In this document: piece by piece, positions 1 to 64,000 of the stretch | How positions within the stretch are numbered: position 1 is the first letter of the stretch | Layout: every line of letters starts with the position of its first letter | From: Granulicella cerasi | GTDB taxonomy: Bacteria; Acidobacteriota; Terriglobia; Terriglobales; Acidobacteriaceae | Direction: 5' to 3' | Assembly: GCF_025685575.1 (NCBI RefSeq) | Contig: NZ_JAGSYD010000001.1 | Location: 995,852-1,059,851, forward strand | DNA: 64,000 nt | Notes under the pieces: model-generated | What the model was told of the DNA's origin: nothing | The model's input: only the letters and a program-made list of their open reading frames with translations | Databases searched by the model: none | Program-made: the position numbers and the translations under genes

Positions 1-158
1 GCATGAGCGTGACCCAATGCTGTGGCGGCCACAATCGCGGCAAGGCATCTCCGCAGTCCTCTCTTGTGTGCGCGCAACGAAGCGACCCCGTCACAACCGC
101 ACAGATGCATGACGCCGGAGCTTTTCCCAACGCGCGGTTCGTCGTGAATGGCGCTCAT
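1..158 (-). CDS. Possible partial CDS running off the left edge
   Basis: On the minus strand an ATG at 158-156 opens a frame that stays open to base 1 (52 codons, no stop). Residues 33-52 are basic and then hydrophobic (RGLRRCLAAIVAATALGHAH), which looks like the start of a signal peptide or membrane segment. A GGAG lies about ten bases upstream of the ATG. A second in-frame ATG (codon 17) could be the true start. I do not recognise the product. The fragment is short and a plus-strand frame overlaps it, so this is tentative. Confidence 0.3.
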   Translation of the reverse strand, partial: MSAIHDEPRVGKSSGVMHLCGCDGVASLRAHKRGLRRCLAAIVAATALGHAH

Positions 159-214
159 GGGCAGGGTCTCCGTGTCGTGAGCGAGAGTCGATGGTGGGCG
201 GAAGGGCGCAGAGG

Positions 215-1108
215 CTATGCCATCTCCTGAAACGCGATACCGGTGAGTGGTTGCTTCAACTCTGCAATCACCTCAGCGGTGGTGAAGTCCGGTCCATTGA
301 ATCGCTTGATGAAGCCGCCAAGGTCGCTCGTGAAAATCGCATTGTGCGAGGCTGCACGGGCAATTCCGATGCCTTCTGCGAGTCCGACTGCCAGCACTTC
401 GTGACCGCCAAGCTGTGGCAAAAGCTTCGCGCGGTTGAGCGAGTTGCCCGTTGGCGGATCGCCGCGGTCGGTCCAGTACAGATACTCGCTGGTGTCGTCG
501 AGTTCGAGGTCAATCGGTTCAGGCAGTTGATCGAAAAGAAGTTCTACATCGCTGCGCTTCGCAGGCTCTTCACCCTGCGGAAGTTCGAGACCTGCTCTGA
601 AGATTCGTCCCTTGCCACCGTTCGGCGGGCCCTTCTGCGTCCAGTAGATGTGCTTCGACTTGGTGTCGATAGCAACGCCGACGCAGTGGCGCGTTTCATC
701 GAGACGATCGGCGTCCGACGAGCCGGTCTTCACAAGGACTTCGATATGGCTGCCATCGAGGTTGGCGCGCATGACGCGCATGCCTTCGCGATCGGACCAA
801 TACATTTTGTCGTTCGGAAGATCCAGGACAAGTTGCTTCGGCGTGTAGGTTTGACCTGGCTTGATCAACGTCTCTATGTTCGAGTCGTCCAGACGCATCC
901 GCTGAATGTAGCCATCGTTCTCAGCGAAGTTGGCGCCCATGTTCGTCCAGTAGACAAAGCCATTCTTCGCGTCGACAGCGATGCCGTCGGGTGTGTCGTG
1001 TGCATCGGCGAGAAGATCTTGTACATCGCTTCCATCGCTCTGCATCGTGATTAATTTGGGCGGTCTTGCCACGAGGATGAACAGCTTGCCGATACTCTGG
1101 GTCTTCAT
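215..1108 (-). CDS. YWTD-repeat (LDL-receptor class B-like) beta-propeller protein
   Basis: This is a 297-residue protein with four clear YWTD-type motifs: YWTN at about residue 53, YWSD at 103, YWTQ at 155 and YWTD at 211. Between them are repeats of the form 'L-D-G-S-x-I-E-x-L', as in LDL-receptor class B propeller blades. No signal peptide is visible, so it is probably cytoplasmic or released without Sec. Bacterial members are mostly of unknown function; a ligand-binding or lactonase-like role is only a guess. The ATG at 1108 is preceded by AAAGGA at good spacing. It points away from the HD-domain gene at 1484, so the two are divergent. GC is lower than in genes after 5 kb. Confidence 0.75.
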   Translation of the reverse strand: MKTQSIGKLFILVARPPKLITMQSDGSDVQDLLADAHDTPDGIAVDAKNGFVYWTNMGANFAENDGYIQRMRLDDSNIETLIKPGQTYTPKQLVLDLPNDKMYWSDREGMRVMRANLDGSHIEVLVKTGSSDADRLDETRHCVGVAIDTKSKHIYWTQKGPPNGGKGRIFRAGLELPQGEEPAKRSDVELLFDQLPEPIDLELDDTSEYLYWTDRGDPPTGNSLNRAKLLPQLGGHEVLAVGLAEGIGIARAASHNAIFTSDLGGFIKRFNGPDFTTAEVIAELKQPLTGIAFQEMA

Positions 1109-1483
1109 CGAGGGATCCTTTCACTTCTGAAACGATGCGTTTATGTGTCTCGGTTGAGACCAGAATGTATGGAGAGAGTAAGGAGGCGGAAGGCGATGGT
1201 TCTTGCCGAAATTGCGCTCAATTTGCGATTCGCGCTCTGTCTTTCCGGCTGAGTCTGCGAGTCTCATCGGCGCCCCGTCGCACTCGGTCAAGGCAGATGC
1301 CCGCTCGGCGTTACACCAAGTCGTCATGAAGCCAGGCCATCGTCAGATTTGCGAAAAACTTCGCGTTTCTTCAAGAAGCCACGCTGAGAGACATGCAACC
1401 GTTTCATTGCGGAGCAACAGCAGGCTGGGTTGAGACCAGTGCTACTGAGCTCATCGAAGCTGGCAATGAGAACGGAGAGACAA
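1109..1483. other. Intergenic region between divergent genes
   Basis: This 375-base spacer separates the start of the YWTD gene from the start of the HD-domain gene and must hold both promoters. Short frames on both strands show no recognisable protein. I see no clear -35/-10 pair, no repeat of the family found elsewhere in the window, and no RNA gene. Confidence 0.4.
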
Positions 1484-2131
1484 ATGAACACGTTGGATCA
1501 TGTCCTGCAATCAGTAGCCATCCCCGACAGCAAACTGGCGAAAGATATCTCCGAGTACATCCGCGATCAAGAGACCGAGTTGCTTTTCAACCATTCGAGC
1601 CGCGTCTACTACTTCGGGGCGTTGGCGGGGGTGCGGCGCGGTCTTCATTTCGACCGCGAACTTCTGTACGCAGGCGCGATGTTTCATGACCTCGGCCTCA
1701 TGCCGGATCACTGGAGCGATACGGAACGCTTCGAAGTGGATGGCGCAAACGCCGCGCGCGACTTCCTGAAATCCTACGGTGTTGATGAGTCCGATCTGAC
1801 GAAGGTGTGGACCGCCATCGCGCTTCACACCACGCCGGGGATTCCGCAGCACATGCATCCCGTCGTAGCACTGGTCACGGCGGGAGTCGAGATGGACGTA
1901 CTCGGCTTAACCTATGCGCAATATCCCGATGCCGAGCGGGATGCCGTAGTTGAGCTCTTCCCACGAACGTCCGCATTCAAGGAGGACATCCTCCAGGCGT
2001 TCTATGACGGAATCAAGCATAGGCCGGACACGACCTTCGGCAACGTGAAGGCAGACGTTCTTGCCGATAAGGACGCGACCTTCAAGCGCGGTAATTTCTG
2101 TTCTGTAATTCGTAGTTCTCCGTGGCGCTGA
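1484..2131 (+). CDS. HD-domain hydrolase, cyanamide hydratase-like
   Basis: This 215-residue protein has HD-superfamily metal-binding residues: His37 in FNHSSRVYY, the His68-Asp69 pair in AMFHDLGL, His115 in ALHTTPG and a candidate last Asp at 138 (GVEMDVLG). The overall pattern (FNHS, HDLGL, RFEVDGANAAR, IALHT) is that of the HD branch that contains cyanamide hydratases and many uncharacterised relatives. The substrate cannot be read from the sequence. An in-frame ATG exists 54 bases upstream at 1430, but the ATG at 1484 has a GGAGA about eight bases before it and fits the usual start. The dehydrogenase at 2243 follows on the same strand after 111 bases. Confidence 0.75.
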   Translation: MNTLDHVLQSVAIPDSKLAKDISEYIRDQETELLFNHSSRVYYFGALAGVRRGLHFDRELLYAGAMFHDLGLMPDHWSDTERFEVDGANAARDFLKSYGVDESDLTKVWTAIALHTTPGIPQHMHPVVALVTAGVEMDVLGLTYAQYPDAERDAVVELFPRTSAFKEDILQAFYDGIKHRPDTTFGNVKADVLADKDATFKRGNFCSVIRSSPWR

Positions 2132-2242
2132 TTCCGCGGCTTCGTCACAGAGCATATGCACTGCAAGCATGCTGAGCGTTCGGGATTCTCTCGTCCTTAT
2201 GCAGTTCACTGAACATGTCGGCGCGAAGGAGACGGCACTAAG

Positions 2243-3244
2243 ATGAAAGCGATTCAATATCAGGCGTACGGTGATTACTCCACGAATCAATTCATAGAGA
2301 TGGACCCTCCTCACTTCGATGGCGAGGGCGTCTTGGTGCGCATGGAGTTTGCTGGTGTCAATCCACTCGACAATACTTTTCGTAGTGGGCATTTTCCCGC
2401 ATCGACGCCGCAAAACCTTCCGCGCATCGGCGGACAGACGGGAGTTGGTGTGGTCGCCCGATCTTCCTATCCGACGTTTCCAGTGGGCACTAGAGTCTTC
2501 GTAATGGGCCTTGGGATGGGAGTGATCGCAGATGGCACATGGCGCGAGTTCCTCGTCGCTGCAGAGAGCAGTCTGATCCCCATTCCGGATCACGTCTCTT
2601 CGGAATCCGCTGCGGCATTCCTCGCTGGGGGAGGCTACGTCACCGGCTATCTCGCGCTCATGGAGTTAGCGCGCCTGCGCCCAGGACAAAGTGTTCTGGC
2701 TCCAGGAGTCGGTGGGGCTGTCGGCATGGAGACCGTCCAGATTGCGGAGCAACTCGGTGTTTCCATCGCGATCTCGACTGCGAGTACTAAGGAGAAAGCG
2801 GAGCTGGCAAGATCTGAGGGGTATCAAAACGTCATCGATCTCTCCTCGCAAAATCTCACCGAAGAGATGTATCGACTGACCGATGGCAAGGGGGTGGATG
2901 TCATCGTGGATGGCGTGGCGGGAGACCTCTACCCACAGTTGCTGAAGGGGCTGGCCTTTGGCGGTTCATACATCGTCGTTGGTTACTCCGGCGGCCGTGA
3001 TGTTCAACAAGCTGTGACCGATGTCATCTGGAAGGCAGCTTCCATTCGAGGCTTCAACCCTCGTGCCATTTCGGCCTCTGCATTCAAGTCCGCGATGTCA
3101 GCTTGCATCGAACTTCTCGCCGCAGGGAAGCTGCGTCCTACCGTCTCAAGCATCTTTCCGCTCGAAGAGGCTGCAGATGCCGTCAGGTTCTTGATCGAAG
3201 AGCGTCCCTTCGGCCGTGTCCTGCTTAGCATCAGTGGTCAGTAG
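2243..3244 (+). CDS. Quinone oxidoreductase-like zinc-independent MDR alcohol dehydrogenase
   Basis: This 333-residue medium-chain dehydrogenase/reductase has an N-terminal GroES-like fold with GVNPLDNTFRSG at about residues 38-49, typical of the quinone oxidoreductase branch. The Rossmann nucleotide site PGVGGAVGMETVQIAEQLG lies at about 154-172, and a substrate-domain tail is present. The Cys/His zinc ligands of classical alcohol dehydrogenases are absent. The family usually reduces quinones or enones with NADPH in the cytoplasm; the actual substrate is unknown. ATG 2243 follows a GAAGGAG-type site at 2226-2232. It may be co-transcribed with the HD-domain gene upstream. A strong hairpin at 3360 separates it from the convergent crotonase gene. 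Confidence 0.85.
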   Translation: MKAIQYQAYGDYSTNQFIEMDPPHFDGEGVLVRMEFAGVNPLDNTFRSGHFPASTPQNLPRIGGQTGVGVVARSSYPTFPVGTRVFVMGLGMGVIADGTWREFLVAAESSLIPIPDHVSSESAAAFLAGGGYVTGYLALMELARLRPGQSVLAPGVGGAVGMETVQIAEQLGVSIAISTASTKEKAELARSEGYQNVIDLSSQNLTEEMYRLTDGKGVDVIVDGVAGDLYPQLLKGLAFGGSYIVVGYSGGRDVQQAVTDVIWKAASIRGFNPRAISASAFKSAMSACIELLAAGKLRPTVSSIFPLEEAADAVRFLIEERPFGRVLLSISGQ

Positions 3245-3359
3245 TCATCCCGCGCAAACACATGGAGCGAGTCACAAAGAAGCGGGCCATCAAGCAGCGC
3301 GTGCGCCGCAGTCGGCGTGTTCTGGCAGCGCCAGTTGCGTAGTGATGACGGCGTATGAA

Positions 3360-3396
3360 GCAAGGAAGCGCGTATAACTTCTGCGCGCTTCCTTGC
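3360..3396. terminator. Hairpin between convergent genes
   Basis: A perfect 13-bp stem (GCAAGGAAGCGCG pairing with CGCGCTTCCTTGC) has an 11-base loop. It sits between the convergent dehydrogenase (ends 3244) and crotonase (ends 3413) genes. There is no good T-run on either side, so it may be a bidirectional but imperfect terminator. Confidence 0.6.
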
Positions 3397-3412
3397 ATGG
3401 ATCGATCGAAAA

Positions 3413-4243
3413 TCAATCCTCGCCGAGAACCTCACCCAGCCGAAGTTCGGCCGCTCGCGAGCTCCCAAAACCTTTCGCGATGGCCTTCTTGATCACGACC
3501 TGAGACTCTGGATCCTTGATCCCGGCTGAGAAGGCATCCGAGTCCTCTCGAAAATTATCGGTGGGACGAAGCGTTAAGTGATTCACTCTTGCCTTGATCT
3601 GTCGAAGGCCGTGTGTCGGAAACCTGGCGATGCGGTAGGCCATCTTCGAAACGAAATCAGCAATCTCCGCCTGAGGGATCGCACGATTGATCCACCCGTA
3701 AAGCTCGGCGATGTCTGCGTTGTGGTCTTCAGCCGCTAAGAGGACTTCAAGCGCACGCCCTCGCGACATGAGGCTTGTGAGGTATTGGATAGCACCGCCT
3801 CCTGGGAGCGCGCCCATGCCGCCCTCATTCTGGTTGAAGATCGCAGTCTCCTTCGCCGCGAATCGCATATCGCAGGACATAACGAACTCACTGCCCGCTC
3901 CACGAACGCGACCTTCGATCTGCGCAATCGTTACGGCCTTCGTCTGACTCAGCCGACGGAAGAGCAGTGCAATGGATGCTTCTCCGGTCAGCGCCGCTGC
4001 CGCCTGGCGATACTCCGTGACCTTATCGAGATCAACATGCGAGATGAAGAACTCCGGATCAGCGCTCGAGAAGACCACGACCTTATGAGGCGTGCCGGTA
4101 TCGAGTGTCTGGATGAGTTCTACGAGGTCGCTGACCAGTTCGGGGCCTAGTTGGTTCAGAGGCGGAGCGCTGATCTTTACAAAAAGCACTCCGTCGTCCG
4201 CGCTCAGTGTCAGCGTTCCGTGTGTCGAAGTCGTCGTATTCAT
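3413..4243 (-). CDS. Enoyl-CoA hydratase/isomerase (crotonase) family protein
   Basis: This 276-residue protein has a crotonase-fold core. The oxyanion-hole region IEGRVRGAGSEF is at about residues 109-120, and NEGGMGALPGGG follows at 139-150 with Glu140 as a candidate catalytic acid. It carries a C-terminal extension (about 200-276). The usual family chemistry is hydration or isomerisation of acyl-CoA, but members also act as dehalogenases, ligases or decarboxylases, so the reaction is not fixed by sequence. An in-frame start at 4357 would add 38 residues, but the ATG at 4243 has an excellent TTGGAGG site six bases upstream. No other fatty-acid genes are beside it. It lies in the lower-GC block next to tRNA-Leu. 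Confidence 0.8.
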   Translation of the reverse strand: MNTTTSTHGTLTLSADDGVLFVKISAPPLNQLGPELVSDLVELIQTLDTGTPHKVVVFSSADPEFFISHVDLDKVTEYRQAAAALTGEASIALLFRRLSQTKAVTIAQIEGRVRGAGSEFVMSCDMRFAAKETAIFNQNEGGMGALPGGGAIQYLTSLMSRGRALEVLLAAEDHNADIAELYGWINRAIPQAEIADFVSKMAYRIARFPTHGLRQIKARVNHLTLRPTDNFREDSDAFSAGIKDPESQVVIKKAIAKGFGSSRAAELRLGEVLGED

Positions 4244-4375
4244 GATGCCTCCAAGAGATAGCTGCACGCCGTGCGAGGGGCATGGAGAAGATGTGCTCGG
4301 CGTACTCGCTAGGAGGTTAGCGAAATCGCCTCGAACGGTATTGGCAATTCCGATCAAGTTTCTCGATTTCTCGTT

Positions 4376-4495
4376 CTAATCCGATGGCCCGTAGACAGCA
4401 TCGAGAATCGTGACGTCTGCACCTCGGTGGACGGCGCGGAGGTACTTGCCTGTGCCTGCTGAGGGCGGACGGATTTGTAGAGGGAGACTTAACAC
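4376..4495 (-). pseudogene. Possible C-terminal coding remnant beside tRNA-Leu
   Basis: In one minus-strand frame the bases read as a well-formed C-terminus (including GTGKYLRAVHRGADVTILD) ending in TAG. The frame can begin at a GTG at 4495 but has no RBS, and upstream it runs into the terminator hairpin at 4496-4530. It looks like the 3' end of a decayed gene rather than an intact small gene. I do not recognise the family. Confidence 0.2.
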
Positions 4496-4530
4496 AAAAT
4501 GGGGGACTCCTCGTAGGAGACCCCCATTTT
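4496..4530 (-). terminator. Terminator downstream of tRNA-Leu
   Basis: The arms AAAATGGGGG and CCCCCATTTT continue through CTCC/GGAG with one A:A mismatch around a five-base loop. Read on the minus strand the hairpin lies 18 bases after the tRNA 3' end and ends in ATTTTGTGTT, consistent with an intrinsic terminator. Confidence 0.75.
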
Positions 4531-4548
4531 GCATTTGCTTCTAAAAGT

Positions 4549-4635
4549 TGGTGCCGAAGAAAGGACTCGAACCTTCACACCCTTGCGAGTACATGGACCT
4601 GAACCATGCGCGTCTGCCAATTCCGCCACTTCGGC
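4549..4635 (-). tRNA. tRNA-Leu (anticodon CAG)
   Basis: The minus strand folds as an 87-base class II tRNA. The acceptor arms GCCGAAG and CTTCGGC pair perfectly, followed by A73 and an encoded CCA. The anticodon stem CATGG/CCATG holds the loop TTCAGGT, giving anticodon CAG. A long variable arm (GTACTCGCAAGGGTGTG region) and the T-loop GGTTCGAGTCC are present. CAG reads CTG leucine codons, abundant in this GC-rich genome. Confidence 0.95.
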
Positions 4636-4679
4636 TCACTACTCAGCCGGCGCGGGCGCCACTGCTCTCGTGAGTTCTT

Positions 4680-4708
4680 AGTGTCTCAAGCATTACGTCC
4701 TCTGTCAA
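4680..4708 (-). promoter_or_regulatory. Probable promoter of tRNA-Leu
   Basis: On the minus strand a perfect TTGACA (4708-4703) lies 17 bases before GACACT (4685-4680), placing the start of transcription about 38 bases before the tRNA. The -35 is strong; the -10 matches the consensus only at its conserved A and final T. Confidence 0.5.
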
Positions 4709-4861
4709 TTTTCCGCGCGGCGTAAGACTGCCAGGAGTACACTCCTCTTGCATCCGTTCGCACTTGGGCCCTCCCCCGCTGTCTCCGCTCAGGCTCGTGT
4801 CTGTCCGGGCGTCATCTCACGTCGTCTGCATTCGTGTGTCTGCAAGGAGTAAGTTTCCACC

Positions 4862-5098
4862 GTGACCAGTTCCCCCACGCCTCAAATTCCTGAAGAGCTT
4901 GCGCTCGAAATCCGTCGCCTCGCGCATGAACTTTCGAACGCGCTCGAGATCATCGTGCAAACCGGCTACCTGCTCGGTATGGCTGAGTTGAAGCCGCCGG
5001 CTGACGAGTGGCTTCGCATGTTGGAGAGCGGCACCAACAAGGCGCTCGACACCAATCTTCAGCTCCGCGAATACATCAAGCGCAACACCCCTCACTAG
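4862..5098 (+). CDS. Small stand-alone H-box (histidine kinase DHp-like) protein
   Basis: This 78-residue protein starts at GTG 4862 behind AAGGAG (12-base spacing). Residues 18-33 (RRLAHELSNALEIIVQ) resemble the H-box of histidine kinase dimerisation domains, where a phosphorylated His (here His22) is followed by E-[LI]-[RNS]-N. The rest could form the second helix of a DHp hairpin. There is no ATPase domain and no room for one: the frame stops at 5098. It could be a free phosphotransfer protein, a dimerisation-only antagonist of a kinase, or a kinase remnant. The resemblance is by eye only. It faces the dacB-like gene with a hairpin repeat between them. Confidence 0.6.
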   Translation: MTSSPTPQIPEELALEIRRLAHELSNALEIIVQTGYLLGMAELKPPADEWLRMLESGTNKALDTNLQLREYIKRNTPH

Positions 5099-5111
5099 AA
5101 CGCGCGCGCAG

Positions 5112-5155
5112 TCCGGATGCCCATATCTGCACTGTTGCAGATTGGGCACCCGGAC
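5112..5155. repeat. Palindromic intergenic element, divergent copy
   Basis: The arms TCCGG and CCGGA enclose an inner pairing of TCTGCA with TGCAGA and flanking CCCA/TGGG. The layout (GGATGCCCA...TGGGCACCCGGA) matches the window-wide element. It sits between two convergent genes and may also act as a terminator. Confidence 0.55.
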
Positions 5156-5175
5156 GCCGAAGTCTCCCCGGCTTC

Positions 5176-6786
5176 CTACTGCGCCGCGATCGCCTCGACG
5201 ATCGCATCCATCACCTCGCGGTCGCCCGAGCTTCCCGGTGTGTGATCTTCGGTAAAGATCGCAAACGCCAGCGGATCCTTTCCCGGCATCTCGATATACC
5301 CTGCCAGCCCACGCGACTCGCCCAGCGTTCCTGTCTTCGCAAAGACGTGTCCCTTCGCCGCAGAGCTCTTGAAGCGCGAGCCGAGTGTGCCGTCGAAGCC
5401 CGCGATCGGCAGCGCCATCTTCCACTGCGGGAACCATGCTTGCTGCCGCGCAAACAGCAGCAGCGCGACCGTCGAGCGCGGCGTCACCAGGTCTTTGGCG
5501 CTCATGCCCGAGCCGTCGTAGAACATGAAGTCATCGCTCTTCAGCCCTGCCGTGTTCACCAGAAAGCTACGCTCGACCTGCAGTGCGCGCTTGAGCGATG
5601 GATCGCAGGTCTTCTCAACGCCGGTGTTGCGCAGCATCATCTCGGCGTGCAGGTTCTGCGACTCCTTCAGCGTGTAGACCGCGTCCTCGGCCAGCGTGGG
5701 CGAACGAAGCTCCGCGACCATCGTCTGCGGAGTCGGTTGACTCGCCGCAGCAGGAGCGACATGCGGCTCTGCCGGGCATGTCGCGGGGAGTGGAAGCACC
5801 TTGCGCACCTCCGCCGAGAAGGACGCCTCCTGTGTCTCGGGCAGCGCTGAAAGTTCCGTTGAGTTCTGCGGTCCAAAGCCGCCCTGCTGCATCGCCTGCC
5901 GAAACGCTGACATCGCGTACGCGTTCGGCTGCTCAATCGCGAGATGCTCGTGGTCCATGCCAAGCTTGCCGTTGAGCACCCCGCTCACGCGGAGCTTACC
6001 CGGCTGATCGCCGCGCGTCACGAACACCTGATTCGACGGATACGTCGGACCTACGTTCAGCAAGCTCGCATCAACGACGAAGTATGGCACTTGAGGATCG
6101 ACCGCGACGTCCGCCCTGCGCGGACCAGCATCTCCGGGCGCAGGGTCGGTGATCAGCACGTCCACCATGTTGTCGTGGACGACCAGCGCGCTCGCCGGAG
6201 CACCGTAGCCCCAGAGCAGATCGTCCACGGACCAGCCTTCGCCATAGGGCGTGTCTTCAAAGCGCGTGACGTCGAGGCCAATGCTGCCGTCGATGCGCCG
6301 GATGCCATGCGACTTCACCTGCGCGACCAGCGTGTCGAAGTCGGCAAGCCCCGGCCCCTTGGTTGGCTTCGCGCCCTTTGGCAGGCTCGACGGCGCTACA
6401 TAGGGAATCGGCTCACGCCCCGCGAAGTTCGCATCGCCACCGCCGATCAACATCAGCTTGCCATGCAGCGTGCCCTCGGCATCGATCGGGCCATACGCCA
6501 TGATCTTGGTGCTGAACCGCTTCTCTGGGCCTAGCAGCGCGAACGCCGTCGCCGAGGTGTAGAGCTTCGTCACCGAAGCCGGGCGAAAGTGCTTACCCGC
6601 ATCGTGCATGTAGACCGGCGTGCCATCGAGCTTCGTTACCGCGACGCCAATGTGCGCGCTCTCTGCGCGAGGATCGTTCAGCAGCGCATCAATCTGCGCT
6701 GCGATCGGAGACTGCGCTTTCGCGGCGGCAGTACCTACGGTGAAAGCGAGGAGCGCAAAGGCGGGCAGTCGGCGCATCGAGAACAT
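5176..6786 (-). CDS. dacB: D-alanyl-D-alanine carboxypeptidase/endopeptidase, PBP4 type
   Basis: This is an S13-family (class C) penicillin-binding protein of about 536 residues that trims or cleaves D-Ala-linked peptidoglycan peptides in the periplasm. The active-site motifs are in order: SVTK (Ser71 and Lys74), DGSGMS at about 424-429 in place of the usual SxN region, and KTG at about 484-486. Residues 1-25 form a signal peptide ending near AAAKAQS. Length fits the PBP4 family. Of several in-frame starts, ATG 6786 or 6777 gives a normal signal peptide, whereas 6918 would add an unlikely basic extension. No clear RBS is seen. It is convergent with the H-box gene and divergent from folP. Confidence 0.85.
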   Translation of the reverse strand: MFSMRRLPAFALLAFTVGTAAAKAQSPIAAQIDALLNDPRAESAHIGVAVTKLDGTPVYMHDAGKHFRPASVTKLYTSATAFALLGPEKRFSTKIMAYGPIDAEGTLHGKLMLIGGGDANFAGREPIPYVAPSSLPKGAKPTKGPGLADFDTLVAQVKSHGIRRIDGSIGLDVTRFEDTPYGEGWSVDDLLWGYGAPASALVVHDNMVDVLITDPAPGDAGPRRADVAVDPQVPYFVVDASLLNVGPTYPSNQVFVTRGDQPGKLRVSGVLNGKLGMDHEHLAIEQPNAYAMSAFRQAMQQGGFGPQNSTELSALPETQEASFSAEVRKVLPLPATCPAEPHVAPAAASQPTPQTMVAELRSPTLAEDAVYTLKESQNLHAEMMLRNTGVEKTCDPSLKRALQVERSFLVNTAGLKSDDFMFYDGSGMSAKDLVTPRSTVALLLFARQQAWFPQWKMALPIAGFDGTLGSRFKSSAAKGHVFAKTGTLGESRGLAGYIEMPGKDPLAFAIFTEDHTPGSSGDREVMDAIVEAIAAQ

Positions 6787-6837
6787 GCGAACAGGGTACA
6801 CGCGCACGCGTCGCGGCGGGGCTAGCCCCGAGCGTTC

Positions 6838-6953
6838 CCTCTCTCGATTCTGAGCCAAGGGTTTGCAGGGTGCCAGGGGAATCACAGCATAGGTTGATTC
6901 CAAGGACGCGTCCTGCAAAAGCCCCTCTGCAAAAGCAGATGTGGGACACCCGA
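6838..6953. repeat. Two degenerate palindromic elements before dacB and folP
   Basis: One copy at 6838-6876 reads ...TCTCGATTCTGAG... followed by GGGTTTGCAGGGTGCC. A second, inverted copy at 6910-6953 reads CCTGCAAAAGCCCC, then TCTGC/GCAGA arms, then GTGGGACACCCGA. They share the conserved flanks of the window-wide element, but their arms pair less well than the better copies. Confidence 0.5.
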
Positions 6954-6973
6954 TCTTCAGCTCGCGCGGCGGA

Positions 6974-6979
6974 TATCAT
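6974..6979 (+). promoter_or_regulatory. Candidate -10 box of a leaderless folP transcript
   Basis: TATCAT ends eight bases before the folP ATG and no Shine-Dalgarno is present, so transcription would start at or just before the ATG. Confidence 0.4.
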
Positions 6980-6987
6980 CGAATCCG

Positions 6988-7854
6988 ATGGCCTTCCTTC
7001 CGCGCCCGCGCTTTCTCTGGCAAACCCGCACTCGCTCGCTGGAGTTGGGGCAGCGCACGCTCGTCATGGGTATCGTGAACCTGACGCCCGACAGCTTTTC
7101 CGGCGACGGTCTCTCGCAGCAGGGAATCGACGAAGCGCTTGCGCACGCCGCCGCACAGCTGGATGCTGGTGCCGACATCCTCGACCTCGGCGCGGAGTCC
7201 ACGCGCCCCAATGCCGCGGCCATCAGCCCTGAGGAAGAGCAGCAGCGCCTGCTTCCCGCGCTCGAAGCCATCCTCCGCGAACGCGCCGACGCGGTTGTCT
7301 CCATCGACACGTATCACGCGTCCACCGCACGCGCGGCCGCGGCGCTCGGTGCAGAGATCATCAACGACGTCAGCGGCCTGAGCTGGGACGAAGCGATGCC
7401 AGCCGCCGTCGCCGCTTCCGGCTGTGGGCTCGTGCTGATGCACACGCGCGGCCGGCCGACTGAGTGGGGTTCTCTGCCTCCGCTGTCGTGCGAGCAGGTC
7501 CTGCCGCTGGTCGTAGACGGCCTCACCATGCAGCTCGCCATCGCGCGCGCTGCCGGCATCGCGCAGCAGCAGATCGTGCTCGACCCAGGCTTCGGCTTCG
7601 GCAAGCGAGGCGCGGAAAACTTCACGCTGCTCGCAGGCCTTCACGAGCTGCAAGGTTTCGATCTGCCGCTGCTGATCGGCCTTTCGCGCAAAGGATTCCT
7701 CGGCGGTGCGAATGCTGCCGAACGACTGCCTGCAACGATCGCGGCAAACGTCGCCAGCATCCTCAACGGTGCGCACCTTATCCGCGTGCACGACGTTCGC
7801 GAGGCGAGGGAAGCGGCGAACATCGCCGATGCTCTTCTCGCGAAAGGCTCGTAG
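6988..7854 (+). CDS. folP: Dihydropteroate synthase
   Basis: It joins p-aminobenzoate to dihydropterin pyrophosphate in folate synthesis, in the cytoplasm. The 288-residue protein has the two family signatures: GIVNLTPDSFSGDG at about residues 28-41, and ESTRP followed by VSIDTYHA in the first half. The later INDVSGL, LDPGFGFGK and LSRKGF segments form the pterin- and sulfonamide-binding loops. Length is normal. There is no Shine-Dalgarno before ATG 6988, and the TATCAT at 6974 suggests a leaderless message. It is convergent with frr, with a shared hairpin at 7865. Confidence 0.95.
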   Translation: MAFLPRPRFLWQTRTRSLELGQRTLVMGIVNLTPDSFSGDGLSQQGIDEALAHAAAQLDAGADILDLGAESTRPNAAAISPEEEQQRLLPALEAILRERADAVVSIDTYHASTARAAAALGAEIINDVSGLSWDEAMPAAVAASGCGLVLMHTRGRPTEWGSLPPLSCEQVLPLVVDGLTMQLAIARAAGIAQQQIVLDPGFGFGKRGAENFTLLAGLHELQGFDLPLLIGLSRKGFLGGANAAERLPATIAANVASILNGAHLIRVHDVREAREAANIADALLAKGS

Positions 7855-7864
7855 CCACCGACGA

Positions 7865-7892
7865 AAACGGCGAGCCCGCAGGCCCGCCGTTT
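7865..7892. terminator. Bidirectional terminator between folP and frr
   Basis: The stem AAACGGCG/CGCCGTTT continues as GCC/GGC around CGCA, with A-run and T-run on the two outer edges, so it can serve both convergent genes. Confidence 0.8.
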
Positions 7893-7911
7893 CTTGGAAG
7901 CGATGACGAGA

Positions 7912-8496
7912 TCAGATCGTCATGACTTCCTTTTCCTTGGCCTTGAAGTTCTCCTCAAGACGCTTGATCTCCGCGTCCGTCAAAGCCTGAATCTCGTCAT
8001 TCGCCTTCTTCTCGTCGTCGGACGAGATCAGCTTGTCCTTGGCCGCCTTCTTCACCTGGTCATTGCCATCGCGGCGGATGTTGCGGATCGAGGTCTTGTG
8101 GTCCTCGAGGACGCCCGCAAGCTGCTTGACCGCTTCCTTGCGGCGCTCCTCGGTCATCGGAGGAACCGGCACACGCACGATCTTGCCGTCATTCATGGGA
8201 TTGAAGCCCTGGTTCGATCCGCGGATCGCCTTCTCAATCGCGCCCAGGATGCTCTTGTCCCACGGCTCGACCGTCAGCGAGGTCGCATCGGGGGCCTTCA
8301 GGGTGCCCACCTGCGAAAGCGGCACTTCCGAGCCGTACTGCTCTACGCGAATGCTGTCCAGCATGTGCACCGAAGCGCGGCCGGTGCGAACACTCGACAG
8401 ATGAGTGCGGAAGTCCTCCACAGTCTTGTTCATGCGGGACTTAAGGTTTTCCCCGACGCTCTTCAGCGCTTCGATATTTGCCATCGCCGATGCCAT
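7912..8496 (-). CDS. frr: Ribosome recycling factor
   Basis: With EF-G it splits the post-termination ribosome. The 194-residue protein shows the RRF pattern: the RTGRAS segment in SSVRTGRASVHMLDSI, GSEVPLSQVGTL, and the C-terminal helix with DGNDQVKKAAKDKLISSDDEKK. It is about nine residues longer than the usual 185. ATG 8496 lies 11 bases after GAGGAGA; an internal ATG at codon 6 (MANIEALK) is also possible. A candidate -10 (TACAAT, minus strand, 8543-8538) would give a leader of about 35 bases. The usual partner pyrH is not beside it. Confidence 0.95.
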   Translation of the reverse strand: MASAMANIEALKSVGENLKSRMNKTVEDFRTHLSSVRTGRASVHMLDSIRVEQYGSEVPLSQVGTLKAPDATSLTVEPWDKSILGAIEKAIRGSNQGFNPMNDGKIVRVPVPPMTEERRKEAVKQLAGVLEDHKTSIRNIRRDGNDQVKKAAKDKLISSDDEKKANDEIQALTDAEIKRLEENFKAKEKEVMTI

Positions 8497-8845
8497 TGCT
8501 CGTTCTCTCCTCTGCAGCCAAGAGCTGCCAACGCCTGATTGTACAAAGGAACGGGCCGAGGGCTGAAATCGCGCGGCGAGAAGTTATATTTAGGGGCAGA
8601 TATCGAGGGACGATGTAGTTTCCTACTCCCTTTGTAACTATTACTTTCGTCCTCATGAACAGGAAGTGGCGGTATGCCCCGGTTTTTCGTGGACTTACGG
8701 CCGGAATACCCCTAGCATAGGAACTGCATCAAACGTAGTATTGCTCCCTGCGGTAGCCCGATAGATAGTTATTCATGTAAGACATGGGTTCGCAGCTCGC
8801 AAAATCCACTCCTGGCCACACGGTTTAGGCCCCGAAGGATTTCAT
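8497..8845. other. Intergenic region between frr and the sorting-signal gene
   Basis: This 349-base divergent spacer contains the candidate frr -10 (TACAAT on the minus strand at 8543-8538). At 8786-8801 there is a weak -24/-12-like pattern (GG, ten bases, GC) about 45 bases before the sorting-signal gene. No protein, RNA fold or repeat-family copy is recognised. Confidence 0.4.
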
Positions 8846-9037
8846 ATGAAGAAGGCAATTCTTTACACCTCCACTCTGATCGCTCTTGTCGCGCTGGCAC
8901 ACCCGGCGTTGGCGCAGTCTGGTTGTTCAGACTCGCCTGAAAATCCAACGCTGATCCTTGCCGGTCTGGCAGGCGGCGTTTATGGGTTGAACACCCTGCG
9001 TATGCGCATCCGCGCACGTCGCGCCCCGAAGAACTAA
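8846..9037 (+). CDS. Minimal PExPT-CTERM-type exosortase substrate
   Basis: This 63-residue protein has three parts. Residues 1-23 are a signal peptide ending in PALA. A very short segment QSGCSDS follows. Then comes a C-terminal sorting signal: PENPT at about 31-35, a hydrophobic helix (LILAGLAGGVYGLNTL) and a basic tail (RMRIRARRAPKN). This is the architecture of exosortase substrates, here of the PExPT-like class. If both ends are cleaved, only about ten residues with one cysteine would remain. AAGGA lies about eight bases before ATG 8846. The exosortase gene starts 52 bases downstream, so the two are very likely one operon. Confidence 0.8.
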   Translation: MKKAILYTSTLIALVALAHPALAQSGCSDSPENPTLILAGLAGGVYGLNTLRMRIRARRAPKN

Positions 9038-9089
9038 GTACGTAAGGACACGATCGCCTGCTTCGGTCGAGCTTATTGACGGACGTATA

Positions 9090-10700
9090 GTGACCCCATC
9101 AGAAGGCGTGTCCAGCAGTTTCTTAAAGCCCCGTACCGCGGTTGCATTGGCTTGCCTTTGCTCCGTGGCGGGGCTTTTTACGATTTACCCCACGGCCCGC
9201 CAACTGCTGCTGCTTTGGGGAAATGACGATCTGAAGAGCATGGGCGCTGTCGTGCCCCTGATTTCGATGGCGCTCATTCTTCGCGTCTGGCGCCGGCTCG
9301 GTTGGGAAACGGAAGGCTCCTGGTGGGGCTTTGCGATGCTCGCCGTCACGGTCGCGCTGGTCTATATCCAGTCGCAGACGCTCTTCGTGGTCATGGTGAA
9401 CAAGCACTGGCTGGTGCAGTTGCCGCCGTTCCCGGTGGTGGCAATTGCCTATACAGCCAGCATGGTGCTGCTTTTCGGCGGTTGGCGCCTGCTGCGTGAG
9501 GCGTGGTTCCCGGTGCTTTTCATGGGGGCCGTGATCCCTATTCCGCAGAGCTTCACGAACCTCGTCGACCTTCCGCTGCAGCATGCGTCCGCCACGGTGG
9601 CGCGCGGCTTCGCCCACCTGCTCGGCGAGCAGCTTACGCAGGACCGTCTGCGCCTCATGTTCACGCCGGAGTATGGCATGTTCATCGCGCCGGGCTGCAA
9701 CGGCATTCGCGGCGCGATCACGCTGGGCATGGCCGCGCTCGTCGTCGGCTATCTGTATCGCTTCCGCTGGTGGGTTTTCGCGCCGGTCGTCGCGGGCGCC
9801 GTGCTGCTCGGCTATCTCTTCAACTTCCTGCGACTCTGCCTGCTCGTCGTGTACTACAAGCTGACGCTGCAGCTTCCGTGGTTCCAGGTGCGCGCCAAGC
9901 AGGGCGACTACGTCATTGGCGGCGTGCTCTTCGTCTGCGCGCTCCTTATCTTCTTCGCTCTGGCGAACAAGCTGCGCCGCGATCCCGCCGATACGCTGCC
10001 GCCCATCGCTGATCAGCCGGTTCGGCGCCCGACGCATGCTCGCGCGTACCTCGCGCGCGTTGCGGTGGTGCTGGTGCTGGCAGCGATCTTCGCGGGCGAC
10101 ACGGTCCACGTGATCCGCGCCGAGAAACTGAATACCATGCAGGTGGACGCCGCTCCGCTCCCCGACCAGCTCGGCAACTGGCACAAAGTGCGTCAGTGGG
10201 ACGATCGCCTTGTCACCGGCTGGATCGTTTACACCTGGGCGGAGTACCAATCGCCCGATCTGGCACAAAAAGTTGCGCTCGGTGTTTCGCCGCGTCTCAG
10301 CCAGCATGACGCTGAGATTTGCCACCTCGCGCGGGGTGAAGATCCTACCTGGCACGGCCACCGCGACATCCCCACGCCGCAGGGCGTGGTCGCGGTCAGC
10401 GAGGCCATGTACAACAACGGCGCGCTGCAGTGGCTGGAGGCCGCCTCGGTCTGCCAGAACGGCCGTTGTGAGCAGTATTCCGGGGAAAATCAGCATGTGA
10501 CCATGGTGGTGGCGCCCCCCGAAGGGCGGCTCCCGATGCAGTCTTCGCGCGGCCCCGTGCCGGTGCTGCTGCGGGTGGAAACTACCGATAGCATGACGCC
10601 TGTCGAGCAGATGCGGCCTCGTCTGGACGCCGCTCTGACGGCCTTTCTGGGCCAGGCGAAGTTGGGTGACACGGCGATGCCGTATGGTCATCGGCAGTAA
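9090..10700 (+). CDS. Exosortase (XrtJ-like) with fused EpsI-like C-terminal domain
   Basis: This is a membrane transpeptidase thought to cleave PEP-CTERM-like signals and attach the product to the envelope. The 536-residue protein starts at GTG 9090. About eight hydrophobic helices span residues 15-290, and a soluble EpsI/DUF3485-like domain spans about 320-536. The catalytic Cys is Cys203 in APGCNGIRG and the Arg is Arg248 in NFLRLCLLVVYY. The position where exosortases normally have His (H-x-x-x-G before the last helix) appears to be Asp273 in QGDYVIGG. The EpsI fusion and the adjacent PENPT protein fit the acidobacterial exosortase J class as I remember it. Confidence 0.85.
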   Translation: MTPSEGVSSSFLKPRTAVALACLCSVAGLFTIYPTARQLLLLWGNDDLKSMGAVVPLISMALILRVWRRLGWETEGSWWGFAMLAVTVALVYIQSQTLFVVMVNKHWLVQLPPFPVVAIAYTASMVLLFGGWRLLREAWFPVLFMGAVIPIPQSFTNLVDLPLQHASATVARGFAHLLGEQLTQDRLRLMFTPEYGMFIAPGCNGIRGAITLGMAALVVGYLYRFRWWVFAPVVAGAVLLGYLFNFLRLCLLVVYYKLTLQLPWFQVRAKQGDYVIGGVLFVCALLIFFALANKLRRDPADTLPPIADQPVRRPTHARAYLARVAVVLVLAAIFAGDTVHVIRAEKLNTMQVDAAPLPDQLGNWHKVRQWDDRLVTGWIVYTWAEYQSPDLAQKVALGVSPRLSQHDAEICHLARGEDPTWHGHRDIPTPQGVVAVSEAMYNNGALQWLEAASVCQNGRCEQYSGENQHVTMVVAPPEGRLPMQSSRGPVPVLLRVETTDSMTPVEQMRPRLDAALTAFLGQAKLGDTAMPYGHRQ

Positions 10701-10820
10701 TAACGCAGGTTCAGTTTCCCGCTGTCGCGTCTGGTCGCCTATAATCAAGACTCCACTCGTGGGCAGGTTTTAGCGACTGTTGGCGGCGGGTTTCATCTTG
10801 TTTCATCGAGCAGTGAGGGT

Positions 10821-13781
10821 GTGGTCATCTTTTCCGGAAAGCCTGTGAGCGCGAGCGCTCCGAACCGTACTTCTGAAGCTGTGCGCACGCGCTCCAGCCG
10901 CATCCTCTCGACGCTGCTTGCGCCGTGTCTGGCGTTCGCCGTTATGGCAAATGCCCCGGCAGCGTCCGAAGCTCAGGTCCGCGCGACTCCGCAGTTCACC
11001 GCGGCCAGCGCACCGCAGATTCTTTGCCCCACGCAGGTCGTGGGCAATCGCCGTATCCCTCGTGAATCCGTGCTTGCGCGTCTATTCTCGCGTCCCGGCG
11101 ATCAGTACGATCCCGCGATGGTGGAGCGTGACTTCAACTCGCTCTGGAACACCGGCTACTTCGAAGATGTGCGCATCGAGCGCGTAGACGATCCCAACTG
11201 CGTGCAGATGATCGTTTACGTCCGCGAAAAGCCCACCATCCGCGAGATCAACTACAAGGGCCTCAACGCCGTCAGCGTTTCCGACGTGCTCGAGCGCTTC
11301 AAGAAGGCCAAGGTTGGCCTTTCGGTGGAGAGCCAGTATGACCCTACGCGTGTGAAGCGCGCTGAAGTCGTGCTGAAGGAACTGCTCGGCGAACACGGCC
11401 ATCAGTTCGCCATCATCCGCACCGAAATCAAGACCATTCCGCCCGCTGCCGTGGCCCTCACCTTCAACGTGAAGGAAGGCCCGACGGTCAAGGTCGGCAA
11501 GATCCAGTTCACGGGCAACGATCACGTTCCCGCTCGCGATCTGCGCGCATCGATGCGTAACCTGAAGCCCATCGGTGTACCGCACTCCATCTTCCTCGAA
11601 GACATTCTGCCGCGCACGTATGACGCGTCGAAGCTCGACGAAGATGCCGAGCGCGTCCGCCAGGCGTACCGCGATCGCGGCTACGCGAAGGCGACCTACG
11701 GCGAGCCGGAAACGAACGTACGCAACGCGGGCGGCATCAACCCGCTCACGCTGCGCCCGTCCACCGGCAAGCGCGTCGATATCCTGATCCCGATCGAAGA
11801 AGGCGAGCGTTACCGCCTCGGCGGCATCACCTTCACCGGCAACAAGACGCTGAACAACGCCAAGGCCCTGCGCTCGCAGTTTGCCATCAAGGACGGCGAC
11901 TGGTTCAACGCGACCGCATTCGGCAAGGGCCTGCAGGCTCTGCAGAAGGCTTACGGTTCCTACGGCTTCATCAACTTCGTCGGTACGCCGACTCCGCGCT
12001 TCGATGAAGCCAAGCACCTCGTCTATCTCGACATCGATATCGACGAAGGCAAGCAGTTCTACATCTCGCGCATCGAGTTCTCCGGCAACACGCTGACGCG
12101 TGACCGCGTGATCCGTCGCGAACTGATGGTGGAGGAAGGTCAGAAGTACAGCTCGCAGCTTGTCGAGTACTCGCTGCAGCGCCTCAACCAGCTCTCGTAC
12201 TTCGAAAACCTCAAGGTGGATGAAGACGTCGAAACGCGCCAGAACGCAGACGCGGGCACGGTGGACCTCCTCATCAAGCTGAAGGAGAAGGGCAAGAACT
12301 CCATCGGCCTCAACGGTGGTCTCTCGGGCCAGTCTGGTTCGTTCATCGGTCTCAACTACGAGACGAACAACTTCCTCGGCTTCGGCGAAACGCTGTCGGT
12401 CAACGCCAACATCGGCGACATGTCGCGCAACCTCTCGTTCGGCTTCACGGAGCCTTACCTGCGCAACAAGCCGGTCTCGCTCGGCGTGCAGGTCTTCACG
12501 ACCAAGCTCGACTACAACCCGGCGAAGAGCTACGCGATTGCCAACGGCCAGAGCGCGAACCTGACCAATCAGCAGAACTCGCTGCTCACCAACTACAACC
12601 AGTCGTCGACCGGTTTCACCATCTCCACCTCGTCGGCACTGCGTCGCTTCCTGCGCCTTTCGGGTGTATCGCGCCTCGGTCTGTCGTACTCGCTCTCGCG
12701 CTCCGGCGTGACGGCGTTCAACGACAACACGCGCAATGTGTTCTCGACCCTGGCGTTCCGTTCGGGCGTCGCTGGTCAGAACTCGCTCGACGGTATCGTG
12801 AGCTCGATCATCTCGCCGAGCTTCTCGTTCTCGACGCTGGATCGCGGCGTCGGTCCGCACTCGGGTCGTGACTTCAACATGGTCATCCAGTTCGCTGGAC
12901 TCGGCGGCAACACGAAGTACGTTGCTCCCACGATCTCGTTCCGCCAGTTCTACCCGATGAAGGGGCTGCGCATTAACAAGGAAGGCCACAACGTCCTCGC
13001 CATGCGCGCGCAGTACTCCAGCGTGTACGGTTATGGCGGCCAGGTCGCTCCTCCGTTTGCCCGCATCTATGGTGGTGGCGAAAACGACGTCCGCGGCTTC
13101 GATATCCGTTCGTCGTCACCTTACACCTTCGTTCCGGTCCGCCAGCTCTATAACCTGACGAACCCCGACGGTTCGCTGGTGCCGCGCGATCCCACGAACC
13201 CCTCGCTGGGGAATGTGCAGATCCCGCTGCCGCTCTTCAACCTGTCGTCGGTGGGTGCTGATACCAGCTTCACCGGTAACGTGGAGTACCGCATTCCGAT
13301 CATGAATCAGGTCACCTTCGCCCTGTTCACGGACTTCGGTATGGCCTTCGATACGTCCAACGCCCAGCTTCGTCAAAGCGTTCTCGGTCTGTCGCAGCTG
13401 AACGCTCCGCTCTACGGTTGCCCGCAGGTCGTCAACGGCAACTGCTTCGGCGGCAAGCAGGTGAACTTCCCGCTCGAGCTGCCGGTGGTGCCGGGTACGA
13501 ACTTCGTTCCGCGTATGTCGAACGGTGCGGAAATTCAGTTCGTGCTGCCGGTCGTCAACGCTCCGCTGCGTATCTACTACGCGTACAACCCGCTCCGTCT
13601 CTACAAGGACGTGGCTCCGCAACTGCCGGTTTCCACCTCGGAGTTCCGCAGCTTCTTCCCGTCGAACGGTGCAGGCAACTACACCTACGCGGAGGCGGTA
13701 CGACTCTACGGCGGACAGAACACCTACCAGTTCCGCGAACCGCGTAAGACCTTCCGCCTGACGGTATCCACCACCTTCTAG
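10821..13781 (+). CDS. bamA: Outer-membrane protein assembly factor BamA
   Basis: BamA folds and inserts beta-barrel proteins into the outer membrane. The 986-residue protein has a long N-terminal signal region, five successive POTRA domains (about 65-480, each with a 'V-x-G-N-x-x' type strand such as IQFTGNDHVP, ITFTGNKTL and IEFSGNTLTRDRVIRRE) and a C-terminal barrel. The barrel carries GGGENDVRGFDIR, corresponding to the conserved RGF loop-6 motif. The last residue is Phe (TVSTTF), the usual outer-membrane signature. The start used is GTG 10821, with GTGAGGG just upstream; an internal start near residue 40 is possible. It is 186 residues longer than the E. coli protein, mainly in extracellular loops. 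Confidence 0.93.
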   Translation: MVIFSGKPVSASAPNRTSEAVRTRSSRILSTLLAPCLAFAVMANAPAASEAQVRATPQFTAASAPQILCPTQVVGNRRIPRESVLARLFSRPGDQYDPAMVERDFNSLWNTGYFEDVRIERVDDPNCVQMIVYVREKPTIREINYKGLNAVSVSDVLERFKKAKVGLSVESQYDPTRVKRAEVVLKELLGEHGHQFAIIRTEIKTIPPAAVALTFNVKEGPTVKVGKIQFTGNDHVPARDLRASMRNLKPIGVPHSIFLEDILPRTYDASKLDEDAERVRQAYRDRGYAKATYGEPETNVRNAGGINPLTLRPSTGKRVDILIPIEEGERYRLGGITFTGNKTLNNAKALRSQFAIKDGDWFNATAFGKGLQALQKAYGSYGFINFVGTPTPRFDEAKHLVYLDIDIDEGKQFYISRIEFSGNTLTRDRVIRRELMVEEGQKYSSQLVEYSLQRLNQLSYFENLKVDEDVETRQNADAGTVDLLIKLKEKGKNSIGLNGGLSGQSGSFIGLNYETNNFLGFGETLSVNANIGDMSRNLSFGFTEPYLRNKPVSLGVQVFTTKLDYNPAKSYAIANGQSANLTNQQNSLLTNYNQSSTGFTISTSSALRRFLRLSGVSRLGLSYSLSRSGVTAFNDNTRNVFSTLAFRSGVAGQNSLDGIVSSIISPSFSFSTLDRGVGPHSGRDFNMVIQFAGLGGNTKYVAPTISFRQFYPMKGLRINKEGHNVLAMRAQYSSVYGYGGQVAPPFARIYGGGENDVRGFDIRSSSPYTFVPVRQLYNLTNPDGSLVPRDPTNPSLGNVQIPLPLFNLSSVGADTSFTGNVEYRIPIMNQVTFALFTDFGMAFDTSNAQLRQSVLGLSQLNAPLYGCPQVVNGNCFGGKQVNFPLELPVVPGTNFVPRMSNGAEIQFVLPVVNAPLRIYYAYNPLRLYKDVAPQLPVSTSEFRSFFPSNGAGNYTYAEAVRLYGGQNTYQFREPRKTFRLTVSTTF

Positions 13782-13798
13782 TCGGAGTCCAAGCATGA

Positions 13799-13824
13799 GA
13801 AAGCCCGCCAATCGGCGGGCTTTC
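13799..13824. terminator. Terminator after bamA
   Basis: The 11-bp stem GAAAGCCCGCC/GGCGGGCTTTC has an AATC loop and is followed by TTGCGTT. It lies between convergent genes and can serve both. Confidence 0.85.
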
Positions 13825-13843
13825 TTGCGTTATAGGAGGGACG

Positions 13844-14779
13844 CTAGTTGCGCGGATCGTTATCCTTGAACGGCTCATACGACTTGTGCTTCAAGTGCGC
13901 CACCATCAGGATGTCCGGACGGAACTCGTTGAAGATGTTGGTCAGCATCGCGCCACCCAGCGAGGAGCCGAAGCTCGACGCGAAGTTGTCCCAGCCGCGG
14001 TTTACCGACGGATAGTAAATCTGTGTCATCGCCGCCGTGCCCAAATAGCCTGCGAGCTCGGCCGTGTTGACGGTCGTGCTCGTCGTGTCGCGTCGCGCTA
14101 TCAGCACGCGGCTGGCCGCATACAGCGTGCGCTGCACCACGTTGTAGCGCGGTCCCTTCACGTAGTAGCGAAGGTCCTGGTGCAGCAACGGAGCGAAGAC
14201 CATATCCGTCAGCACGCCCTGCGAGGTGGAGCGCAGCGCGGCGGCGCCCAGGCGCTCGCCGTAGGCACCCTTGTCCGTGCCGTAGTTCGGCGAGCTGTTG
14301 ATCAGGTGACTCCAGCCGGAAGAGATGAACCAGCCGGCGATGGTGCCCGGTGAGTAAAGATCGCGCGCACCGGTGATTACCTTCTCATGCACCGTCTGCG
14401 GGTGCGTCACATAGCCGGCGGGGATGTACTTTTCGTACTGGCTTACTGCAGGACGGCCCGGATGGTTGATCGCGCGACCGGCGGCTGCGGGCACGGCGGG
14501 AATGCGCGGGTCCTGCTTCTTCTCCTTCAGGATCTGCGCGGAAGGCGCCTCGGGCAGTTCGGCCTCGGCGGTGTTCTCCGCCACGGTCGACGAGCTGTAT
14601 GCGGCAAACGGGCTGCTTTCATGCGCCAGTTCCGCAAAGCTCGCGGTGGCGGGCAGTGCGGTTGCGACCAACATCGGCTCGGCTACCGTGTGCAACGCCT
14701 GCGCCTTGGTGCAGGCTGCGACTCCGAGCAGCATTCCGGCGACTGCCGCCGGTCGAGAAATCTTCATCCACTTCTTCAT
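13844..14779 (-). CDS. Exported protein of unknown function
   Basis: This 311-residue protein begins with a signal sequence that contains a lipobox-like VAAC at about residues 20-23, so it is a candidate lipoprotein. A Pro/Ala-rich stretch (ELPEAPSAQ) follows, then a folded region with many Tyr, Ser and Gly residues (DLYSPGTIAGWF, LHQDLRYYVKGPRYN, YYPSVNRGW). Proteins with a 'LP-x-APSA' segment after the signal are common in Acidobacteria; I know of no function. Longer in-frame starts reach 15271, but ATG 14779 has an AGGA seven bases upstream and gives a clean signal peptide. It is convergent with bamA. Confidence 0.65.
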   Translation of the reverse strand: MKKWMKISRPAAVAGMLLGVAACTKAQALHTVAEPMLVATALPATASFAELAHESSPFAAYSSSTVAENTAEAELPEAPSAQILKEKKQDPRIPAVPAAAGRAINHPGRPAVSQYEKYIPAGYVTHPQTVHEKVITGARDLYSPGTIAGWFISSGWSHLINSSPNYGTDKGAYGERLGAAALRSTSQGVLTDMVFAPLLHQDLRYYVKGPRYNVVQRTLYAASRVLIARRDTTSTTVNTAELAGYLGTAAMTQIYYPSVNRGWDNFASSFGSSLGGAMLTNIFNEFRPDILMVAHLKHKSYEPFKDNDPRN

Positions 14780-15027
14780 TTGAATCCTTGTCCTTTCGCT
14801 CCGCGCTCTGCGGTGGGCTGCGCGAGCGAAGTACTTTTTCATGCTGTCTCCAAAGGGACGCAAGAACCGGCGATGCGGTTGTATTTCTTGCAGTTTCATC
14901 AACAGCTTTCTCGCGCGGCAGCTTTCCATTTCCGGCTTCAGCGTTACCACTTCGGCAACAGACGCCCGAAAGCCGTTGACCCTGCCGCGCCGCGCCGCGA
15001 TGCTCAAAGCTGGAGAACCTGCGCGCC

Positions 15028-15342
15028 ATGCCGAACGATCCGTACGCGAAAGACTGGGAAGCACGCCTGCGCGATGCCGCCACGCGCATCGAGGCGGAAC
15101 TGCGTCAGGCCGCAAACACGATCGACACCGAGGTTGTGCCCGAGGTGCGCCGCCATAGCTCCAACGCGCTGCGTTCACTGGCGGCCAAGCTCGACCAGCT
15201 CGCTGCGCATATGGACGACGCCCGTCGCGGCACTCCGTCGACCCCGCCGCGCGCCTCTGAGGCATCGTCATCCGCCCCGCGTCCCGACTCGCCCTATCCG
15301 CGCTCGGCCTACGATGATCCCACGGACGGCCGATCCGAATGA
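15028..15342 (+). CDS. Small conserved-looking hypothetical protein upstream of rlpA
   Basis: This 104-residue protein has an N-terminal half that looks like one or two long amphipathic helices (KDWEARLRDAATRIEAEL, then VRRHSSNALRSLAAKLDQL). The C-terminal half is a disordered Pro/Ser/Ala-rich tail. There is no signal peptide, membrane segment or known motif. Its TGA overlaps the ATG of rlpA (ATGA), so the two genes are translationally coupled, which is the main evidence that it is real. A structural or partner role with RlpA is only inference. Confidence 0.6.
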   Translation: MPNDPYAKDWEARLRDAATRIEAELRQAANTIDTEVVPEVRRHSSNALRSLAAKLDQLAAHMDDARRGTPSTPPRASEASSSAPRPDSPYPRSAYDDPTDGRSE

Positions 15343-16145
15343 GCTTCCGTCTTCACCTTCGAGTGGCGTTGCTCGCACTGCTTTGCGTCGGACTGGCTGG
15401 TTGCCACCATCACGCCAAGTACGCCAGCAACCAGGCGCCGGATCGTCCGGACTGGTCTTCGGGCTACCCGCCGAAGCATCGTAAGCCCGCGCCGAGCAGC
15501 GGCGATCGTGCCTCCGCGACCCCGCGTCCGACTGCGCCTCGGCCGTCCGCTCCGGCGCCTGACACCTCGAACCTCACCCTCACCGGCAAGCCCATCATGA
15601 CCGAAACCGGCATGGCGAGCTGGTACGGACCCTCGTTCCACAACCGCAAAGCCGCAGACGGCAGCACCTACGACCAGAATGGCCTCACCGCGGCGCACCG
15701 TACGCTGCCGCTGGGCTCGCTGGCCCGCGTGACGAACCTGGCCACCAATGAAAGCGTCATCGTCCGCATTACGGACCGCGGCCCCTTCGTGCGCGGCCGC
15801 CTCATGGACCTCTCCGAAGGCGCGGCCAAGCGGATCGACCTCTACCGCATGGGCGTCGCCAAGGTGAAGGTCGAGGCCTACTCGCCTTCGTCCGCGACGG
15901 TTGAAAAGCCCGGTCTGTGGGCGGTGCAGGCAGGCGCGTTCTCCACGCAGCGCGACGCGAATGACCTCCGCGACGCGCTCGCCAAGCGCTACGCCACGGC
16001 GAGGATTCAGGAGTTCCAGGGGCCGACAGGCTACTGGGTCCGCATCGACCCGCCCGGCCGCGTGAAAGAGCAGGCGCAGGCCATCCGGGAGTGGATCGGC
16101 AAGCCTGACGATCAGGCCGATGCGTTCCTCGTGCGCCTGGACTAA
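15339..16145 (+). CDS. rlpA: RlpA-family septal ring lytic transglycosylase lipoprotein with SPOR domain
   Basis: This 268-residue lipoprotein has a signal with lipobox LAGC (Cys22), a Pro/Ser/Ala-rich linker to about residue 80, and a double-psi beta-barrel at about 85-180. The barrel carries [28 protein letters not shown] and [11 protein letters not shown] (the His and Asp of the catalytic site). A SPOR domain follows at about 190-265 ([17 protein letters not shown]). RlpA cleaves denuded glycan strands at the division site, and the SPOR domain binds them. It is coupled to the small gene upstream. A candidate extended -10 for rpmI lies just after its stop. Confidence 0.9.
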
Positions 16146-16162
16146 GAGAAAATCCACAGTTC

Positions 16163-16171
16163 TGCTATACT
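16163..16171 (+). promoter_or_regulatory. Candidate extended -10 promoter of rpmI-rplT
   Basis: TGCTATACT is an extended -10 (TG-N-TATACT) about 67 bases before the rpmI ATG. No convincing -35 is seen. Confidence 0.4.
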
Positions 16172-16237
16172 GAATCCTGCAACAAACCCCTCGGTCGCTC
16201 TTCAAGCATCACAGAAGGCACCGCAGAAAGCATACCC

Positions 16238-16435
16238 ATGCCAAAGTTGAAGACCCACTCGGGCGCGGCGAAGCGCTTCAAGAAGACTGCATCCGGCAAG
16301 TTCAAGCGCGGCCAGTCCAAGATGCGCCACATCCTTACGTCGAAGTCGGTGAAGACGAAGCGTCATCTTCGTCAGATCACCCTCGTCTCCGTAGCGGATA
16401 CGCCGAAGGTCGCCCGCATGCTTCCTTACGCTTAA
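16238..16435 (+). CDS. rpmI: 50S ribosomal protein L35
   Basis: This 65-residue, very basic protein has the L35 pattern [17 protein letters not shown] and KRHLRQ near the middle. It is a component of the large ribosomal subunit. ATG 16238 is preceded by an AGAAGG/AGAAAG stretch. It is followed by rplT after 168 bases. infC, which precedes rpmI in many bacteria, is not here; rlpA takes its place. Confidence 0.95.
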
Positions 16436-16603
16436 AGCGTAAGAAGCAGTAGAGGTTTCTCCATCAAGTCAGCCGAACATGCGTCCATGGCTGCTGGGCT
16501 AGCAAATCGCGAACCCCATTGAGATGTGAGGAGAGCAACAAGCGTGTGAAGTGGCCCTCTTGCCACCAGCCGCTCAACCGAAGTACGCAAACAGGAGCAC
16601 ACG

Positions 16604-16972
16604 ATGCCTCGTGTAAAACGCAGTACAAAGCGCGCTGATCGCCGCCGCAAGATTCTTAAGCGCGCCAGCGGCTATTTCCTCACCAAGTCCAAGCTCTATC
16701 AGGCCGCTCAGGAAGCCGTCGAGCGCGGTCTCAAGTTCGCCTACATCGGCCGTAAGCAGAAGAAGCGTCAGTACCGCTCGCTGTGGATCGTCCGTATCGG
16801 CGCAGCAGCCAAGCTGAACGGCATGAGCTACTCGACCTTCATCAACGGCCTCAAGAAGGCTGGCAACGGCCTCGATCGCAAGATCCTTGCTGACATCGCC
16901 GCCAACGACGCAGCAGGCTTCACGGCCCTCGTCGCGCAGGCGAAGGCTGGCCTCGCAGCCGCCAAGAAGTAA
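16604..16972 (+). CDS. rplT: 50S ribosomal protein L20
   Basis: This 122-residue protein contains the L20 signatures [20 protein letters not shown] at the N-terminus and [12 protein letters not shown] in the middle. It assembles early on 23S rRNA. AGGAG lies eight bases before ATG 16604. In other bacteria L20 represses its own operon by binding the leader; the 168-base gap after rpmI is long enough for such a site, but I cannot identify the pseudoknot by eye. A strong terminator follows. Confidence 0.95.
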
Positions 16973-16980
16973 CCGATTCC

Positions 16981-17029
16981 GCAACACAGCAAAAGGCGTG
17001 GCCCTTGGCCACGCCTTTTGTTGTGTTGC
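16981..17029. terminator. Terminator after rplT
   Basis: The 13-bp stem AAAAGGCGTGGCC/GGCCACGCCTTTT has a three-base loop, and outer arms CAACACA/TGTGTTG extend it, with a T-run within the 3' arm. Confidence 0.9.
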
Positions 17030-17130
17030 ACGGAGTTGGGGAGGCGAGTGCGTAGGGGTGGGGTTTTCGAGCCGAGATGGGTGAGGTCCCGGGTATAGGC
17101 TTGAGGTCGGGGGAAACCCGCATCCTTGAG

Positions 17131-17181
17131 CATCCTGCAAACCCACATCTCAAAAATCGAGATGTGGGGCACCCGTTCGTC
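17131..17181 (-). repeat. Palindromic intergenic element, minus orientation
   Basis: Flank CATCCTGCAAA, arms CCCACATCTC and GAGATGTGGG around AAAAATC, then flank GGCACCCGTTCG. It is a full copy of the window-wide element. Confidence 0.8.
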
Positions 17182-17187
17182 GCCAAG

Positions 17188-17254
17188 CCTAACCCCTACA
17201 CCCTATCCCTTACACCCTGGGCCCTACACCCTGAGCCCTGGGCCCTCAAACCAG
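17188..17254 (-). repeat. G-rich AGGG-type repeat after the diguanylate cyclase stop
   Basis: In the sense of the minus-strand gene, the bases just after its stop read as repeated GGG tracts with three- to four-base spacers (AGGGTGTAGGGCCC, AGGGATAGGGTGTAGGGG). On the plus strand this appears as CCCTACACCCT repeats. It could form a G-quadruplex in the 3' end of the message. Confidence 0.6.
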
Positions 17255-17256
17255 CG

Positions 17257-19158
17257 TTACCCTGCAGCGGCCATGGCTCGCTCGGCCTTGCGCTGACGCT
17301 TCTGTTCGTACATGATCTCGTCGGCCTGTGCGAGCAGGTCTTCGATGCTGCCGCCCTGCTTAGCCGGATCGCAGACCACCGAGCCGAGGCTCAGTGAAAG
17401 CTCGAACGGGTAGCGGTGCTTCGCGTTCGTGGCTTCGACTTCGCTGCGAATGCGGTCGCAAAGCTCTGCCGCCAGCTCCGGGCTGCCGTCGAGCGCTACG
17501 GCGGCGAACTCGTCGCCACCCATGCGGCCGATCACGTCGCTCTTGCGGAAGCTCGACATCAGCAACTCGCCCACACGCTTCAGGGCCTCGTCGCCCATCT
17601 TGTGGCCGTGCGTATCGTTGATCTGCTTGAAGAGATCGAGGTCGATGTAGATCAGCAGCAGCGGCGTGCGCAGCTTCTGTGCCTTCACCCAGTGCGCCTG
17701 CGCAAACGCCATGAAGCCGCGGCGGTTGTAGAGTCCCGTTAGCTGATCGGTGAAGACCATCTCGCGCAACGCAGCCTGGCGACGCAGGAACGCGATGATG
17801 CCGAAGAGCAGCACTGCCAGCACCGCGAGTACGCCCGCGAGCCAGCTCAGGTGCTCTGCGCTCCACCACGGCGCGCCGTGCACGACGACCACATCCTCCG
17901 GCACGCGCATCATTACGACGACTGCCTTCGGCTCGCGCGACTGGTCCACGATCATCATGGCCACGCCAGTGACGCTCAACGTGCTGCCCTTGCTGTACTC
18001 GCGGTGCATCGCCGAGTGCGGAATGCGCGCGCTGAAAACAGTGTTGCCATCCTGCAGCAGCAGCACTTCTTCGTTGCCGCGTTCGAACTGCTCGCGCAGC
18101 TTGCCGCTCAGCTTCACCAGTTGCGAATCATGCGGAGCGACCTGAAAGCCATCGCGGTTCACGATCATCTCGCTCGCGCGCACTTCCAGCGGACGTAGCG
18201 GCGGAGCGCTGCCCAACTCCTGGAAGATCGCGTTCTCCATCTGCGGCGCGTAGGTGCCCTTGCCGGGGTAGCCCACTGCCTCCACACGCGTGCCCAGCGG
18301 CACCTTGCGGTCAAGTCCGCTCTGTACGAAGAGGCTTCCGCCCTCGTTGTCTTCCAGGTAAAGGCCTTCGCCGGCGCGTGACCACGTCACCGTGCCGGTG
18401 ACCTTCACCATGTCCACGCCGTCGCGGCCCTGGCGGAACTGCAGCATCGCGTTCAGCGGACGGTTCGGCAGATCGAACGGCTCCCGCGGGGCCGGGCGCT
18501 CGATCGCAATGTCGTCCAGGTCGGTCACGAAGAGTCGAATGCCAATGTACTGGCGGCGGTCGTTGAAGACCGTGCCGCAAACGCCTTTGAGCCGCACCAC
18601 GGCGGCCGTCAGCGCGTGAACATCCTCAGGCTTGAACGCCTGCACGACCGCAGTCACGAGCAGGCTGTCGCCGATGTCTACGGTGAGGACCAGGCGTGGG
18701 TGTCCCCACAGCGTCTGGATCGCCGCGGTGCGCACGATGCCGCGCACGGCAACGCGTTCGCTGTCATGGACTCCGCCCTGCAGGTCGGCCGCAGGCAGCA
18801 GCTTCGGCTCGGCCAGCGACTGGTGTCCGGTGACGGTCACATTGTCCGCCACGACAATCGGCGCAAACAGTCCCGGCTCGGTGTGCCCGTGCACCGTCAC
18901 GCGATCGCCCGCGGCGGTTAGCGGAGCCTGCGTCAGGCGATCAATCGAGATGCCGCCGGTGCTGTCCGCGAGAAAGAAGCTGTTCTTCCAGCCGGAGAGC
19001 GCGGTGACGGTGCCCGATAGCTCCACCGGGCGGTGCTCCGAGGCCATCTCCGGCGCCAGTGAGCGGATGGAGGTGACCGTGGTCATGGGTGTCTGCGCAG
19101 CAGCAGGCAAAGCGCTCAAAAGCAGCGCAAAAAACAACGATTTGGGGCAGGAGGACAT
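17257..19158 (-). CDS. Membrane diguanylate cyclase with OB-fold-like sensor region
   Basis: It makes cyclic di-GMP from two GTP. The 633-residue protein has a signal peptide (1-21) and a periplasmic region (about 25-430) containing repeats that look like OB-folds (VELSGTVTALSGWKNSFFLAD; VKVTGTVTWSRAGEGLYLED). A membrane helix (WLAGVLAVLAVLLFGIIAFL) and a GGDEF domain follow. The active-site motif is intact GGDEF at 547-551. The product-inhibition I-site RKSD is at 538-541, five residues before it, so the enzyme should be active and feedback-inhibited. On the minus strand TATCCT (19174-19169) lies ten bases before ATG 19158. Confidence 0.88.
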   Translation of the reverse strand: MSSCPKSLFFALLLSALPAAAQTPMTTVTSIRSLAPEMASEHRPVELSGTVTALSGWKNSFFLADSTGGISIDRLTQAPLTAAGDRVTVHGHTEPGLFAPIVVADNVTVTGHQSLAEPKLLPAADLQGGVHDSERVAVRGIVRTAAIQTLWGHPRLVLTVDIGDSLLVTAVVQAFKPEDVHALTAAVVRLKGVCGTVFNDRRQYIGIRLFVTDLDDIAIERPAPREPFDLPNRPLNAMLQFRQGRDGVDMVKVTGTVTWSRAGEGLYLEDNEGGSLFVQSGLDRKVPLGTRVEAVGYPGKGTYAPQMENAIFQELGSAPPLRPLEVRASEMIVNRDGFQVAPHDSQLVKLSGKLREQFERGNEEVLLLQDGNTVFSARIPHSAMHREYSKGSTLSVTGVAMMIVDQSREPKAVVVMMRVPEDVVVVHGAPWWSAEHLSWLAGVLAVLAVLLFGIIAFLRRQAALREMVFTDQLTGLYNRRGFMAFAQAHWVKAQKLRTPLLLIYIDLDLFKQINDTHGHKMGDEALKRVGELLMSSFRKSDVIGRMGGDEFAAVALDGSPELAAELCDRIRSEVEATNAKHRYPFELSLSLGSVVCDPAKQGGSIEDLLAQADEIMYEQKRQRKAERAMAAAG

Positions 19159-19300
19159 TGTCTTGTTCAGGATACGAACCGGCGCGGGCTTTGGATGCTA
19201 CCCGAATGCGAAGCAGGGGTGACACATTAGGGTCACGTTACCGTCTTACCGCAATCCGCCGGCGAAAGAATGCCCCTACAAAATGCTTTCAGCGGCAGCG

Positions 19301-19306
19301 TAGACT
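19301..19306 (+). promoter_or_regulatory. Candidate -10 box of a leaderless deacetylase transcript
   Basis: TAGACT ends seven bases before ATG 19314, with no Shine-Dalgarno between. Confidence 0.4.
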
Positions 19307-19313
19307 GATCGCC

Positions 19314-20294
19314 ATGAATCTCCGCGCTGCCGTTTCCGTCGTCTGCCTGCTCGCCTCCACTGCCTGCCTTGCGCAGCAGCCTACGGTCGCCCCTGCCGCG
19401 AAAACCGCGCCTGCACAGGAAAAGAAGCCGGGCCAGCTCGCGATCACCTTCGACGACCTGCCGGAGCACAGCTCGCTGCCGCAGGGCATGACGCGCCTCG
19501 AGATCGCGCAGCGCATCCTCAAGGTGATTCAGCAGGAGCACCTGCCGCCGATCACCGGCATGGTCAACGGTTTCTGGCTGGAGCGCGACCCTAAGGGCTC
19601 CGCCGGCGTGCTCGAGGCCTGGCGTGACGCAGGCCAGCCCATCGCGAGCCACACCTGGTCGCACATGAACCTCAACGAGAAGCCGCTGGAGCAGTGGACC
19701 GCGGACGTCGAAAAGAACGAGCCGCTGCTGCAGAAGATGGCGGCGTACCCGGCCTCGGCACCGCAGAAGCAGTCGTGGAAGTACCTCCGCTATCCGTTCC
19801 TCGCCGAGGGCGAGACGCCCGAGAAGAAGGCTGCCGCCGTCGCGTGGCTCACGCAGCACGGCTATATGATCGCCGACGTCACCATGAGCTGGGGCGACTA
19901 CAACTGGAACTCCGTCTACGCGCGCTGCGTCGCCAAACAGGAGAAGACCGCCATCCAGCGCCTACACGACACCTATCTCGCTGCGGCGCGGCAGAACATG
20001 TGGGCCGAGCGCCTGACGAGCCTGCAGGCTTTCCAGCGCGACATCCCGCACGTCGTGCTCATGCACATCGGAGCCTTTGACGCGATGATGTTCCCCGAGC
20101 TGATCGCGCAGATGCGTGCGGATGGCTACACCTTCGTCTCGCTGCCGCAAGCGGAGATGGACCCGGCCTACAGCACTCCTCTCTCGAGGCGCGCAGGCGG
20201 TGGCTTCCTCGAAGACCAGGTCGCCCACGCAAAGGGCCTGCCCATCCAGCATCGCGATGACTACTCCAAGGAGCTCGAAGCGATGTGCCGCTAA
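19314..20294 (+). CDS. Secreted polysaccharide deacetylase family protein (copy 1)
   Basis: This 326-residue NodB-fold protein has a signal peptide (1-20, ending CLAQQ). Motif 1 is TFDD at 45-48 (Asp47 and Asp48), motif 2 is SHTWSH at 112-117 (metal His residues) and motif 3 is RYPF at 159-162. The later VLMHIGAFD supplies the motif-5 His. The family removes N- or O-acetyl groups from chitin, peptidoglycan or exopolysaccharide; the substrate is unknown. A longer in-frame start at 19089 would overlap the divergent cyclase and spoil the signal. A related gene follows 149 bases downstream, suggesting an old tandem duplication. Confidence 0.88.
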   Translation: MNLRAAVSVVCLLASTACLAQQPTVAPAAKTAPAQEKKPGQLAITFDDLPEHSSLPQGMTRLEIAQRILKVIQQEHLPPITGMVNGFWLERDPKGSAGVLEAWRDAGQPIASHTWSHMNLNEKPLEQWTADVEKNEPLLQKMAAYPASAPQKQSWKYLRYPFLAEGETPEKKAAAVAWLTQHGYMIADVTMSWGDYNWNSVYARCVAKQEKTAIQRLHDTYLAAARQNMWAERLTSLQAFQRDIPHVVLMHIGAFDAMMFPELIAQMRADGYTFVSLPQAEMDPAYSTPLSRRAGGGFLEDQVAHAKGLPIQHRDDYSKELEAMCR

Positions 20295-20346
20295 CGGCTC
20301 GATCTTCCTCTGCGCTCCAACATAACGTTGGGTGTCCCATCCGTGC

Positions 20347-20393
20347 CGGGTGCCCCACCCGTGCGCCGCTCTTGGCGAACGGGTGGGAGCCAC
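20347..20393 (+). repeat. Palindromic intergenic element, variant arms
   Basis: Flank CGGGTGC, arms CCCACCCGT and ACGGGTGGG with an inner CGCC/GGCG pairing, then GAGCCACGAA. The arm sequence differs from other copies but is fully self-complementary. Confidence 0.65.
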
Positions 20394-20443
20394 GAACTCT
20401 GACGCGCCACCACACCCACCGCACTCTGTGCGAGACTCCCAAC

Positions 20444-21388
20444 ATGCACCTCCGCCGTCTCGGCCTCGCGTGGTTGTTCTTCGTTGCGATGGCGGCGGCT
20501 GCGCATGCGCAGGGTCCACAGGTGGTCTTCACGTTCGACGACCTTCCCGCACACGGCCCGCTGCCCCCGGGCATGACGCGCCCGATGCCGGTAAAGAGCA
20601 TTCTTGCCACGCTGAAAGCTGAGAAGATGCCGCCGGTCTACGGCTTCGCGAACGGCTATCGCGTCGCGCAGTACCCCTACCAGATCGAGATCCTCGACGC
20701 GTGGCGCGCGGCCGGTGAACCCATCGGCAGCCACACCTGGTCGCACCCCGAGCTCGACCTGATGACGGCGCAGGGCTACATCGACGACATCAAGCAGAAT
20801 GAGCCGCTGCTCAAGCGCGTGCATCCTGTCGGCGACTGGCACTGGTTCCGCTACCCGTTCCTCGAAGAAGGCAACACGCTCGCCAAGCGGGACGCCGTGC
20901 GCTCGTGGCTCTTCAGGAACGGCTATCACGTCGCCGAAATCTCGCTCGACTTCCAGGATTACAACTGGAACGACGCTTACGCGCGCTGCGCGCTGAAGCA
21001 TGATGAGCGCGCGATCAAAGACCTGCACGACACCTATCTGCAAGCCGCGTCGGAAGCTTCGAAGGCTTTCCGTCAGCTCTCGCACACGCTCTATGGCCGC
21101 GACATCCCGTACATCCTGCTGATGCATGTCGGCGCCTTCGACGCGAAGATGCTGCCCGAACTCATTCAGCAATTCCGCAGCGAAGGCTACAGCTTCATCA
21201 AGCTGGAACAGGCCGAAGCCGATGATGCCTACCAGTTCGATCCGCACGTCACCACCAAGGGCGGCTCGACCTTCATGGAGCAGGTCGCCGCCGCACGCAA
21301 GGTGACCGTCCCCGAGCTGCCTGACTTCACTGACGAGCTCAATAAAGCCTGCCGCGAATCAAAAGAATCGGGAAAGGTGAAGGAGTAG
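20444..21388 (+). CDS. Secreted polysaccharide deacetylase family protein (copy 2)
   Basis: This 314-residue paralogue of the preceding gene keeps the same NodB motifs: TFDD at 30-33, SHTWSH at 96-101, RYPF at 136-139 and LLMHVGAFD near the C-terminus. It has its own signal peptide (1-23, AHAQ) and shares whole segments such as DYNWN-AYARC and LHDTYL. The two copies differ mainly in loops and at the C-terminus, so they may act on different polymers or linkages. ATG 20444 gives the signal peptide; the longer frame from 20285 would translate the repeat element and is unlikely. No good RBS is visible. Confidence 0.88.
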   Translation: MHLRRLGLAWLFFVAMAAAAHAQGPQVVFTFDDLPAHGPLPPGMTRPMPVKSILATLKAEKMPPVYGFANGYRVAQYPYQIEILDAWRAAGEPIGSHTWSHPELDLMTAQGYIDDIKQNEPLLKRVHPVGDWHWFRYPFLEEGNTLAKRDAVRSWLFRNGYHVAEISLDFQDYNWNDAYARCALKHDERAIKDLHDTYLQAASEASKAFRQLSHTLYGRDIPYILLMHVGAFDAKMLPELIQQFRSEGYSFIKLEQAEADDAYQFDPHVTTKGGSTFMEQVAAARKVTVPELPDFTDELNKACRESKESGKVKE

Positions 21389-21392
21389 GCAA

Positions 21393-21438
21393 GAACGGGT
21401 GCCCCACATCGTGCTTTTTGAGATGTGGGTTTGCAGGA
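21393..21438 (+). repeat. Palindromic intergenic element
   Basis: GAACGGGTG flank, arms CCCCACATC and GATGTGGG around a T-rich loop, then TTTGCAGGA flank. It lies five bases after the deacetylase stop. Confidence 0.8.
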
Positions 21439-21485
21439 CTCAACCGCTCGAGATCCGTACCGCCATCCATTCCCACCGCATCCGC

Positions 21486-21491
21486 TATCCT
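21486..21491 (+). promoter_or_regulatory. Candidate -10 box of a leaderless DprE1-like transcript
   Basis: TATCCT ends eight bases before ATG 21500; no Shine-Dalgarno is present. Confidence 0.4.
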
Positions 21492-21499
21492 AGAGACCT

Positions 21500-22879
21500 A
21501 TGCCCGACACCCCCACGCAAGAGCCTCTGCTGCACACGCGCACGGCCCCCGATGAACCCTTCACCGGCACGCCTCCGTTCGAGTCATGGGGGCGCTATCC
21601 ACGCTTCAACGCGACCGTGAAGGAACTGCACTGGCAGAGCGACTTTCCGCGCATCATCGACGGCGTGCATGAAGGCGCGCTCGCCGTGGGCATGGGGCGC
21701 AGCTACGGCGACGTAGGTCTGCTCAAAGACGGCACGCTGGTTCACACCACCAGCATGAACCGCTTGCTGCACTGGGACCCTGAGACCGGCGTGCTTACCG
21801 CAGAAGCTGGCATCACGCTGGCGCAGATCCTTGACTTCGCCGTGCCGCGCGGCTTCTTCCTGCCCGTTACGCCCGGCACGAAGTTCGTGACGCTCGGCGG
21901 CGCGATCGCCAACGACGTACACGGCAAGAACCACGAGGCCGCAGGCTCCTTCGGCAATCACGTCCCACGCTTTGAACTCGTACGCTCCGACGGCACGCGC
22001 TTGTTGTGCTCAGCCACCGAGAACCCCGACCTGTTTGCGGCCACCATCGGCGGTATGGGGCTCACAGGTGTCATTGTCTGGGCGCAGCTTCGCCTGAAGC
22101 CCATCGTCAGCCGCATGATCGACTACGAGGGCATCCAGTTCCACGGCATCGACGAGTTCCTCGACATCAAGAAGGCGTACCCCAACGTGGAGTACACCGT
22201 GTCATGGCTCGACTGTGTTTCGCAGGGCAAGAACTTCGCGCGCGGTATCTACATGCTCGGCGACCACTCGAAGGACCCCGGCGAACTCAAGCCCTCCGGC
22301 AAGCCCAAGCTCACGTTCCCCATCGAAGCCCCGGGCTTCATGCTGAACAAGCTCTCGATCTCCGCGTTCAACACGGTCTTCTTCCATAAGCAGATGAAGA
22401 AGCACGTCATCACCAAGCAGGACTACGAGCCGTTCTTCTACCCGCTCGACGCCGTGCACAAGTGGAACCGCATGTACGGTAAGCGTGGCCTTGTGCAGTT
22501 CCAGTTCGCCTTGCCGTGGGAGACCAGCAAGGAAGGCACCATCGCCATGCTGCAGGAGATCACCAAGTCCGGCCTCGCCAGCTTCCTCGCTGTGCTCAAG
22601 ACCTTCGGCGACGTGCCTTCGCTCGGCATGATGAGCTTCCCGATGCCCGGCTTCATGTTCGCGCTCGACTTCCCCATCAAGGACATCACCTTCCCGCTCA
22701 TGCAGCGCCTCGGCGACATGACGAAGGACTACGGCGGCCGCCTCTACCCGGCCAAGGACGCCTGCATGACGCCCGAACAGTTCCGCGCCTACTACCCGCA
22801 GTTCGAGCGCTTCGCGCGCTACAAGGACCCCGCCATCACGTCGAGCTTCTGGGAGCGCGTCGCAGGAGGTTCGCGATGA
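21500..22879 (+). CDS. FAD-dependent oxidoreductase, DprE1-like
   Basis: This 459-residue flavoenzyme is related to decaprenylphosphoryl-ribose 2'-oxidase (DprE1). It has an N-terminal FAD-binding domain with GMGRSYGDVG at about 64-73, PVTPGTKFVTLGGAIANDVH at 122-141 and HGKNHE at 141-146. A substrate domain follows, with GGRLYPAKDACM near the C-terminus, whose Lys matches a catalytic lysine of the family. In mycobacteria DprE1 and DprE2 epimerise polyprenyl-phospho-ribose to the arabinose form. The SDR gene overlaps its stop (ATGA), as expected for the pair. The actual sugar lipid here is unknown. Confidence 0.85.
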   Translation: MPDTPTQEPLLHTRTAPDEPFTGTPPFESWGRYPRFNATVKELHWQSDFPRIIDGVHEGALAVGMGRSYGDVGLLKDGTLVHTTSMNRLLHWDPETGVLTAEAGITLAQILDFAVPRGFFLPVTPGTKFVTLGGAIANDVHGKNHEAAGSFGNHVPRFELVRSDGTRLLCSATENPDLFAATIGGMGLTGVIVWAQLRLKPIVSRMIDYEGIQFHGIDEFLDIKKAYPNVEYTVSWLDCVSQGKNFARGIYMLGDHSKDPGELKPSGKPKLTFPIEAPGFMLNKLSISAFNTVFFHKQMKKHVITKQDYEPFFYPLDAVHKWNRMYGKRGLVQFQFALPWETSKEGTIAMLQEITKSGLASFLAVLKTFGDVPSLGMMSFPMPGFMFALDFPIKDITFPLMQRLGDMTKDYGGRLYPAKDACMTPEQFRAYYPQFERFARYKDPAITSSFWERVAGGSR

Positions 22880-23712
22880 GCAACATGCCTGCCACTACTA
22901 CTCCAAACGCTACAGGCTCCAACGCTGCCGTCATTGCTGCCACAAAGAAGGGAAGCACCGAGCCTTACACGCCGAAGCGCATCTTGATCCTCGGCGCGAC
23001 CAGCGGCATGGCGGAAGAGACCGCGCGCCTGTGGGCCGAGCGCGGCGATAGCCTCTTCCTCGTCGCACGCGACAGCAACAAGCTCGCCGCCGTTGCTGCG
23101 GACCTCAAGATTCGCGGCGCATCGTACGTGGACTCCGCTGTGGCCGACCTCGACGACACCGCGCGCCACCCAGAGCTGCTCGCGCACGCAATCAACTCGC
23201 TCGGCGGTCTTGATGTGGCCTTCGTCGTCATGGGACTGCTCGGCGATCAGACCGCGTCGGAGAAGAACTTCACGGACGCACACCGTGTGCTGCACACGAA
23301 CTACACCGCCCCGGCGAGCCTGCTCACCTGGCTCGGCAACTACTGCGCGCAGCGTCACTCGGGCACGCTTGCCGTCGTGAGTTCGGTGGCGGGCGAGCGC
23401 GGCCGCAAGTCGAACTACGTGTACGGCTCAGCAAAATCTGGCCTCACGGCGTTCACGGACGGCCTTCGCAATCGTATTGATCGCGACGGCGTTCGCGTGA
23501 TGACGATCAAGCCCGGCCCGGTGAAGACCGCGATGACCGAGTCGATGACGAACCCGCCTCCGGGTATGATCTCAGTCGAGTCCGCCGCACAGATCCTCGT
23601 TCGCGGCATCGACAAGGGCACGGACATCCTCTACGTCCCCGGCAAGTTTCGCCTGATCATGGCAATCATCCGCGCCATCCCTGAAAGCATCTTCAAGAAG
23701 CTCAATCTCTAA
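22876..23712 (+). CDS. Short-chain dehydrogenase, DprE2-like
   Basis: This 278-residue SDR has a nucleotide site LGATSGMAEETAR at about 37-49 and the catalytic Ser/Tyr/Lys set in VVSSVAGERG and YGSAKSGL. A C-terminal extension ends in IIRAIPESIFKKLNL, which could touch the membrane. Its ATG 22876 overlaps the TGA of the DprE1-like gene and has AGGAGG seven bases upstream, so the two are coupled. By analogy with mycobacterial DprE2 it would reduce the 2-keto intermediate made by its partner. A terminator follows at 23735. Confidence 0.87.
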   Translation: MSNMPATTTPNATGSNAAVIAATKKGSTEPYTPKRILILGATSGMAEETARLWAERGDSLFLVARDSNKLAAVAADLKIRGASYVDSAVADLDDTARHPELLAHAINSLGGLDVAFVVMGLLGDQTASEKNFTDAHRVLHTNYTAPASLLTWLGNYCAQRHSGTLAVVSSVAGERGRKSNYVYGSAKSGLTAFTDGLRNRIDRDGVRVMTIKPGPVKTAMTESMTNPPPGMISVESAAQILVRGIDKGTDILYVPGKFRLIMAIIRAIPESIFKKLNL

Positions 23713-23734
23713 CAACCAAACAGCTTTGCCCCAG

Positions 23735-23758
23735 CGCCTCTCTCCGGAGAGGCGTTTT
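23735..23758 (+). terminator. Terminator after the DprE1/DprE2-like operon
   Basis: The stem CGCCTCTC/GAGAGGCG has a TCCG loop and is followed by TTTTGC. Confidence 0.85.
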
Positions 23759-23922
23759 GCGATGCGTTCGATAGCTCTTCGCAACTATCTTTCGATGTCG
23801 CCTCGCGACGGGTTATGGAAATACGATGCGTTTCCATTCTGTGCGTATGACGCGCCATCATGCATCGTTCTGCGATGCCGCAGAAGTTGCAGCAATATGA
23901 AGATTTCGAGGCAACCAAATCT

Positions 23923-23940
23923 TTGGCACGCTAATTGCTT
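23923..23940 (+). promoter_or_regulatory. Sigma-54 (-24/-12) promoter of the Oar-like transporter gene
   Basis: TTGGCACG, four bases, then TTGCTT almost exactly matches the RpoN consensus. GG at 23925-23926 and GC at 23937-23938 are ten bases apart. The predicted start is near 23950, about 72 bases before ATG 24022. It needs an enhancer-binding activator; the region upstream to 23760 is the place to look for its sites. Confidence 0.8.
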
Positions 23941-24021
23941 CTTGGCAGACTGACGCCTTCACCAGACTTCAAAGCTCCTCCCCATAAGGTGTCGCTTCAT
24001 TCCATCCGAGGTAACAACTGC

Positions 24022-27000
24022 ATGTTCGATCCCTCTAATTTTCGCGTAGCCAAGGCCGTCCGTCGTGGACTTCTCGTCCTTGCCTGCGTTGCTGCTGTGA
24101 CCGCCGGTCATGCGCAGTCCGCTCGTGGCGTCATCACCGGTACGGTGCAGGATCCCAGCGGCGCCACTGTGCCCAACGCCAATGTGACACTGCGTTCGCC
24201 CTCGCAGGGCACCACTACCGGTGTGCACACGAACTCGGCCGGCATCTATCGCTTTGAAGGTGTGAACCCCGGCGACTACGTTGTCACCGTCGCGGCTCCT
24301 GGCTTCTCGAAGTCGGAAGTTCCTGCAACGGTTCACGTCGGCGACACGGTCGGTCGCGACTTCAAGATGGCCGTGGGCGCAGCCTCGGACACCGTCGAAG
24401 TCAGCACCAGCAATCTGGAACTGCAGACCGAAGATGCTGTTCGTGGAAGCACGATCACCTCGAAGGAACTGGCGGAGCTTCCGCTCGCCAGCCTGAACTC
24501 GCTGAACCTGATTACGACCAACCCGGGCGTGGTTCGCTCCAACCAGGGTGGTTCGCTCGATAGCGGTATCGGCGGCGTCAATGGCGCGCGCGCCCGCTCG
24601 AACAACTTCCTGATTGACGGTTTGAACAACAACGACATCTCCGTCGCTGGCCCTCAGGCGACCATCACGAATAACGATGAGTTGTCGGAAGTGAACTTCC
24701 AGACTTCGAACTTCTCACCCGAGTTTGGTCGCGCTGGCGGTGCTGTTGTTTCGCAGATCACCAAGTCGGGCACCAACAAGTGGCACGGCACGATCGCCAC
24801 GGAATATCGTAGCCAGTACTTCAACGCCAGCACGCAGACACAGCGCAACGCCTATACCAGCGCTTTGGCGACCTACAACACAGCTGTTCTGACCAATCCG
24901 AACTACCCTGTTCCGATGCTCAAGAACAAGTTCCACGATATCTACCCGGCGATCACGATCGGCGGACCGCTGGTGATTCCGCACTTGTACGACGGGCATG
25001 ATCGCACCTTCATCTTCGGTGGCGGCCAGCTGGACCGTTACGTCGCGAACTCACTGGCGACGTTCTCGAACGTGCCTACGGATGCCGGTATCGCCACGCT
25101 GCAAACGCTGGCTTCCTCCTGCCCGAACGTTGCTTTCTACCTGAACCTGCTGCAGCAGGCGGGGAACCCCCGCGGCTCCGCGTCCGGCGTGGGTACCGGC
25201 ACCGTCGACATTTCGGCTCCGACTTCGGCCGCTGCGCCGACGTGCAACGGTGTTGCACGCACCGGTTCGGTCTCCTACGGCCAGTTCTATCGTTATGCCC
25301 GCGACGTCTACCAGGATGACAATTTCCTTGTCCGCGTGGATCACAAGGCTTCCAGCAAGCAGGACATGATGTTCCGTTTCCTGTTTGACGACAACAACGA
25401 AACTCTTGGCGGTGCAGAAGGCCTCGGCCCGCAGTTTGACGTACCGGGTCGCTATCGCAACATGGGCGCTGCGTTCACCGACGTCTATCAGATCCGCAAC
25501 AATCTCGTGAACGAGTTCCGCTTCGGATTCGTGCGCAACAACCTGCGCTACGACATTCCGAGCGACCATACTTTGGCTCAGACTCTTCCTGCGTATGGCT
25601 TCTCGGGCACGGGTACCCTGGCAATTCCTTCGGTCAGCTCGTCCTTTAACCAGGGCCGTATCTCGAACAACTTCGAGTATGAAGACGTCGTAACCTACAT
25701 CAAGGGTCATCACGCCTTCAAGTTCGGCGTCGAAATTCAGCGCCAGCTCGCTATCCAGCAGGCACCGTTCAACGGACGCGGTACGGTTACTTACACGGCC
25801 TGCACCACGACGAGCTGCTCGCCGGGCGGTATCTCCACCACGATCTCCGCGTTCTCGAACTTCATCGACAACTACGCTGGTGTCACCACCAGCCCGGTTG
25901 CGAAGGTGTTCGATACGGTGTATCCGAATCAGCCGGGCAAGTACCGTCCGAACCTGTTCTCTTACTCGTTCTTCGTGCAGGACACGTACAAGATGACGCC
26001 GAACCTCAGCATCGTCTACGGCGTGCGCTATGAGAACTTCGGCCAGCCCGCAAACGGAGCGCTGAGCCATCCCGCCTTCAATGGCTACGGCACGAACGAC
26101 TTCGCCGGCATCTCGAAGGTGAACGTAGACAACAACAATATTGGACCCACCATCGGCTTCTCCTACCAGCCGCATACGGGTTCCGGTCTCTTCAACGGCC
26201 GCACCGTGATCCGCGGTGGCTACCAGTTGACCTACGACACGTTCTTCAACAATCTGCTGTCGAACGCCAAGGCTGCATCGCCGAACTCGCCGTCGAACCT
26301 GCCGGTTCCTAGCACCTCGACGACGACGACACCTCGTGGTCTCAGCAATCCGGCTGCTCTTCTTGCCTCGGCGGTTCCGACGCTGACGCCGTACACCACG
26401 GAAATGTCGGACCTCAAGAAGGACCTCCGCAACCCTTACTATCACCACTTCTCGCTCGGCATCCAGGAAGAACTGCCTGGCCACATCCTGCTCGACATCG
26501 CTTACGTTGGAACGCAGGGTCGTCAGCTCTTCTTCACCGATCCCCTGAACCCGGCGCTGCCGAACGCTACCTTCACGGGCACGGCGACGCAGACCACTTC
26601 GCTCTACGGCTCGCAGACTCTGCGCCTGTATGCGAACCGCGGCACGATCCAGATTCGTGACGGCGGTGCGACGTCCAACTACAACTCGGTGCAGGTGCAG
26701 GTTCGCCACTCCGGTCTCAAGACCGTAGCCGGCCGCCTCTACTTCACCAGCTCGTACACCTATGGCAAGAGCCTCGACGTCATCTCGGAGACCTTCGCCA
26801 CCAACTCTTCGGCTCAGAACCCTTCGCGTTCGCCCGCAGTGGCTGATATTCGTTCGCTCGATTACGGTCCCTCGGACAATGATCGCCGTCACGTATCCTC
26901 CACCGTCGTCAACTTCCAGGTTCGTGGACCGGAAAGCGGCGTTCTGGCACGCGTACTCGGTGGCTGGTCCATCGCTCCGATCCTCACGGTTCAGAGCGGT

Positions 27001-27522
27001 ACTCCGTACACCGTCCTGAACGGTGTTGACCGCGATCTCGATGGTTCATCCATCGGCGACCGCGCAGACATCGGCAACAAGAATGCTCCGTTTGATTCGC
27101 GTGGCATGGTCACCACGGCCTGCGCAAGTGGTCTGTATGACGGCGGCAAGTACGCTGCTGCTGTGGCTGCCGGTGTGGCTACGGCCACGGCCATCTCCAC
27201 CAACTGCACCACGCGTGACCAGGTCCGCTTTGTACAGGTCACCAACTACAACGTGAACCAGACGCAGGGCCGTAACTCGCAGTACACGACGCGCTACCTC
27301 AACCTCGACACGAACGTTCTGAAGAAGATCAAGATCACCGGCCGCGTGAATGCCGAAGTGGGCGCGACCTTCCTCAACGTGACGAACAACCAGAACTTCG
27401 ATACTCCGTCTGCCTACATCACCTCGCTGTCGACGTACGGCAACACTTCGAACTTCCTCAACTACTCGATCCCCTCCGGCGGATCGCGCACCATGCGTCT
27501 CCGCGCGAAGATCCTGTTCTAA
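24022..27522 (+). CDS. Oar-like TonB-dependent transporter with carboxypeptidase-regulatory domain
   Basis: This 1166-residue outer-membrane protein has a signal peptide (about 1-33, AGHAQ). A carboxypeptidase-regulatory-like domain spans about 35-115 (GVITGTVQDPSGATVPNANV to GDYVVTVAAPGFSK). The TonB plug spans about 125-260 (SNNFLIDGLNNND, FSPEFGRAGGAVVSQITKSG) and a large beta-barrel ends in LRAKILF. Such proteins are very numerous in Acidobacteria and probably import oligosaccharides or peptides; the ligand is unknown. ATG 24022 follows GAGGTAA. The gene stands alone behind a sigma-54 promoter and is closed by a strong terminator. Confidence 0.9.
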   Translation: MFDPSNFRVAKAVRRGLLVLACVAAVTAGHAQSARGVITGTVQDPSGATVPNANVTLRSPSQGTTTGVHTNSAGIYRFEGVNPGDYVVTVAAPGFSKSEVPATVHVGDTVGRDFKMAVGAASDTVEVSTSNLELQTEDAVRGSTITSKELAELPLASLNSLNLITTNPGVVRSNQGGSLDSGIGGVNGARARSNNFLIDGLNNNDISVAGPQATITNNDELSEVNFQTSNFSPEFGRAGGAVVSQITKSGTNKWHGTIATEYRSQYFNASTQTQRNAYTSALATYNTAVLTNPNYPVPMLKNKFHDIYPAITIGGPLVIPHLYDGHDRTFIFGGGQLDRYVANSLATFSNVPTDAGIATLQTLASSCPNVAFYLNLLQQAGNPRGSASGVGTGTVDISAPTSAAAPTCNGVARTGSVSYGQFYRYARDVYQDDNFLVRVDHKASSKQDMMFRFLFDDNNETLGGAEGLGPQFDVPGRYRNMGAAFTDVYQIRNNLVNEFRFGFVRNNLRYDIPSDHTLAQTLPAYGFSGTGTLAIPSVSSSFNQGRISNNFEYEDVVTYIKGHHAFKFGVEIQRQLAIQQAPFNGRGTVTYTACTTTSCSPGGISTTISAFSNFIDNYAGVTTSPVAKVFDTVYPNQPGKYRPNLFSYSFFVQDTYKMTPNLSIVYGVRYENFGQPANGALSHPAFNGYGTNDFAGISKVNVDNNNIGPTIGFSYQPHTGSGLFNGRTVIRGGYQLTYDTFFNNLLSNAKAASPNSPSNLPVPSTSTTTTPRGLSNPAALLASAVPTLTPYTTEMSDLKKDLRNPYYHHFSLGIQEELPGHILLDIAYVGTQGRQLFFTDPLNPALPNATFTGTATQTTSLYGSQTLRLYANRGTIQIRDGGATSNYNSVQVQVRHSGLKTVAGRLYFTSSYTYGKSLDVISETFATNSSAQNPSRSPAVADIRSLDYGPSDNDRRHVSSTVVNFQVRGPESGVLARVLGGWSIAPILTVQSGTPYTVLNGVDRDLDGSSIGDRADIGNKNAPFDSRGMVTTACASGLYDGGKYAAAVAAGVATATAISTNCTTRDQVRFVQVTNYNVNQTQGRNSQYTTRYLNLDTNVLKKIKITGRVNAEVGATFLNVTNNQNFDTPSAYITSLSTYGNTSNFLNYSIPSGGSRTMRLRAKILF

Positions 27523-27538
27523 CGGAACGCAGTCAAAC

Positions 27539-27571
27539 AAGAAGGGCCGCCTCTCGAGGGCGGCCCTTCTT
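27539..27571. terminator. Bidirectional terminator
   Basis: The 13-bp stem AAGAAGGGCCGCC/GGCGGCCCTTCTT has a seven-base loop and ends in TTGTTG. It lies between convergent genes. Confidence 0.88.
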
Positions 27572-27617
27572 GTTGTCCTACTCCTTGTTTCTTCCTGCTC
27601 GTCGCTCTTTGCGGGTG

Positions 27618-28604
27618 CTACTGCTGTTGCTGCGCCTGCTGTAGTTGCTTCAGGCTGGGCAGTGGCTGCTCCGGTAGGGCCTGCGCCTTCTCGACGAGGA
27701 TCACCCAGTCTTCTGGCACCGGAAGCTCGCGGTCCAGCGACGGTGTGCCTTCGCTCGGCTCCACGCGCACCGCGACCGAAAGCTCGCTCTTCGTGCGGCC
27801 GCGGTAGATGCCGTGCGTCGGCGGTACGTCCGAATAGTCGCGGCCAATCGCTGTGCGGATGTGGCGATCGCCGGCGACGAGGTTGTTCGTCGGGTCGAAG
27901 CCTACCCAGCCCAGCTCCGGCAGCAGGCACTCTACCCAGGCGTGCGTGGCCTGGTCGTCGGAGCGGTCCTTGAACTGCGCGCCGTGATACAGATAGCCCG
28001 ACACATAGCGGCAGGGCATCTTCAGATAAGTGCGCACCAGCGTGATCATGATGTGCGAGAAGTCCTGGCAGACGCCGCCGCGTGTCTCCAACGCGAGGTC
28101 GATCGGCGAGTCCGCACGCGTCGTGCGCGGCTGGTAGTCGAAAGCACGATAGAGCTGTTCGTTCAGGCGATGCAGCGTCGTCAGCGGATCATCTGTGCGG
28201 TCAAGCTTCAACTCTGCGGCCAGCTTCTCCAGCTGCTCGGTCGGCGTGCAGAAGTTGCTGGCCAGCAGCATCTCCCAGTAGTCGCCTTCCCGCACCATGC
28301 GGTCGATCTCTTCCCACGAGCCCGGCGGCAGCGATGCCGGAATCTCCGGGTGCTGCGTCATTTCCACCAGCGCCTCGGCCACGATGACGAGTTGCGAGTG
28401 CTGCCCGGGGATATCGAAGTGATGGATATGGTTGTTCAAGTGGTCACGATAGCTGAACACGCGACAGCGCGGCGACACGGAGAGATGAAACGTCAGACAT
28501 CGCTGCTCAGCGTCGGAGCGCGGATGCATACGCGTCTCCATGATGCTTTCACTCACAGGCGATTCATACGCAAACTTGGTCAAGTGGCGAATCGAGTAGT
28601 ACAT
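27618..28604 (-). CDS. Transglutaminase-like protein
   Basis: This 328-residue protein has an N-terminal beta domain (MYYSIRHLTKFAYESPVSES) followed by a transglutaminase-like core. The Cys-His-Asp triad is visible: Cys179 in GGVCQDFSH, His221 in THAWVE and Asp237 in GFDPTN. Bacterial members are probably peptidases or amide-bond enzymes. They recur with alpha-E and circularly permuted ATP-grasp proteins, as here, in a cluster proposed to make or break a peptide-like bond. ATG 28604 has GAGG six bases upstream; an upstream in-frame ATG lacks an RBS. It follows the alpha-E gene after 107 bases and ends in a Gln-rich tail. Confidence 0.88.
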   Translation of the reverse strand: MYYSIRHLTKFAYESPVSESIMETRMHPRSDAEQRCLTFHLSVSPRCRVFSYRDHLNNHIHHFDIPGQHSQLVIVAEALVEMTQHPEIPASLPPGSWEEIDRMVREGDYWEMLLASNFCTPTEQLEKLAAELKLDRTDDPLTTLHRLNEQLYRAFDYQPRTTRADSPIDLALETRGGVCQDFSHIMITLVRTYLKMPCRYVSGYLYHGAQFKDRSDDQATHAWVECLLPELGWVGFDPTNNLVAGDRHIRTAIGRDYSDVPPTHGIYRGRTKSELSVAVRVEPSEGTPSLDRELPVPEDWVILVEKAQALPEQPLPSLKQLQQAQQQQ

Positions 28605-28711
28605 CGGTCCCTCGGGGAGTGACAGAAATGGCGATAAAGGGTCTTTCATCTGCTTTGATGCACTTTCACTTGTGGCAAAAACGGTGGAACGGTAGAACTC
28701 GCGCGTGAAGC

Positions 28712-29698
28712 TCAGCCAGCGAGCGCGGCTTGAACGGAGTAGTCGACGTAGAGGTGGTAGATGGCTTCGTGCATGTCCTGGCAACGCGCCTGGATGTTGC
28801 GCAGATACGCGACCACATCGCCTTGGAGGATCTCGTCGACGCTGGCGTAGGCCAGCGCAGAGGCGGCACGGCCCGCAAGCTTACGCAGCGGCTCGGCACG
28901 TGTGCCGCCCGCATCGTCCTGAATGCGATCAAGCGCCTGACGAATGCTTTCGATCGAGAAACGAATCGAATGCGGAAACTCTTCATCGAGCAGCAGGAAC
29001 TCGAGGATCTTCTCGGGTGTGAGGTCGGCGGTGTAGACCTTGCAGTACGCTTCAAACGCCGTGGCCGAACGCAGCAGACCCATCCATTCCAGGTACTCGT
29101 TGCTCTCGACGCGCTTGTCGTTTTCGGCCCAAAGCTCGGTGTGATACGCCTCCAGCAGCAGCGCGGTTGCGGTCGCGCGCTCGAGGAATCGGCCCACCTG
29201 AATGAAGTGCCAGCCTTCGCCGTGCGACATCGTGGAGTCGGTCACACCCTGGAACTGATGCACGGCTTCCATCACCTGCTGCAGAAACGCCGTCGGCGCA
29301 TCGCTCGAGGGCTGCGCGGCTTCAGAAGCCATCAGCGTACGTAGCTCTGGTCGCGTCACGTCGAGGTACAGCGAGTTCAGGCGATGCCACTGCTCGGTGG
29401 AGATCTGCTCGCGCACGTGGCGCGCGTTCTCACGCGCCTTCATGATGCAGCTCAGCACGCTGGAGTCCACGGTGACTTCCACGCTCAACGCATGGGTCAT
29501 CGCATACGGATTGCCCTTCCACTCCACGCGCTTTGGCTTGCCCAGCGAGGCCAGCAGACGTTCCCAGCGGCGGTCCGCAGAGTTTGCGTTCTCGTCCAGC
29601 ATCAGGTTCAGATTCACATCCAGCAGGCGCGCCGTGTGTTCGGCGCGTTCCAGATAACGTGACATCCAGTACAGCGAGTCAGCGACGCGAGAAAGCAT
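28712..29698 (-). CDS. Alpha-E domain protein
   Basis: This 328-residue all-helical protein has the alpha-E (DUF403) start MLSRVADSLYWMSRYLERAEHTARLLDVN and the repeated 'FLERATATALLLEAYH' type helix in the middle (about 150-165). The biochemical role is unknown; the family is nearly always encoded with a transglutaminase-like protein and a CP-ATP-grasp protein. An in-frame ATG exists at 29743, but a -10-like TAGAGT on the minus strand (29751-29746) would place the transcript start within that codon, favouring ATG 29698 with a leader of about 40 bases. Confidence 0.85.
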   Translation of the reverse strand: MLSRVADSLYWMSRYLERAEHTARLLDVNLNLMLDENANSADRRWERLLASLGKPKRVEWKGNPYAMTHALSVEVTVDSSVLSCIMKARENARHVREQISTEQWHRLNSLYLDVTRPELRTLMASEAAQPSSDAPTAFLQQVMEAVHQFQGVTDSTMSHGEGWHFIQVGRFLERATATALLLEAYHTELWAENDKRVESNEYLEWMGLLRSATAFEAYCKVYTADLTPEKILEFLLLDEEFPHSIRFSIESIRQALDRIQDDAGGTRAEPLRKLAGRAASALAYASVDEILQGDVVAYLRNIQARCQDMHEAIYHLYVDYSVQAALAG

Positions 29699-29838
29699 CC
29701 GTGGAGAGGACCCCTTTACAGCAAAGTTACGGGACGATTGCATTTACTCTACAGCACCTTTTCTCGTGAATCGCACACGCGTGACAACTTCTTCCGCCGA
29801 GTATCGCGCGAGAGTCTTGAATTCATCCTCAACGCGCC

Positions 29839-30921
29839 TCACTTCTGTGGCGGAGCCTTCATCAGCTCCACAAACATTCGATCAAATCGCGCGCTGTCGA
29901 GCTCTTCCTGAACATGCACCAGCTGCACATCGCGCTCGGGCTTCGTCTTCGCGCTCCACGAAAGCGTGTTGCCGTAGTTCGGCCCGCGCGTCAGGTCCAC
30001 GTCGATGTACAGCTCGCGTTCCTTCGTGATGATCTTCGGATCGATCCACGCTGCGGCCTCAAGCTCGTCCCACAGGTAGTGATACTCGGTGGTCCACTTC
30101 GCCACATACTGCGCCGCAGGCGTATGCGCGGCGGCGATCTGCTGCATCATCTCTTTCGTGAAGAGCGTCTTTACGCTGATGTCGACGGTCGTCAGGTCAA
30201 TGCGCGGCCAGTGCGCGCGCAGCACGATATGGGCGGCTTCAGGATCGAACCAGAAGTTGAACTCATGGCGCGGGTCCGTTGCAAACTCCGGATCGTCCGT
30301 GCGCGGCTCCAGGCTTCCGCCCATGATGACGATGCCCCTGGTCCACTCCGCAAACTGCGGATCCAGCTTCAGCGCGAGTGCGATGTTCGTGAGCGGCCCG
30401 GCGGCGTAGATCGTCACCTCATGCGGATGCGCATGCACCTGGCGCACCATGAAGTGCGCAGCGTCTTCGTCCGCGGGCTTCGTCGTCGGCATGCCTTCGG
30501 CCAGCGGAGGCACCACCATCGGTGCGTGATACGGCTGCCCGCTGTTGTGTTCGGCGGAGTCGCCCCATGCGCCGTACCAGACGGACTTGCCGTACTGCTT
30601 GCGGTCCTCGCGCGCTTCGGCCTCGTCATGCACCAGCGGGAAGACCGCTCCCGGAACCACCGGCACGTCGGTGCGATGAATCAGTTCCAACATGCGCAGC
30701 GTGTGTGCGGTCTCTTCCGGCTCCCACGCATTGCCACTCACCATCGTGAGCCCCAGCACGCGCACGGCAGGCGACTGCAGCAAGACCATCATCGCCATCT
30801 GGTTCGATCCACCCGGCCCCGAGCCATCCTGGTCGACGATCACGAGCCGTTGTTGTGCAAACAGAGAGCAGGGAAGAGCAACGGCCGCAGCCAAAAGCGT
30901 TCGTAGAAGAGTTGAGCGCAT
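29839..30921 (-). CDS. Nucleoside hydrolase-like exported protein
   Basis: This 360-residue protein has a signal peptide (1-22, LFAQQ) and the nucleoside hydrolase fold pattern: VIVDQDG at the N-terminus, VLGLTMVSGNAWEPEE, TIYAAGPLTNIALAL, IVIMGGSL and a late LWDELEAAAWIDP. The family hydrolyses nucleosides to base and ribose using Ca2+ held by a DxDxxxDD motif. Here the motif reads DQDGSGPGGSNQM, so the last two aspartates are missing and a Gly-rich insertion takes their place. Activity is therefore uncertain. On the minus strand TATCAT (30933-30928) lies six bases before ATG 30921. It sits inside the ATP-grasp/alpha-E/transglutaminase stretch. Confidence 0.8.
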   Translation of the reverse strand: MRSTLLRTLLAAAVALPCSLFAQQRLVIVDQDGSGPGGSNQMAMMVLLQSPAVRVLGLTMVSGNAWEPEETAHTLRMLELIHRTDVPVVPGAVFPLVHDEAEAREDRKQYGKSVWYGAWGDSAEHNSGQPYHAPMVVPPLAEGMPTTKPADEDAAHFMVRQVHAHPHEVTIYAAGPLTNIALALKLDPQFAEWTRGIVIMGGSLEPRTDDPEFATDPRHEFNFWFDPEAAHIVLRAHWPRIDLTTVDISVKTLFTKEMMQQIAAAHTPAAQYVAKWTTEYHYLWDELEAAAWIDPKIITKERELYIDVDLTRGPNYGNTLSWSAKTKPERDVQLVHVQEELDSARFDRMFVELMKAPPQK

Positions 30922-30927
30922 ACCTCG

Positions 30928-30933
30928 ATGATA
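30928..30933 (-). promoter_or_regulatory. Candidate -10 box of a leaderless nucleoside hydrolase transcript
   Basis: TATCAT on the minus strand is six bases from ATG 30921, so the message probably begins at the start codon. Confidence 0.4.
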
Positions 30934-31036
30934 CGAGAGCCCCCGCGCGCAACGGTCACCCACGTCGCGTTACCCCTGGGTGCCGACGGAATTGTCTCCA
31001 TCGGTTGCCGTAGCAAGTTTTCTGCGAGGCAGTTCT

Positions 31037-31082
31037 CGGGTGCGCCACATCTGCGCTTCTGCAGATGTGGGTTCGCAGGATG
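31037..31082 (+). repeat. Palindromic intergenic element, longer-arm variant
   Basis: CGGGTGC flank, arms CCACATCTGC and GCAGATGTGG around GCTTCT, then GTTCGCAGGATG flank. It lies in the 322-base gap between the nucleoside hydrolase and GH79-like genes, which otherwise holds only the terminator at 31174. Confidence 0.8.
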
Positions 31083-31173
31083 CTCGTCGGAGCCACTCAT
31101 CCCGCACGCTCTCAATGGGCGAGACACGCAGCCTGCATTCGTGGAGAGCAGGAACCGCCCTCCACCGCCCACA

Positions 31174-31205
31174 AAAATCCCCACTCATGACGGGCATGAG
31201 TGGGG
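31174..31205 (-). terminator. Terminator after the GH79-like gene
   Basis: On the minus strand the 11-bp stem CCCCACTCATG/CATGAGTGGGG has a five-base loop and is followed by ATTTTTG. Confidence 0.85.
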
Positions 31206-31243
31206 TCTCCTGAGTTACAACCTTGTACGAAAACTTGATGGGA

Positions 31244-32746
31244 CTAGAAGCGTACCATCAGAGCGCTCGCTGCCGGCACGTCGAAGGTGGCGGAAGACGC
31301 CTTTTTGCCTTCAGCGTTGTTGCGCGAGAAATCGCGGCCACCGGTCCACTTCGGCGTCTTCGATAGCAGCGAATCCGCCGTCAGCGTTGCCACCGCGGCA
31401 TCCTTCGCCCCGGGAATATTCACGCTTACCGCCTGCTTCTCGTCCTTGTTGATGATCGCGACCAGCATCTTGCCATTCGCCAGCTTCGCCGCATAGGCGG
31501 TCGCGTTCGCGCCGGGAGCAAAGTCCAGCCCGATCATCTGCGCGCCTGCAAACTGCTGTCCGAAGAGCAGGCCGAAGAACGTCGGCTCCGGCACATACTG
31601 GCCGTCCACATACGCAATCGGCGTGTAGAACGGGCGCGCGTGCGGCTCCTTCGGGTCCTTCATCAGCGCTTCGCCGGGCAGCGTGCCGCCGAGCGAGGCT
31701 GCGACCTGATCGCCACCGCCGCCGTGCAGGTTCACGCCCGCGTAGCCGTCCTTCGCCAGCGTCAGCGCATAATCTGCCGCCCACAGCGAAGCCGCAAACA
31801 CATCGGACACGCCCGGCTTGCCGCCGCGATAGCAGGTGTTGCCTTCGGTCATGCGATACGGCACGTTGATGCGCGCGGCCGCTGCGGTGATGTTCTTGGC
31901 CAGCGTGTCCACCTTCTCGCTGTGCTTCAGCAGGCGATCGATGTTGACGTCGGGGTTCGCGGGCGGTCCGCCAAAGTAGTAGTGGTGGCTCAGCGCGGCG
32001 AGCTTCGGGCGCTCCGCAGGAGGCAGTGCCAGCCAGCGGTCGACGACCTTCGCGTACCACTCGGGGTTGCCGGAGGTATCGGGAATCGCGAACTGCGCGC
32101 TCGGCACGACCTTCATGATGGCCTGCGCAACAGCCAGCCATTCGTCAAAGAACTTGTCCGCCGACCACGTCTTCGGATCACGCATGTGCTCCTTGAAGAG
32201 GTCCGGCTCATTGCCCACCTGGAAGTACTGCAGCTTTGCACCGAGCGTCTTCGCGACAAAGGCGGATTCTTCAGCCGCGCGCGCCGGCGTATTGGTGCCG
32301 AGATTGATGCCGTAAAGGCAGCTCCAGCCGGTCGCGTCGAGGAAGCCGCGCAGGTTGCGAATCGCCTCCGGCGTAATCGCAAACGCCTGCTTGCCCGAAG
32401 GCTCACCGACGGCTTCGCGGAAGAGGTGCACCTCTGGCTGCTTGGACTCAGGCGTCGCCTTCCACCAGCCGACGTCTGACGTGTTGCCACCAATCCGCAG
32501 TACGCCATGCGGCGCGAGTTTCTCCATGGTGGCGATCAGCCCGGTGTTCTTCGTCGAGAAGAAGTTCGGGTCCGAGAGCTGCTGCGTCTCGTACGAAAGG
32601 CCGATGAAGTTCGACGGCACCTTGGCACCCAACTGCTCAGGATGCAGCGTCAACACAACAGGCGACGTAGTCTGCGCGAGAGCACGGACAGAAACGGCAG
32701 CGGCGGCCGTGGCGAAGACAAACTGGCGGCGGTTCAAATGCGACAT
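31244..32746 (-). CDS. Glycoside hydrolase family 79-like exported protein
   Basis: This 500-residue protein has a Tat-type signal (NRRQFVFATAAAAVSVRALA). A TIM-barrel-like catalytic region contains VLRIGGNTSD, the acid/base Glu180 in QVGNEPD and the probable nucleophile Glu301 in YRMTEGNTCYRGG. A C-terminal beta domain (about 400-500) has LVAIINKDEKQAVSVNI. GH79 enzymes are beta-glucuronidases and heparanase-like hydrolases; the exact glycan here is unknown. ATG 32746 gives the signal. A TAGTCT on the minus strand (32759-32754) lies seven bases upstream and no good RBS is seen. The terminator at 31174 separates it from the nucleoside hydrolase-like gene. Confidence 0.8.
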   Translation of the reverse strand: MSHLNRRQFVFATAAAAVSVRALAQTTSPVVLTLHPEQLGAKVPSNFIGLSYETQQLSDPNFFSTKNTGLIATMEKLAPHGVLRIGGNTSDVGWWKATPESKQPEVHLFREAVGEPSGKQAFAITPEAIRNLRGFLDATGWSCLYGINLGTNTPARAAEESAFVAKTLGAKLQYFQVGNEPDLFKEHMRDPKTWSADKFFDEWLAVAQAIMKVVPSAQFAIPDTSGNPEWYAKVVDRWLALPPAERPKLAALSHHYYFGGPPANPDVNIDRLLKHSEKVDTLAKNITAAAARINVPYRMTEGNTCYRGGKPGVSDVFAASLWAADYALTLAKDGYAGVNLHGGGGDQVAASLGGTLPGEALMKDPKEPHARPFYTPIAYVDGQYVPEPTFFGLLFGQQFAGAQMIGLDFAPGANATAYAAKLANGKMLVAIINKDEKQAVSVNIPGAKDAAVATLTADSLLSKTPKWTGGRDFSRNNAEGKKASSATFDVPAASALMVRF

Positions 32747-32870
32747 GGCAGACAGACTAAGCCTCTCGATAGGTCGAAGTAAACCGATTGAATGAAAATT
32801 TTTGAAGGCGCGGAGAAGAAAAAATGCGAGGGAGTCGGAAGTAGGCGGGAGTCGATGTCGGAACTCGCAC

Positions 32871-32919
32871 GAACGTATGCCCCAAGTCTCGAATCCTGAG
32901 ACGTGGGGCACCCGTTCGT
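32871..32919 (-). repeat. Palindromic intergenic element, one mismatch
   Basis: GAACGTATG flank, arms CCCCAAGTCTC and GAGACGTGGGG (one A:G mismatch), then CACCCGTTCG flank. It lies between the ATP-grasp and GH79-like genes. Confidence 0.7.
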
Positions 32920-32951
32920 GCCTGCTTCCTCACATTTCCTACGCCCTGGCT

Positions 32952-34427
32952 CTAACTCAGCACCCAGGTGTCCTTCGAGCCGCCGCCCTGCGAGCTGTTC
33001 ACCACCAGCGAGCCGCGCTTGAGCGCGACGCGCGTCAGTCCGCCCGGGACGATCGTCACCTTGTCGCCGTACAGCACGTACGGACGCAGATCGACGTGGC
33101 GCGGCTCCAGCTCATCGCCGATGAGGCACGGAGCGCGCGAGAACGAGATCGTCGGCTGCGCAATGTAGTTGTTCGGGTTGGCGCGAATCTTCTCCGCAAA
33201 CTGCGCGCGCTCGGTCGGCGTCGCATGCGGGCCGATCAACATGCCGTAGCCGCCCGACTCACCTACCGCCTTCACCACCAGCTTGTCGAGGTTCGCCAGC
33301 ACGTGCTCGCGCTCCTTATCGATGCGGCAGAGGAAGGTCTTTACGTTGTTCAGGATGGGGTCTTCGCCGAGGTAGTACTTGATGATCGACGGTACGTACG
33401 CATAGAGCGCCTTATCGTCGGCCACGCCGGTGCCGAAGGCGTTCGCCAGCGTCACGTTGCCGGCGCGATACGCGTTGAAGATGCCAGCCACGCCCAGGAT
33501 GGTGTCCGGTCGGAACGAGAGCGGATCCATGAAGTCGTCGTCCACGCGGCGGTAGATCACGTCCACGCGACGCAGGCCGCTGGTCGTGCGCATGTAGCAA
33601 ATGTTGTCGTGCACGACGAGGTCGCGGCCTTCGACGAGCTCGATGCCCATCTGGCGCGCAAGGTACGCGTGCTCGAAGTACGCCGAGTTGAAAACGCCCG
33701 GCGAGAGCAGCACAATGTTCGGCTCGGGGCGGCCTTCCGGCGCCAGCGAGCGCAGCGTGCCCAGCAGCACCTGCGTGTAGTGCTCGATCGGCTTCACGTT
33801 GTAGTTGCGGAAGAGCTGCGGGAAGATGCGCTTCATCACGCGGCGGTTCGTCAGCATGTAGCTCACGCCGCTCGGCACGCGCAGGTTGTCTTCGAGAACG
33901 ACGAACTCGCCGTTCTGCATACGGATCAGGTCCGTTCCGCAGATGGCGACGTACACATTGCGCGGCACCTGCATGCCCACCATGTGGCGACGATACTGCG
34001 GGCACGAGTACACCAGCTCGCGCGGCACGATGCCGTCCTTCAGGATGCGGCCTTCGTTATAGATGTCCTTCAGGAACATGTTCAGCGCGGTGATGCGCTG
34101 CGTCAGTCCGCGCTCCACGCGCGCCCACTCGGCGCTAGTGATGATGCGCGGCAGCAGGTCATACGGAAAGATCTTCTCGGTGCCTTCGTCGCGGCCATAG
34201 ACCGTGAACGTGATGCCCTGATTGAGGAAGCTGAGATCGGCGGCCTGTTTGCGGCGCTGCACTTCGTCCGGCGGGAGCTCGGCGAAGTGCTCCAGCAGAG
34301 GACCGTAGTTCTCGCGCAACTGGCCTTGGCCAGCAAACATCTCGTCGTACGCTTCGTCAAGCTGATAATTTCGCAGCGCCTCGAGGTCCGGCGCGTCGAT
34401 CACGTTCTCGGGGGAGAGATTGTCCAT
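32952..34427 (-). CDS. Circularly permuted ATP-grasp protein
   Basis: This 491-residue protein belongs to the circularly permuted ATP-grasp family (formerly DUF404/DUF407). Visible features are [10 protein letters not shown] near residue 70, [25 protein letters not shown] with [27 protein letters not shown], and the late [16 protein letters not shown] and RPYVLYG strands. ATP-grasp enzymes ligate carboxylates to amines or thiols. With alpha-E and transglutaminase-like partners this family is proposed to handle a small peptide, but no product is established. On the minus strand TATACT (34445-34440) lies 12 bases before ATG 34427. The GH79-like and nucleoside hydrolase-like genes separate it from its two usual partners. 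Confidence 0.88.
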
Positions 34428-34572
34428 GGGTGTGCCGTCAGTATAGGCGAAGTCGCGCGCAAAGCCAGCAGCGGGCTCCTATAGAATCCTCGCAGAGCGC
34501 AGCGGCAGATTTTTGCCAGAGCTCTTCTATTCCCCTGAATATCACCCTAGCCGCTTTCCACAAGGAGCTGTC

Positions 34573-35715
34573 TTGTCACAGGCCGCCGCAGTGCCGACCA
34601 GCGTACAGGTCGCGAAAAAACACTCCTCGCACATCGCGGGACTCGATGGCATTCGCGCGATTGCGGTACTGCTGGTCATGCTGTCGCACACGGCTCCAGG
34701 CCGTCTGGGACTTTTCATCCCCGCGGGGCTGGGTGTGACTATCTTCTTCTTCCTTAGCGGATTTCTCATTACGACATTGCTGCGCCGTGAGTGGAGCAAG
34801 ACCGGCGACGTCAGTCTTCGTAACTTCTACGGGCGCCGTGCGCTGCGCATCTTGCCGCCGCTCTATCTTTGTTATGCCGTGGCGGAGATCTTCGATCGCG
34901 TCATCCTGCACACGCCGGTGAGTACCAAGGAAGGCTTCTTCAGCCTCCTCTTCTACTACTTCAACTACGGCTATGCGCTCGATGCTTACGTGCATCTCCA
35001 CACGTTCCTGCCGCATGGGCTTAGCGTTGCCTGGTCTCTATGCGTGGAAGAGCATTTTTATCTGATCTTCCCGCTGGTCTTCCTGTGGCTGGGGCGGTCG
35101 TCGTGGCCTCGTCGTAAGCAGGCGGGTGTTTTGCTGGGCTTCTGCGTCCTGGAGTTGGCCTGGCGTGCCACGATGGTGCTCACGCATATGCGCGGAGCCG
35201 ATGGTTGGAGCTACTACGCGACGGATGCACGCCTGGATTCGATCCTTTGGGGCGCGTGGCTGGCTCTCTTCGCGAACCCGCTGTTTCAGGACCGCCCTTT
35301 GCTGCCGGCGCGGCTCCTCACGCCTGCCTTCTGGTTCGCCGTAGTCGCACTCATCGCTTCGAGCGCTTTACGAGGGCAGCTCTACCGCGACGCAATCCGT
35401 TACTCACTGCATGGTGTGCTGCTGTTGGCGATCTTCAGCTTCGTCGCAGCCAGGCAGCAGCACTGGGTGGTGCGCGCGCTGGAGACACCCGCGCTGCGCT
35501 ACATCGGCTGGATCTCCTACACGCTTTACCTCAGCCACTACATCTTTCTTGAGGCCTTCGAGGCTTGGTGGCCACAGTCGCCAGTGGCGCGTATGGCCGC
35601 GACGTTGCTTGCGGCATTCGTGTTCAGCGCCCTCATGCGTTTTGCCGTGGAAACCCCGCTGCTGCGCTGGCGAAACCGCCTCCATCGCGAACCACACACC
35701 CCTGAGGCTGCGTAA
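34573..35715 (+). CDS. Acyltransferase 3 (OafA/YrhL-type) membrane protein
   Basis: This 380-residue membrane acyltransferase transfers acyl groups to extracytoplasmic sugars. The N-terminal motif HIAGLDGIRAIAVLLVMLSH carries the conserved His at its end, and FFFLSGFLITTLL and RNFYGRRALRILPPLY follow. SVAWSLCVEEHFYLIFPL has the second conserved Glu/His region. About ten hydrophobic helices are visible. The start is chosen at TTG 34573, five bases after a perfect AAGGAG; the longer in-frame TTG at 34513 has none. It is divergent from the ATP-grasp gene. The substrate may be one of the surface glycans implied by nearby genes, but this is inference. Confidence 0.88.
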   Translation: MSQAAAVPTSVQVAKKHSSHIAGLDGIRAIAVLLVMLSHTAPGRLGLFIPAGLGVTIFFFLSGFLITTLLRREWSKTGDVSLRNFYGRRALRILPPLYLCYAVAEIFDRVILHTPVSTKEGFFSLLFYYFNYGYALDAYVHLHTFLPHGLSVAWSLCVEEHFYLIFPLVFLWLGRSSWPRRKQAGVLLGFCVLELAWRATMVLTHMRGADGWSYYATDARLDSILWGAWLALFANPLFQDRPLLPARLLTPAFWFAVVALIASSALRGQLYRDAIRYSLHGVLLLAIFSFVAARQQHWVVRALETPALRYIGWISYTLYLSHYIFLEAFEAWWPQSPVARMAATLLAAFVFSALMRFAVETPLLRWRNRLHREPHTPEAA

Positions 35716-35899
35716 ACTGCTGAGCATTCTCGGAAACTTCACGCGTCTTCCAGTAAAATAAAAGGGAATCGGCGTTCTCGCGAGAATCACTCACTCTTGA
35801 GCAGAGGTTGACAACGGCACATGCCGTTCCCCGGCACTGCGCGCGTCCTGCCCCGTTTCAACCAAAAGAAGAACGACCAAAGGAAACCTTCCGCAAGTT

Positions 35900-37723
35900 A
35901 TGTCTCAGACGATCCGCAATATCGCCATCATCGCGCACGTTGACCACGGCAAGACCACCCTCGTAGACGCCATGCTCCGCCAGTCCGGTACCTTCCGCTC
36001 CAACGAGGCCGTTACCGACCGCGTCATGGACTCGAATGACCTGGAAAAAGAGCGCGGCATCACGATTCTTGCTAAGAACACCGCGATCCACTACAAGAAC
36101 GACAAGATCAACATCGTCGACACCCCGGGCCACGCCGACTTCGGCGGCGAAGTCGAGCGCGCCCTCAAGATGGTTGACGGCGTCGTTCTGCTCGTGGACG
36201 CTTCGGAAGGTCCGCTGCCGCAGACCCGCTACGTGCTCTCGAAGGCCCTCGAAGCCAAGCTCACCCCGATCCTCGTGATCAACAAGATCGACCGTCCGGA
36301 CGCGCGTGTTTCGGAAGTGCTGAACGAGGTGTATGACCTCTTCATCGACCTCGATGCCGATGAGTCGGTCCTCGAGTTCCCGGTGATCTACACGAACGGC
36401 AAGGCCGGTACCGCGACCATGGACATGGCCAACCCCGGCACCGATCTGCAGCCGCTCTTCGAGCTCATCACGGCGACGATTCCTCCCGCACCGGGCTCGG
36501 CCGACGGCGACCTCCAGGTCCTCGTCACCAACCTCGACTACTCGGACTATTTGGGCCGCTTGGCGATTGGCCGTGTTTTCAACGGCACGCTGAAGACCGG
36601 TCAGGAAGTGAACGTTTCGCGCGCTGACGGTTCGCTGGCGCCCGTGAAGATCACCAAGCTCTTCACCTACGACGGCCTCAAGCGCGTCGACACCACCGAG
36701 ACCACCGTGGGTGACATCGTTGCCGTTGCCGGCATCGAGAACATCACCATCGGCGACAGCCTCTGCGCGATCGAGAACCCCAAGCCGCTCCCCGGCATCA
36801 AGATCGATGACCCCACCATCGCGATGGTCTTCACCGTCAACAACGGCCCCTTCGCGGGTAAGGAAGGCAAGCTCGTCACCTCGCGCAACATCAAGGAGCG
36901 CCTTGATCGCGAGCTGCTGACGAACGTGTCGATCCGCGTGGAAGACACCGGCTCCCCTGACTCGTTCAAGGTGATGGGCCGTGGCGAGCTGCAGCTCTCG
37001 GTGCTCATCGAAACGATGCGCCGCGAAGGCTTCGAGCTCATGGTTTCGCGTCCGACGATCGTCACCAAGCGCATCGACGGCGCGCTGTTTGAGCCCAGCG
37101 AAGTTCTCTCGGTCGACGTGCCGGAAGAGTTCTCGGGCACGGTGATCCAGAAGCTTGGACCGCGCAAGGGCGAAATGACCAAGATGTCGAACCACGGCTC
37201 GGGCCGCGTTCGCATGGAGTTCAACGTTCCGTCGCGTGGCCTCATCGGTCTCCGCAACGAAATGCTGACGGAAACCCGCGGCACGATCATCATGAACTCG
37301 ATCGCTGGCGAGTACATCCCGTACACCGGTGAGATCCCGCAGCGTCCCACGGGCGCTCTGATCTCCGATCGTCAGGGTTCGACGACCATCTATGCACTCG
37401 ATGGCCTGCAGGACCGCGGCATTCTCTTCGTTCCGGATGGCATCGAAGTGTACGAAGGCATGATCGTCGGCGAGCACTCGCGCGACAACGATCTCGACGT
37501 GAACTGCGTTCGCGAAAAGAAGCTGACGAACATGCGTGCATCGGGTTCGGACGACGCTCTCCGCCTCGTGCCTTACAAGCAGCTCACGCTCGAGCAGACG
37601 ATCGAATTCCTCGCTGACGACGAACTCGTCGAGGTCACCCCGAAGTCGCTCCGCATGCGCAAGAAGATCCTGCAGGCGAACAAGCGCCCGAAGGGCACGC
37701 GCGGCGGCTCCACCCTCGAGTAA
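35900..37723 (+). CDS. typA: TypA/BipA translational GTPase
   Basis: This 607-residue ribosome-associated GTPase is needed for 50S assembly and growth under stress. The G-domain motifs are G1 AHVDHGKT at 12-19, G3 [12 protein letters not shown] and G4 [11 protein letters not shown]-like domains II, III and V follow, then the BipA-specific C-terminal domain ([37 protein letters not shown]). Length matches the family. ATG 35900 has AAAGGAAA about 13 bases upstream. It stands alone between the acyltransferase and a strong terminator. Confidence 0.97.
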
Positions 37724-37744
37724 GCCACAGCACAAGCAGTACCG

Positions 37745-37781
37745 AACGCCGGCTCCTTACGTGAGGAGCCGGCGTTCTTTT
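37745..37781 (+). terminator. Terminator after typA
   Basis: The 13-bp stem AACGCCGGCTCCT/AGGAGCCGGCGTT has a six-base loop and is followed by CTTTT. Confidence 0.92.
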
Positions 37782-37886
37782 GTGCGCCCAAGCTGAAAAT
37801 CTCTCTCTACGACTAAAATCGTATAAAGACACATATGGCCGGAGCCTCGTATCGCTCAATGCAGAGAGAACGAAGGCCGTGCCGCA

Positions 37887-40388
37887 ATGGTTGAGGAGAG
37901 CTTCTTGTTTTCTGTGATGCGACGTGGCGTTTTCGGTAGTGCGGTGTTGTTGGCCGCGCCTGTTCTGGTGGTAACTGCAGCTCATGCGCAAAGCGCGGGC
38001 AGCGTCAGGGGAATCGTGCGCGACGCCGCGCAGCTTCCCGTAGCCAACGCGCAGGTCTCGCTCGATGGCGATGACGTGCACCTGCGCTTTACGACGGACG
38101 CGAACGGGACGTACACGCTGACGAACGTGCCGCCCGGCAATTACACACTGACCGCGCAGCGCGCCGATTTCCAGCCGGTCTCGCTGCAGCTCCGCGTCGT
38201 CAGCGGTCCGGCTTTCGCGCAGGACCTGATCTTCACGCGCGCCCGCAGCGATGCGAGTGTCACCGTGACTGCACCCACAACCGGCACCACGGCGCAGGGC
38301 TACTACATCGACCGCGTCGACCGCGGCGTGCTCGGTGAAACGCCTATCGTCGACCAGCCCGCCGTCATCACCACCGCGTCGGCCGACCTGCTGCAGAACC
38401 TGCAGGTGAAGAGCTTCCGCGACGCCATGCACTACATGCCGCTCGTGCAGTTCACCGAGCAGCAGGGCCCCGAAGTTCTGCGCCCCGCCACGCGCGGTAT
38501 GCAGGGTTCCATCGCGCAGAACACCCGCATGGACGGCATGGCGATGGCGATCACCGGCGCCAACCCGATGGAGCAATACCAGGAGTTGCAGGTGCAGAAC
38601 GGCCTCGGCGCCGCGATGTACGGCCCTGCGAACCCGTCGGGCATGTTCGACTTCGTGCTGAAGCGCCCCACTGACGCGCCGACGCGCAACATCTACCTCG
38701 AGCAGGACTCGTCCTCCGTCGGCACCATCTACGGCGACTTCTCCGACCGTCTCGGCAAGCACAAGTGGTTCGGCTACCGCACGAACCTGCTCTTCGGCGA
38801 CGGCACGCAGTTCGTCGAAGCCAGCCGTCTGCGCCGCCGCCTCGGCATGTTCGCGTTCGACGCGCGCATCACGCCGACGACCACGATCGACGCCCACTAT
38901 AGCGCCTATGACCTCGTGCAGCGTGGCTACCCCGGCTGGTTCACCTACGGACCCAACACCGCTGCCGGCGGCACCACGCAGAACCCCGCACCGAGCTTCG
39001 TGCTGCCCGCTGCTCCTGACCCACGCGTGCGCGGCTTCGGCCAGGCGTATGCCGGTGTCAACCTCACCACACAGAGCACCAGCGCGCGCATTCTGCATGA
39101 CTTCTCGCCGAACTGGCACGCCGCCGCCGGCGGCCTTGCGCAACGCCTTGACCGCTTCATCGACACGCCGGTGAACGTGATCACCTCCAACAACGGCGAC
39201 TATCGCCAGTCGCTGGCGACCGGCTTTGCCCCGCGCTTCGGCGTGGAAAGCGACCTCGGCTACATCACCGGCATCCTCCGCAAATGGGGCCTGCAGCAGG
39301 ATGTCGTCGTTGCCAGCGAAGGCTACCGCTTCAACCAGTACGCCTATACCGCACCTGCGGCTGCAAGCGTTCTGCTGGGCACCGCGAACGTGGCGCATCC
39401 GGTCATCTTCGCGCCGCCGGCGGCGGGCCTGCCGAAGAACACCGACCTTCGCCAGAGCGCGGTCGTGCACCAGCAGGGCTTCAACCTCGGTGACTTCATT
39501 CACTTCCCACACGGCCTCGGCATCCGCGTCGCCGCGAGCCAGGACTGGATCGGCGCGGATAACTACACCTGGACCGCTGCCACCCGCACCAACGCGCGTA
39601 CCAGTGGTTCGAACAAGCAGGGCATCAGCCCTTCGGCCAGCGTGCTCTACAAGTTCGGCTCGACGCTCACCGCGTACGGCACCTTCGCCAGCAGCCTGCA
39701 GCAGGGCGATCTCGCGCCGACCTCAGCCGCGCTCGTCAACAGCGGGCAGTCGCTTGCGCCTTACCGCAGCAAGCAGTGGGAGATGGGCGTGAAGTCTGAT
39801 CCGCGCCCCATCGCCTTCACCGCCGCGCTCTTCCGCCTGGAGCGTCCGTTCGCCAACACGGTCGCGTACAACGGCAGCGCGACGCAAACGATCTTCAAGA
39901 TCGTCGGCCAGCAGGTGAACTTCGGCGCAGAGTTGCAGGCGCAGGGCACGCTCTTCAACCGTCTGCTGATTGACGGCGGCTTCACCGCGTTGAACTCCCG
40001 CCTGAACGGCACGCAGATCGCCGCCACGGACGGCAAGCGCTTCGTCGGTATCCCCGGCTACCGCGCTGGTCTCTACAGTGAATACCGCGTACCCGGCGTG
40101 CAGCGTCTCAGTCTCACGGGCTCATGGCAGTTCATCGGGCAGCGTCCGCAGGACGACGAAAACCTGCACACCACACCCGGATCGAGCACCTTCGACTTCG
40201 GTTTCCGCTACGCGCGCACCGTGCACAAGATGCTCGCGACGCTGCGCTTCAACTGCCAGAACATCACCGACACGCGCTACTACTCGACGATCGCTGCGGG
40301 AGACATTACCGGCACCAACGCCAGCAGTAACGTCGCCCACATCGGCACGCCGCGCACCATCTCCAGCGGTCTGCAGCTCGGCTTCTAA
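37887..40388 (+). CDS. TonB-dependent receptor, siderophore-receptor-like
   Basis: This 833-residue outer-membrane receptor has a signal peptide (about 1-36, AAHAQS) and a short carboxypeptidase-regulatory-like domain (about 38-115, GSVRGIVRDAAQLPVANAQV). The plug (about 150-260) carries RPATRGMQGSIAQNTRMDGM and YGPANPSGMFDFVLKRPT, the pattern of ferric-siderophore receptors of the FhuE/FpvA kind. The barrel ends in a terminal Phe (GLQLGF). The ligand is not determined. ATG 37887 is used; an internal ATG at 37917 (MRRGVFGSAVLL) would also give a signal peptide. The sodium:solute symporter begins 48 bases after its stop, so the two may act in one uptake route across both membranes. Confidence 0.87.
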   Translation: MVEESFLFSVMRRGVFGSAVLLAAPVLVVTAAHAQSAGSVRGIVRDAAQLPVANAQVSLDGDDVHLRFTTDANGTYTLTNVPPGNYTLTAQRADFQPVSLQLRVVSGPAFAQDLIFTRARSDASVTVTAPTTGTTAQGYYIDRVDRGVLGETPIVDQPAVITTASADLLQNLQVKSFRDAMHYMPLVQFTEQQGPEVLRPATRGMQGSIAQNTRMDGMAMAITGANPMEQYQELQVQNGLGAAMYGPANPSGMFDFVLKRPTDAPTRNIYLEQDSSSVGTIYGDFSDRLGKHKWFGYRTNLLFGDGTQFVEASRLRRRLGMFAFDARITPTTTIDAHYSAYDLVQRGYPGWFTYGPNTAAGGTTQNPAPSFVLPAAPDPRVRGFGQAYAGVNLTTQSTSARILHDFSPNWHAAAGGLAQRLDRFIDTPVNVITSNNGDYRQSLATGFAPRFGVESDLGYITGILRKWGLQQDVVVASEGYRFNQYAYTAPAAASVLLGTANVAHPVIFAPPAAGLPKNTDLRQSAVVHQQGFNLGDFIHFPHGLGIRVAASQDWIGADNYTWTAATRTNARTSGSNKQGISPSASVLYKFGSTLTAYGTFASSLQQGDLAPTSAALVNSGQSLAPYRSKQWEMGVKSDPRPIAFTAALFRLERPFANTVAYNGSATQTIFKIVGQQVNFGAELQAQGTLFNRLLIDGGFTALNSRLNGTQIAATDGKRFVGIPGYRAGLYSEYRVPGVQRLSLTGSWQFIGQRPQDDENLHTTPGSSTFDFGFRYARTVHKMLATLRFNCQNITDTRYYSTIAAGDITGTNASSNVAHIGTPRTISSGLQLGF

Positions 40389-40420
40389 CTCTACGGCCAC
40401 CGCGTAGAGGCTCACGCTAG

Positions 40421-40426
40421 TATCAT
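40421..40426 (+). promoter_or_regulatory. Candidate -10 box before the sodium:solute symporter
   Basis: TATCAT ends ten bases before ATG 40437 with no Shine-Dalgarno, suggesting the symporter has its own near-leaderless start in addition to any read-through. Confidence 0.35.
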
Positions 40427-40436
40427 TCGCACAAGC

Positions 40437-41873
40437 ATGAACCTCTACGCGATCGTCCTCGGCATCATCGTCATCACGCTGCTCAGCGTCTCGCTGGCGC
40501 GGCTCGGCAAGGTCAAAACCAAGGCCGACTACCTGGTCGCCGGGCGCTCGCTGCCTGCGTTCGTGCTCGTCTTCACGCTGCTCTCCAGCTGGATCGGCTC
40601 GGGGTCGCTGCTCGGCGGTGCCGAGAACGCCTACCGCCACGGTTTCGGTGCGCTGTGGCAGGCCGCAGGCGGATGGGCGGGGCTGCTGCTCATCTACTTC
40701 ATCGCACCGCGCGCGCGAAAGTTCGCGCAGTTCACCATCCCTGATCTGCTGGAGTCGCGCTACAACCAGACCGCGCGCCTGCTCGGCGTCATCGCCGTGT
40801 TGTTCACGTACACCGCGATCACGAGTTACCAGTTCATCGGCGGCGGCGACATCATCCACCTCATCTTCCCGGGCATCTCGTCCACGCACGGCGCGTACAT
40901 TCTCGCGGGCTTCGTCATCGTCTTCACGGCGATCGCAGGTATGGGCTCGGTCGCTTACATGGACGTCGTGATCGGCATGTTGGCAACGATCACGCTCATC
41001 GTGGCTCTGCCGGTGTTGATCCACCTCGCTGGCGGCTGGTCGGGCGTGCACGCAGCGTTGCCTGCCTCGCACTTCACGGCCTTCGGCGAGATCAAACCCA
41101 TCGCCGCGCTCGAGCTCTTCCTGCCGACGTGCCTGCTCATGCTCGGCAATCAGAGCATGTACCAGAAGTTCTTCTCGGCGAAGACCGAGCGCGACGCGAC
41201 CGTCGCCGTCGGCGGCTGGATGATCGGCACGATCATCCTCGAAACCGTGATCGTTGGTGTTGCCGTCGTGGGTTCGGCGCTCTTCCGCACCGGTGAGGTC
41301 GCCGACCATCCGCGCGAAATTCTCGCATACACCGCGACGCATGCTTTTGGCGGCTCACCGCTGCTCAGCATCCTCGGTGCGCTGCTCGTCGGAGCGATCT
41401 TCGCGAAGGTCGTCTCGACTGCGAACAACTACCTCTTCTCGCCCGCGACGAATCTCGTCAACGACGTCTTCGTGCGCTACATCCGCCCCGAGGCAGGCAA
41501 CGGCGAAATCCTCGGCGTCTCGCGCCTCATGGTGGTCGCGCTGGGTTGCTGGGCGCTGCTGCAGGCGCTGCGCATCAAGAGCGTGCTGGCGATGAGCCTC
41601 TATGCATACACGATCTACTCGGCTGCGCTGACGCCGGTGATCCTCGCGGCGTTCTTCTGGCGTCGCGCGACCGCCGCAGGCGCGGTGGCTTCGATCGCCG
41701 CGGGAACCGCAGTCACGGTGAGCTGGCAGTATGTCGCGCCGCACCTCCCCGCAGTGCTTGCGCAGCGTGACGCGATCCTCCCGGCGCTCATCCTCTCGCT
41801 CATCGGCCTCGTTTGCGTAAGCCTCGCCACACCCGCACCGAGCGAAGCGAAGTTGCGGCCCTTCGAAGGCTAG
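40437..41873 (+). CDS. Sodium:solute symporter family protein
   Basis: This 478-residue inner-membrane protein has about thirteen hydrophobic helices and SSS-family features: an N-terminal LVAGRSLPAF region, the LSSWIGSGSLLGGAENAYRHG segment in helix 2, and TTHAFGGSPLL with VSTANNYLFSPATNLVNDVF later. Members import sugars, amino acids, nucleosides or vitamins with Na+. The substrate is not predictable here. It directly follows the TonB receptor, which may supply its substrate. The stop at 41873 is followed by a partial palindromic element. Confidence 0.88.
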   Translation: MNLYAIVLGIIVITLLSVSLARLGKVKTKADYLVAGRSLPAFVLVFTLLSSWIGSGSLLGGAENAYRHGFGALWQAAGGWAGLLLIYFIAPRARKFAQFTIPDLLESRYNQTARLLGVIAVLFTYTAITSYQFIGGGDIIHLIFPGISSTHGAYILAGFVIVFTAIAGMGSVAYMDVVIGMLATITLIVALPVLIHLAGGWSGVHAALPASHFTAFGEIKPIAALELFLPTCLLMLGNQSMYQKFFSAKTERDATVAVGGWMIGTIILETVIVGVAVVGSALFRTGEVADHPREILAYTATHAFGGSPLLSILGALLVGAIFAKVVSTANNYLFSPATNLVNDVFVRYIRPEAGNGEILGVSRLMVVALGCWALLQALRIKSVLAMSLYAYTIYSAALTPVILAAFFWRRATAAGAVASIAAGTAVTVSWQYVAPHLPAVLAQRDAILPALILSLIGLVCVSLATPAPSEAKLRPFEG

Positions 41874-41891
41874 TCGCAACGCCACAAAACA

Positions 41892-41926
41892 CCAGGTCCC
41901 GATTCTGAGACCTGGGCTCACAGGAG
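41892..41926 (+). repeat. Palindromic intergenic element, partial flanks
   Basis: The arms CCAGGTC and GACCTGG, with CCGATTCTGA between, are those of the common copies; the GAACGGGTG flank is missing and the right flank reads GCTCACAGGA. Confidence 0.65.
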
Positions 41927-42034
41927 GCAAGCGAAGATCGGCGAACGCGTCCGAGTCTTCCTCTCCAGATCACCACGGCTCCTCAACCTGCATCCAATCC
42001 ACCACGGCGCGCGAAACGCCCTTGGAGGACTGCC

Positions 42035-42409
42035 ATGTTTGCTGCTACGAACGATCCCATCGACCCCATCAAGCAGATCGGCGATGACGCCACCGCAACC
42101 TTCGAGAACGATCCGAAGTTCATCGAGCCCACGCCCGGCTCCGAAGGCTCCAGCGACAATGTCGAAGAGCAGCAGGCTCTGCATGCGCGCGACACGGACG
42201 ACAGTGCAGACTCCGACGCCGAGCTCGAGAACGACGGCGAACTTGACGACGATGCCGACGATATCGACCTCGGCGCAGACGAGGATGCGCTCTACCGCGA
42301 GAAGGAAGACGACATCGACACCGACCGCCTCGTCGCCTCGGCGATGCACGTCTTCTCACACCACGCAGCGGCCATGACGGACCAACTTTTGCACGGAGCT
42401 TCACGCTAG
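42035..42409 (+). CDS. Highly acidic small protein of unknown function
   Basis: This 124-residue protein is extremely rich in Asp and Glu (for example DDSADSDAELENDGELDDD at about 55-73) and probably disordered. A short C-terminal helix follows (DRLVASAMHVFSHHAAAMTDQLL). There is no signal peptide or membrane segment. GGAGG lies six bases before ATG 42035. The next gene begins on the base after its TAG, so they are one operon. The protein could be an acidic chaperone-like partner of the small membrane protein that follows, but no function is known. Confidence 0.65.
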   Translation: MFAATNDPIDPIKQIGDDATATFENDPKFIEPTPGSEGSSDNVEEQQALHARDTDDSADSDAELENDGELDDDADDIDLGADEDALYREKEDDIDTDRLVASAMHVFSHHAAAMTDQLLHGASR

Positions 42410-42811
42410 ATGACGAAGTCGCAGGAACGTTCTCTCTGGAAGGGGCTCCTAGCCGGAGCCATCGCCGGCCTCGTTGCCACGGCCGCGAAGACTGCAGCCG
42501 AGCGTTTCGGCCCGCAGCATCGTGAACGCGCCGACAGCGCCTCGGCCGAAATGCATTGGGGCGTGGGCATCGCAGCCGGGGCAGCCTACGGTGCGGTCGC
42601 AGAGTTCTTCCCCGCAGCGACGGCGAAGGAAGGCGCAGCCTTCGGTCTTACCCTCATGTCCGTAACGCAGCGCGGTGTGCTGCCTGCGCTCGGCATGGCC
42701 CCTGCGGCAGAGGACGAGACGCTCGGCGAAGAAACCGCCGAAGCCGCGACGCATATCGTCTATGGCGTTGTCGCGGAGAAGGTGCGCGGCATCGTTCGCC
42801 CCCTGCTCTAA
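42410..42811 (+). CDS. DUF1440/YagU-like small membrane protein
   Basis: This 133-residue protein has an N-terminal hydrophobic helix ([22 protein letters not shown]) and two further hydrophobic stretches ([19 protein letters not shown] and [16 protein letters not shown]). The pattern resembles the YagU/DUF1440 inner-membrane family, linked in E. coli to acid resistance. It starts immediately after the stop of the acidic protein, so translation is coupled. The assignment is by eye and moderately sure. Confidence 0.65.
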
Positions 42812-42864
42812 CACCCCTGATATCCTTGCAAGCGAACGCAATAACGCAAGGAGCACTACGACAC

Positions 42865-44292
42865 ATGCCTACTGCCGAACTCACGCAGACCCTGCCGTAC
42901 AAGGTCGCCGACATCTCTCTCGCCGACTGGGGCCGCAAGGAACTGACCATCGCCGAGCACGAAATGCCGGGCCTCATGGCCATCCGCCGCAAGTACGCAC
43001 CGTCGCAGCCGCTCGCTGGCGTGCGCATCACCGGCTCGCTGCACATGACCATCCAGACCGGCGTGCTCATCGAGACGCTCGTCGCGCTCGGCGCCACGGT
43101 CCGCTGGGCATCGTGCAACATCTTCTCCACGCAGGACCACGCTGCTGCTGCCATCGCTGCCGCTGGCGTTCCCGTCTTCGCCTGGAAGGGCGAGACGCTC
43201 GAAGAGTACTGGTGGTGCACCGATCAGGCTCTGCGTCACGAAGGTGGCCTCGGGCCGCAGCTCGTCGTCGATGACGGCGGCGACGTCACCCTGCTCATCC
43301 ACAAGGGCTACGAGCTCGAGAACGGTGAGAAGGAGTGGGTCGACGCAGAAGCTCACTCGACCGAAGAGGCTGTCATCAAGAAGCTCCTGAAGGCCGTGCA
43401 CGCAGAAGATCCGCAGCGCTGGAACAAGACCGTGAAGGAGTGGCGCGGCGTTTCCGAAGAGACGACCACCGGCGTCCACCGCCTCTACAAGATGATGGAA
43501 GAGGGCAAGCTCCTCATCCCCGCCATCAACGTCAACGACTCGGTCACGAAGTCGAAGTTTGACAACCTCTACGGCTGCCGCGAGTCGCTCGTGGACGGCA
43601 TCAAGCGCGCCACCGACGTCATGGTCGCCGGTAAGGTCGCCGTTGTTTGCGGCTACGGCGACGTGGGCAAGGGAAGCGCGGCTTCGCTGCGTGGCCTTGG
43701 CGCTCGCGTCATCGTCACCGAGATCGACCCGATCAATGCACTGCAGGCTGCGATGGAAGGCTACGAAGTCACGACGATCGAGGACACGCTCGGCCGCGGC
43801 GACATCTACGTCACCTGCACCGGCAACCTCGACATCATCACGCTCGAGCACATGCGCAAGATGAAGGACCAGGCCATCGTCTGCAACATCGGCCACTTCG
43901 ACAACGAGATCCAGATGGCCGAGCTCGAAGGCTCCGACGCCGTGCGCTTGAACATCAAGCCGCAGGTCGATCAGTACACCTTCCCGGGCGGCCCGTCGAT
44001 CTTCATCCTTGCGGAAGGCCGCCTGGTGAACCTCGGTTGCGCCACCGGTCACCCCTCGTTCGTCATGTCGAACAGCTTCGCGAACCAGACGCTCGCGCAG
44101 CTCGACCTCTGGAAGAACAAGGACACCTACAAGGTCGGCGTCTACGTACTCCCCAAGCACCTCGACGAAGAAGTAGCCCGCCTCCACCTCGAGAAGATCG
44201 GCGTGAAGCTCACGACGCTCTCGAAGAAGCAGGCCGACTACCTCGGCGTCTCGCCGGACGGCCCGTACAAGGCTGACCACTACCGCTACTAA
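42865..44292 (+). CDS. ahcY: Adenosylhomocysteinase
   Basis: It splits S-adenosylhomocysteine into adenosine and homocysteine, pulling methylation forward. The 475-residue protein has [15 protein letters not shown] near residue 57, the NAD-binding [10 protein letters not shown] at about 263-272, and the C-terminal [16 protein letters not shown] that reaches into the partner subunit's NAD site. NAD-contact residues and length are normal. AAGGAG lies 11 bases before ATG 42865. An in-frame extension upstream overlaps the membrane-protein gene and is not credible. I see no S-adenosylhomocysteine riboswitch in the 53-base leader. Confidence 0.97.
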
Positions 44293-44328
44293 GGCGAGGG
44301 TCAGGGCTTAGGGCCCAGGGTCCAGGAA
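44293..44328 (+). repeat. AGGG-type G-rich run after the ahcY stop
   Basis: Immediately after the ahcY stop the sense strand reads GAGGGTCAGGGCTTAGGG and then CCCAGGGTCC, four or more GGG tracts with short spacers. It is similar to the runs at 17188 and 46812. Confidence 0.5.
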
Positions 44329-44333
44329 ACACG

Positions 44334-44366
44334 AAGGCCGCCAGCAATGGCGGCCTTTCTGTTTTT
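44334..44366 (+). terminator. Terminator after ahcY
   Basis: The stem AAGGCCGCCA/TGGCGGCCTT has a GCAA loop and is followed by TCTGTTTTT. Confidence 0.9.
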
Positions 44367-44403
44367 GTCAGCAGGATTGGGTGCACTCCGTCTCGACGTG
44401 TAC

Positions 44404-44449
44404 GAACGGGTGCCCCAGGTCTCGATTTTGAGACCTGGGTTTGCAGGAT
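44404..44449 (+). repeat. Palindromic intergenic element, canonical copy
   Basis: GAACGGGTG, arm CCCCAGGTCTC, loop GATTTT, arm GAGACCTGGG, then TTTGCAGGAT. This is one of the best-preserved copies and can be taken as the type sequence. Confidence 0.9.
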
Positions 44450-44473
44450 TCCCCCTCGGTCACAAAAGCAAAA

Positions 44474-44494
44474 GGCCTGCGATCATCGCAGGCC
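44474..44494 (-). terminator. Terminator after the DUF4397 gene
   Basis: On the minus strand GGCCTGCGA/TCGCAGGCC forms a 9-bp stem followed by TTTTGCTTTTG. Confidence 0.88.
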
Positions 44495-44518
44495 AAACAA
44501 AACACCGGTCCAAAGATT

Positions 44519-45271
44519 CTAGTTGTAGTCCGCCAGCGTGATCGCCTGCAGTACAGGGTTCGTCACCAGTTTGTTGTCGTCTATCAGAATCGTGCGCACC
44601 GCGCCAGACGCAAACGTCGTCTGCGAGCCGGTGTAGTACGTCACGGTCGTGGTGGTCACCACCGTGCCGTTCGCGACGATCTCCAGCTGATACGTTCCCG
44701 CCGGCACCGTGATGTAGCCCGTCGTGCCCGAGAACGTCAGCCCGGTGTAGAGCGGGTTCGTCGTCACGATCGTGCTACCCGTCGGAATCAGGTAGATATC
44801 CAACGCGCCTGTGGCGGTCGAAAGGTCCACCAGACGAATGCTGAACTGGCCGCTCGGCGCCGGGCCGTACTGGTCGGTCAGAGCGATCAGCTGCATGCTC
44901 GCCTGCACATTCGCGGCGATCGCCGTGTAGTGCTTCGCCGTCTGGATCGTCAGGCTCGTGGAGGCCAGGGAGGTCGTGTCGGCGCCATACTGCGCTGCCG
45001 CCACGGTGTAGGTGCCCGGCGAAACATACAGATAGTTCGGCGTGTAGGAGTTGTAGCCGAGGTTATAGGTCTGCACGTTCTTATTCAGCAGGAAGTCGAG
45101 GCCGGGTGCGTCGGGCGAAGCCGCCACGAAGCGGATGCCTGCGGTCGTGGAGCTGGTGCCCTGCACGCTCTGGCAACCGGAAAGGCCGACGGCAGCGACC
45201 GCCGCCGCTGCGAGGCGCAGCGCACACTTCCGAAATGTCAGCACGTCAAACACCGGCATCCATGGTTCCAT
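44519..45271 (-). CDS. DUF4397-domain lipoprotein
   Basis: This 250-residue lipoprotein has lipobox GLSGC with Cys33. It is followed by two DUF4397-type beta units (IRFVAASPDAPGLDFLLN; SIRLVDLSTATGALDIYLI), each ending in a 'YITVPAGTYQLEI' or 'YLYVSPGTYTVAA' strand, so it is an exported Thr- and Tyr-rich beta protein. Its function is unknown; such proteins are frequent in Acidobacteria and Bacteroidota envelopes. ATG 45271 or the in-frame ATG 45259 can serve as start; neither has a good RBS. A minus-strand terminator follows at 44494. Confidence 0.8.
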   Translation of the reverse strand: MEPWMPVFDVLTFRKCALRLAAAAVAAVGLSGCQSVQGTSSTTAGIRFVAASPDAPGLDFLLNKNVQTYNLGYNSYTPNYLYVSPGTYTVAAAQYGADTTSLASTSLTIQTAKHYTAIAANVQASMQLIALTDQYGPAPSGQFSIRLVDLSTATGALDIYLIPTGSTIVTTNPLYTGLTFSGTTGYITVPAGTYQLEIVANGTVVTTTTVTYYTGSQTTFASGAVRTILIDDNKLVTNPVLQAITLADYN

Positions 45272-45433
45272 TCAGGCTGTCAGGCTCAACGCCGGAAGCT
45301 TCTGACAGCTTACCCGATTTCGGTGCATTCGCGGAACGCTTTGTGCTCGCCTGACTCGGAAGCGAAGTCGAGCGCGAGCTTTGTTTGTCATCGCCGCAGG
45401 GGATCTATGTCTCGCTCGCAAAGCCACGAAAGC

Positions 45434-45474
45434 CGGTTGCCCACATCTCGATCCTGCGATGTGGGAGACCACAG
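45434..45474 (+). repeat. Palindromic intergenic element, variant right flank
   Basis: CCGGTTG flank, arms CCCACATC and GATGTGGG, then GAGACCACA in place of TTTGCAGGAT. The same right flank is found in the copy at 50714. Confidence 0.65.
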
Positions 45475-45575
45475 AAGCCTGGCCCGCCGCAATCCGGCAA
45501 GCCCACAGAAGCGTTGAGGGGCGGCACTCGGCTCGTTGGCTCTTAGCTGCCTCAACAGGCGGCCACCAAAAAATC

Positions 45576-45621
45576 AGCCCTGTGGTCGGCGAGACATTGT
45601 CTCAGCTCACACCACAGGGCT
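45576..45621 (-). terminator. Large hairpin terminator after the helix-hairpin-helix gene
   Basis: The outer arms AGCCCTGTGGT/ACCACAGGGCT enclose an inner GAGACA/TGTCTC hairpin. On the minus strand the fold is followed by GATTTTTTGG. Confidence 0.75.
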
Positions 45622-45685
45622 AGCTCTTGTTTGCTGCGACGGAGATAATACACGCCGCAGTACACAATTGGCATCCGAGCGGAAA

Positions 45686-45958
45686 TTATTTTTCCACAGG
45701 CTGCTTGGGCCTGTGGGCGACGACCAGATCTGCGATCCGCAGATACTCCTGCTGGGGCAGCACGCCGCGCGTAACCAACTGATTTTTCGCTGTATACGGC
45801 CTCCCGGCGATCACCCGCCGCACGTACTCCTTGCCCATGCCGGGCAGGCCCGCAAGTTGTTGCGGAGAAGCCGTATTCAGGTCGAGTTTGCCGTCAGAAA
45901 GCTGCGCGGACGCCATCGCGGCGCCCAGTAGCAGCACGGAAACCCAGCGCGCGCGCAT
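45686..45958 (-). CDS. Small exported helix-hairpin-helix protein, ComEA-like
   Basis: This 90-residue protein has a signal peptide (1-18, AMASA) and one ComEA-type helix-hairpin-helix unit (LDLNTASPQQLAGLPGMG at about 25-42, then KEYVRRVIAGRPY). A short tail includes LVTRGVLPQQEYLRI. ComEA-like proteins bind incoming DNA in the periplasm during natural transformation, but many short relatives have no known role. It starts five bases after the stop of the ABC ATPase gene, so the two are probably co-transcribed even though their functions look unrelated. Confidence 0.8.
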   Translation of the reverse strand: MRARWVSVLLLGAAMASAQLSDGKLDLNTASPQQLAGLPGMGKEYVRRVIAGRPYTAKNQLVTRGVLPQQEYLRIADLVVAHRPKQPVEK

Positions 45959-45963
45959 CGGCC

Positions 45964-46674
45964 TTAGAGGCTTCCACGCGCCGCTTCAATCCCCGTCACC
46001 TGGCCGTCGCGCATCGTGATGATGCGGTCGGCGATCTGTGCGGCTTCGGGGTTATGCGTAATCATCAACACCGTCTGGTTGAACTCGCGGCTTGCCTTGC
46101 GCAGCATCTCGAGCACGGCGATCGAGTTTTCGGTGTCGAGGTTGCCGGTCGGCTCGTCGGCCAGCACAATCGCCGGACGCGTGATCAGCGCGCGCGCGAT
46201 CGCCACACGCTGTTGCTGTCCGCCGGAAAGCTCATTGGGGCGATGCTGCAGGCGGCCCTCGAGTCCCAGCAGGCCGCTCAGCTCGGTCAGCAGAGCCTTG
46301 TCGAACGGCTTGCCGGTGTCGGCGATCTGGTGCGCGAGCTCGATGTTGTCATACGCCGAGATCGTCGGCAGCAGGTTGAAGCGCTGGAAGACGAAGCCGA
46401 TGTGCGCACGGCGGAGCTTGGTGCGCTCCGCGTCCGAAAGCCGCGAGAAATCCTGTCCCTGAATGCGCAGTGAACCGGCGGTCGGCGAGGTCAGCCCGCC
46501 CAGAATGTAAAACAGCGTCGACTTACCCGAGCCCGAAGGCCCGACGATGGCGACAAACTCACCGCGATTGATCGAGAAGCTGGCGTTCTTGAGCGCCTGC
46601 ACCTCCAACTTGCCGGTGCGGTAGGTCTTACCCAGTTGCGACGCTTCAATGATCGGTGCGGGAGAAAGGCTCAT
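45964..46674 (-). CDS. ABC transporter ATP-binding protein, LolD/MacB type
   Basis: This 236-residue ATPase has Walker A GPSGSGKST (45-53), a Q-loop (VFQRFNLLPT), signature LSGGQQQR (149-156), Walker B IVLADEP (169-175) and the H-loop MITHNPEAA. The RFNLLPTISAYDNIE region is that of LolD, MacB and FtsE-like type VII systems, which act with a FtsX-like permease in mechanotransmission or lipoprotein export. No permease lies beside it in this window, so it is an orphan here. ATG 46674 is chosen because upstream in-frame codons lie in a low-complexity G-rich stretch. Confidence 0.88.
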   Translation of the reverse strand: MSLSPAPIIEASQLGKTYRTGKLEVQALKNASFSINRGEFVAIVGPSGSGKSTLFYILGGLTSPTAGSLRIQGQDFSRLSDAERTKLRRAHIGFVFQRFNLLPTISAYDNIELAHQIADTGKPFDKALLTELSGLLGLEGRLQHRPNELSGGQQQRVAIARALITRPAIVLADEPTGNLDTENSIAVLEMLRKASREFNQTVLMITHNPEAAQIADRIITMRDGQVTGIEAARGSL

Positions 46675-46699
46675 GACGCTTCTTAGTGTAGCTGGTTGC

Positions 46700-46856
46700 A
46701 GCGCGTGGGGAGGGGATCGGGTTTCGGGGATAGGCGCACCTGCGGGCTTGCCGCGATGTCGTGGGTTCACTCACACCCAGGGCCGCATACCTACGTAGCG
46801 CGATGCCGTGGTCTACACCCATCCCCTACAACCTACCCCCTAAACCCTATCCCCTC
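46700..46856. repeat. Two G-rich runs with quadruplex potential flanking a spacer
   Basis: On the plus strand 46708-46734 reads GGGGAGGGGATCGGG then TTTCGGGG. On the minus strand 46856-46812 reads GGGGATAGGGTTTAGGGGG and further GG tracts. Together they fill most of the 187 bases between two minus-strand genes. The second run directly follows the stop of the 140-residue gene, like the runs at 17188 and 44293. Confidence 0.5.
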
Positions 46857-46861
46857 GCTTC

Positions 46862-47284
46862 TCAAGCGGCTCCCGCACGCGGCATCAGTTCCGCTGCCAG
46901 ATTTACCTCGTCCAGAAAGCTGATCGCCAACCCCAGCGTCACCACACGATGTTCGGCCGCGCGCTGCCGATACTTCCGCAGCGTGCACAGCGCGTGGAGG
47001 CTCAGGTGACTGTCGCGCGTCAGCTCCAAACCGCTGGCGATCAGCGCTGCGTAGACCTCCAGCGCCTCCCGCACCGCCAGCTCGAACCGCAGTTGTACTT
47101 CGGTGGCGGAGAGGTTGCGCCGTCCCAGCACCCAGCATCCGCTGCGTTCCAGCGCGTCCACGGCGTCGGCGAGCACCTTGCGGCGGTCTTCATAGGTAAA
47201 CGCCGTCAGCAACAGCAGCGGTTCGGCGAGCGGTTCATCGGTACGGCTCCTGAGGCCGTCCAGATTTTCGAGAGGAAGAGACAT
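46862..47284 (-). CDS. Hypothetical helical protein
   Basis: This 140-residue protein is predicted all-helical by its Leu/Ala/Glu pattern (LLLLTAFTYEDRRKVLADAVDALERSG; EVQLRFELAVREALEVYAALI). It has no signal peptide, membrane segment or motif I recognise. The start ATG 47284 is the best fit; an upstream in-frame ATG near 47320 is possible and neither has a good RBS. It is divergent from acpS. Confidence 0.6.
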   Translation of the reverse strand: MSLPLENLDGLRSRTDEPLAEPLLLLTAFTYEDRRKVLADAVDALERSGCWVLGRRNLSATEVQLRFELAVREALEVYAALIASGLELTRDSHLSLHALCTLRKYRQRAAEHRVVTLGLAISFLDEVNLAAELMPRAGAA

Positions 47285-47360
47285 AAGGGGTCCGGGTAAC
47301 GCGTCCTGCCTCCTCTTCATCGGACACCCTGCCGCGCCCGCGACCGGTGGCCGCAACCGC

Positions 47361-47366
47361 TACACT
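47361..47366 (+). promoter_or_regulatory. Candidate -10 box of a leaderless acpS transcript
   Basis: TACACT ends six bases before ATG 47373, with no Shine-Dalgarno. Confidence 0.45.
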
Positions 47367-47372
47367 GGCCAC

Positions 47373-47765
47373 ATGATCATCGGCATCGGCACAGACCTCA
47401 TCGAGATCGCGCGCATTGAGCACTCACTGGCTCGCTTCGGCCCGGCCTTCCTTGGCCGCGTCTACACCGAAGGCGAAATCGCCTACTGCCAGCGCAAGGT
47501 GAAGACCTCCGCCGAAAGCTTCGCCGCCCGCTTCGCCGCGAAGGAAGCCGGAGCCAAGGCACTCGGCACCGGCATCAGCCGCGGCGTGAACTGGAAGGAG
47601 TTCGAGGTGACGCGCAAACCCGGCCAGCGCCCGGAGCTCGTCCTCCACGGCCGCGCCCGCGAAATCGCCGATCGCCTCGGCATTCATCGCCTGAACCTCA
47701 GCCTCACCCACTCCCGCACCGAGGCCATGGCGATCGTCATCGCGGAGGGCGATGAAAGAAAGTAG
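47373..47765 (+). CDS. acpS: Holo-[acyl-carrier-protein] synthase
   Basis: It moves the phosphopantetheine arm of CoA onto acyl carrier protein. The 130-residue protein has the AcpS motif GIGTDLIEIARIE with Mg2+ ligand Asp8, FAARFAAKEAGAKALG with Glu58, and a C-terminal LSLTHSRTEAMAIVI strand. Length is normal. There is no Shine-Dalgarno; a TACACT six bases before the ATG suggests a leaderless message. Confidence 0.96.
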   Translation: MIIGIGTDLIEIARIEHSLARFGPAFLGRVYTEGEIAYCQRKVKTSAESFAARFAAKEAGAKALGTGISRGVNWKEFEVTRKPGQRPELVLHGRAREIADRLGIHRLNLSLTHSRTEAMAIVIAEGDERK

Positions 47766-47790
47766 GTGAAGCGGGCAAGTCGGGCAAGAC

Positions 47791-47832
47791 CGGGAGCCGG
47801 CTCTCGATTCTGAGCCCTGGGTTTGCAGGATG
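47791..47832 (+). repeat. Palindromic intergenic element, degraded copy
   Basis: CGGGAGCCGGCTC, GATTCT, GAGCCCTGGG, then TTTGCAGGATG. The arm pairing is incomplete, but the right flank is perfect. Confidence 0.6.
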
Positions 47833-48001
47833 CTGGAGAAATCCGTGGATCCCCACCCGTCCGCCTGAGGCCGTATGGCAGACCTGCTTCCTGCTCCCTC
47901 GCCTTTCCTACTCCTCGCCTCTCCTGTACTTTGAAAGAAAAGCAGCCAAAACCACCGAGCTGCGCTCTAACAGATATCAAACCGCCGCAAGAGAGAGGTC
48001 T

Positions 48002-49087
48002 ATGCCCAGTCAGCAGGAATTGAAGTGGTCGCAGCTTAAGGTTGGTGTGCTGACGTTGGCATCGCTTGCCCTGTTGTGCATCCTGCTCTTCCTCATGACC
48101 TCGGCTTCGGGCATGAGCCTCTTCACGAAGAAGATCATCGTGGACTCCTACTTCTCCTCCTCCAACGGCCTGAAGAAGGGCGGAGAGGTGCAGCTGGAAG
48201 GCGTCACCATCGGCGAAGTGACGCACGTGCAGATCTCCCACGACCCCGCGCGCAAGCAGCGGCCGGTGCACGTCATCATGAAGCTGAGCCCGAAGTACCA
48301 GACGGACATTCACGCTGACTCGATCGCTTCGCTGGGCAAGGTTGGCCTCGTCGGCGACACCGTCGTCAACCTCGACAGCCGCACCGCCGTTGGTCCGGAG
48401 ATCCAGACGGGCATGACGCTGCCGGTGGATGAAGGCGGCGGCCTCGACGCCGTGATGTCGCAGTCCAAAGACACGCTCGCCACGCTGAACACGACGCTCA
48501 CCAAGCTCAACGCCGTCGTCGACGGCATCCAGCAGGGGCAGGGCACTGTCGGCCAGCTCATCAAGAACCGCGAGCTCTTCGACAACCTCAACGGCACCAT
48601 CCGCGACCTGCACCTGATGGTGGCGAACATCAACGCCGGCCGCGGCTCCGCCGGCAAGTTGCTGCATGACGACGCGTTCTACAACCACCTGAATGACACC
48701 GCGGCGAAGCTCGACTCGGTGGCCACGAATCTGCAGCAGGGCAAGGGCTCGGCAGGCAAGCTGCTCACGGACGACTCGCTCTACAACAACCTGAACCAGT
48801 CGGTTGGCCACTTGAACTCGCTGCTGGCTGAGGCCGATGCCGGCAAGGGCGCGCTCGGCCTGCTCTCCAAGGACCCCGCGTTTGCCAGGAAGCTCGACCA
48901 CACGGTCACCAACCTCGACGACCTGCTCTCGGGCGTGAATCAAGGCAAGGGAACGCTCGGCAAGTTCGCCACTGACCCCGCAGCCTACAACCACCTCGAT
49001 GACCTGTTGAAGAATTCCAACGAGCTCGTCACCATGTTCCGCCAGGACCCGAAGAAGTACCTGACCATCCACATGAAGGTGTTCTAG
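48002..49087 (+). CDS. MCE (MlaD-like) protein with 34-residue C-terminal repeats
   Basis: This 361-residue protein is anchored by one N-terminal helix (about 14-33) and has an MCE domain at about 45-125 (NGLKKGGEVQLEGVTIGEV; GLVGDTVVNLD). MCE proteins carry lipids between membranes, usually with an MlaE permease and MlaF ATPase, neither of which is beside it. After a linker come five units starting at Gly179, 213, 247, 281 and 315, exactly 34 residues apart, each of the form G-x-G-[TSA]-x-G then a [FY]-x-x-L helix. In relatives the region after the MCE domain forms a helical tube, so these may build a needle or periplasmic bridge. AGAGAGG lies a few bases before ATG 48002. Confidence 0.88.
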   Translation: MPSQQELKWSQLKVGVLTLASLALLCILLFLMTSASGMSLFTKKIIVDSYFSSSNGLKKGGEVQLEGVTIGEVTHVQISHDPARKQRPVHVIMKLSPKYQTDIHADSIASLGKVGLVGDTVVNLDSRTAVGPEIQTGMTLPVDEGGGLDAVMSQSKDTLATLNTTLTKLNAVVDGIQQGQGTVGQLIKNRELFDNLNGTIRDLHLMVANINAGRGSAGKLLHDDAFYNHLNDTAAKLDSVATNLQQGKGSAGKLLTDDSLYNNLNQSVGHLNSLLAEADAGKGALGLLSKDPAFARKLDHTVTNLDDLLSGVNQGKGTLGKFATDPAAYNHLDDLLKNSNELVTMFRQDPKKYLTIHMKVF

Positions 49088-49232
49088 GCGTCGTCTACGA
49101 AGGGATGCGTGAGTGCAACGGCCTGCAGATGCGGGCCGTTTGCTTGTCTGCGGTTTCGCACAGGGGGCGGGCATCGGTCCCGACCGGTTGCAGATTACGG
49201 ACTCTAATGCTCCTATATCGTCTTCCGCACGA

Positions 49233-49238
49233 TAAAAT
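49233..49238 (+). promoter_or_regulatory. Candidate -10 box before the CysJ-like gene
   Basis: TAAAAT ends nine bases before ATG 49248, with no Shine-Dalgarno. Confidence 0.35.
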
Positions 49239-49247
49239 GGACGCACC

Positions 49248-50423
49248 ATGAGTGAAACCGCCACCGCGCCCGCGGCCGCAAAGGCCCACAGCAAGTACAC
49301 CCGCAACCAGCCCTATACCTCGCGCGTTCTCGTGAACCGCCGCATGACCGGGCCGGAGTCGGAAAAGGAAACGATCCACATCGAGCTGGAGCTCGAAGAG
49401 GGCATGACCTACACGCCCGGCGACGCGGTCGGCATCAACCCCACCAACCGCGAAGAGCAGGTGGCGGAGAACCTCGCAGCCCTCGGCTTCAACGGTACGG
49501 AGCGCGTGCTCGATCACTACAAGGTCGAGATTTCGCTGCACGAAGCGCTCACCACGCGCCTCGGCATCGGCAAACTCGCCCGCGGTGCGGTCAACCAGTA
49601 CGCCAAGCTCTTCGGCGAGAACGTTCCCGCTGACCTGAAGGCGCTGCTCGGCCAGGAAAACAAGCTCCTGGCTGAGGAGTACGTCTGGGGCCGCGAGTTC
49701 GTCGATCTCGTCAAGCAGTTCCCCGGCGCGGTGCAGAACCCGCAGGAGCTCTTCAACGTGCTGCAGCGCCTGACGCCGCGCATGTACTCGATTGCGTCCT
49801 CGCAGGCTGCGCACCCGGACCAGGTTCACACCACGGTGCGCGTGATCCGCTACCACGCGCACGGCGCCGATCGCCAGGGCGTCTGCTCCGGCCACCTCGG
49901 CGAGCGCGCTCCCGAAGGCGCGACCATGCCGATCTTCCTGCATGAGAACAACGCCTTCCGCCTGCCCGAAGACACCAACGCGCCGGTGATCATGATCGGC
50001 CCGGGCACCGGCATCGCGCCGTTCCGCGCCTTCCTCGAGCATCGCCAGACGCTCGGCCAGAAGGGCAAGAACTGGCTCATCTTCGGCGAACAGCGCCGCG
50101 TTTCGGACTTCCTCTACGAAGACCAGTGGAACGGTATGCTGGCCGACGGCACGCTGACCAAGCTCGACACCGCGTTCTCGCGCGACCAGGGCAAGAAGGT
50201 CTACGTGCAGGACCGCATGAGCGAGAACGCTGCGGAGCTCTACAAGTGGCTGCAGGAAGGCGCGTACTTCTATGTCTGCGGCGATGCTTCGCGTATGGCG
50301 AAGGACGTCGAAACGGCCCTGCTCGACGCGATCGCGAACGGCTCCGGCCAGACGCCCGAGCACGCGCAGGAGTACCTCAACGACATGAAGAAGGCCAAGC
50401 GCTACCAGCGCGACGTCTACTAG
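49248..50423 (+). CDS. Sulfite reductase flavoprotein-like (CysJ-type) reductase lacking the flavodoxin domain
   Basis: This 391-residue FAD/NADPH module is related to CysJ and cytochrome P450 reductases. It has an N-terminal FAD-binding region (GMTYTPGDAVGINPTN at about 45-60) and the FAD site RMYSIASS at about 178-185. GVCSGHL and the NADPH motif GPGTGIAPFRAFL at about 251-263 follow. The C-terminus is KKAKRYQRDVY, where the last aromatic residue stacks on FAD. The N-terminal FMN flavodoxin domain of full CysJ is missing, as in cyanobacterial-type and some stand-alone reductases, so the electron acceptor is unclear. No cysI or other sulfur genes are adjacent. Confidence 0.88.
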   Translation: MSETATAPAAAKAHSKYTRNQPYTSRVLVNRRMTGPESEKETIHIELELEEGMTYTPGDAVGINPTNREEQVAENLAALGFNGTERVLDHYKVEISLHEALTTRLGIGKLARGAVNQYAKLFGENVPADLKALLGQENKLLAEEYVWGREFVDLVKQFPGAVQNPQELFNVLQRLTPRMYSIASSQAAHPDQVHTTVRVIRYHAHGADRQGVCSGHLGERAPEGATMPIFLHENNAFRLPEDTNAPVIMIGPGTGIAPFRAFLEHRQTLGQKGKNWLIFGEQRRVSDFLYEDQWNGMLADGTLTKLDTAFSRDQGKKVYVQDRMSENAAELYKWLQEGAYFYVCGDASRMAKDVETALLDAIANGSGQTPEHAQEYLNDMKKAKRYQRDVY

Positions 50424-50443
50424 ACCTCAGTCGCAACGAACGT

Positions 50444-50475
50444 AAAACGGCCCACTCGTCCGAGTGGGCCGTTTT
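50444..50475 (+). terminator. Terminator after the CysJ-like gene
   Basis: The 15-bp perfect stem AAAACGGCCCACTCG/CGAGTGGGCCGTTTT has a two-base apex; in practice the CG next to the loop opens. Confidence 0.92.
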
Positions 50476-50487
50476 CACGTTTGCAAC

Positions 50488-50535
50488 GAACGGGTGCCCC
50501 AGGTCTCGATTTTGAGACCTGGGTTTGCAGGATGC
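50488..50535 (+). repeat. Palindromic intergenic element, canonical copy
   Basis: Identical in layout and arms to the copy at 44404 (CCCCAGGTCTC, GATTTT, GAGACCTGGG) with full flanks GAACGGGTG and TTTGCAGGATGCC. Confidence 0.9.
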
Positions 50536-50571
50536 CCGTGGACGCCAGCACGTCTCTCCAAGCTCACCTCA

Positions 50572-50625
50572 GGGGCTAAAGCCCCGATCTGCGCGCAACG
50601 AAAATGGCACGGCTGAAGCCGTGCC
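50572..50625 (+). repeat. Second palindrome family: GGGGC/GCCCC and GGCACGGCT/AGCCGTGCC
   Basis: Two perfect short hairpins, 50572-50585 (loop TAAA) and 50606-50625 (loop GA), lie 20 bases apart. The 'ggggctaaagcccc ... ggcacggctgaagccgtgcc' arrangement recurs in acidobacterial genomes as I remember them. Only one copy is in this window. Confidence 0.65.
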
Positions 50626-50713
50626 CTACCGTTCTTGCCTCACTGCGATGTTGGTTGAGTATCGAGATGTCGGTTGAGAATTTCGACCTGAGTTGATCAT
50701 GCGGTCGAACATG

Positions 50714-50756
50714 CCGGGTGCCCCATATCTCGATTTTGAGATGTGGGAGACCACAA
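50714..50756 (+). repeat. Palindromic intergenic element, wobble arm
   Basis: CCGGGTG, arm CCCATATCTC, GATTTT, arm GAGATGTGGG (one T:G wobble), then GAGACCACA, the alternative right flank also seen at 45434. Confidence 0.75.
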
Positions 50757-50836
50757 AATCTGGACTCGCCGGGTGCTCCATCCGTACGCGGCATCATGCG
50801 GACTGGGGGCTGCCGCGAATCTGATCACTCCAGAAA

Positions 50837-50885
50837 CATCCTGCAAACCCATGTCTCAAAATCGAGACATGGGGCACCCTTTCGT
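50837..50885 (-). repeat. Palindromic intergenic element, minus orientation
   Basis: CATCCTGCAAA, arms CCCATGTCTC and GAGACATGGG around AAAATC, then GGCACCC. The arm differs from the canonical copy at two paired positions, and both changes are compensated. Confidence 0.85.
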
Positions 50886-50940
50886 GCTGGGAGAGATAAG
50901 CACCCGTTCGTGCTCGGGGACATAAGCACCGGTTCGTGCT
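50874..50940. repeat. Tandem repeat, 26-base unit, about 2.6 copies
   Basis: Units at 50874-50899, 50900-50925 and 50926-50940 (partial) each start GCACC and contain TTCGTGCT. The repeat grows out of the right flank of the palindromic element and ends three bases before the stop of the DUF6526-like gene. Confidence 0.8.
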
Positions 50941-50942
50941 GC

Positions 50943-51380
50943 CTACACGCGCTGATGGTCCGCGCGCCAGCTCTTGATGGCTTCCTTGATCGCCTTCGGC
51001 TCCATCTTCTCGCGCACCGCGCGACGGGCCAGTTCCGGCAACTCCGCATTCGACGCAAAGCGCAGCGCGACAAGCTGCTTCACCGTCAACGACTCCAACT
51101 CGACCATCTCGCTCGGCGTGCAAAGCTGCGTCAAGCGCAACTGCTCTTCCAGCCGGATCACGCGGTCCTGCACGGTCAGCGTATAGGTCCGCACCTTCAT
51201 CACCAGTACGAGCAACGCCACGGCAACCACAATCGCCCACGGCCCGCTGTGCGCATGCTGCCAGCGATGATGCCAGTACCAGACCGACACCGCGCCGATG
51301 TTCAGCAGAAAGATCAAGGCCGCAGCCATGAAGGGAATGTCCCGCCGTACGTGATTGCTGTAATTCTGCTGCTCCATCAA
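50943..51380 (-). CDS. DUF6526-like small membrane protein
   Basis: This 145-residue protein starts MMEQQNYSNHVRRD, the typical NY-x-NH-x-R opening of DUF6526. It has two membrane helices (about 17-35 and 47-62), a cytoplasmic coiled helix (VQDRVIRLEEQLRL) and a C-terminal helical region (LTVKQLVALRFASNAELPEL, KEAIKSW). The function is unknown. It is transcribed on the minus strand with no partner beside it. The first or second ATG can be the start. Confidence 0.78.
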   Translation of the reverse strand: MMEQQNYSNHVRRDIPFMAAALIFLLNIGAVSVWYWHHRWQHAHSGPWAIVVAVALLVLVMKVRTYTLTVQDRVIRLEEQLRLTQLCTPSEMVELESLTVKQLVALRFASNAELPELARRAVREKMEPKAIKEAIKSWRADHQRV

Positions 51381-51472
51381 GTTCTCCGCGGTCAGTGGAC
51401 CGTTCCTCCGTGATCTTACCGGTTACGTTCCCACCAGCGATCACGCCGGGTGAGCGGCGAGGACAGCGCGAA

Positions 51473-51516
51473 CCTTTTGCAAACCCAGGTCTAAAAGGCG
51501 AGACCTGAGGTATCCG
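51473..51516 (-). repeat. Palindromic intergenic element, shortened loop
   Basis: CCTTTTGCAAA, arms CCCAGGTCT and AGACCTGAGG with AAAAGGCG between, then TATCCGG. Both flanks and one arm base have drifted. Confidence 0.65.
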
Positions 51517-51526
51517 GCTGTCGCGG

Positions 51527-52042
51527 CTACACCAGCGGATCATGCGCCCACTGCAGCAAACCTTGGCGTTGCTTCAGACGCTTCTGCGCGTTGGGATGGT
51601 CGGGGTTTCCATGCGCCGGCGCGTGCTTGCGCACCTGCGCGGAGTGCCGCGCGCCGAAGCTCTTCCAACGCGCAATCTGCTTGGCATCATGCTCACCGCG
51701 CCGCCCCATGTAGAAGCGGCAATACCACTCGAACCACCCACGCGGGTCTTCCTTGAAGATCCATCCGCTCGATCGCCAATCCGCCAGCGAGCGCCGCGAC
51801 TTCACGCCGAAGTAGTTGTTCGCTACATCGCTTTCGGGTTTGAGGAGCTTGCGCCATGACTCGGGGAACTCCGCGCTCTTCGGGTCAAGATACCGTCCCT
51901 CGAAGACGCCCATGCGCAGCATCTGCAGCGGCGTGTAGTACGGCGTGAACTCGGGATGGTCCTTCATATCGCCCGCGCGCCGCGTGCGGTAGTAGGTGTA
52001 GCCCTTCTGCATGGAGTCGTGGACGGTGACTTTTTCTTTCAT
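51527..52042 (-). CDS. Conserved hypothetical protein with WFxWYCRFYMGRR motif
   Basis: This 171-residue soluble protein has many aromatic residues and strikingly conserved-looking blocks: QKGYTYYRTRRAGD, TPLQMLRMGVFEGRYL, NYFGVKSRRSLADWRSSGW, DPRGWFEWYCRFYMGRR and RQGLLQWAHDPLV. I recall a family of this pattern in bacteria and fungi with no assigned function; the 'GWFxWYCRYYxGRR' block suggests a binding site rather than a structural role. ATG 52042 lies directly beside a long inverted repeat. It is divergent from nfo. Confidence 0.75.
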   Translation of the reverse strand: MKEKVTVHDSMQKGYTYYRTRRAGDMKDHPEFTPYYTPLQMLRMGVFEGRYLDPKSAEFPESWRKLLKPESDVANNYFGVKSRRSLADWRSSGWIFKEDPRGWFEWYCRFYMGRRGEHDAKQIARWKSFGARHSAQVRKHAPAHGNPDHPNAQKRLKQRQGLLQWAHDPLV

Positions 52043-52045
52043 AGG

Positions 52046-52189
52046 AGAGATCAGAAATCAGAGATAAGAGATCAGTGGAGTCAGATGGCAACATCGATTC
52101 TTATGGATGCTACACGCCGTCGAATTTGCTGGAGCGATGGTGCTCGCCGTGCCGCCGTGGCCATCTCTTCTCTCTGATTTCTTATCTCT
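52046..52189. repeat. Inverted repeat pair in the divergent promoter region of nfo
   Basis: The left arm 52046-52072 and right arm 52163-52189 are 27 bases each, match at 25 of 27 positions when inverted, and are 90 bases apart. The arms are purine-rich (AGAGAT, GAAATCAGAGA). The left arm lies just before the ATG at 52042 and the right arm 27 bases before nfo. Confidence 0.85.
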
Positions 52190-52202
52190 CAGCTCGCTGC
52201 GA

Positions 52203-52208
52203 TACCCT
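52203..52208 (+). promoter_or_regulatory. Candidate -10 box of a leaderless nfo transcript
   Basis: TACCCT ends eight bases before ATG 52217, with no Shine-Dalgarno. Confidence 0.35.
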
Positions 52209-52216
52209 AAACGCCT

Positions 52217-53077
52217 ATGTCTAAGAAGCGAATCGGCGCACACTTCTCCACGCAAGGCGGCCCCTGGATGGCCGTCGAACGCGCCCACGCAGCGGGTGCA
52301 AACGCTCTGCAAATCTTCTCCTCCAGCCCGCGCACGTGGAAGAAATCCGCCGTGAAGCCGGAGGACGCCGACAAGCTGAAGAAGCTGCGTGCACACTACG
52401 ACATCGGCCCGCTGACGATCCACGCCAGCTTCCTCATCAACCTCTGCTCGCAGACCGAGAGCGTGCGCGCGTCGTCCGTCGAGGCGCTGCGTGCCGAGGT
52501 GCAGCAGGGCCTCGCGCTCGGTGCCGAGTACCTCGTGCTGCATCCCGGCTCGTGGAAGGGGCTGACGCGCGATGAAGGTCTACGCTTCGCCGCCGAAGGC
52601 GTGGAGAAGGCTGTCGAGGGACTCGACCTCGCTGGTGCGGGCTTCGAACTGCTCGTGGAGAACATGGCCGGTGCCGAGTTCTCGCTCGGCAGCACCTTCG
52701 AGCAGGTCGGCGAACTTGTCGACATTCTGCGCCCGCACATGCCCGTCAACGTCTGCCTCGACACCTGCCACACGCACGTCGCGGGCTATGACATCGTCAC
52801 CGCCGAAGGCTACGAAGAGACGATGCGCCAGATCGCGCAGACGATCGGCTTCGAGGCCGTGAAGGTCTGGCACTCCAACGACGCGAAGGCCGCGATGGGC
52901 AGCAAGCTCGACCGCCATGAACACATCGGCGAAGGCACCATCGGCGCCGAGGCATTCCGCCGTCTGCTGCACGACTCGCGCTTCGAGCACACTGCCTTCA
53001 TCGCCGAGACGCCGGACGACGAAGAAGGTGACAACGAGCGCAACGTCATGACGCTCCGCGTCCTCAGCGCAGGCTAG
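52217..53077 (+). CDS. nfo: Endonuclease IV (deoxyribonuclease IV)
   Basis: It cuts 5' of abasic sites in base excision repair using three zinc ions. The 286-residue TIM-barrel protein shows the metal-ligand series: His69 in TIHASF, the His of VLHPGS, the Glu of LLVENMAG, Asp/His of CLDTCHTH, His of VWHSND, Asp/His of DRHEHIGEG and the Glu of FIAETPD. Length is normal. There is no Shine-Dalgarno; TACCCT lies eight bases before ATG 52217. The right arm of the long inverted repeat sits 27 bases upstream. Confidence 0.95.
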   Translation: MSKKRIGAHFSTQGGPWMAVERAHAAGANALQIFSSSPRTWKKSAVKPEDADKLKKLRAHYDIGPLTIHASFLINLCSQTESVRASSVEALRAEVQQGLALGAEYLVLHPGSWKGLTRDEGLRFAAEGVEKAVEGLDLAGAGFELLVENMAGAEFSLGSTFEQVGELVDILRPHMPVNVCLDTCHTHVAGYDIVTAEGYEETMRQIAQTIGFEAVKVWHSNDAKAAMGSKLDRHEHIGEGTIGAEAFRRLLHDSRFEHTAFIAETPDDEEGDNERNVMTLRVLSAG

Positions 53078-53086
53078 GCCATTCCA

Positions 53087-53132
53087 CAACGGGTGCCCCG
53101 GGTCTCGATTTTGAGGCCTGGGTTTGCAGGAT
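53087..53132 (+). repeat. Palindromic intergenic element
   Basis: AACGGGTG, arms CCCCGGGTCTC and GAGGCCTGGG (one mismatch), then TTTGCAGGATG. It lies nine bases after the nfo stop. Confidence 0.78.
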
Positions 53133-53333
53133 GTTCTGGTATCCGTGGCCGCCCACCCGTCCGCAGAAAGTCGCGTACGGATGGGGCACCTAACCTTCAT
53201 CACCCGGTCGTCATCACCCGCCTGAGCTTTTGTTTGTCGTTCCCTGCGTGGATGACGAACAAGGGTGTGAGATCGTTTCTCATCCATTCAGGTTTCCACC
53301 GCAGTATCATCACCCAAAACGGAGGCAGCAAAT

Positions 53334-55322
53334 ATGCGCTTCACTCGCACCGCAGCCCTGGCCCTGGCCATCGGCCTTTCGGCATTCGCCGCCCACGCGC
53401 AGACGCCCATCGGCTACGACACGCTGCCCAAGAGCTTCACGCAGCCTGCATCGCCGGCAAAGGACTACGACCGCCGCGTCGTCATGATGCCCATGCATGA
53501 CGGCGTGAAGCTCTACACGGTGATCTACGTGCCGCACGGTGCGAAGAACATGCCGATCATCTTCACGCGCACGCCGTACGACGCCGAGCATCATCGCCGC
53601 AGCAAGGGCGATGACCACGCCCAGCACCTTATCGACGAGCTTTCGCTCGCCGATGAAGACTTCGTCCGCGCCGGATACATCCGCGTCTACCAGGATGTGC
53701 GCGGCAAGTGGGGCTCCGAGGGCGCGTATCTGATGACGCCGCCGCCCGTCGACTCCGGCTTCAACAAGACCGGTGCTGACGACACCACCGACGCTTACGA
53801 CGCCATCGACTGGCTCGTGAAGAACGTCCCCGAAACCAACGGTCGCGTCGGCATGATCGGCTCGTCGTACGAAGGTTTCACCGTGGTGATGGCGCTGCTG
53901 AAGCCGCACCCCGCGCTGCGCGCCGCCGTTCCGGAAAGCCCCATGGTTGACGGCTGGATGGGCGATGACTGGTACCACTACGGCGCCTTCCGCCAGCCCA
54001 ACATCGACTACTTCATCGGCCAGACCGGCGGCCGTGTGCCGGTACCGGTTCACACGCTGCCCGGCGACCAGTACGCGAACGATCTCGCCATCGGTTCGGC
54101 GGGAGATCTCGCCCGCTCCAAGGGCGCCGACCAGCTCGATGCCTGGAAGATCATGAAGGAGCATCCGGCCTATGACGCCTTCTGGAAGGCGCAGGCGCTC
54201 GATCACCTCATCGAAAAGATGCCGCTGACCGTACCCACGCTGTGGGAGCAGGGACTCTACGACCAGGAAGACATGTGGGGCGCCATCCACTCCTACCGCG
54301 CGTGGGAGCCGAAGGACAAGGCCAACAACATGAACTTCATCACCATGGGTCCGTGGTTCCATTCGCAGGTCAACCGCCCGGGCTTCGGCCTCGGCCCCAT
54401 GACCTGGTCCGGTGACACTACCGCCGAGTGGCGCCGCGACATCGTCACCCCGTTCTTCAACGAGCACCTGCAGAACGACGGCAAGCCCGCGCACACGCCG
54501 CCGGTCTTCATCTACGACACCGGCGCCAATCACTGGGACCGCCTCGAGAGCTTCCCCACCAGCTGCGAGCAGGGCTGCGCGATCGCGTCGAAGCCTGTGT
54601 ACCTGGCGGCTGGCGGGAAGCTGAGCTTCAACGCTCCGGCAAAGGCCGCTGGCGAGATGCGCTTCACCGAGTACGTCTCCGACCCGGCCAAGCCCGTACC
54701 GTACCGTGAGCGTCCTGTGCTCGACCGCGAAAACCAGGACGGCATCGGCTGGCGCGAGTGGCTGGTCGGCGACCAGCGCTTTGTGGATAGCCGCACGGAT
54801 GTCGTCAGCTTTGTCAGCGAGCCGCTGACCGAGCCGATGAAGCTCTCCGGCGAGCCCGTCGTCCACCTCGTCGCTTCGACCAGCGGTACGGACTCCGATT
54901 GGGTGGTGAAGGTCATCGATGTCTATCCCGACACCGATGTCGAACCCGCAAGCGGTGAGGGCGCGTACCCCGGCGTGGTGCCGCACCCGTACAACATGAG
55001 CGGCTACGAGCTGCCGATGGCGACCGACATCTTCCGCGGCCGTTACCGCACCAGCTTCGAGAAGCCCGAAGCGCTGAAGCCGAACGCGCCGCTGGCCTAC
55101 ACCTTCGGCCTGCCGATGATCGAGCGCACGATCCCCGCTGGCCACCGCATCATGGTGCAGGTGCAGTCGTCGCTCTACCCGCTCTACGACCGCAACCCGC
55201 AGAGCTTCGTGCCGAACATCTTCAACGCGAAGCCCGCGGATTACACCAAGGCCACGCAGCGCATCTGGCACACCTCCGGCGATGCCAGCTACGTCACGCT
55301 GCCCATCGTCCCGGTACAGTAA
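53334..55322 (+). CDS. CocE/NonD-family hydrolase (X-Pro dipeptidyl-peptidase S15 domain)
   Basis: This 662-residue exported alpha/beta-hydrolase has a signal peptide (1-22, AAHAQT) and a catalytic domain with GSSYEG, where Ser178 is the nucleophile and the motif is the GxSYxG of CocE, glutaryl-amidase and alpha-amino-acid ester hydrolases. A YTVIYVPHGAKNMPIIFTRTPYD strand-loop lies at about 61-83, and a C-terminal jelly-roll region follows (about 430-660, DSDWVVKVIDVYPD). It probably cleaves an ester or amide in the periplasm; no substrate is known. GGAGG lies nine bases before ATG 53334. Confidence 0.88.
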   Translation: MRFTRTAALALAIGLSAFAAHAQTPIGYDTLPKSFTQPASPAKDYDRRVVMMPMHDGVKLYTVIYVPHGAKNMPIIFTRTPYDAEHHRRSKGDDHAQHLIDELSLADEDFVRAGYIRVYQDVRGKWGSEGAYLMTPPPVDSGFNKTGADDTTDAYDAIDWLVKNVPETNGRVGMIGSSYEGFTVVMALLKPHPALRAAVPESPMVDGWMGDDWYHYGAFRQPNIDYFIGQTGGRVPVPVHTLPGDQYANDLAIGSAGDLARSKGADQLDAWKIMKEHPAYDAFWKAQALDHLIEKMPLTVPTLWEQGLYDQEDMWGAIHSYRAWEPKDKANNMNFITMGPWFHSQVNRPGFGLGPMTWSGDTTAEWRRDIVTPFFNEHLQNDGKPAHTPPVFIYDTGANHWDRLESFPTSCEQGCAIASKPVYLAAGGKLSFNAPAKAAGEMRFTEYVSDPAKPVPYRERPVLDRENQDGIGWREWLVGDQRFVDSRTDVVSFVSEPLTEPMKLSGEPVVHLVASTSGTDSDWVVKVIDVYPDTDVEPASGEGAYPGVVPHPYNMSGYELPMATDIFRGRYRTSFEKPEALKPNAPLAYTFGLPMIERTIPAGHRIMVQVQSSLYPLYDRNPQSFVPNIFNAKPADYTKATQRIWHTSGDASYVTLPIVPVQ

Positions 55323-55341
55323 ACGCACTTCTATTCAGGAG

Positions 55342-55372
55342 TCCCGCATCTCAAGGCCGAGGTGTGGGACGC
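55342..55372. repeat. Palindromic element remnant
   Basis: The arms CCCGCATCTC and GAGGTGTGGG around AAGGCC keep only the core of the element; the flanks are lost. Confidence 0.5.
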
Positions 55373-55448
55373 CTTTTCAGTTGCTATCCAGACAAAATCC
55401 CTCGCCACGCGAAGGGTTCGGGCGCAGAATGTTTCGCAGAGGGAATTC

Positions 55449-56258
55449 ATGGCTTTCCGTGACGCTATTCTGGCCTTCACCTTCGCTGCGCCGCTCATCG
55501 CGCAAGCGCCTGCCAACACGCCGACGCCAAGCCGCCACCTCTTCCGTAACGATCCACTCGTCGGTGCATCGCTGGAGAACATGAGGATCGACAAGAACCG
55601 TCCCTTCTCTGTCACCGAAAACGAAACCTCGACGACCACCGGCACCGACGGCAGGAAACGCACCACGACTACTGTCATCCACTTCAGCCGCGACTCCGAG
55701 GGAAGGGTGCGTCAGGAATCTCAGCACACTCCGCAACAGGGCGAACCGTATACCTTCATCACCATATTCGATCCCATTGCGCTTCTTTATCTGCGTATCA
55801 ATGCTCAGTCTCACACCGTTTATTACTCGCATCTCAAGCCAGCAACAGCGCATCCTCAAAATGCTTCGTCTCCGATGGACGCTTTCTGGCAAAAGTGGGA
55901 GGCAAATCAACTTGCGTTAGCCACAGGCACCCCCACGCAGAGCGCAGATGGCTCTGCCACCGAGCCGCTCGGCACACGCAAGATCGCTGGCGTTGAGGTG
56001 ATTGGTATTCGTTACATTCGTAAGCCGTCCCATCCCACGGCATCAACCACGGCTGACGCTCGCTCCACTGACGAGCAGTGGCTGTCACAAGACCTCCACA
56101 TGATCCTGGAGCGCCGCATCGATCATCCGGCATCCAGTTCGACCACTTTGATCACGTCCGATCTCAGTGTCACGGAGCCCGCACCGGCGCTCTTCCGTGC
56201 CCCCGAGGGTTACAGGATGGTCGAAGAGTTTGGCGCGGCTTCTGCCGCCGCTCAGTAA
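55449..56258 (+). CDS. Exported hypothetical protein
   Basis: This 269-residue protein has a signal peptide (1-19, APLIAQ) and a polar, Thr-rich body (ENETSTTTGTDGRKRTTTTVI; FDPIALLYLRINAQSHTVYYS). A later region has TRKIAGVEVIGIRYIRKP. Acidobacterial exported proteins with this 'FxRDSEGRVRxE' pattern are common and of unknown function. ATG 55449 with AGAGGGA upstream is preferred over the in-frame 55362, which lacks an RBS and would mask the signal peptide. Confidence 0.7.
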   Translation: MAFRDAILAFTFAAPLIAQAPANTPTPSRHLFRNDPLVGASLENMRIDKNRPFSVTENETSTTTGTDGRKRTTTTVIHFSRDSEGRVRQESQHTPQQGEPYTFITIFDPIALLYLRINAQSHTVYYSHLKPATAHPQNASSPMDAFWQKWEANQLALATGTPTQSADGSATEPLGTRKIAGVEVIGIRYIRKPSHPTASTTADARSTDEQWLSQDLHMILERRIDHPASSSTTLITSDLSVTEPAPALFRAPEGYRMVEEFGAASAAAQ

Positions 56259-56283
56259 TCGCACCACCCCTTGCCAACCTCCG

Positions 56284-56289
56284 TACAAT
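56284..56289 (+). promoter_or_regulatory. Candidate -10 box of a leaderless leuS transcript
   Basis: TACAAT ends nine bases before ATG 56299, and no Shine-Dalgarno is present. Confidence 0.45.
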
Positions 56290-56298
56290 AGAACTTGT

Positions 56299-58875
56299 AT
56301 GAGTTCTGCTGAAAACACCGCGCCGACGCGCCCCGACGAAGTCCGTTACAACCCCGCCGAGATCGAACCCCGCTGGCAGCAGCGCTGGGACGCCGACCCG
56401 GCCCTTTATCGCGCCGCCGACCACACCTCCGGCAAGCCGAAGTTCTACTGCCTTGAAATGCTGCCGTACCCCTCCGGCCAGCTCCACATGGGCCACGTGC
56501 GCAACTACTCCATCGGCGATGCGCTTGCCCGCTTCATGCGCATGCGCGGCTTCAACGTGCTGCACCCCATGGGCTGGGACGCCTTCGGCCTGCCCGCAGA
56601 AAACGCCGCGCTGAAGAACAACACGCCGCCGCGCCAGTGGACGCTCGCCAACATTGAGCAGATGAAGGTGCAGATGCGCCGCCTCGGCCTCGGCTACGAC
56701 TGGGAAGGCACCGAGATCGCCACCTGCCTGCCCGAGTACTACCGCTGGAACCAGTGGATCTTCCTGAAGATGTACGAGAAGGGCCTGGCGTACAAGAAGA
56801 CCTCCAAGCTGAACTGGTGCCCGAAGTGCGCGACCGTTTTGGCGAACGAGCAGGTCGTCGGCGGTTGCTGCTGGCGCCATGAGGACACGCTCGTCGAGCA
56901 GCGCGAAATGGAGCAGTGGTTCCTGCGCATCACTGCGTACGCGGACGAGTTGCTGACCGGCCTTGACCAGCTGCCCGGCTGGCCCGAGAAGGTGCGCACC
57001 ATGCAGCGCAACTGGATCGGCAAGAGCGAAGGCACGGAAGTGACCTTCGCCATCGACCAGTGCACGGACAACATGACCGTGACGGTCTTCACTACGCGCG
57101 TCGATACGATCTACGGCGCCACCTCGATCCAGCTCGCGCCCGAGCATCCGATCGTGAAGCACTGGGCCTCGTTTGATGAAGCGCTCGCGCCGCAGGTCGA
57201 GCAGATGATCGCGCAGCAGCAGGCCGCGAAGGAAGCGGGCGACATCGGCAACATCGAGAAGCATGGCGTCTTCACCGGCCGCCACGCGGTCAACCCGTTC
57301 ACGGGCGAGAAGCTCCCCGTCTGGGTCGCGAACTACATCCTCGCCGACTACGGCACGGGCGCGATCATGAGCGTGCCTGCGCACGACGAGCGCGATTTTG
57401 AGTTCGCCACGAAGTACGGCCTGCCGATCAAGCGCGTCCTCGCGCCGGCGCTCTCTGGCGGTGCGGACGACAACACCGGCGACCTCGAACTGCCGTACAC
57501 GGCTGAAGAAGAAGCCGTGCTCATCAACTCCGGTGAGTTCACCGGCGAGCCCGCGCTTGAAGCGCAGGAGAAGATGGGCAAGCACGCCGAGGCGAAGGGC
57601 TTCGGCAAGCGCACCACGACCTTCCGCCTGAAGGACTGGGGCGTCTCGCGTCAGCGTTACTGGGGCACGCCGATCCCCGTCATCTACTGCGAAGAGCACG
57701 GCGCTGTCGCTGTGCCGGAGTCGCAACTCCCCGTGCTGTTGCCGGAGAACATCGAGATCACGCAGCAGGGCGGCTCGCCGCTCGCGAAGGTGCCTGAGTT
57801 CGTCAACGTGCCTTGCCCGACCTGCGGCAAGCCTGCGCGTCGCGAGACCGACACGATGGACACCTTCGTCGACTCAAGCTGGTACTTCTATCGCTACACG
57901 GACGCGCACAATAGCAGCGCGCCGTTCGACTCCGCGAAGGCCAACTACTGGTTCCCCATCGACCAGTACATCGGCGGCGTCGAGCACGCGATTCTGCACC
58001 TCATCTACTCGCGCTTCTGGACGAAGGTGATGCGCGACCTCGAGCTGATCAAGAATGACGAGCCCGCCACGCGTCTCTTCACGCAGGGCATGGTCATCAA
58101 AGACGGCGCGAAGATGTCGAAGTCCAAGGGCAACGTCGTCTCTCCCGATGAGATGATCGGCCGCTACGGCGCGGATGCGACGCGTATGTACGCGCTCTTC
58201 GCCGCACCGCCGGACCGCGATCTCGAGTGGCAGGAAGAAGGCGTCGCTGGCGTCGCTCGTTTCCTTGCGCGCGTCTATCGCCTCGCCGTGAAGTACACGC
58301 CAATCATCAAGTCGGCCCAGCACGCGCACGGTGATGAGATCGCTCCGTCGGCCTTTGCCGCGCAAAGCGAAGCAGGCACCAAGCTGCTGCGCACGCTGCA
58401 CCAGACGATCGCGAAGATCACCGAAGACTTCTCCGGGCGCTGGCACTTCAACACCTGCATCGCGGCGATCATGATCCTCGTCAACGAGATCAGCGGTGCG
58501 GAGCAGGCCATCGACGCAGGCGAAGTCGCCCCGGCAACGCTGGCTGAACTCTTCCACACGCTCACGCTGATCATCGCTCCGTTTGCTGCGTTTCTCGCTG
58601 CAGAACTCTGGGAGATGCTCGGCGGCAAGGGCTTGATCCTCGACGCACCGTGGCCCATTGCGAACGCCGAACTCGCCAAGGAGAGCGAGCTTGAGATCCC
58701 CGTGCAGGCGAACGGCAAGCTCATCGTCGTCATCAAGGTCGCAGCGGACGCCGACGAGGAAACCATCAAGGCCACCGCACTCGCCGACGAGAAAGTGCAG
58801 CAGCGCCTCGAAGGTAAGCAGCTCGTGAAGACGCTCGTCATCAAGGGCAAGCTCGTCAACCTCGTCCTGAAGTAA
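56299..58875 (+). CDS. leuS: Leucyl-tRNA synthetase
   Basis: This 858-residue class I synthetase has HMGH at 63-66 in PYPSGQLHMGHVRNY, the KMSKS site at about 604-608 (KMSKSKGN), a large CP1 editing insertion and a C-terminal domain ending GKLVNLVLK. A CPKC...CCWRHE zinc-like segment lies in the insert. It charges tRNA-Leu, including the CAG isoacceptor encoded at 4549. An in-frame start at 56167 would overlap the preceding gene; ATG 56299 fits the family. The TACAAT box nine bases upstream suggests a leaderless message. Confidence 0.97.
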   Translation: MSSAENTAPTRPDEVRYNPAEIEPRWQQRWDADPALYRAADHTSGKPKFYCLEMLPYPSGQLHMGHVRNYSIGDALARFMRMRGFNVLHPMGWDAFGLPAENAALKNNTPPRQWTLANIEQMKVQMRRLGLGYDWEGTEIATCLPEYYRWNQWIFLKMYEKGLAYKKTSKLNWCPKCATVLANEQVVGGCCWRHEDTLVEQREMEQWFLRITAYADELLTGLDQLPGWPEKVRTMQRNWIGKSEGTEVTFAIDQCTDNMTVTVFTTRVDTIYGATSIQLAPEHPIVKHWASFDEALAPQVEQMIAQQQAAKEAGDIGNIEKHGVFTGRHAVNPFTGEKLPVWVANYILADYGTGAIMSVPAHDERDFEFATKYGLPIKRVLAPALSGGADDNTGDLELPYTAEEEAVLINSGEFTGEPALEAQEKMGKHAEAKGFGKRTTTFRLKDWGVSRQRYWGTPIPVIYCEEHGAVAVPESQLPVLLPENIEITQQGGSPLAKVPEFVNVPCPTCGKPARRETDTMDTFVDSSWYFYRYTDAHNSSAPFDSAKANYWFPIDQYIGGVEHAILHLIYSRFWTKVMRDLELIKNDEPATRLFTQGMVIKDGAKMSKSKGNVVSPDEMIGRYGADATRMYALFAAPPDRDLEWQEEGVAGVARFLARVYRLAVKYTPIIKSAQHAHGDEIAPSAFAAQSEAGTKLLRTLHQTIAKITEDFSGRWHFNTCIAAIMILVNEISGAEQAIDAGEVAPATLAELFHTLTLIIAPFAAFLAAELWEMLGGKGLILDAPWPIANAELAKESELEIPVQANGKLIVVIKVAADADEETIKATALADEKVQQRLEGKQLVKTLVIKGKLVNLVLK

Positions 58876-58914
58876 ACGCACGCGCACCACGCCGCAAAGC
58901 TCGAAAGGGAAGTA

Positions 58915-59820
58915 GTGAGTCAGAAGCCTAAGGGACGCTCCACGCAAACGTTCGTCAACATGATGGCGCAGACGTGGAAGCGTCCCACGCTCACACTCGT
59001 CGAGCTCGGCTGGCGTTGGCTCGCAGGCATTCCGCTCATCCTCTGGGCGCTGAAGTGGGCACAACCCCACCTGCCGGAGCTCGAAGCCATCTGGGCGCAG
59101 CTCGGCACGATGACCTTCTTCCATCCCGCAGAGATGGCCGCGACCATCGGCGTCTCATCACGTCAACTGCTCGCGATCGCGCGTCCACTCCTGCCCGTCT
59201 TCATCCCCGTCGCGGTTCTCTGGTGGGTTGCTGTAGGTACGTTCGGACAGGTGCTCTACGCACGCCGCACGCTCGGTGCGGAGTCCCGTGCGAGCCTCGG
59301 CGTCTTCTTCGTTTTGCGCCTCGTGCGCTCGCTCGGCGTGATGCTCTGCTGGACGATTTGGCTGAACATCCTGCTCGCTGTCGCGCACCGCGAACTCCAC
59401 ACCACGGCCACGCTTGGCGCTGAGCCGGACGTGCTCGTCTTCGCCGCGCTGAGCATCGTGGCTACGCTTGCACTCTTCGTCGGCTGGGCGGGCATCAGCT
59501 GGCCGCTCACGCTCGCCATGAACTGGAACGCCGTCCACGGCGATAGCCTCTTCGCCAGCCTGCGCAGCGCGGTGACACAACGCGCGGTCCGCGCAGAGGT
59601 CATGGAGATCGCGCTCGTCATGTGCATCGTGAAGCTTGCGCTGCTGGTGCTCGCGCTCACGTTCTCGGCCACGCCGCTACCGTTCTCCGCAGTGGCCACG
59701 CCGGAGTTCCTGCGCAACTGGTGGATCGGCCTGATCATCCTCTACAGCTTCATGAGCGACTACTTCCACGGCGTCCGCTTCCGCTACTACAGCGTGGTCT
59801 GCCGCGACCTCGCCGAGTAA
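58915..59820 (+). CDS. Multi-pass membrane protein of unknown function
   Basis: This 301-residue protein has about five hydrophobic segments (for example WRWLAGIPLILWALKW near 28-43, VFIPVAVLWWVAVGTFGQVL near 94-113, SLGVMLCWTIWLNILLAVA near 139-157, IVKLALLVLALTFSATPL near 240-257 and WWIGLIILYSFMSDYF near 271-286). It lacks a motif I recognise. It may be a small transporter-like or scaffold protein. GTG 58915 is chosen because GAAAGGGAA lies just upstream. It follows leuS by 39 bases and is probably co-transcribed. Confidence 0.7.
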   Translation: MSQKPKGRSTQTFVNMMAQTWKRPTLTLVELGWRWLAGIPLILWALKWAQPHLPELEAIWAQLGTMTFFHPAEMAATIGVSSRQLLAIARPLLPVFIPVAVLWWVAVGTFGQVLYARRTLGAESRASLGVFFVLRLVRSLGVMLCWTIWLNILLAVAHRELHTTATLGAEPDVLVFAALSIVATLALFVGWAGISWPLTLAMNWNAVHGDSLFASLRSAVTQRAVRAEVMEIALVMCIVKLALLVLALTFSATPLPFSAVATPEFLRNWWIGLIILYSFMSDYFHGVRFRYYSVVCRDLAE

Positions 59821-59918
59821 GTCGTCGGCGGTCCACATCCATTCCTGCACCGCGCGACCACACTTTACCGCGAATCTGCATCACATCACTCCGTAGCCGC
59901 AAAATCCACGGAGGCGTT

Positions 59919-60089
59919 ATGTCATTCGGCCTTTATACAATCGGCACCATCATTTTGATCGCGGGCGTGATCTACGTCTGCCACCTCGCGCATATGCCAT
60001 CACACTGGGTTGCGGCGATCGCCATCGTGCTGCTCGGCGCGGGCATCATGGGCGCGGTCAACAACACTCGCCAGAAGGACCCCAATTAG
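59919..60089 (+). CDS. Small two-helix membrane protein
   Basis: This 56-residue protein has two hydrophobic helices (IGTIILIAGVIYVCHL and WVAAIAIVLLGAGIMGAV) joined by a short polar loop, with a polar tail. ATG 59919 has a strong CGGAGG upstream. Such short proteins are frequent in Acidobacteria and unnamed. Its TAG overlaps the convergent lipoprotein gene by four bases. Confidence 0.75.
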   Translation: MSFGLYTIGTIILIAGVIYVCHLAHMPSHWVAAIAIVLLGAGIMGAVNNTRQKDPN

Positions 60090-60721
60090 GGGGTGATCAC
60101 GACGCTCTTCATGACCGCATCCAGGTGATACTGCAGCGCGCGGGTTTCGTTAGTGGTCAACGCGCGCTTGCCGTCGCCCGCACCGTTGCACTCGGTGTTG
60201 AAGTCCCGCTCGAAGAGCAGGCACGCGCCGTTGCTATACGTCACGTCGAGCGTCGCGGTCTGCGCGTGACACATGCCCGCGTTGGTTCCCGTCAGCTCGC
60301 GAAAGCTACGGCCGTTGTAGGTCGCTGTGCTCGCCGTGCTGCCGTTCGCGGGTACGCTGGCGAAACACGCAGCTTCGTCTTTGGCAGGTCGCGCCGCGTA
60401 GCTGAACACCAGGCCCTGCAACAGCGTTTTCTCGTAGAGATTGCCTTGCGGTGAAAACGCAAACGATGCGCGCGGCTTGTACTCCGCCGGCATGTTCGGC
60501 CCCAGATACATGGGTGCCTTCTCGCTCGGTAGCCACACATCGGGATACTCAAAACTCACCCCGGTCGCCGCGTCGCGATACGTCGCCAGGTGCTTCGTCA
60601 TCGGCACGGATGCACTCGCCTTCGTCTGCACCGCAGGCTTCGCTGCTGTCGGCGCATCCACCTTGCCCCTGGACGAGCACCCAGCGACAAATATCAGCAA
60701 AATCAGGCCCGAAACTCGCAT
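60086..60721 (-). CDS. Lipoprotein of unknown function
   Basis: This 211-residue lipoprotein has lipobox FVAGC with Cys15, a Pro/Ala/Lys-rich linker to about residue 45, and a folded domain beginning [16 protein letters not shown]. That segment resembles the PsbP-like 'G[VI]SFEYP' strand found in bacterial exported proteins. There are several cysteines ([25 protein letters not shown]). The function is unknown. The start of guaA lies 38 bases away in the other direction, so the promoters overlap. Confidence 0.75.
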
Positions 60722-60746
60722 AGTTATCTTGGATGCGCCAAGCGGC

Positions 60747-60752
60747 TACACT
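60747..60752 (+). promoter_or_regulatory. Candidate -10 box of a leaderless guaA transcript
   Basis: TACACT ends six bases before GTG 60759, with no Shine-Dalgarno. Confidence 0.45.
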
Positions 60753-60758
60753 GGACAG

Positions 60759-62330
<1,572 letters not shown>

Positions 62331-62333
62331 AGA

Positions 62334-62507
62334 CAGTCGTAAGTGTGAAGTGATACGTCATAAGTAGTTCGTGAAACGCTTGAATGCAGAGGTCGCCAGC
62401 GATGGCGGCCTCTCTTCTTTCGTTTGTCATTTCCGCAAGGCCAGGCGTCTCGAAGTGTCGCCCATTCGCAAGGTCGCTTACGACTTAAGACTTCACACTT
62501 ACGACTG
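62334..62507. repeat. Inverted repeat around the guaA/POTRA convergent terminator
   Basis: The 18-base arms at 62334-62351 (CAGTCGTAAGTGTGAAGT) and 62490-62507 are perfect inverted copies, and the match continues imperfectly for about 13 more bases inward. They are 138 bases apart and enclose the terminator at 62388. Confidence 0.85.
62388..62420 (+). terminator. Terminator after guaA
   Basis: AGAGGTCGCCA/TGGCGGCCTCT forms an 11-bp stem with one T:G pair and a GCGA loop, followed by TCTTCTTTCG. Confidence 0.8.
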
Positions 62508-62509
62508 CC

Positions 62510-63823
62510 TTACCGCACCGTAATCGTCTGCACTTTGCGCCCGCTCTGGAAGAACGAAAGATACACGTCCACCGTATGCGTCGCGGGATACGCGATCGTC
62601 TTCCACGTTCCGGTGTAAGGCGCGAGGGAAGCGATGGCCGTATTGTTCTTGATGAATCCGCTGACGTACACCGAGTCGAACGCATCACCCTGCTTCACCT
62701 TGAAATACTTGTCGAAGTCAGCCTGCGCCTTCGGGTCGAGCCCGTCGGTGTTCGCCTTATTGAGTTTGTACACTTCGCCCGGTGTCACCGCGACCGCGTA
62801 GCTCACCGTCTTCGCGGCTTCATCGAATGTAGGCGTCGCGACGATCACGACATCCATGTATCCCTTGCTGCGATACGCGTCATCGAGTGGCTTGAGCGAT
62901 TCACGCAGCAGCTTCTCGCTCGCAACATCACCTGCGTGGAGCTTCACGCCCTTGGCGAAATCCTCGCTAGACATCAGGGGCGTGCCCGCAAAGTTCACCG
63001 CGCCGATCTTGTACACATCGCCCGCAGCCAGGGTCGCGTGCAGGACCACACCCATGTGGTTGCCCACCGCCGTCGGCGGCTCCAGAGACACGTCACTCAG
63101 CGACGCCTTCGCATAGCCTGCATCTCGCAGCGGCAGCAGAATGACTTCGCTCGTTACATCACCGCCTAAACCTGCGTTGTACGGCTTATGCGCCGTCGCG
63201 TTCACGGACTTCTGCAGCAGCGGTACAAGCGCCGTCGTCACGCCGCCGAGCTTCACGTTCTCCACCGTCAGCTGCGGCTTACTCACGCGATACTCCACCA
63301 CGCGTACTGGATGCACGAGCGTCGGCTCGGCGGTGTCGTGCACCACCTTTGCCTGCACGCCCTTCGCGGCGAGCGCGGCCACCAATGCGACATCCACATC
63401 ATCAAGCTGCGTACTGCCTTCCATCAGGCGACCGTTGTAGAGCGGCAGCTTCGCGCGAATCGCTGCTTGCACCTCTTCCGGCGTGAGCCACACGAGGTTC
63501 TCAAACCCCAGCGGCAGATACTGCGACACATCCGTCGGCTTCAGCACAAACTCCGCGCCGCGATTGGTGGGCGTACCGGTCACGCCTGCGGTCACGTTGT
63601 CGAAAAAGCCTGTGTCGGCGAGCTTCTGCGCGGCGTCGGTCAACGACTGCACGGTGAAGCTCATGCCGGGATGCAGCCCTGCGGCGGCCTCCAGTTGCGC
63701 TTGCGAAAACGTTCCGGGATTCTTGAACTCCACGCGCTTACAAACCCACGTCTGCGCAAACGCAGGAGCAACAACAAAGCAGGCCGAAAGACTCAGCAGG
63801 GACAGCTTCTTTTGGAGGGACAT
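62510..63823 (-). CDS. Exported POTRA-repeat protein without a beta-barrel
   Basis: This 437-residue protein has a signal peptide (1-23, PAFAQT). POTRA-like units are recognisable at about 25-95 (VCKRVEFKNPGTFSQAQLEAAAG) and 275-350 (YKIGAVNFAGTPLMSSEDFAKGVKL, LDDAYRSKGYMDVV), each with the 'x-G-x-G-Y' type end. Other regions (about 180-250) may be further units. There is no C-terminal barrel or terminal aromatic signature, so it is not a full BamA or TamA. It could act as a periplasmic chaperone or scaffold beside BamA (encoded at 10821), but this is inference. Confidence 0.7.
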   Translation of the reverse strand: MSLQKKLSLLSLSACFVVAPAFAQTWVCKRVEFKNPGTFSQAQLEAAAGLHPGMSFTVQSLTDAAQKLADTGFFDNVTAGVTGTPTNRGAEFVLKPTDVSQYLPLGFENLVWLTPEEVQAAIRAKLPLYNGRLMEGSTQLDDVDVALVAALAAKGVQAKVVHDTAEPTLVHPVRVVEYRVSKPQLTVENVKLGGVTTALVPLLQKSVNATAHKPYNAGLGGDVTSEVILLPLRDAGYAKASLSDVSLEPPTAVGNHMGVVLHATLAAGDVYKIGAVNFAGTPLMSSEDFAKGVKLHAGDVASEKLLRESLKPLDDAYRSKGYMDVVIVATPTFDEAAKTVSYAVAVTPGEVYKLNKANTDGLDPKAQADFDKYFKVKQGDAFDSVYVSGFIKNNTAIASLAPYTGTWKTIAYPATHTVDVYLSFFQSGRKVQTITVR

Positions 63824-63877
63824 TGTCCCGCGAGTCTAGCACGCGTTCGAGAATCCGCAGTCATTCGTGAAAGTACG

Positions 63878-63923
63878 GACGGGTGCCCCAGGTCTCGCTT
63901 CTGAGACCTGGGTTTCCAGAATG
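63878..63923 (+). repeat. Palindromic intergenic element
   Basis: GACGGGTG, arms CCCCAGGTCTC and GAGACCTGGG around GCTTCT, then TTTCCAGAATG. Another copy probably begins at about 63989 (ACACCCACGTCTCA) and is cut by the end of the window; the 177 bases after 63823 hold no gene. Confidence 0.85.
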
Positions 63924-64000
63924 CGTGCGGAGAGCGTGAATCCGATTTGGCGTTCAATCCTCCGTGAAGTTCTTCTCCACCGCAAAACACCCACGTCTCA

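Follow-up and report, generated by a model that had tools for sequence, protein, structure and literature searches.

A cysteine-bearing PExPT-CTERM peptide beside exosortase J in Granulicella cerasi as a candidate cargo-free sorting substrate

The genome of the soil bacterium Granulicella cerasi carries, side by side, a conserved gene for a 63-residue PExPT-CTERM protein that is nearly all sorting signal and the gene for exosortase J (XrtJ), a membrane exosortase with a CX4C cysteine pair in its C-terminal domain and an aspartate where the other exosortases examined have a histidine. We tentatively propose that the short protein is a dedicated, cargo-free substrate of XrtJ and that its thiol is handled by the CX4C domain before cleavage at PExPT, a reading that we consider possible and set below against its alternatives.

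The PExPT-CTERM gene and its exosortase neighbour

The PExPT-CTERM gene occupies 8846..9037 on the + strand of the window, by which we mean the whole 64,000-nucleotide stretch analysed, and begins with an ATG preceded by GAAGGA at a spacing of six bases. Its sequence confirms that the gene belongs to a known family, NCBIfam TIGR04200, which its product matches at 65.4 bits (E 2.9e-18, model positions 6-57 of 57) against a curated cut-off of 40 bits; a Pfam search of the protein gave no match at E 1. The protein consists of a predicted signal peptide (residues ~1-23), the seven residues QSGCSDS (24-30), the sorting motif PENPT (31-35; 8936..8950, +) and a hydrophobic stretch with a basic tail (36-63). 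It thus shows the PExPT motif, hydrophobic stretch and basic tail of TIGR04200; the N-terminal signal was recognised by eye only, and the signal-peptidase site after A23 (between ALA and Q24) was placed by the AxA rule, likewise by eye instead of with a signal-peptide program. The seven residues between that predicted site and PENPT include the single Cys of the mature part, C27 (codon 8924..8926, +), which stands four residues ahead of the first Pro of PENPT. Residues P31, E32 and P34 are invariant in 46 aligned rows, which were picked for the motif and so provide no independent test of that invariance.

The exosortase J gene (9090..10700, +) follows after at least 52 bases, a lower bound because 9090 is its first possible start codon. 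It encodes 536 amino acids, with a core (~1-300) that contains C203, R248 and D273, and a C-terminal domain (~345-536; 10122..10700, +) that we take to be periplasmic. The protein matches TIGR04199 at 617.2 bits (model positions 3-522 of 522), above the curated cut-off of 200 bits, and the Pfam family PF09721 (Exosortase_EpsH) at 129 bits. These results agree with the preliminary description, which from the letters of the window had proposed a short open reading frame that is nearly all signal, with one Cys in its mature part, in a named PExPT-CTERM class, and had called it a likely substrate of the exosortase encoded 52 bases downstream. We regard the pairing of XrtJ with the PExPT protein as enzyme and substrate as very probable. 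The family is already known by name; in the open-access literature searched its function is described nowhere, as had been anticipated, and we found there no paper that names the TIGR04200 family or reports experiments on it.

The PExPT-CTERM gene is under purifying selection, with a Nei-Gojobori dN/dS of 0.11 over residues 2-58 in 15 sequences including the window's. The segment from C27 to T35 changes least at the amino-acid level (pN 0.097), and no dN/dS ratio is given for it because its synonymous sites are saturated. We then measured the size of relatives with a tail-only model, which covers the Ser that precedes PExPT and everything after it, leaves out the Cys column and was trained on rows that all bear a Cys. 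Run on 17 genomes picked for carrying the family (in G083, G115 and G166, on 150 of 152-183 first-look candidates), the model gave 28 strong matches in its list, with E 1.3e-8 or better, and a next-best match at E 0.014. The open frames of the 28 are all 66-105 codons long, and no long protein with a PExPT tail is among these strong matches listed from the 17 genomes; the large mature domains in homologues that, by the preliminary description, would have refuted it did not appear. One weak match in the window's own genome (C3:158648) was rejected as a family member, as its overlapping frames show no such architecture, and short CTERM-like frames near 30 other exosortases were dropped as implausible by eye.

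The fixed cysteine, the active site and the CX4C domain

Conservation of the Cys, a second check proposed earlier, can be tested on the 28 tail-model matches because the model omits the Cys column, and cannot be tested on a set of 45 rows because the pattern that selected them demands a Cys. A Cys is present in 27 of the 28 matches, and in 26 it keeps the window's register, exactly three residues ahead of the Ser/Thr in [ST]-P-E-x-P-T; in one it lies four ahead. The distance to the signal peptide is looser: 39 of the 45 rows have an Ala-Gln site, and in these 3 to 9 residues separate its Ala from the Cys. Being fixed to PExPT and variable to the signal peptide, the Cys therefore resembles a part of the sorting signal and not a free linker, and on these alignments it looks like a component of that signal. 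The sole match without Cys, from genome G207, has an arginine run before SPENPT; shortness would therefore be the wider feature, to which the Cys may have been added.

In exosortases a conserved Cys and Arg are catalytic and the third catalytic residue is a His. Both C203 and R248 are present in 34/34 XrtJ-like rows and in 30/30 other exosortases, which were recognised by a pattern containing this Cys and Arg. At D273 (codon 9906..9908, +), four residues ahead of a conserved Gly, Asp is found in 34/34 XrtJ-like rows, G207 included, versus His in 30/30 other exosortases, these being the best-scoring of a longer list in the class, not a random draw, with near-identical pairs among them. D273 is equated with the His of the other exosortases by the spacing of four to the Gly because the MAFFT alignment places that residue in a gap opposite D273, and we take the position to be the catalytic one. 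With Asp273, XrtJ departs from the His that characterises exosortases, and its place in the superfamily follows from the family models. An AlphaFold2 model of XrtJ has a mean pLDDT of 84, falling below 50 at residues 195-202 beside the active Cys, and a sequence search with XrtJ at E 10 gave no PDB chain.

The C-terminal domain (mean pLDDT 85) contains the CX4C pair, C455 and C460, and a further Cys, C411. The pair occurs in 31/31 full-length XrtJ rows (C411 in 30/31) and in 5/5 partial or stand-alone copies of the domain, or 36/36 copies overall. Partial copies are found in G228 and G320, while G166 and G258 have a shorter exosortase with the CX4C domain as a separate adjoining gene; in G258 a further stand-alone copy adjoins an orphan PExPT gene, and the fetched stretch contains no exosortase. 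In G320 the domain likewise forms a separate gene (L122:8343-8966), and no XrtJ core is among that genome's matches. By contrast, 0/30 of the EpsI proteins encoded next to those 30 best-scoring exosortases have CX4C, and each of these EpsI proteins has H-x4-C and GW. The EpsI of the Cys-free system in G207 also has H-x4-C and GW and lacks CX4C; at that locus (L118:6401-8128) RRRR replaces the Cys segment and the EpsI is of the classical kind.

A comparison of the XrtJ C-terminal domain with the 30 EpsI sequences by hhalign gave E 0.17, and we therefore limit their likeness to position and a by-eye resemblance to HX4C, homology not having been detected. At E 0.1, TIGR04199 is the only NCBIfam match of the domain. 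Its best fold matches in VIA-align are DcrB (Z 8.8; 3.5 A over 106 residues) and SciW (Z 8.4; 4.7 A over 123 residues), and the best Foldseek match reached E 0.03, with none at 0.001 or below; we draw no function from these folds. When 14 XrtJ-like exosortases were placed in a tree with 15 others, XrtJ with L059 and L116 split off at 100/100 and G207 fell on a long branch between that side and the rest; the Asp-type exosortase of G207 scores higher with the XrtA model than with the XrtJ model. The substrate Cys is thus associated with the CX4C domain, but perhaps through one evolutionary event, because XrtJ, L059 and L116 lie on one side of the tree and the Cys-free G207 outside it. G207, a single genome, suggests that shortness and the Asp may have preceded the thiol pair, and the CX4C pair could also be an ordinary structural disulfide. 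A 2012 paper reportedly described exosortase classes, and it or the family records may contain the fixed Cys register, the CX4C domain and the Asp in place of His, none of which we found in the open-access literature.

In MYXO-CTERM proteins, the Cys adjoins the helix. A handle of the same kind is conceivable here, though in our estimate unlikely: the Cys would be lipidated first and the exosortase would then remove the helix, leaving a small membrane lipopeptide. The window protein has eight residues from its Cys to the hydrophobic stretch, more than MYXO-CTERM signals have, and G207 carries a short signal with no Cys to lipidate. Such a handle would also leave the CX4C domain unexplained. 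The lipid-linked role offered by the preliminary description stays among those we consider, weakened by the lipobox, which in its strict form precedes the Cys in only 5/45 Cys-bearing members and is absent from the window protein (QSGC). Its precedent is the myxosortase system, for which the available text of the source states that the signal's conserved Cys residues are needed for cleavage, that there is no defined lipobox, and that lipidation is the authors' proposal (PMC11980579).

Pairing across genomes and gene neighbourhoods

The window's own genome has two exosortases, both XrtJ, and three PExPT proteins over cut-off; against the PEP-CTERM model TIGR02595 it gave nothing over cut-off, and the four weak matches listed lie elsewhere. 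Adjacency was counted only on the search for XrtJ itself, because most loci were fetched via the peptide search. That search gave 11 XrtJ matches over cut-off; a PExPT gene adjoins nine of them and is missing beside the other two (L114:7797-9485 and L115:7284-8945). In a sample of 150 genomes of the family, XrtJ is found in 10 at E 1e-20, of which seven pass its cut-off, and 10 carry TIGR04200 over cut-off; nine genomes, including all seven with XrtJ over cut-off, have both. The exceptions are G320, with a match to the C-terminal domain only, and G275, with the peptide and no XrtJ. In a sample of 200 genomes of the class, TIGR04200 is over cut-off in 17, and 17/17 have a PF09721 exosortase match, compared with 118/200 overall; an ordinary exosortase is present as well in some related genomes. 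In the fetched stretch, nine Cys-bearing PExPT loci (L043, L046, L047, L049, L051, L058, L081, L111 and L119) lack both XrtJ and the CX4C domain. For these an enzyme would act from elsewhere, as is possible in XrtJ-bearing genomes; in G275 (L119), XrtJ is absent genome-wide at E 1e-20.

The peptide could instead be a small membrane partner or regulator of XrtJ, such as a pseudosubstrate or assembly factor, whether cut or uncut. The adjacency at 9/11 XrtJ matches and the lack of cargo in all 28 strong matches listed would agree with such a role. We nevertheless find it rather doubtful: extra PExPT copies lie away from any exosortase, G115 (with two PF09721 matches) having three copies of which one is beside XrtJ, and a conserved PExPT motif would be expected of a cut site more than of a binding partner.

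The window locus has frr on one side, then PExPT, XrtJ and BamA, often with folP and dacB further out, and this type of neighbourhood appears in 18 distinct records, in 17 of which BamA is visible. A second type, seen in 14 records of which some are near-identical and one is the other copy in the own genome, places a beta-propeller (NHL) gene after PExPT and XrtJ; the Pfam domains of these neighbours were checked in three of the 14 (L042, L045 and L053). At L042:7743-10196 and the 13 records of the same synteny, the product directly 3' of XrtJ is a secreted-looking NHL beta-propeller. We treat this link as a lead only, because no NHL neighbour occurs within the fetched stretches of the 18 window-type records and because the own genome has 33 matches to the NHL beta-propeller query. 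Similar beta-propeller genes lie near PExPT at L059, L081, L113, L117, L119 (by phmmer only) and L121, and L081:1569-6606 contains two tandem units of a beta-propeller gene with a PExPT gene after it, the fetched stretch there showing no exosortase. Elsewhere in the window, 23935-27522 and 37887-40388 encode large outer-membrane beta-barrels with an N-terminal carboxypeptidase-regulatory-like domain.

A PECPT variant, with a second Cys inside the motif, occurs in three genomes of the genus (L043:8935-9204, L058:7568-7831 and L111:8310-8597), where the genes lie in exopolysaccharide-type clusters with no exosortase nearby. The third PExPT copy of the own genome is such a PECPT gene, with SLBB export and chain-length genes directly downstream, and the same arrangement is found in G083; in G319 the PECPT copy lies among sugar-nucleotide and glycosyltransferase-like genes, as judged by eye. 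These settings fit the general location of exosortase genes among exopolysaccharide genes, as given in the available part of PMC1569441. They would also favour a tag, in which XrtJ couples the peptide to exopolysaccharide and the thiols cross-link the matrix. No such genes are among the examined neighbours at either the window locus or the other XrtJ locus of the own genome, and we rate this tag as improbable.

A released peptide, in which the peptide's own Cys resolves the acyl intermediate to a cyclic thiolactone or a linear signal is freed, as with AgrD/AgrB, would suit a short secreted peptide with a Cys at a set distance from the cut motif and a dedicated membrane Cys protease, yet it is very unlikely, since C27-T35 is near-constant between species where signalling peptides usually diverge, neither the window locus nor the second own locus has a sensor gene next to it, and G207 has no Cys. 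The small-signal role suggested earlier is disfavoured on the first of these grounds. Regulator-like genes, identified by eye, lie some kilobases off at L049, L051 and L117, and a GGDEF protein is encoded ~8 kb away in the window.

A proposed mechanism and its relation to known systems

We return to our preferred reading, that the peptide is a dedicated substrate whose thiol is handled by XrtJ. From the layout of the protein we infer that Sec export and a signal-peptidase I cut would leave a short Cys-bearing stub, with its C-terminal helix in the inner membrane. The thiol, four residues before PExPT, might then be engaged by the XrtJ CX4C domain, a step that we advance tentatively. In the simplest form of engagement, a mixed disulfide would dock the otherwise featureless stub or select its reduced form. 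Cys203 of XrtJ would cut at PExPT, with Arg248 and with Asp instead of the usual His. The peptide would then be handed to an acceptor in the envelope, probably a lipid or a molecule linked to exopolysaccharide, and we lean slightly towards such a transfer over plain release. The product would be a ~12-residue peptide with one thiol on the cell envelope; because it has no domain to display, its purpose would lie in the attached group and the thiol.

A bolder form of this mechanism is thiol-gated sorting, in which XrtJ would install a cargo-free Cys peptide on an envelope lipid or polysaccharide instead of displaying proteins, and a redox-active CX4C domain would read the substrate Cys before the Asp-type exosortase cuts. 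We think this unlikely as a whole; if true, it would couple surface tagging to the periplasmic redox state.

The system offers a probable natural substrate of ~12 residues with one thiol, no folded domain and its enzyme adjacent, in a genome with no other recognised substrate, which is close to an ideal assay. A single mass spectrum of the peptide could reveal both the product and the group attached to it. The cut site and acceptor of exosortases are unspecified in the available part of the 2006 paper (PMC1569441), and for a related archaeosortase the exact site and lipid are called unclear in the available part of the 2025 paper (PMC11980579). The association of the Cys with CX4C and the replacement of His by Asp lend themselves to site-directed tests of mechanism, and these family-level features make the system more testable than is apparent from the window sequence alone.

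Both genes are members of the PExPT-CTERM/exosortase J system (TIGR04200/TIGR04199), with a short substrate beside its enzyme. With AgrD/AgrB they share a tiny precursor, a Cys and a dedicated membrane Cys protease, but they differ from it in their own loci without an adjacent sensor, in their little sequence diversification and in an unrelated enzyme. The tripartite C-terminal signal and the exosortase family PF09721 are those of PEP-CTERM/EpsH, and an extra domain, fused or adjacent, recalls EpsI as presented in the available part of PMC1569441. Unlike PEP-CTERM/EpsH and EpsI, the pair described here combines a cargo-free Cys substrate, an Asp for His and a CX4C domain. What the substrate's signal has in common with MYXO-CTERM is a conserved Cys just ahead of a cleaved C-terminal helix, whereas myxosortase, according to the available text of PMC11980579, is an unrelated enzyme of the CPBP family and acts in a system with cargo proteins such as TraA.
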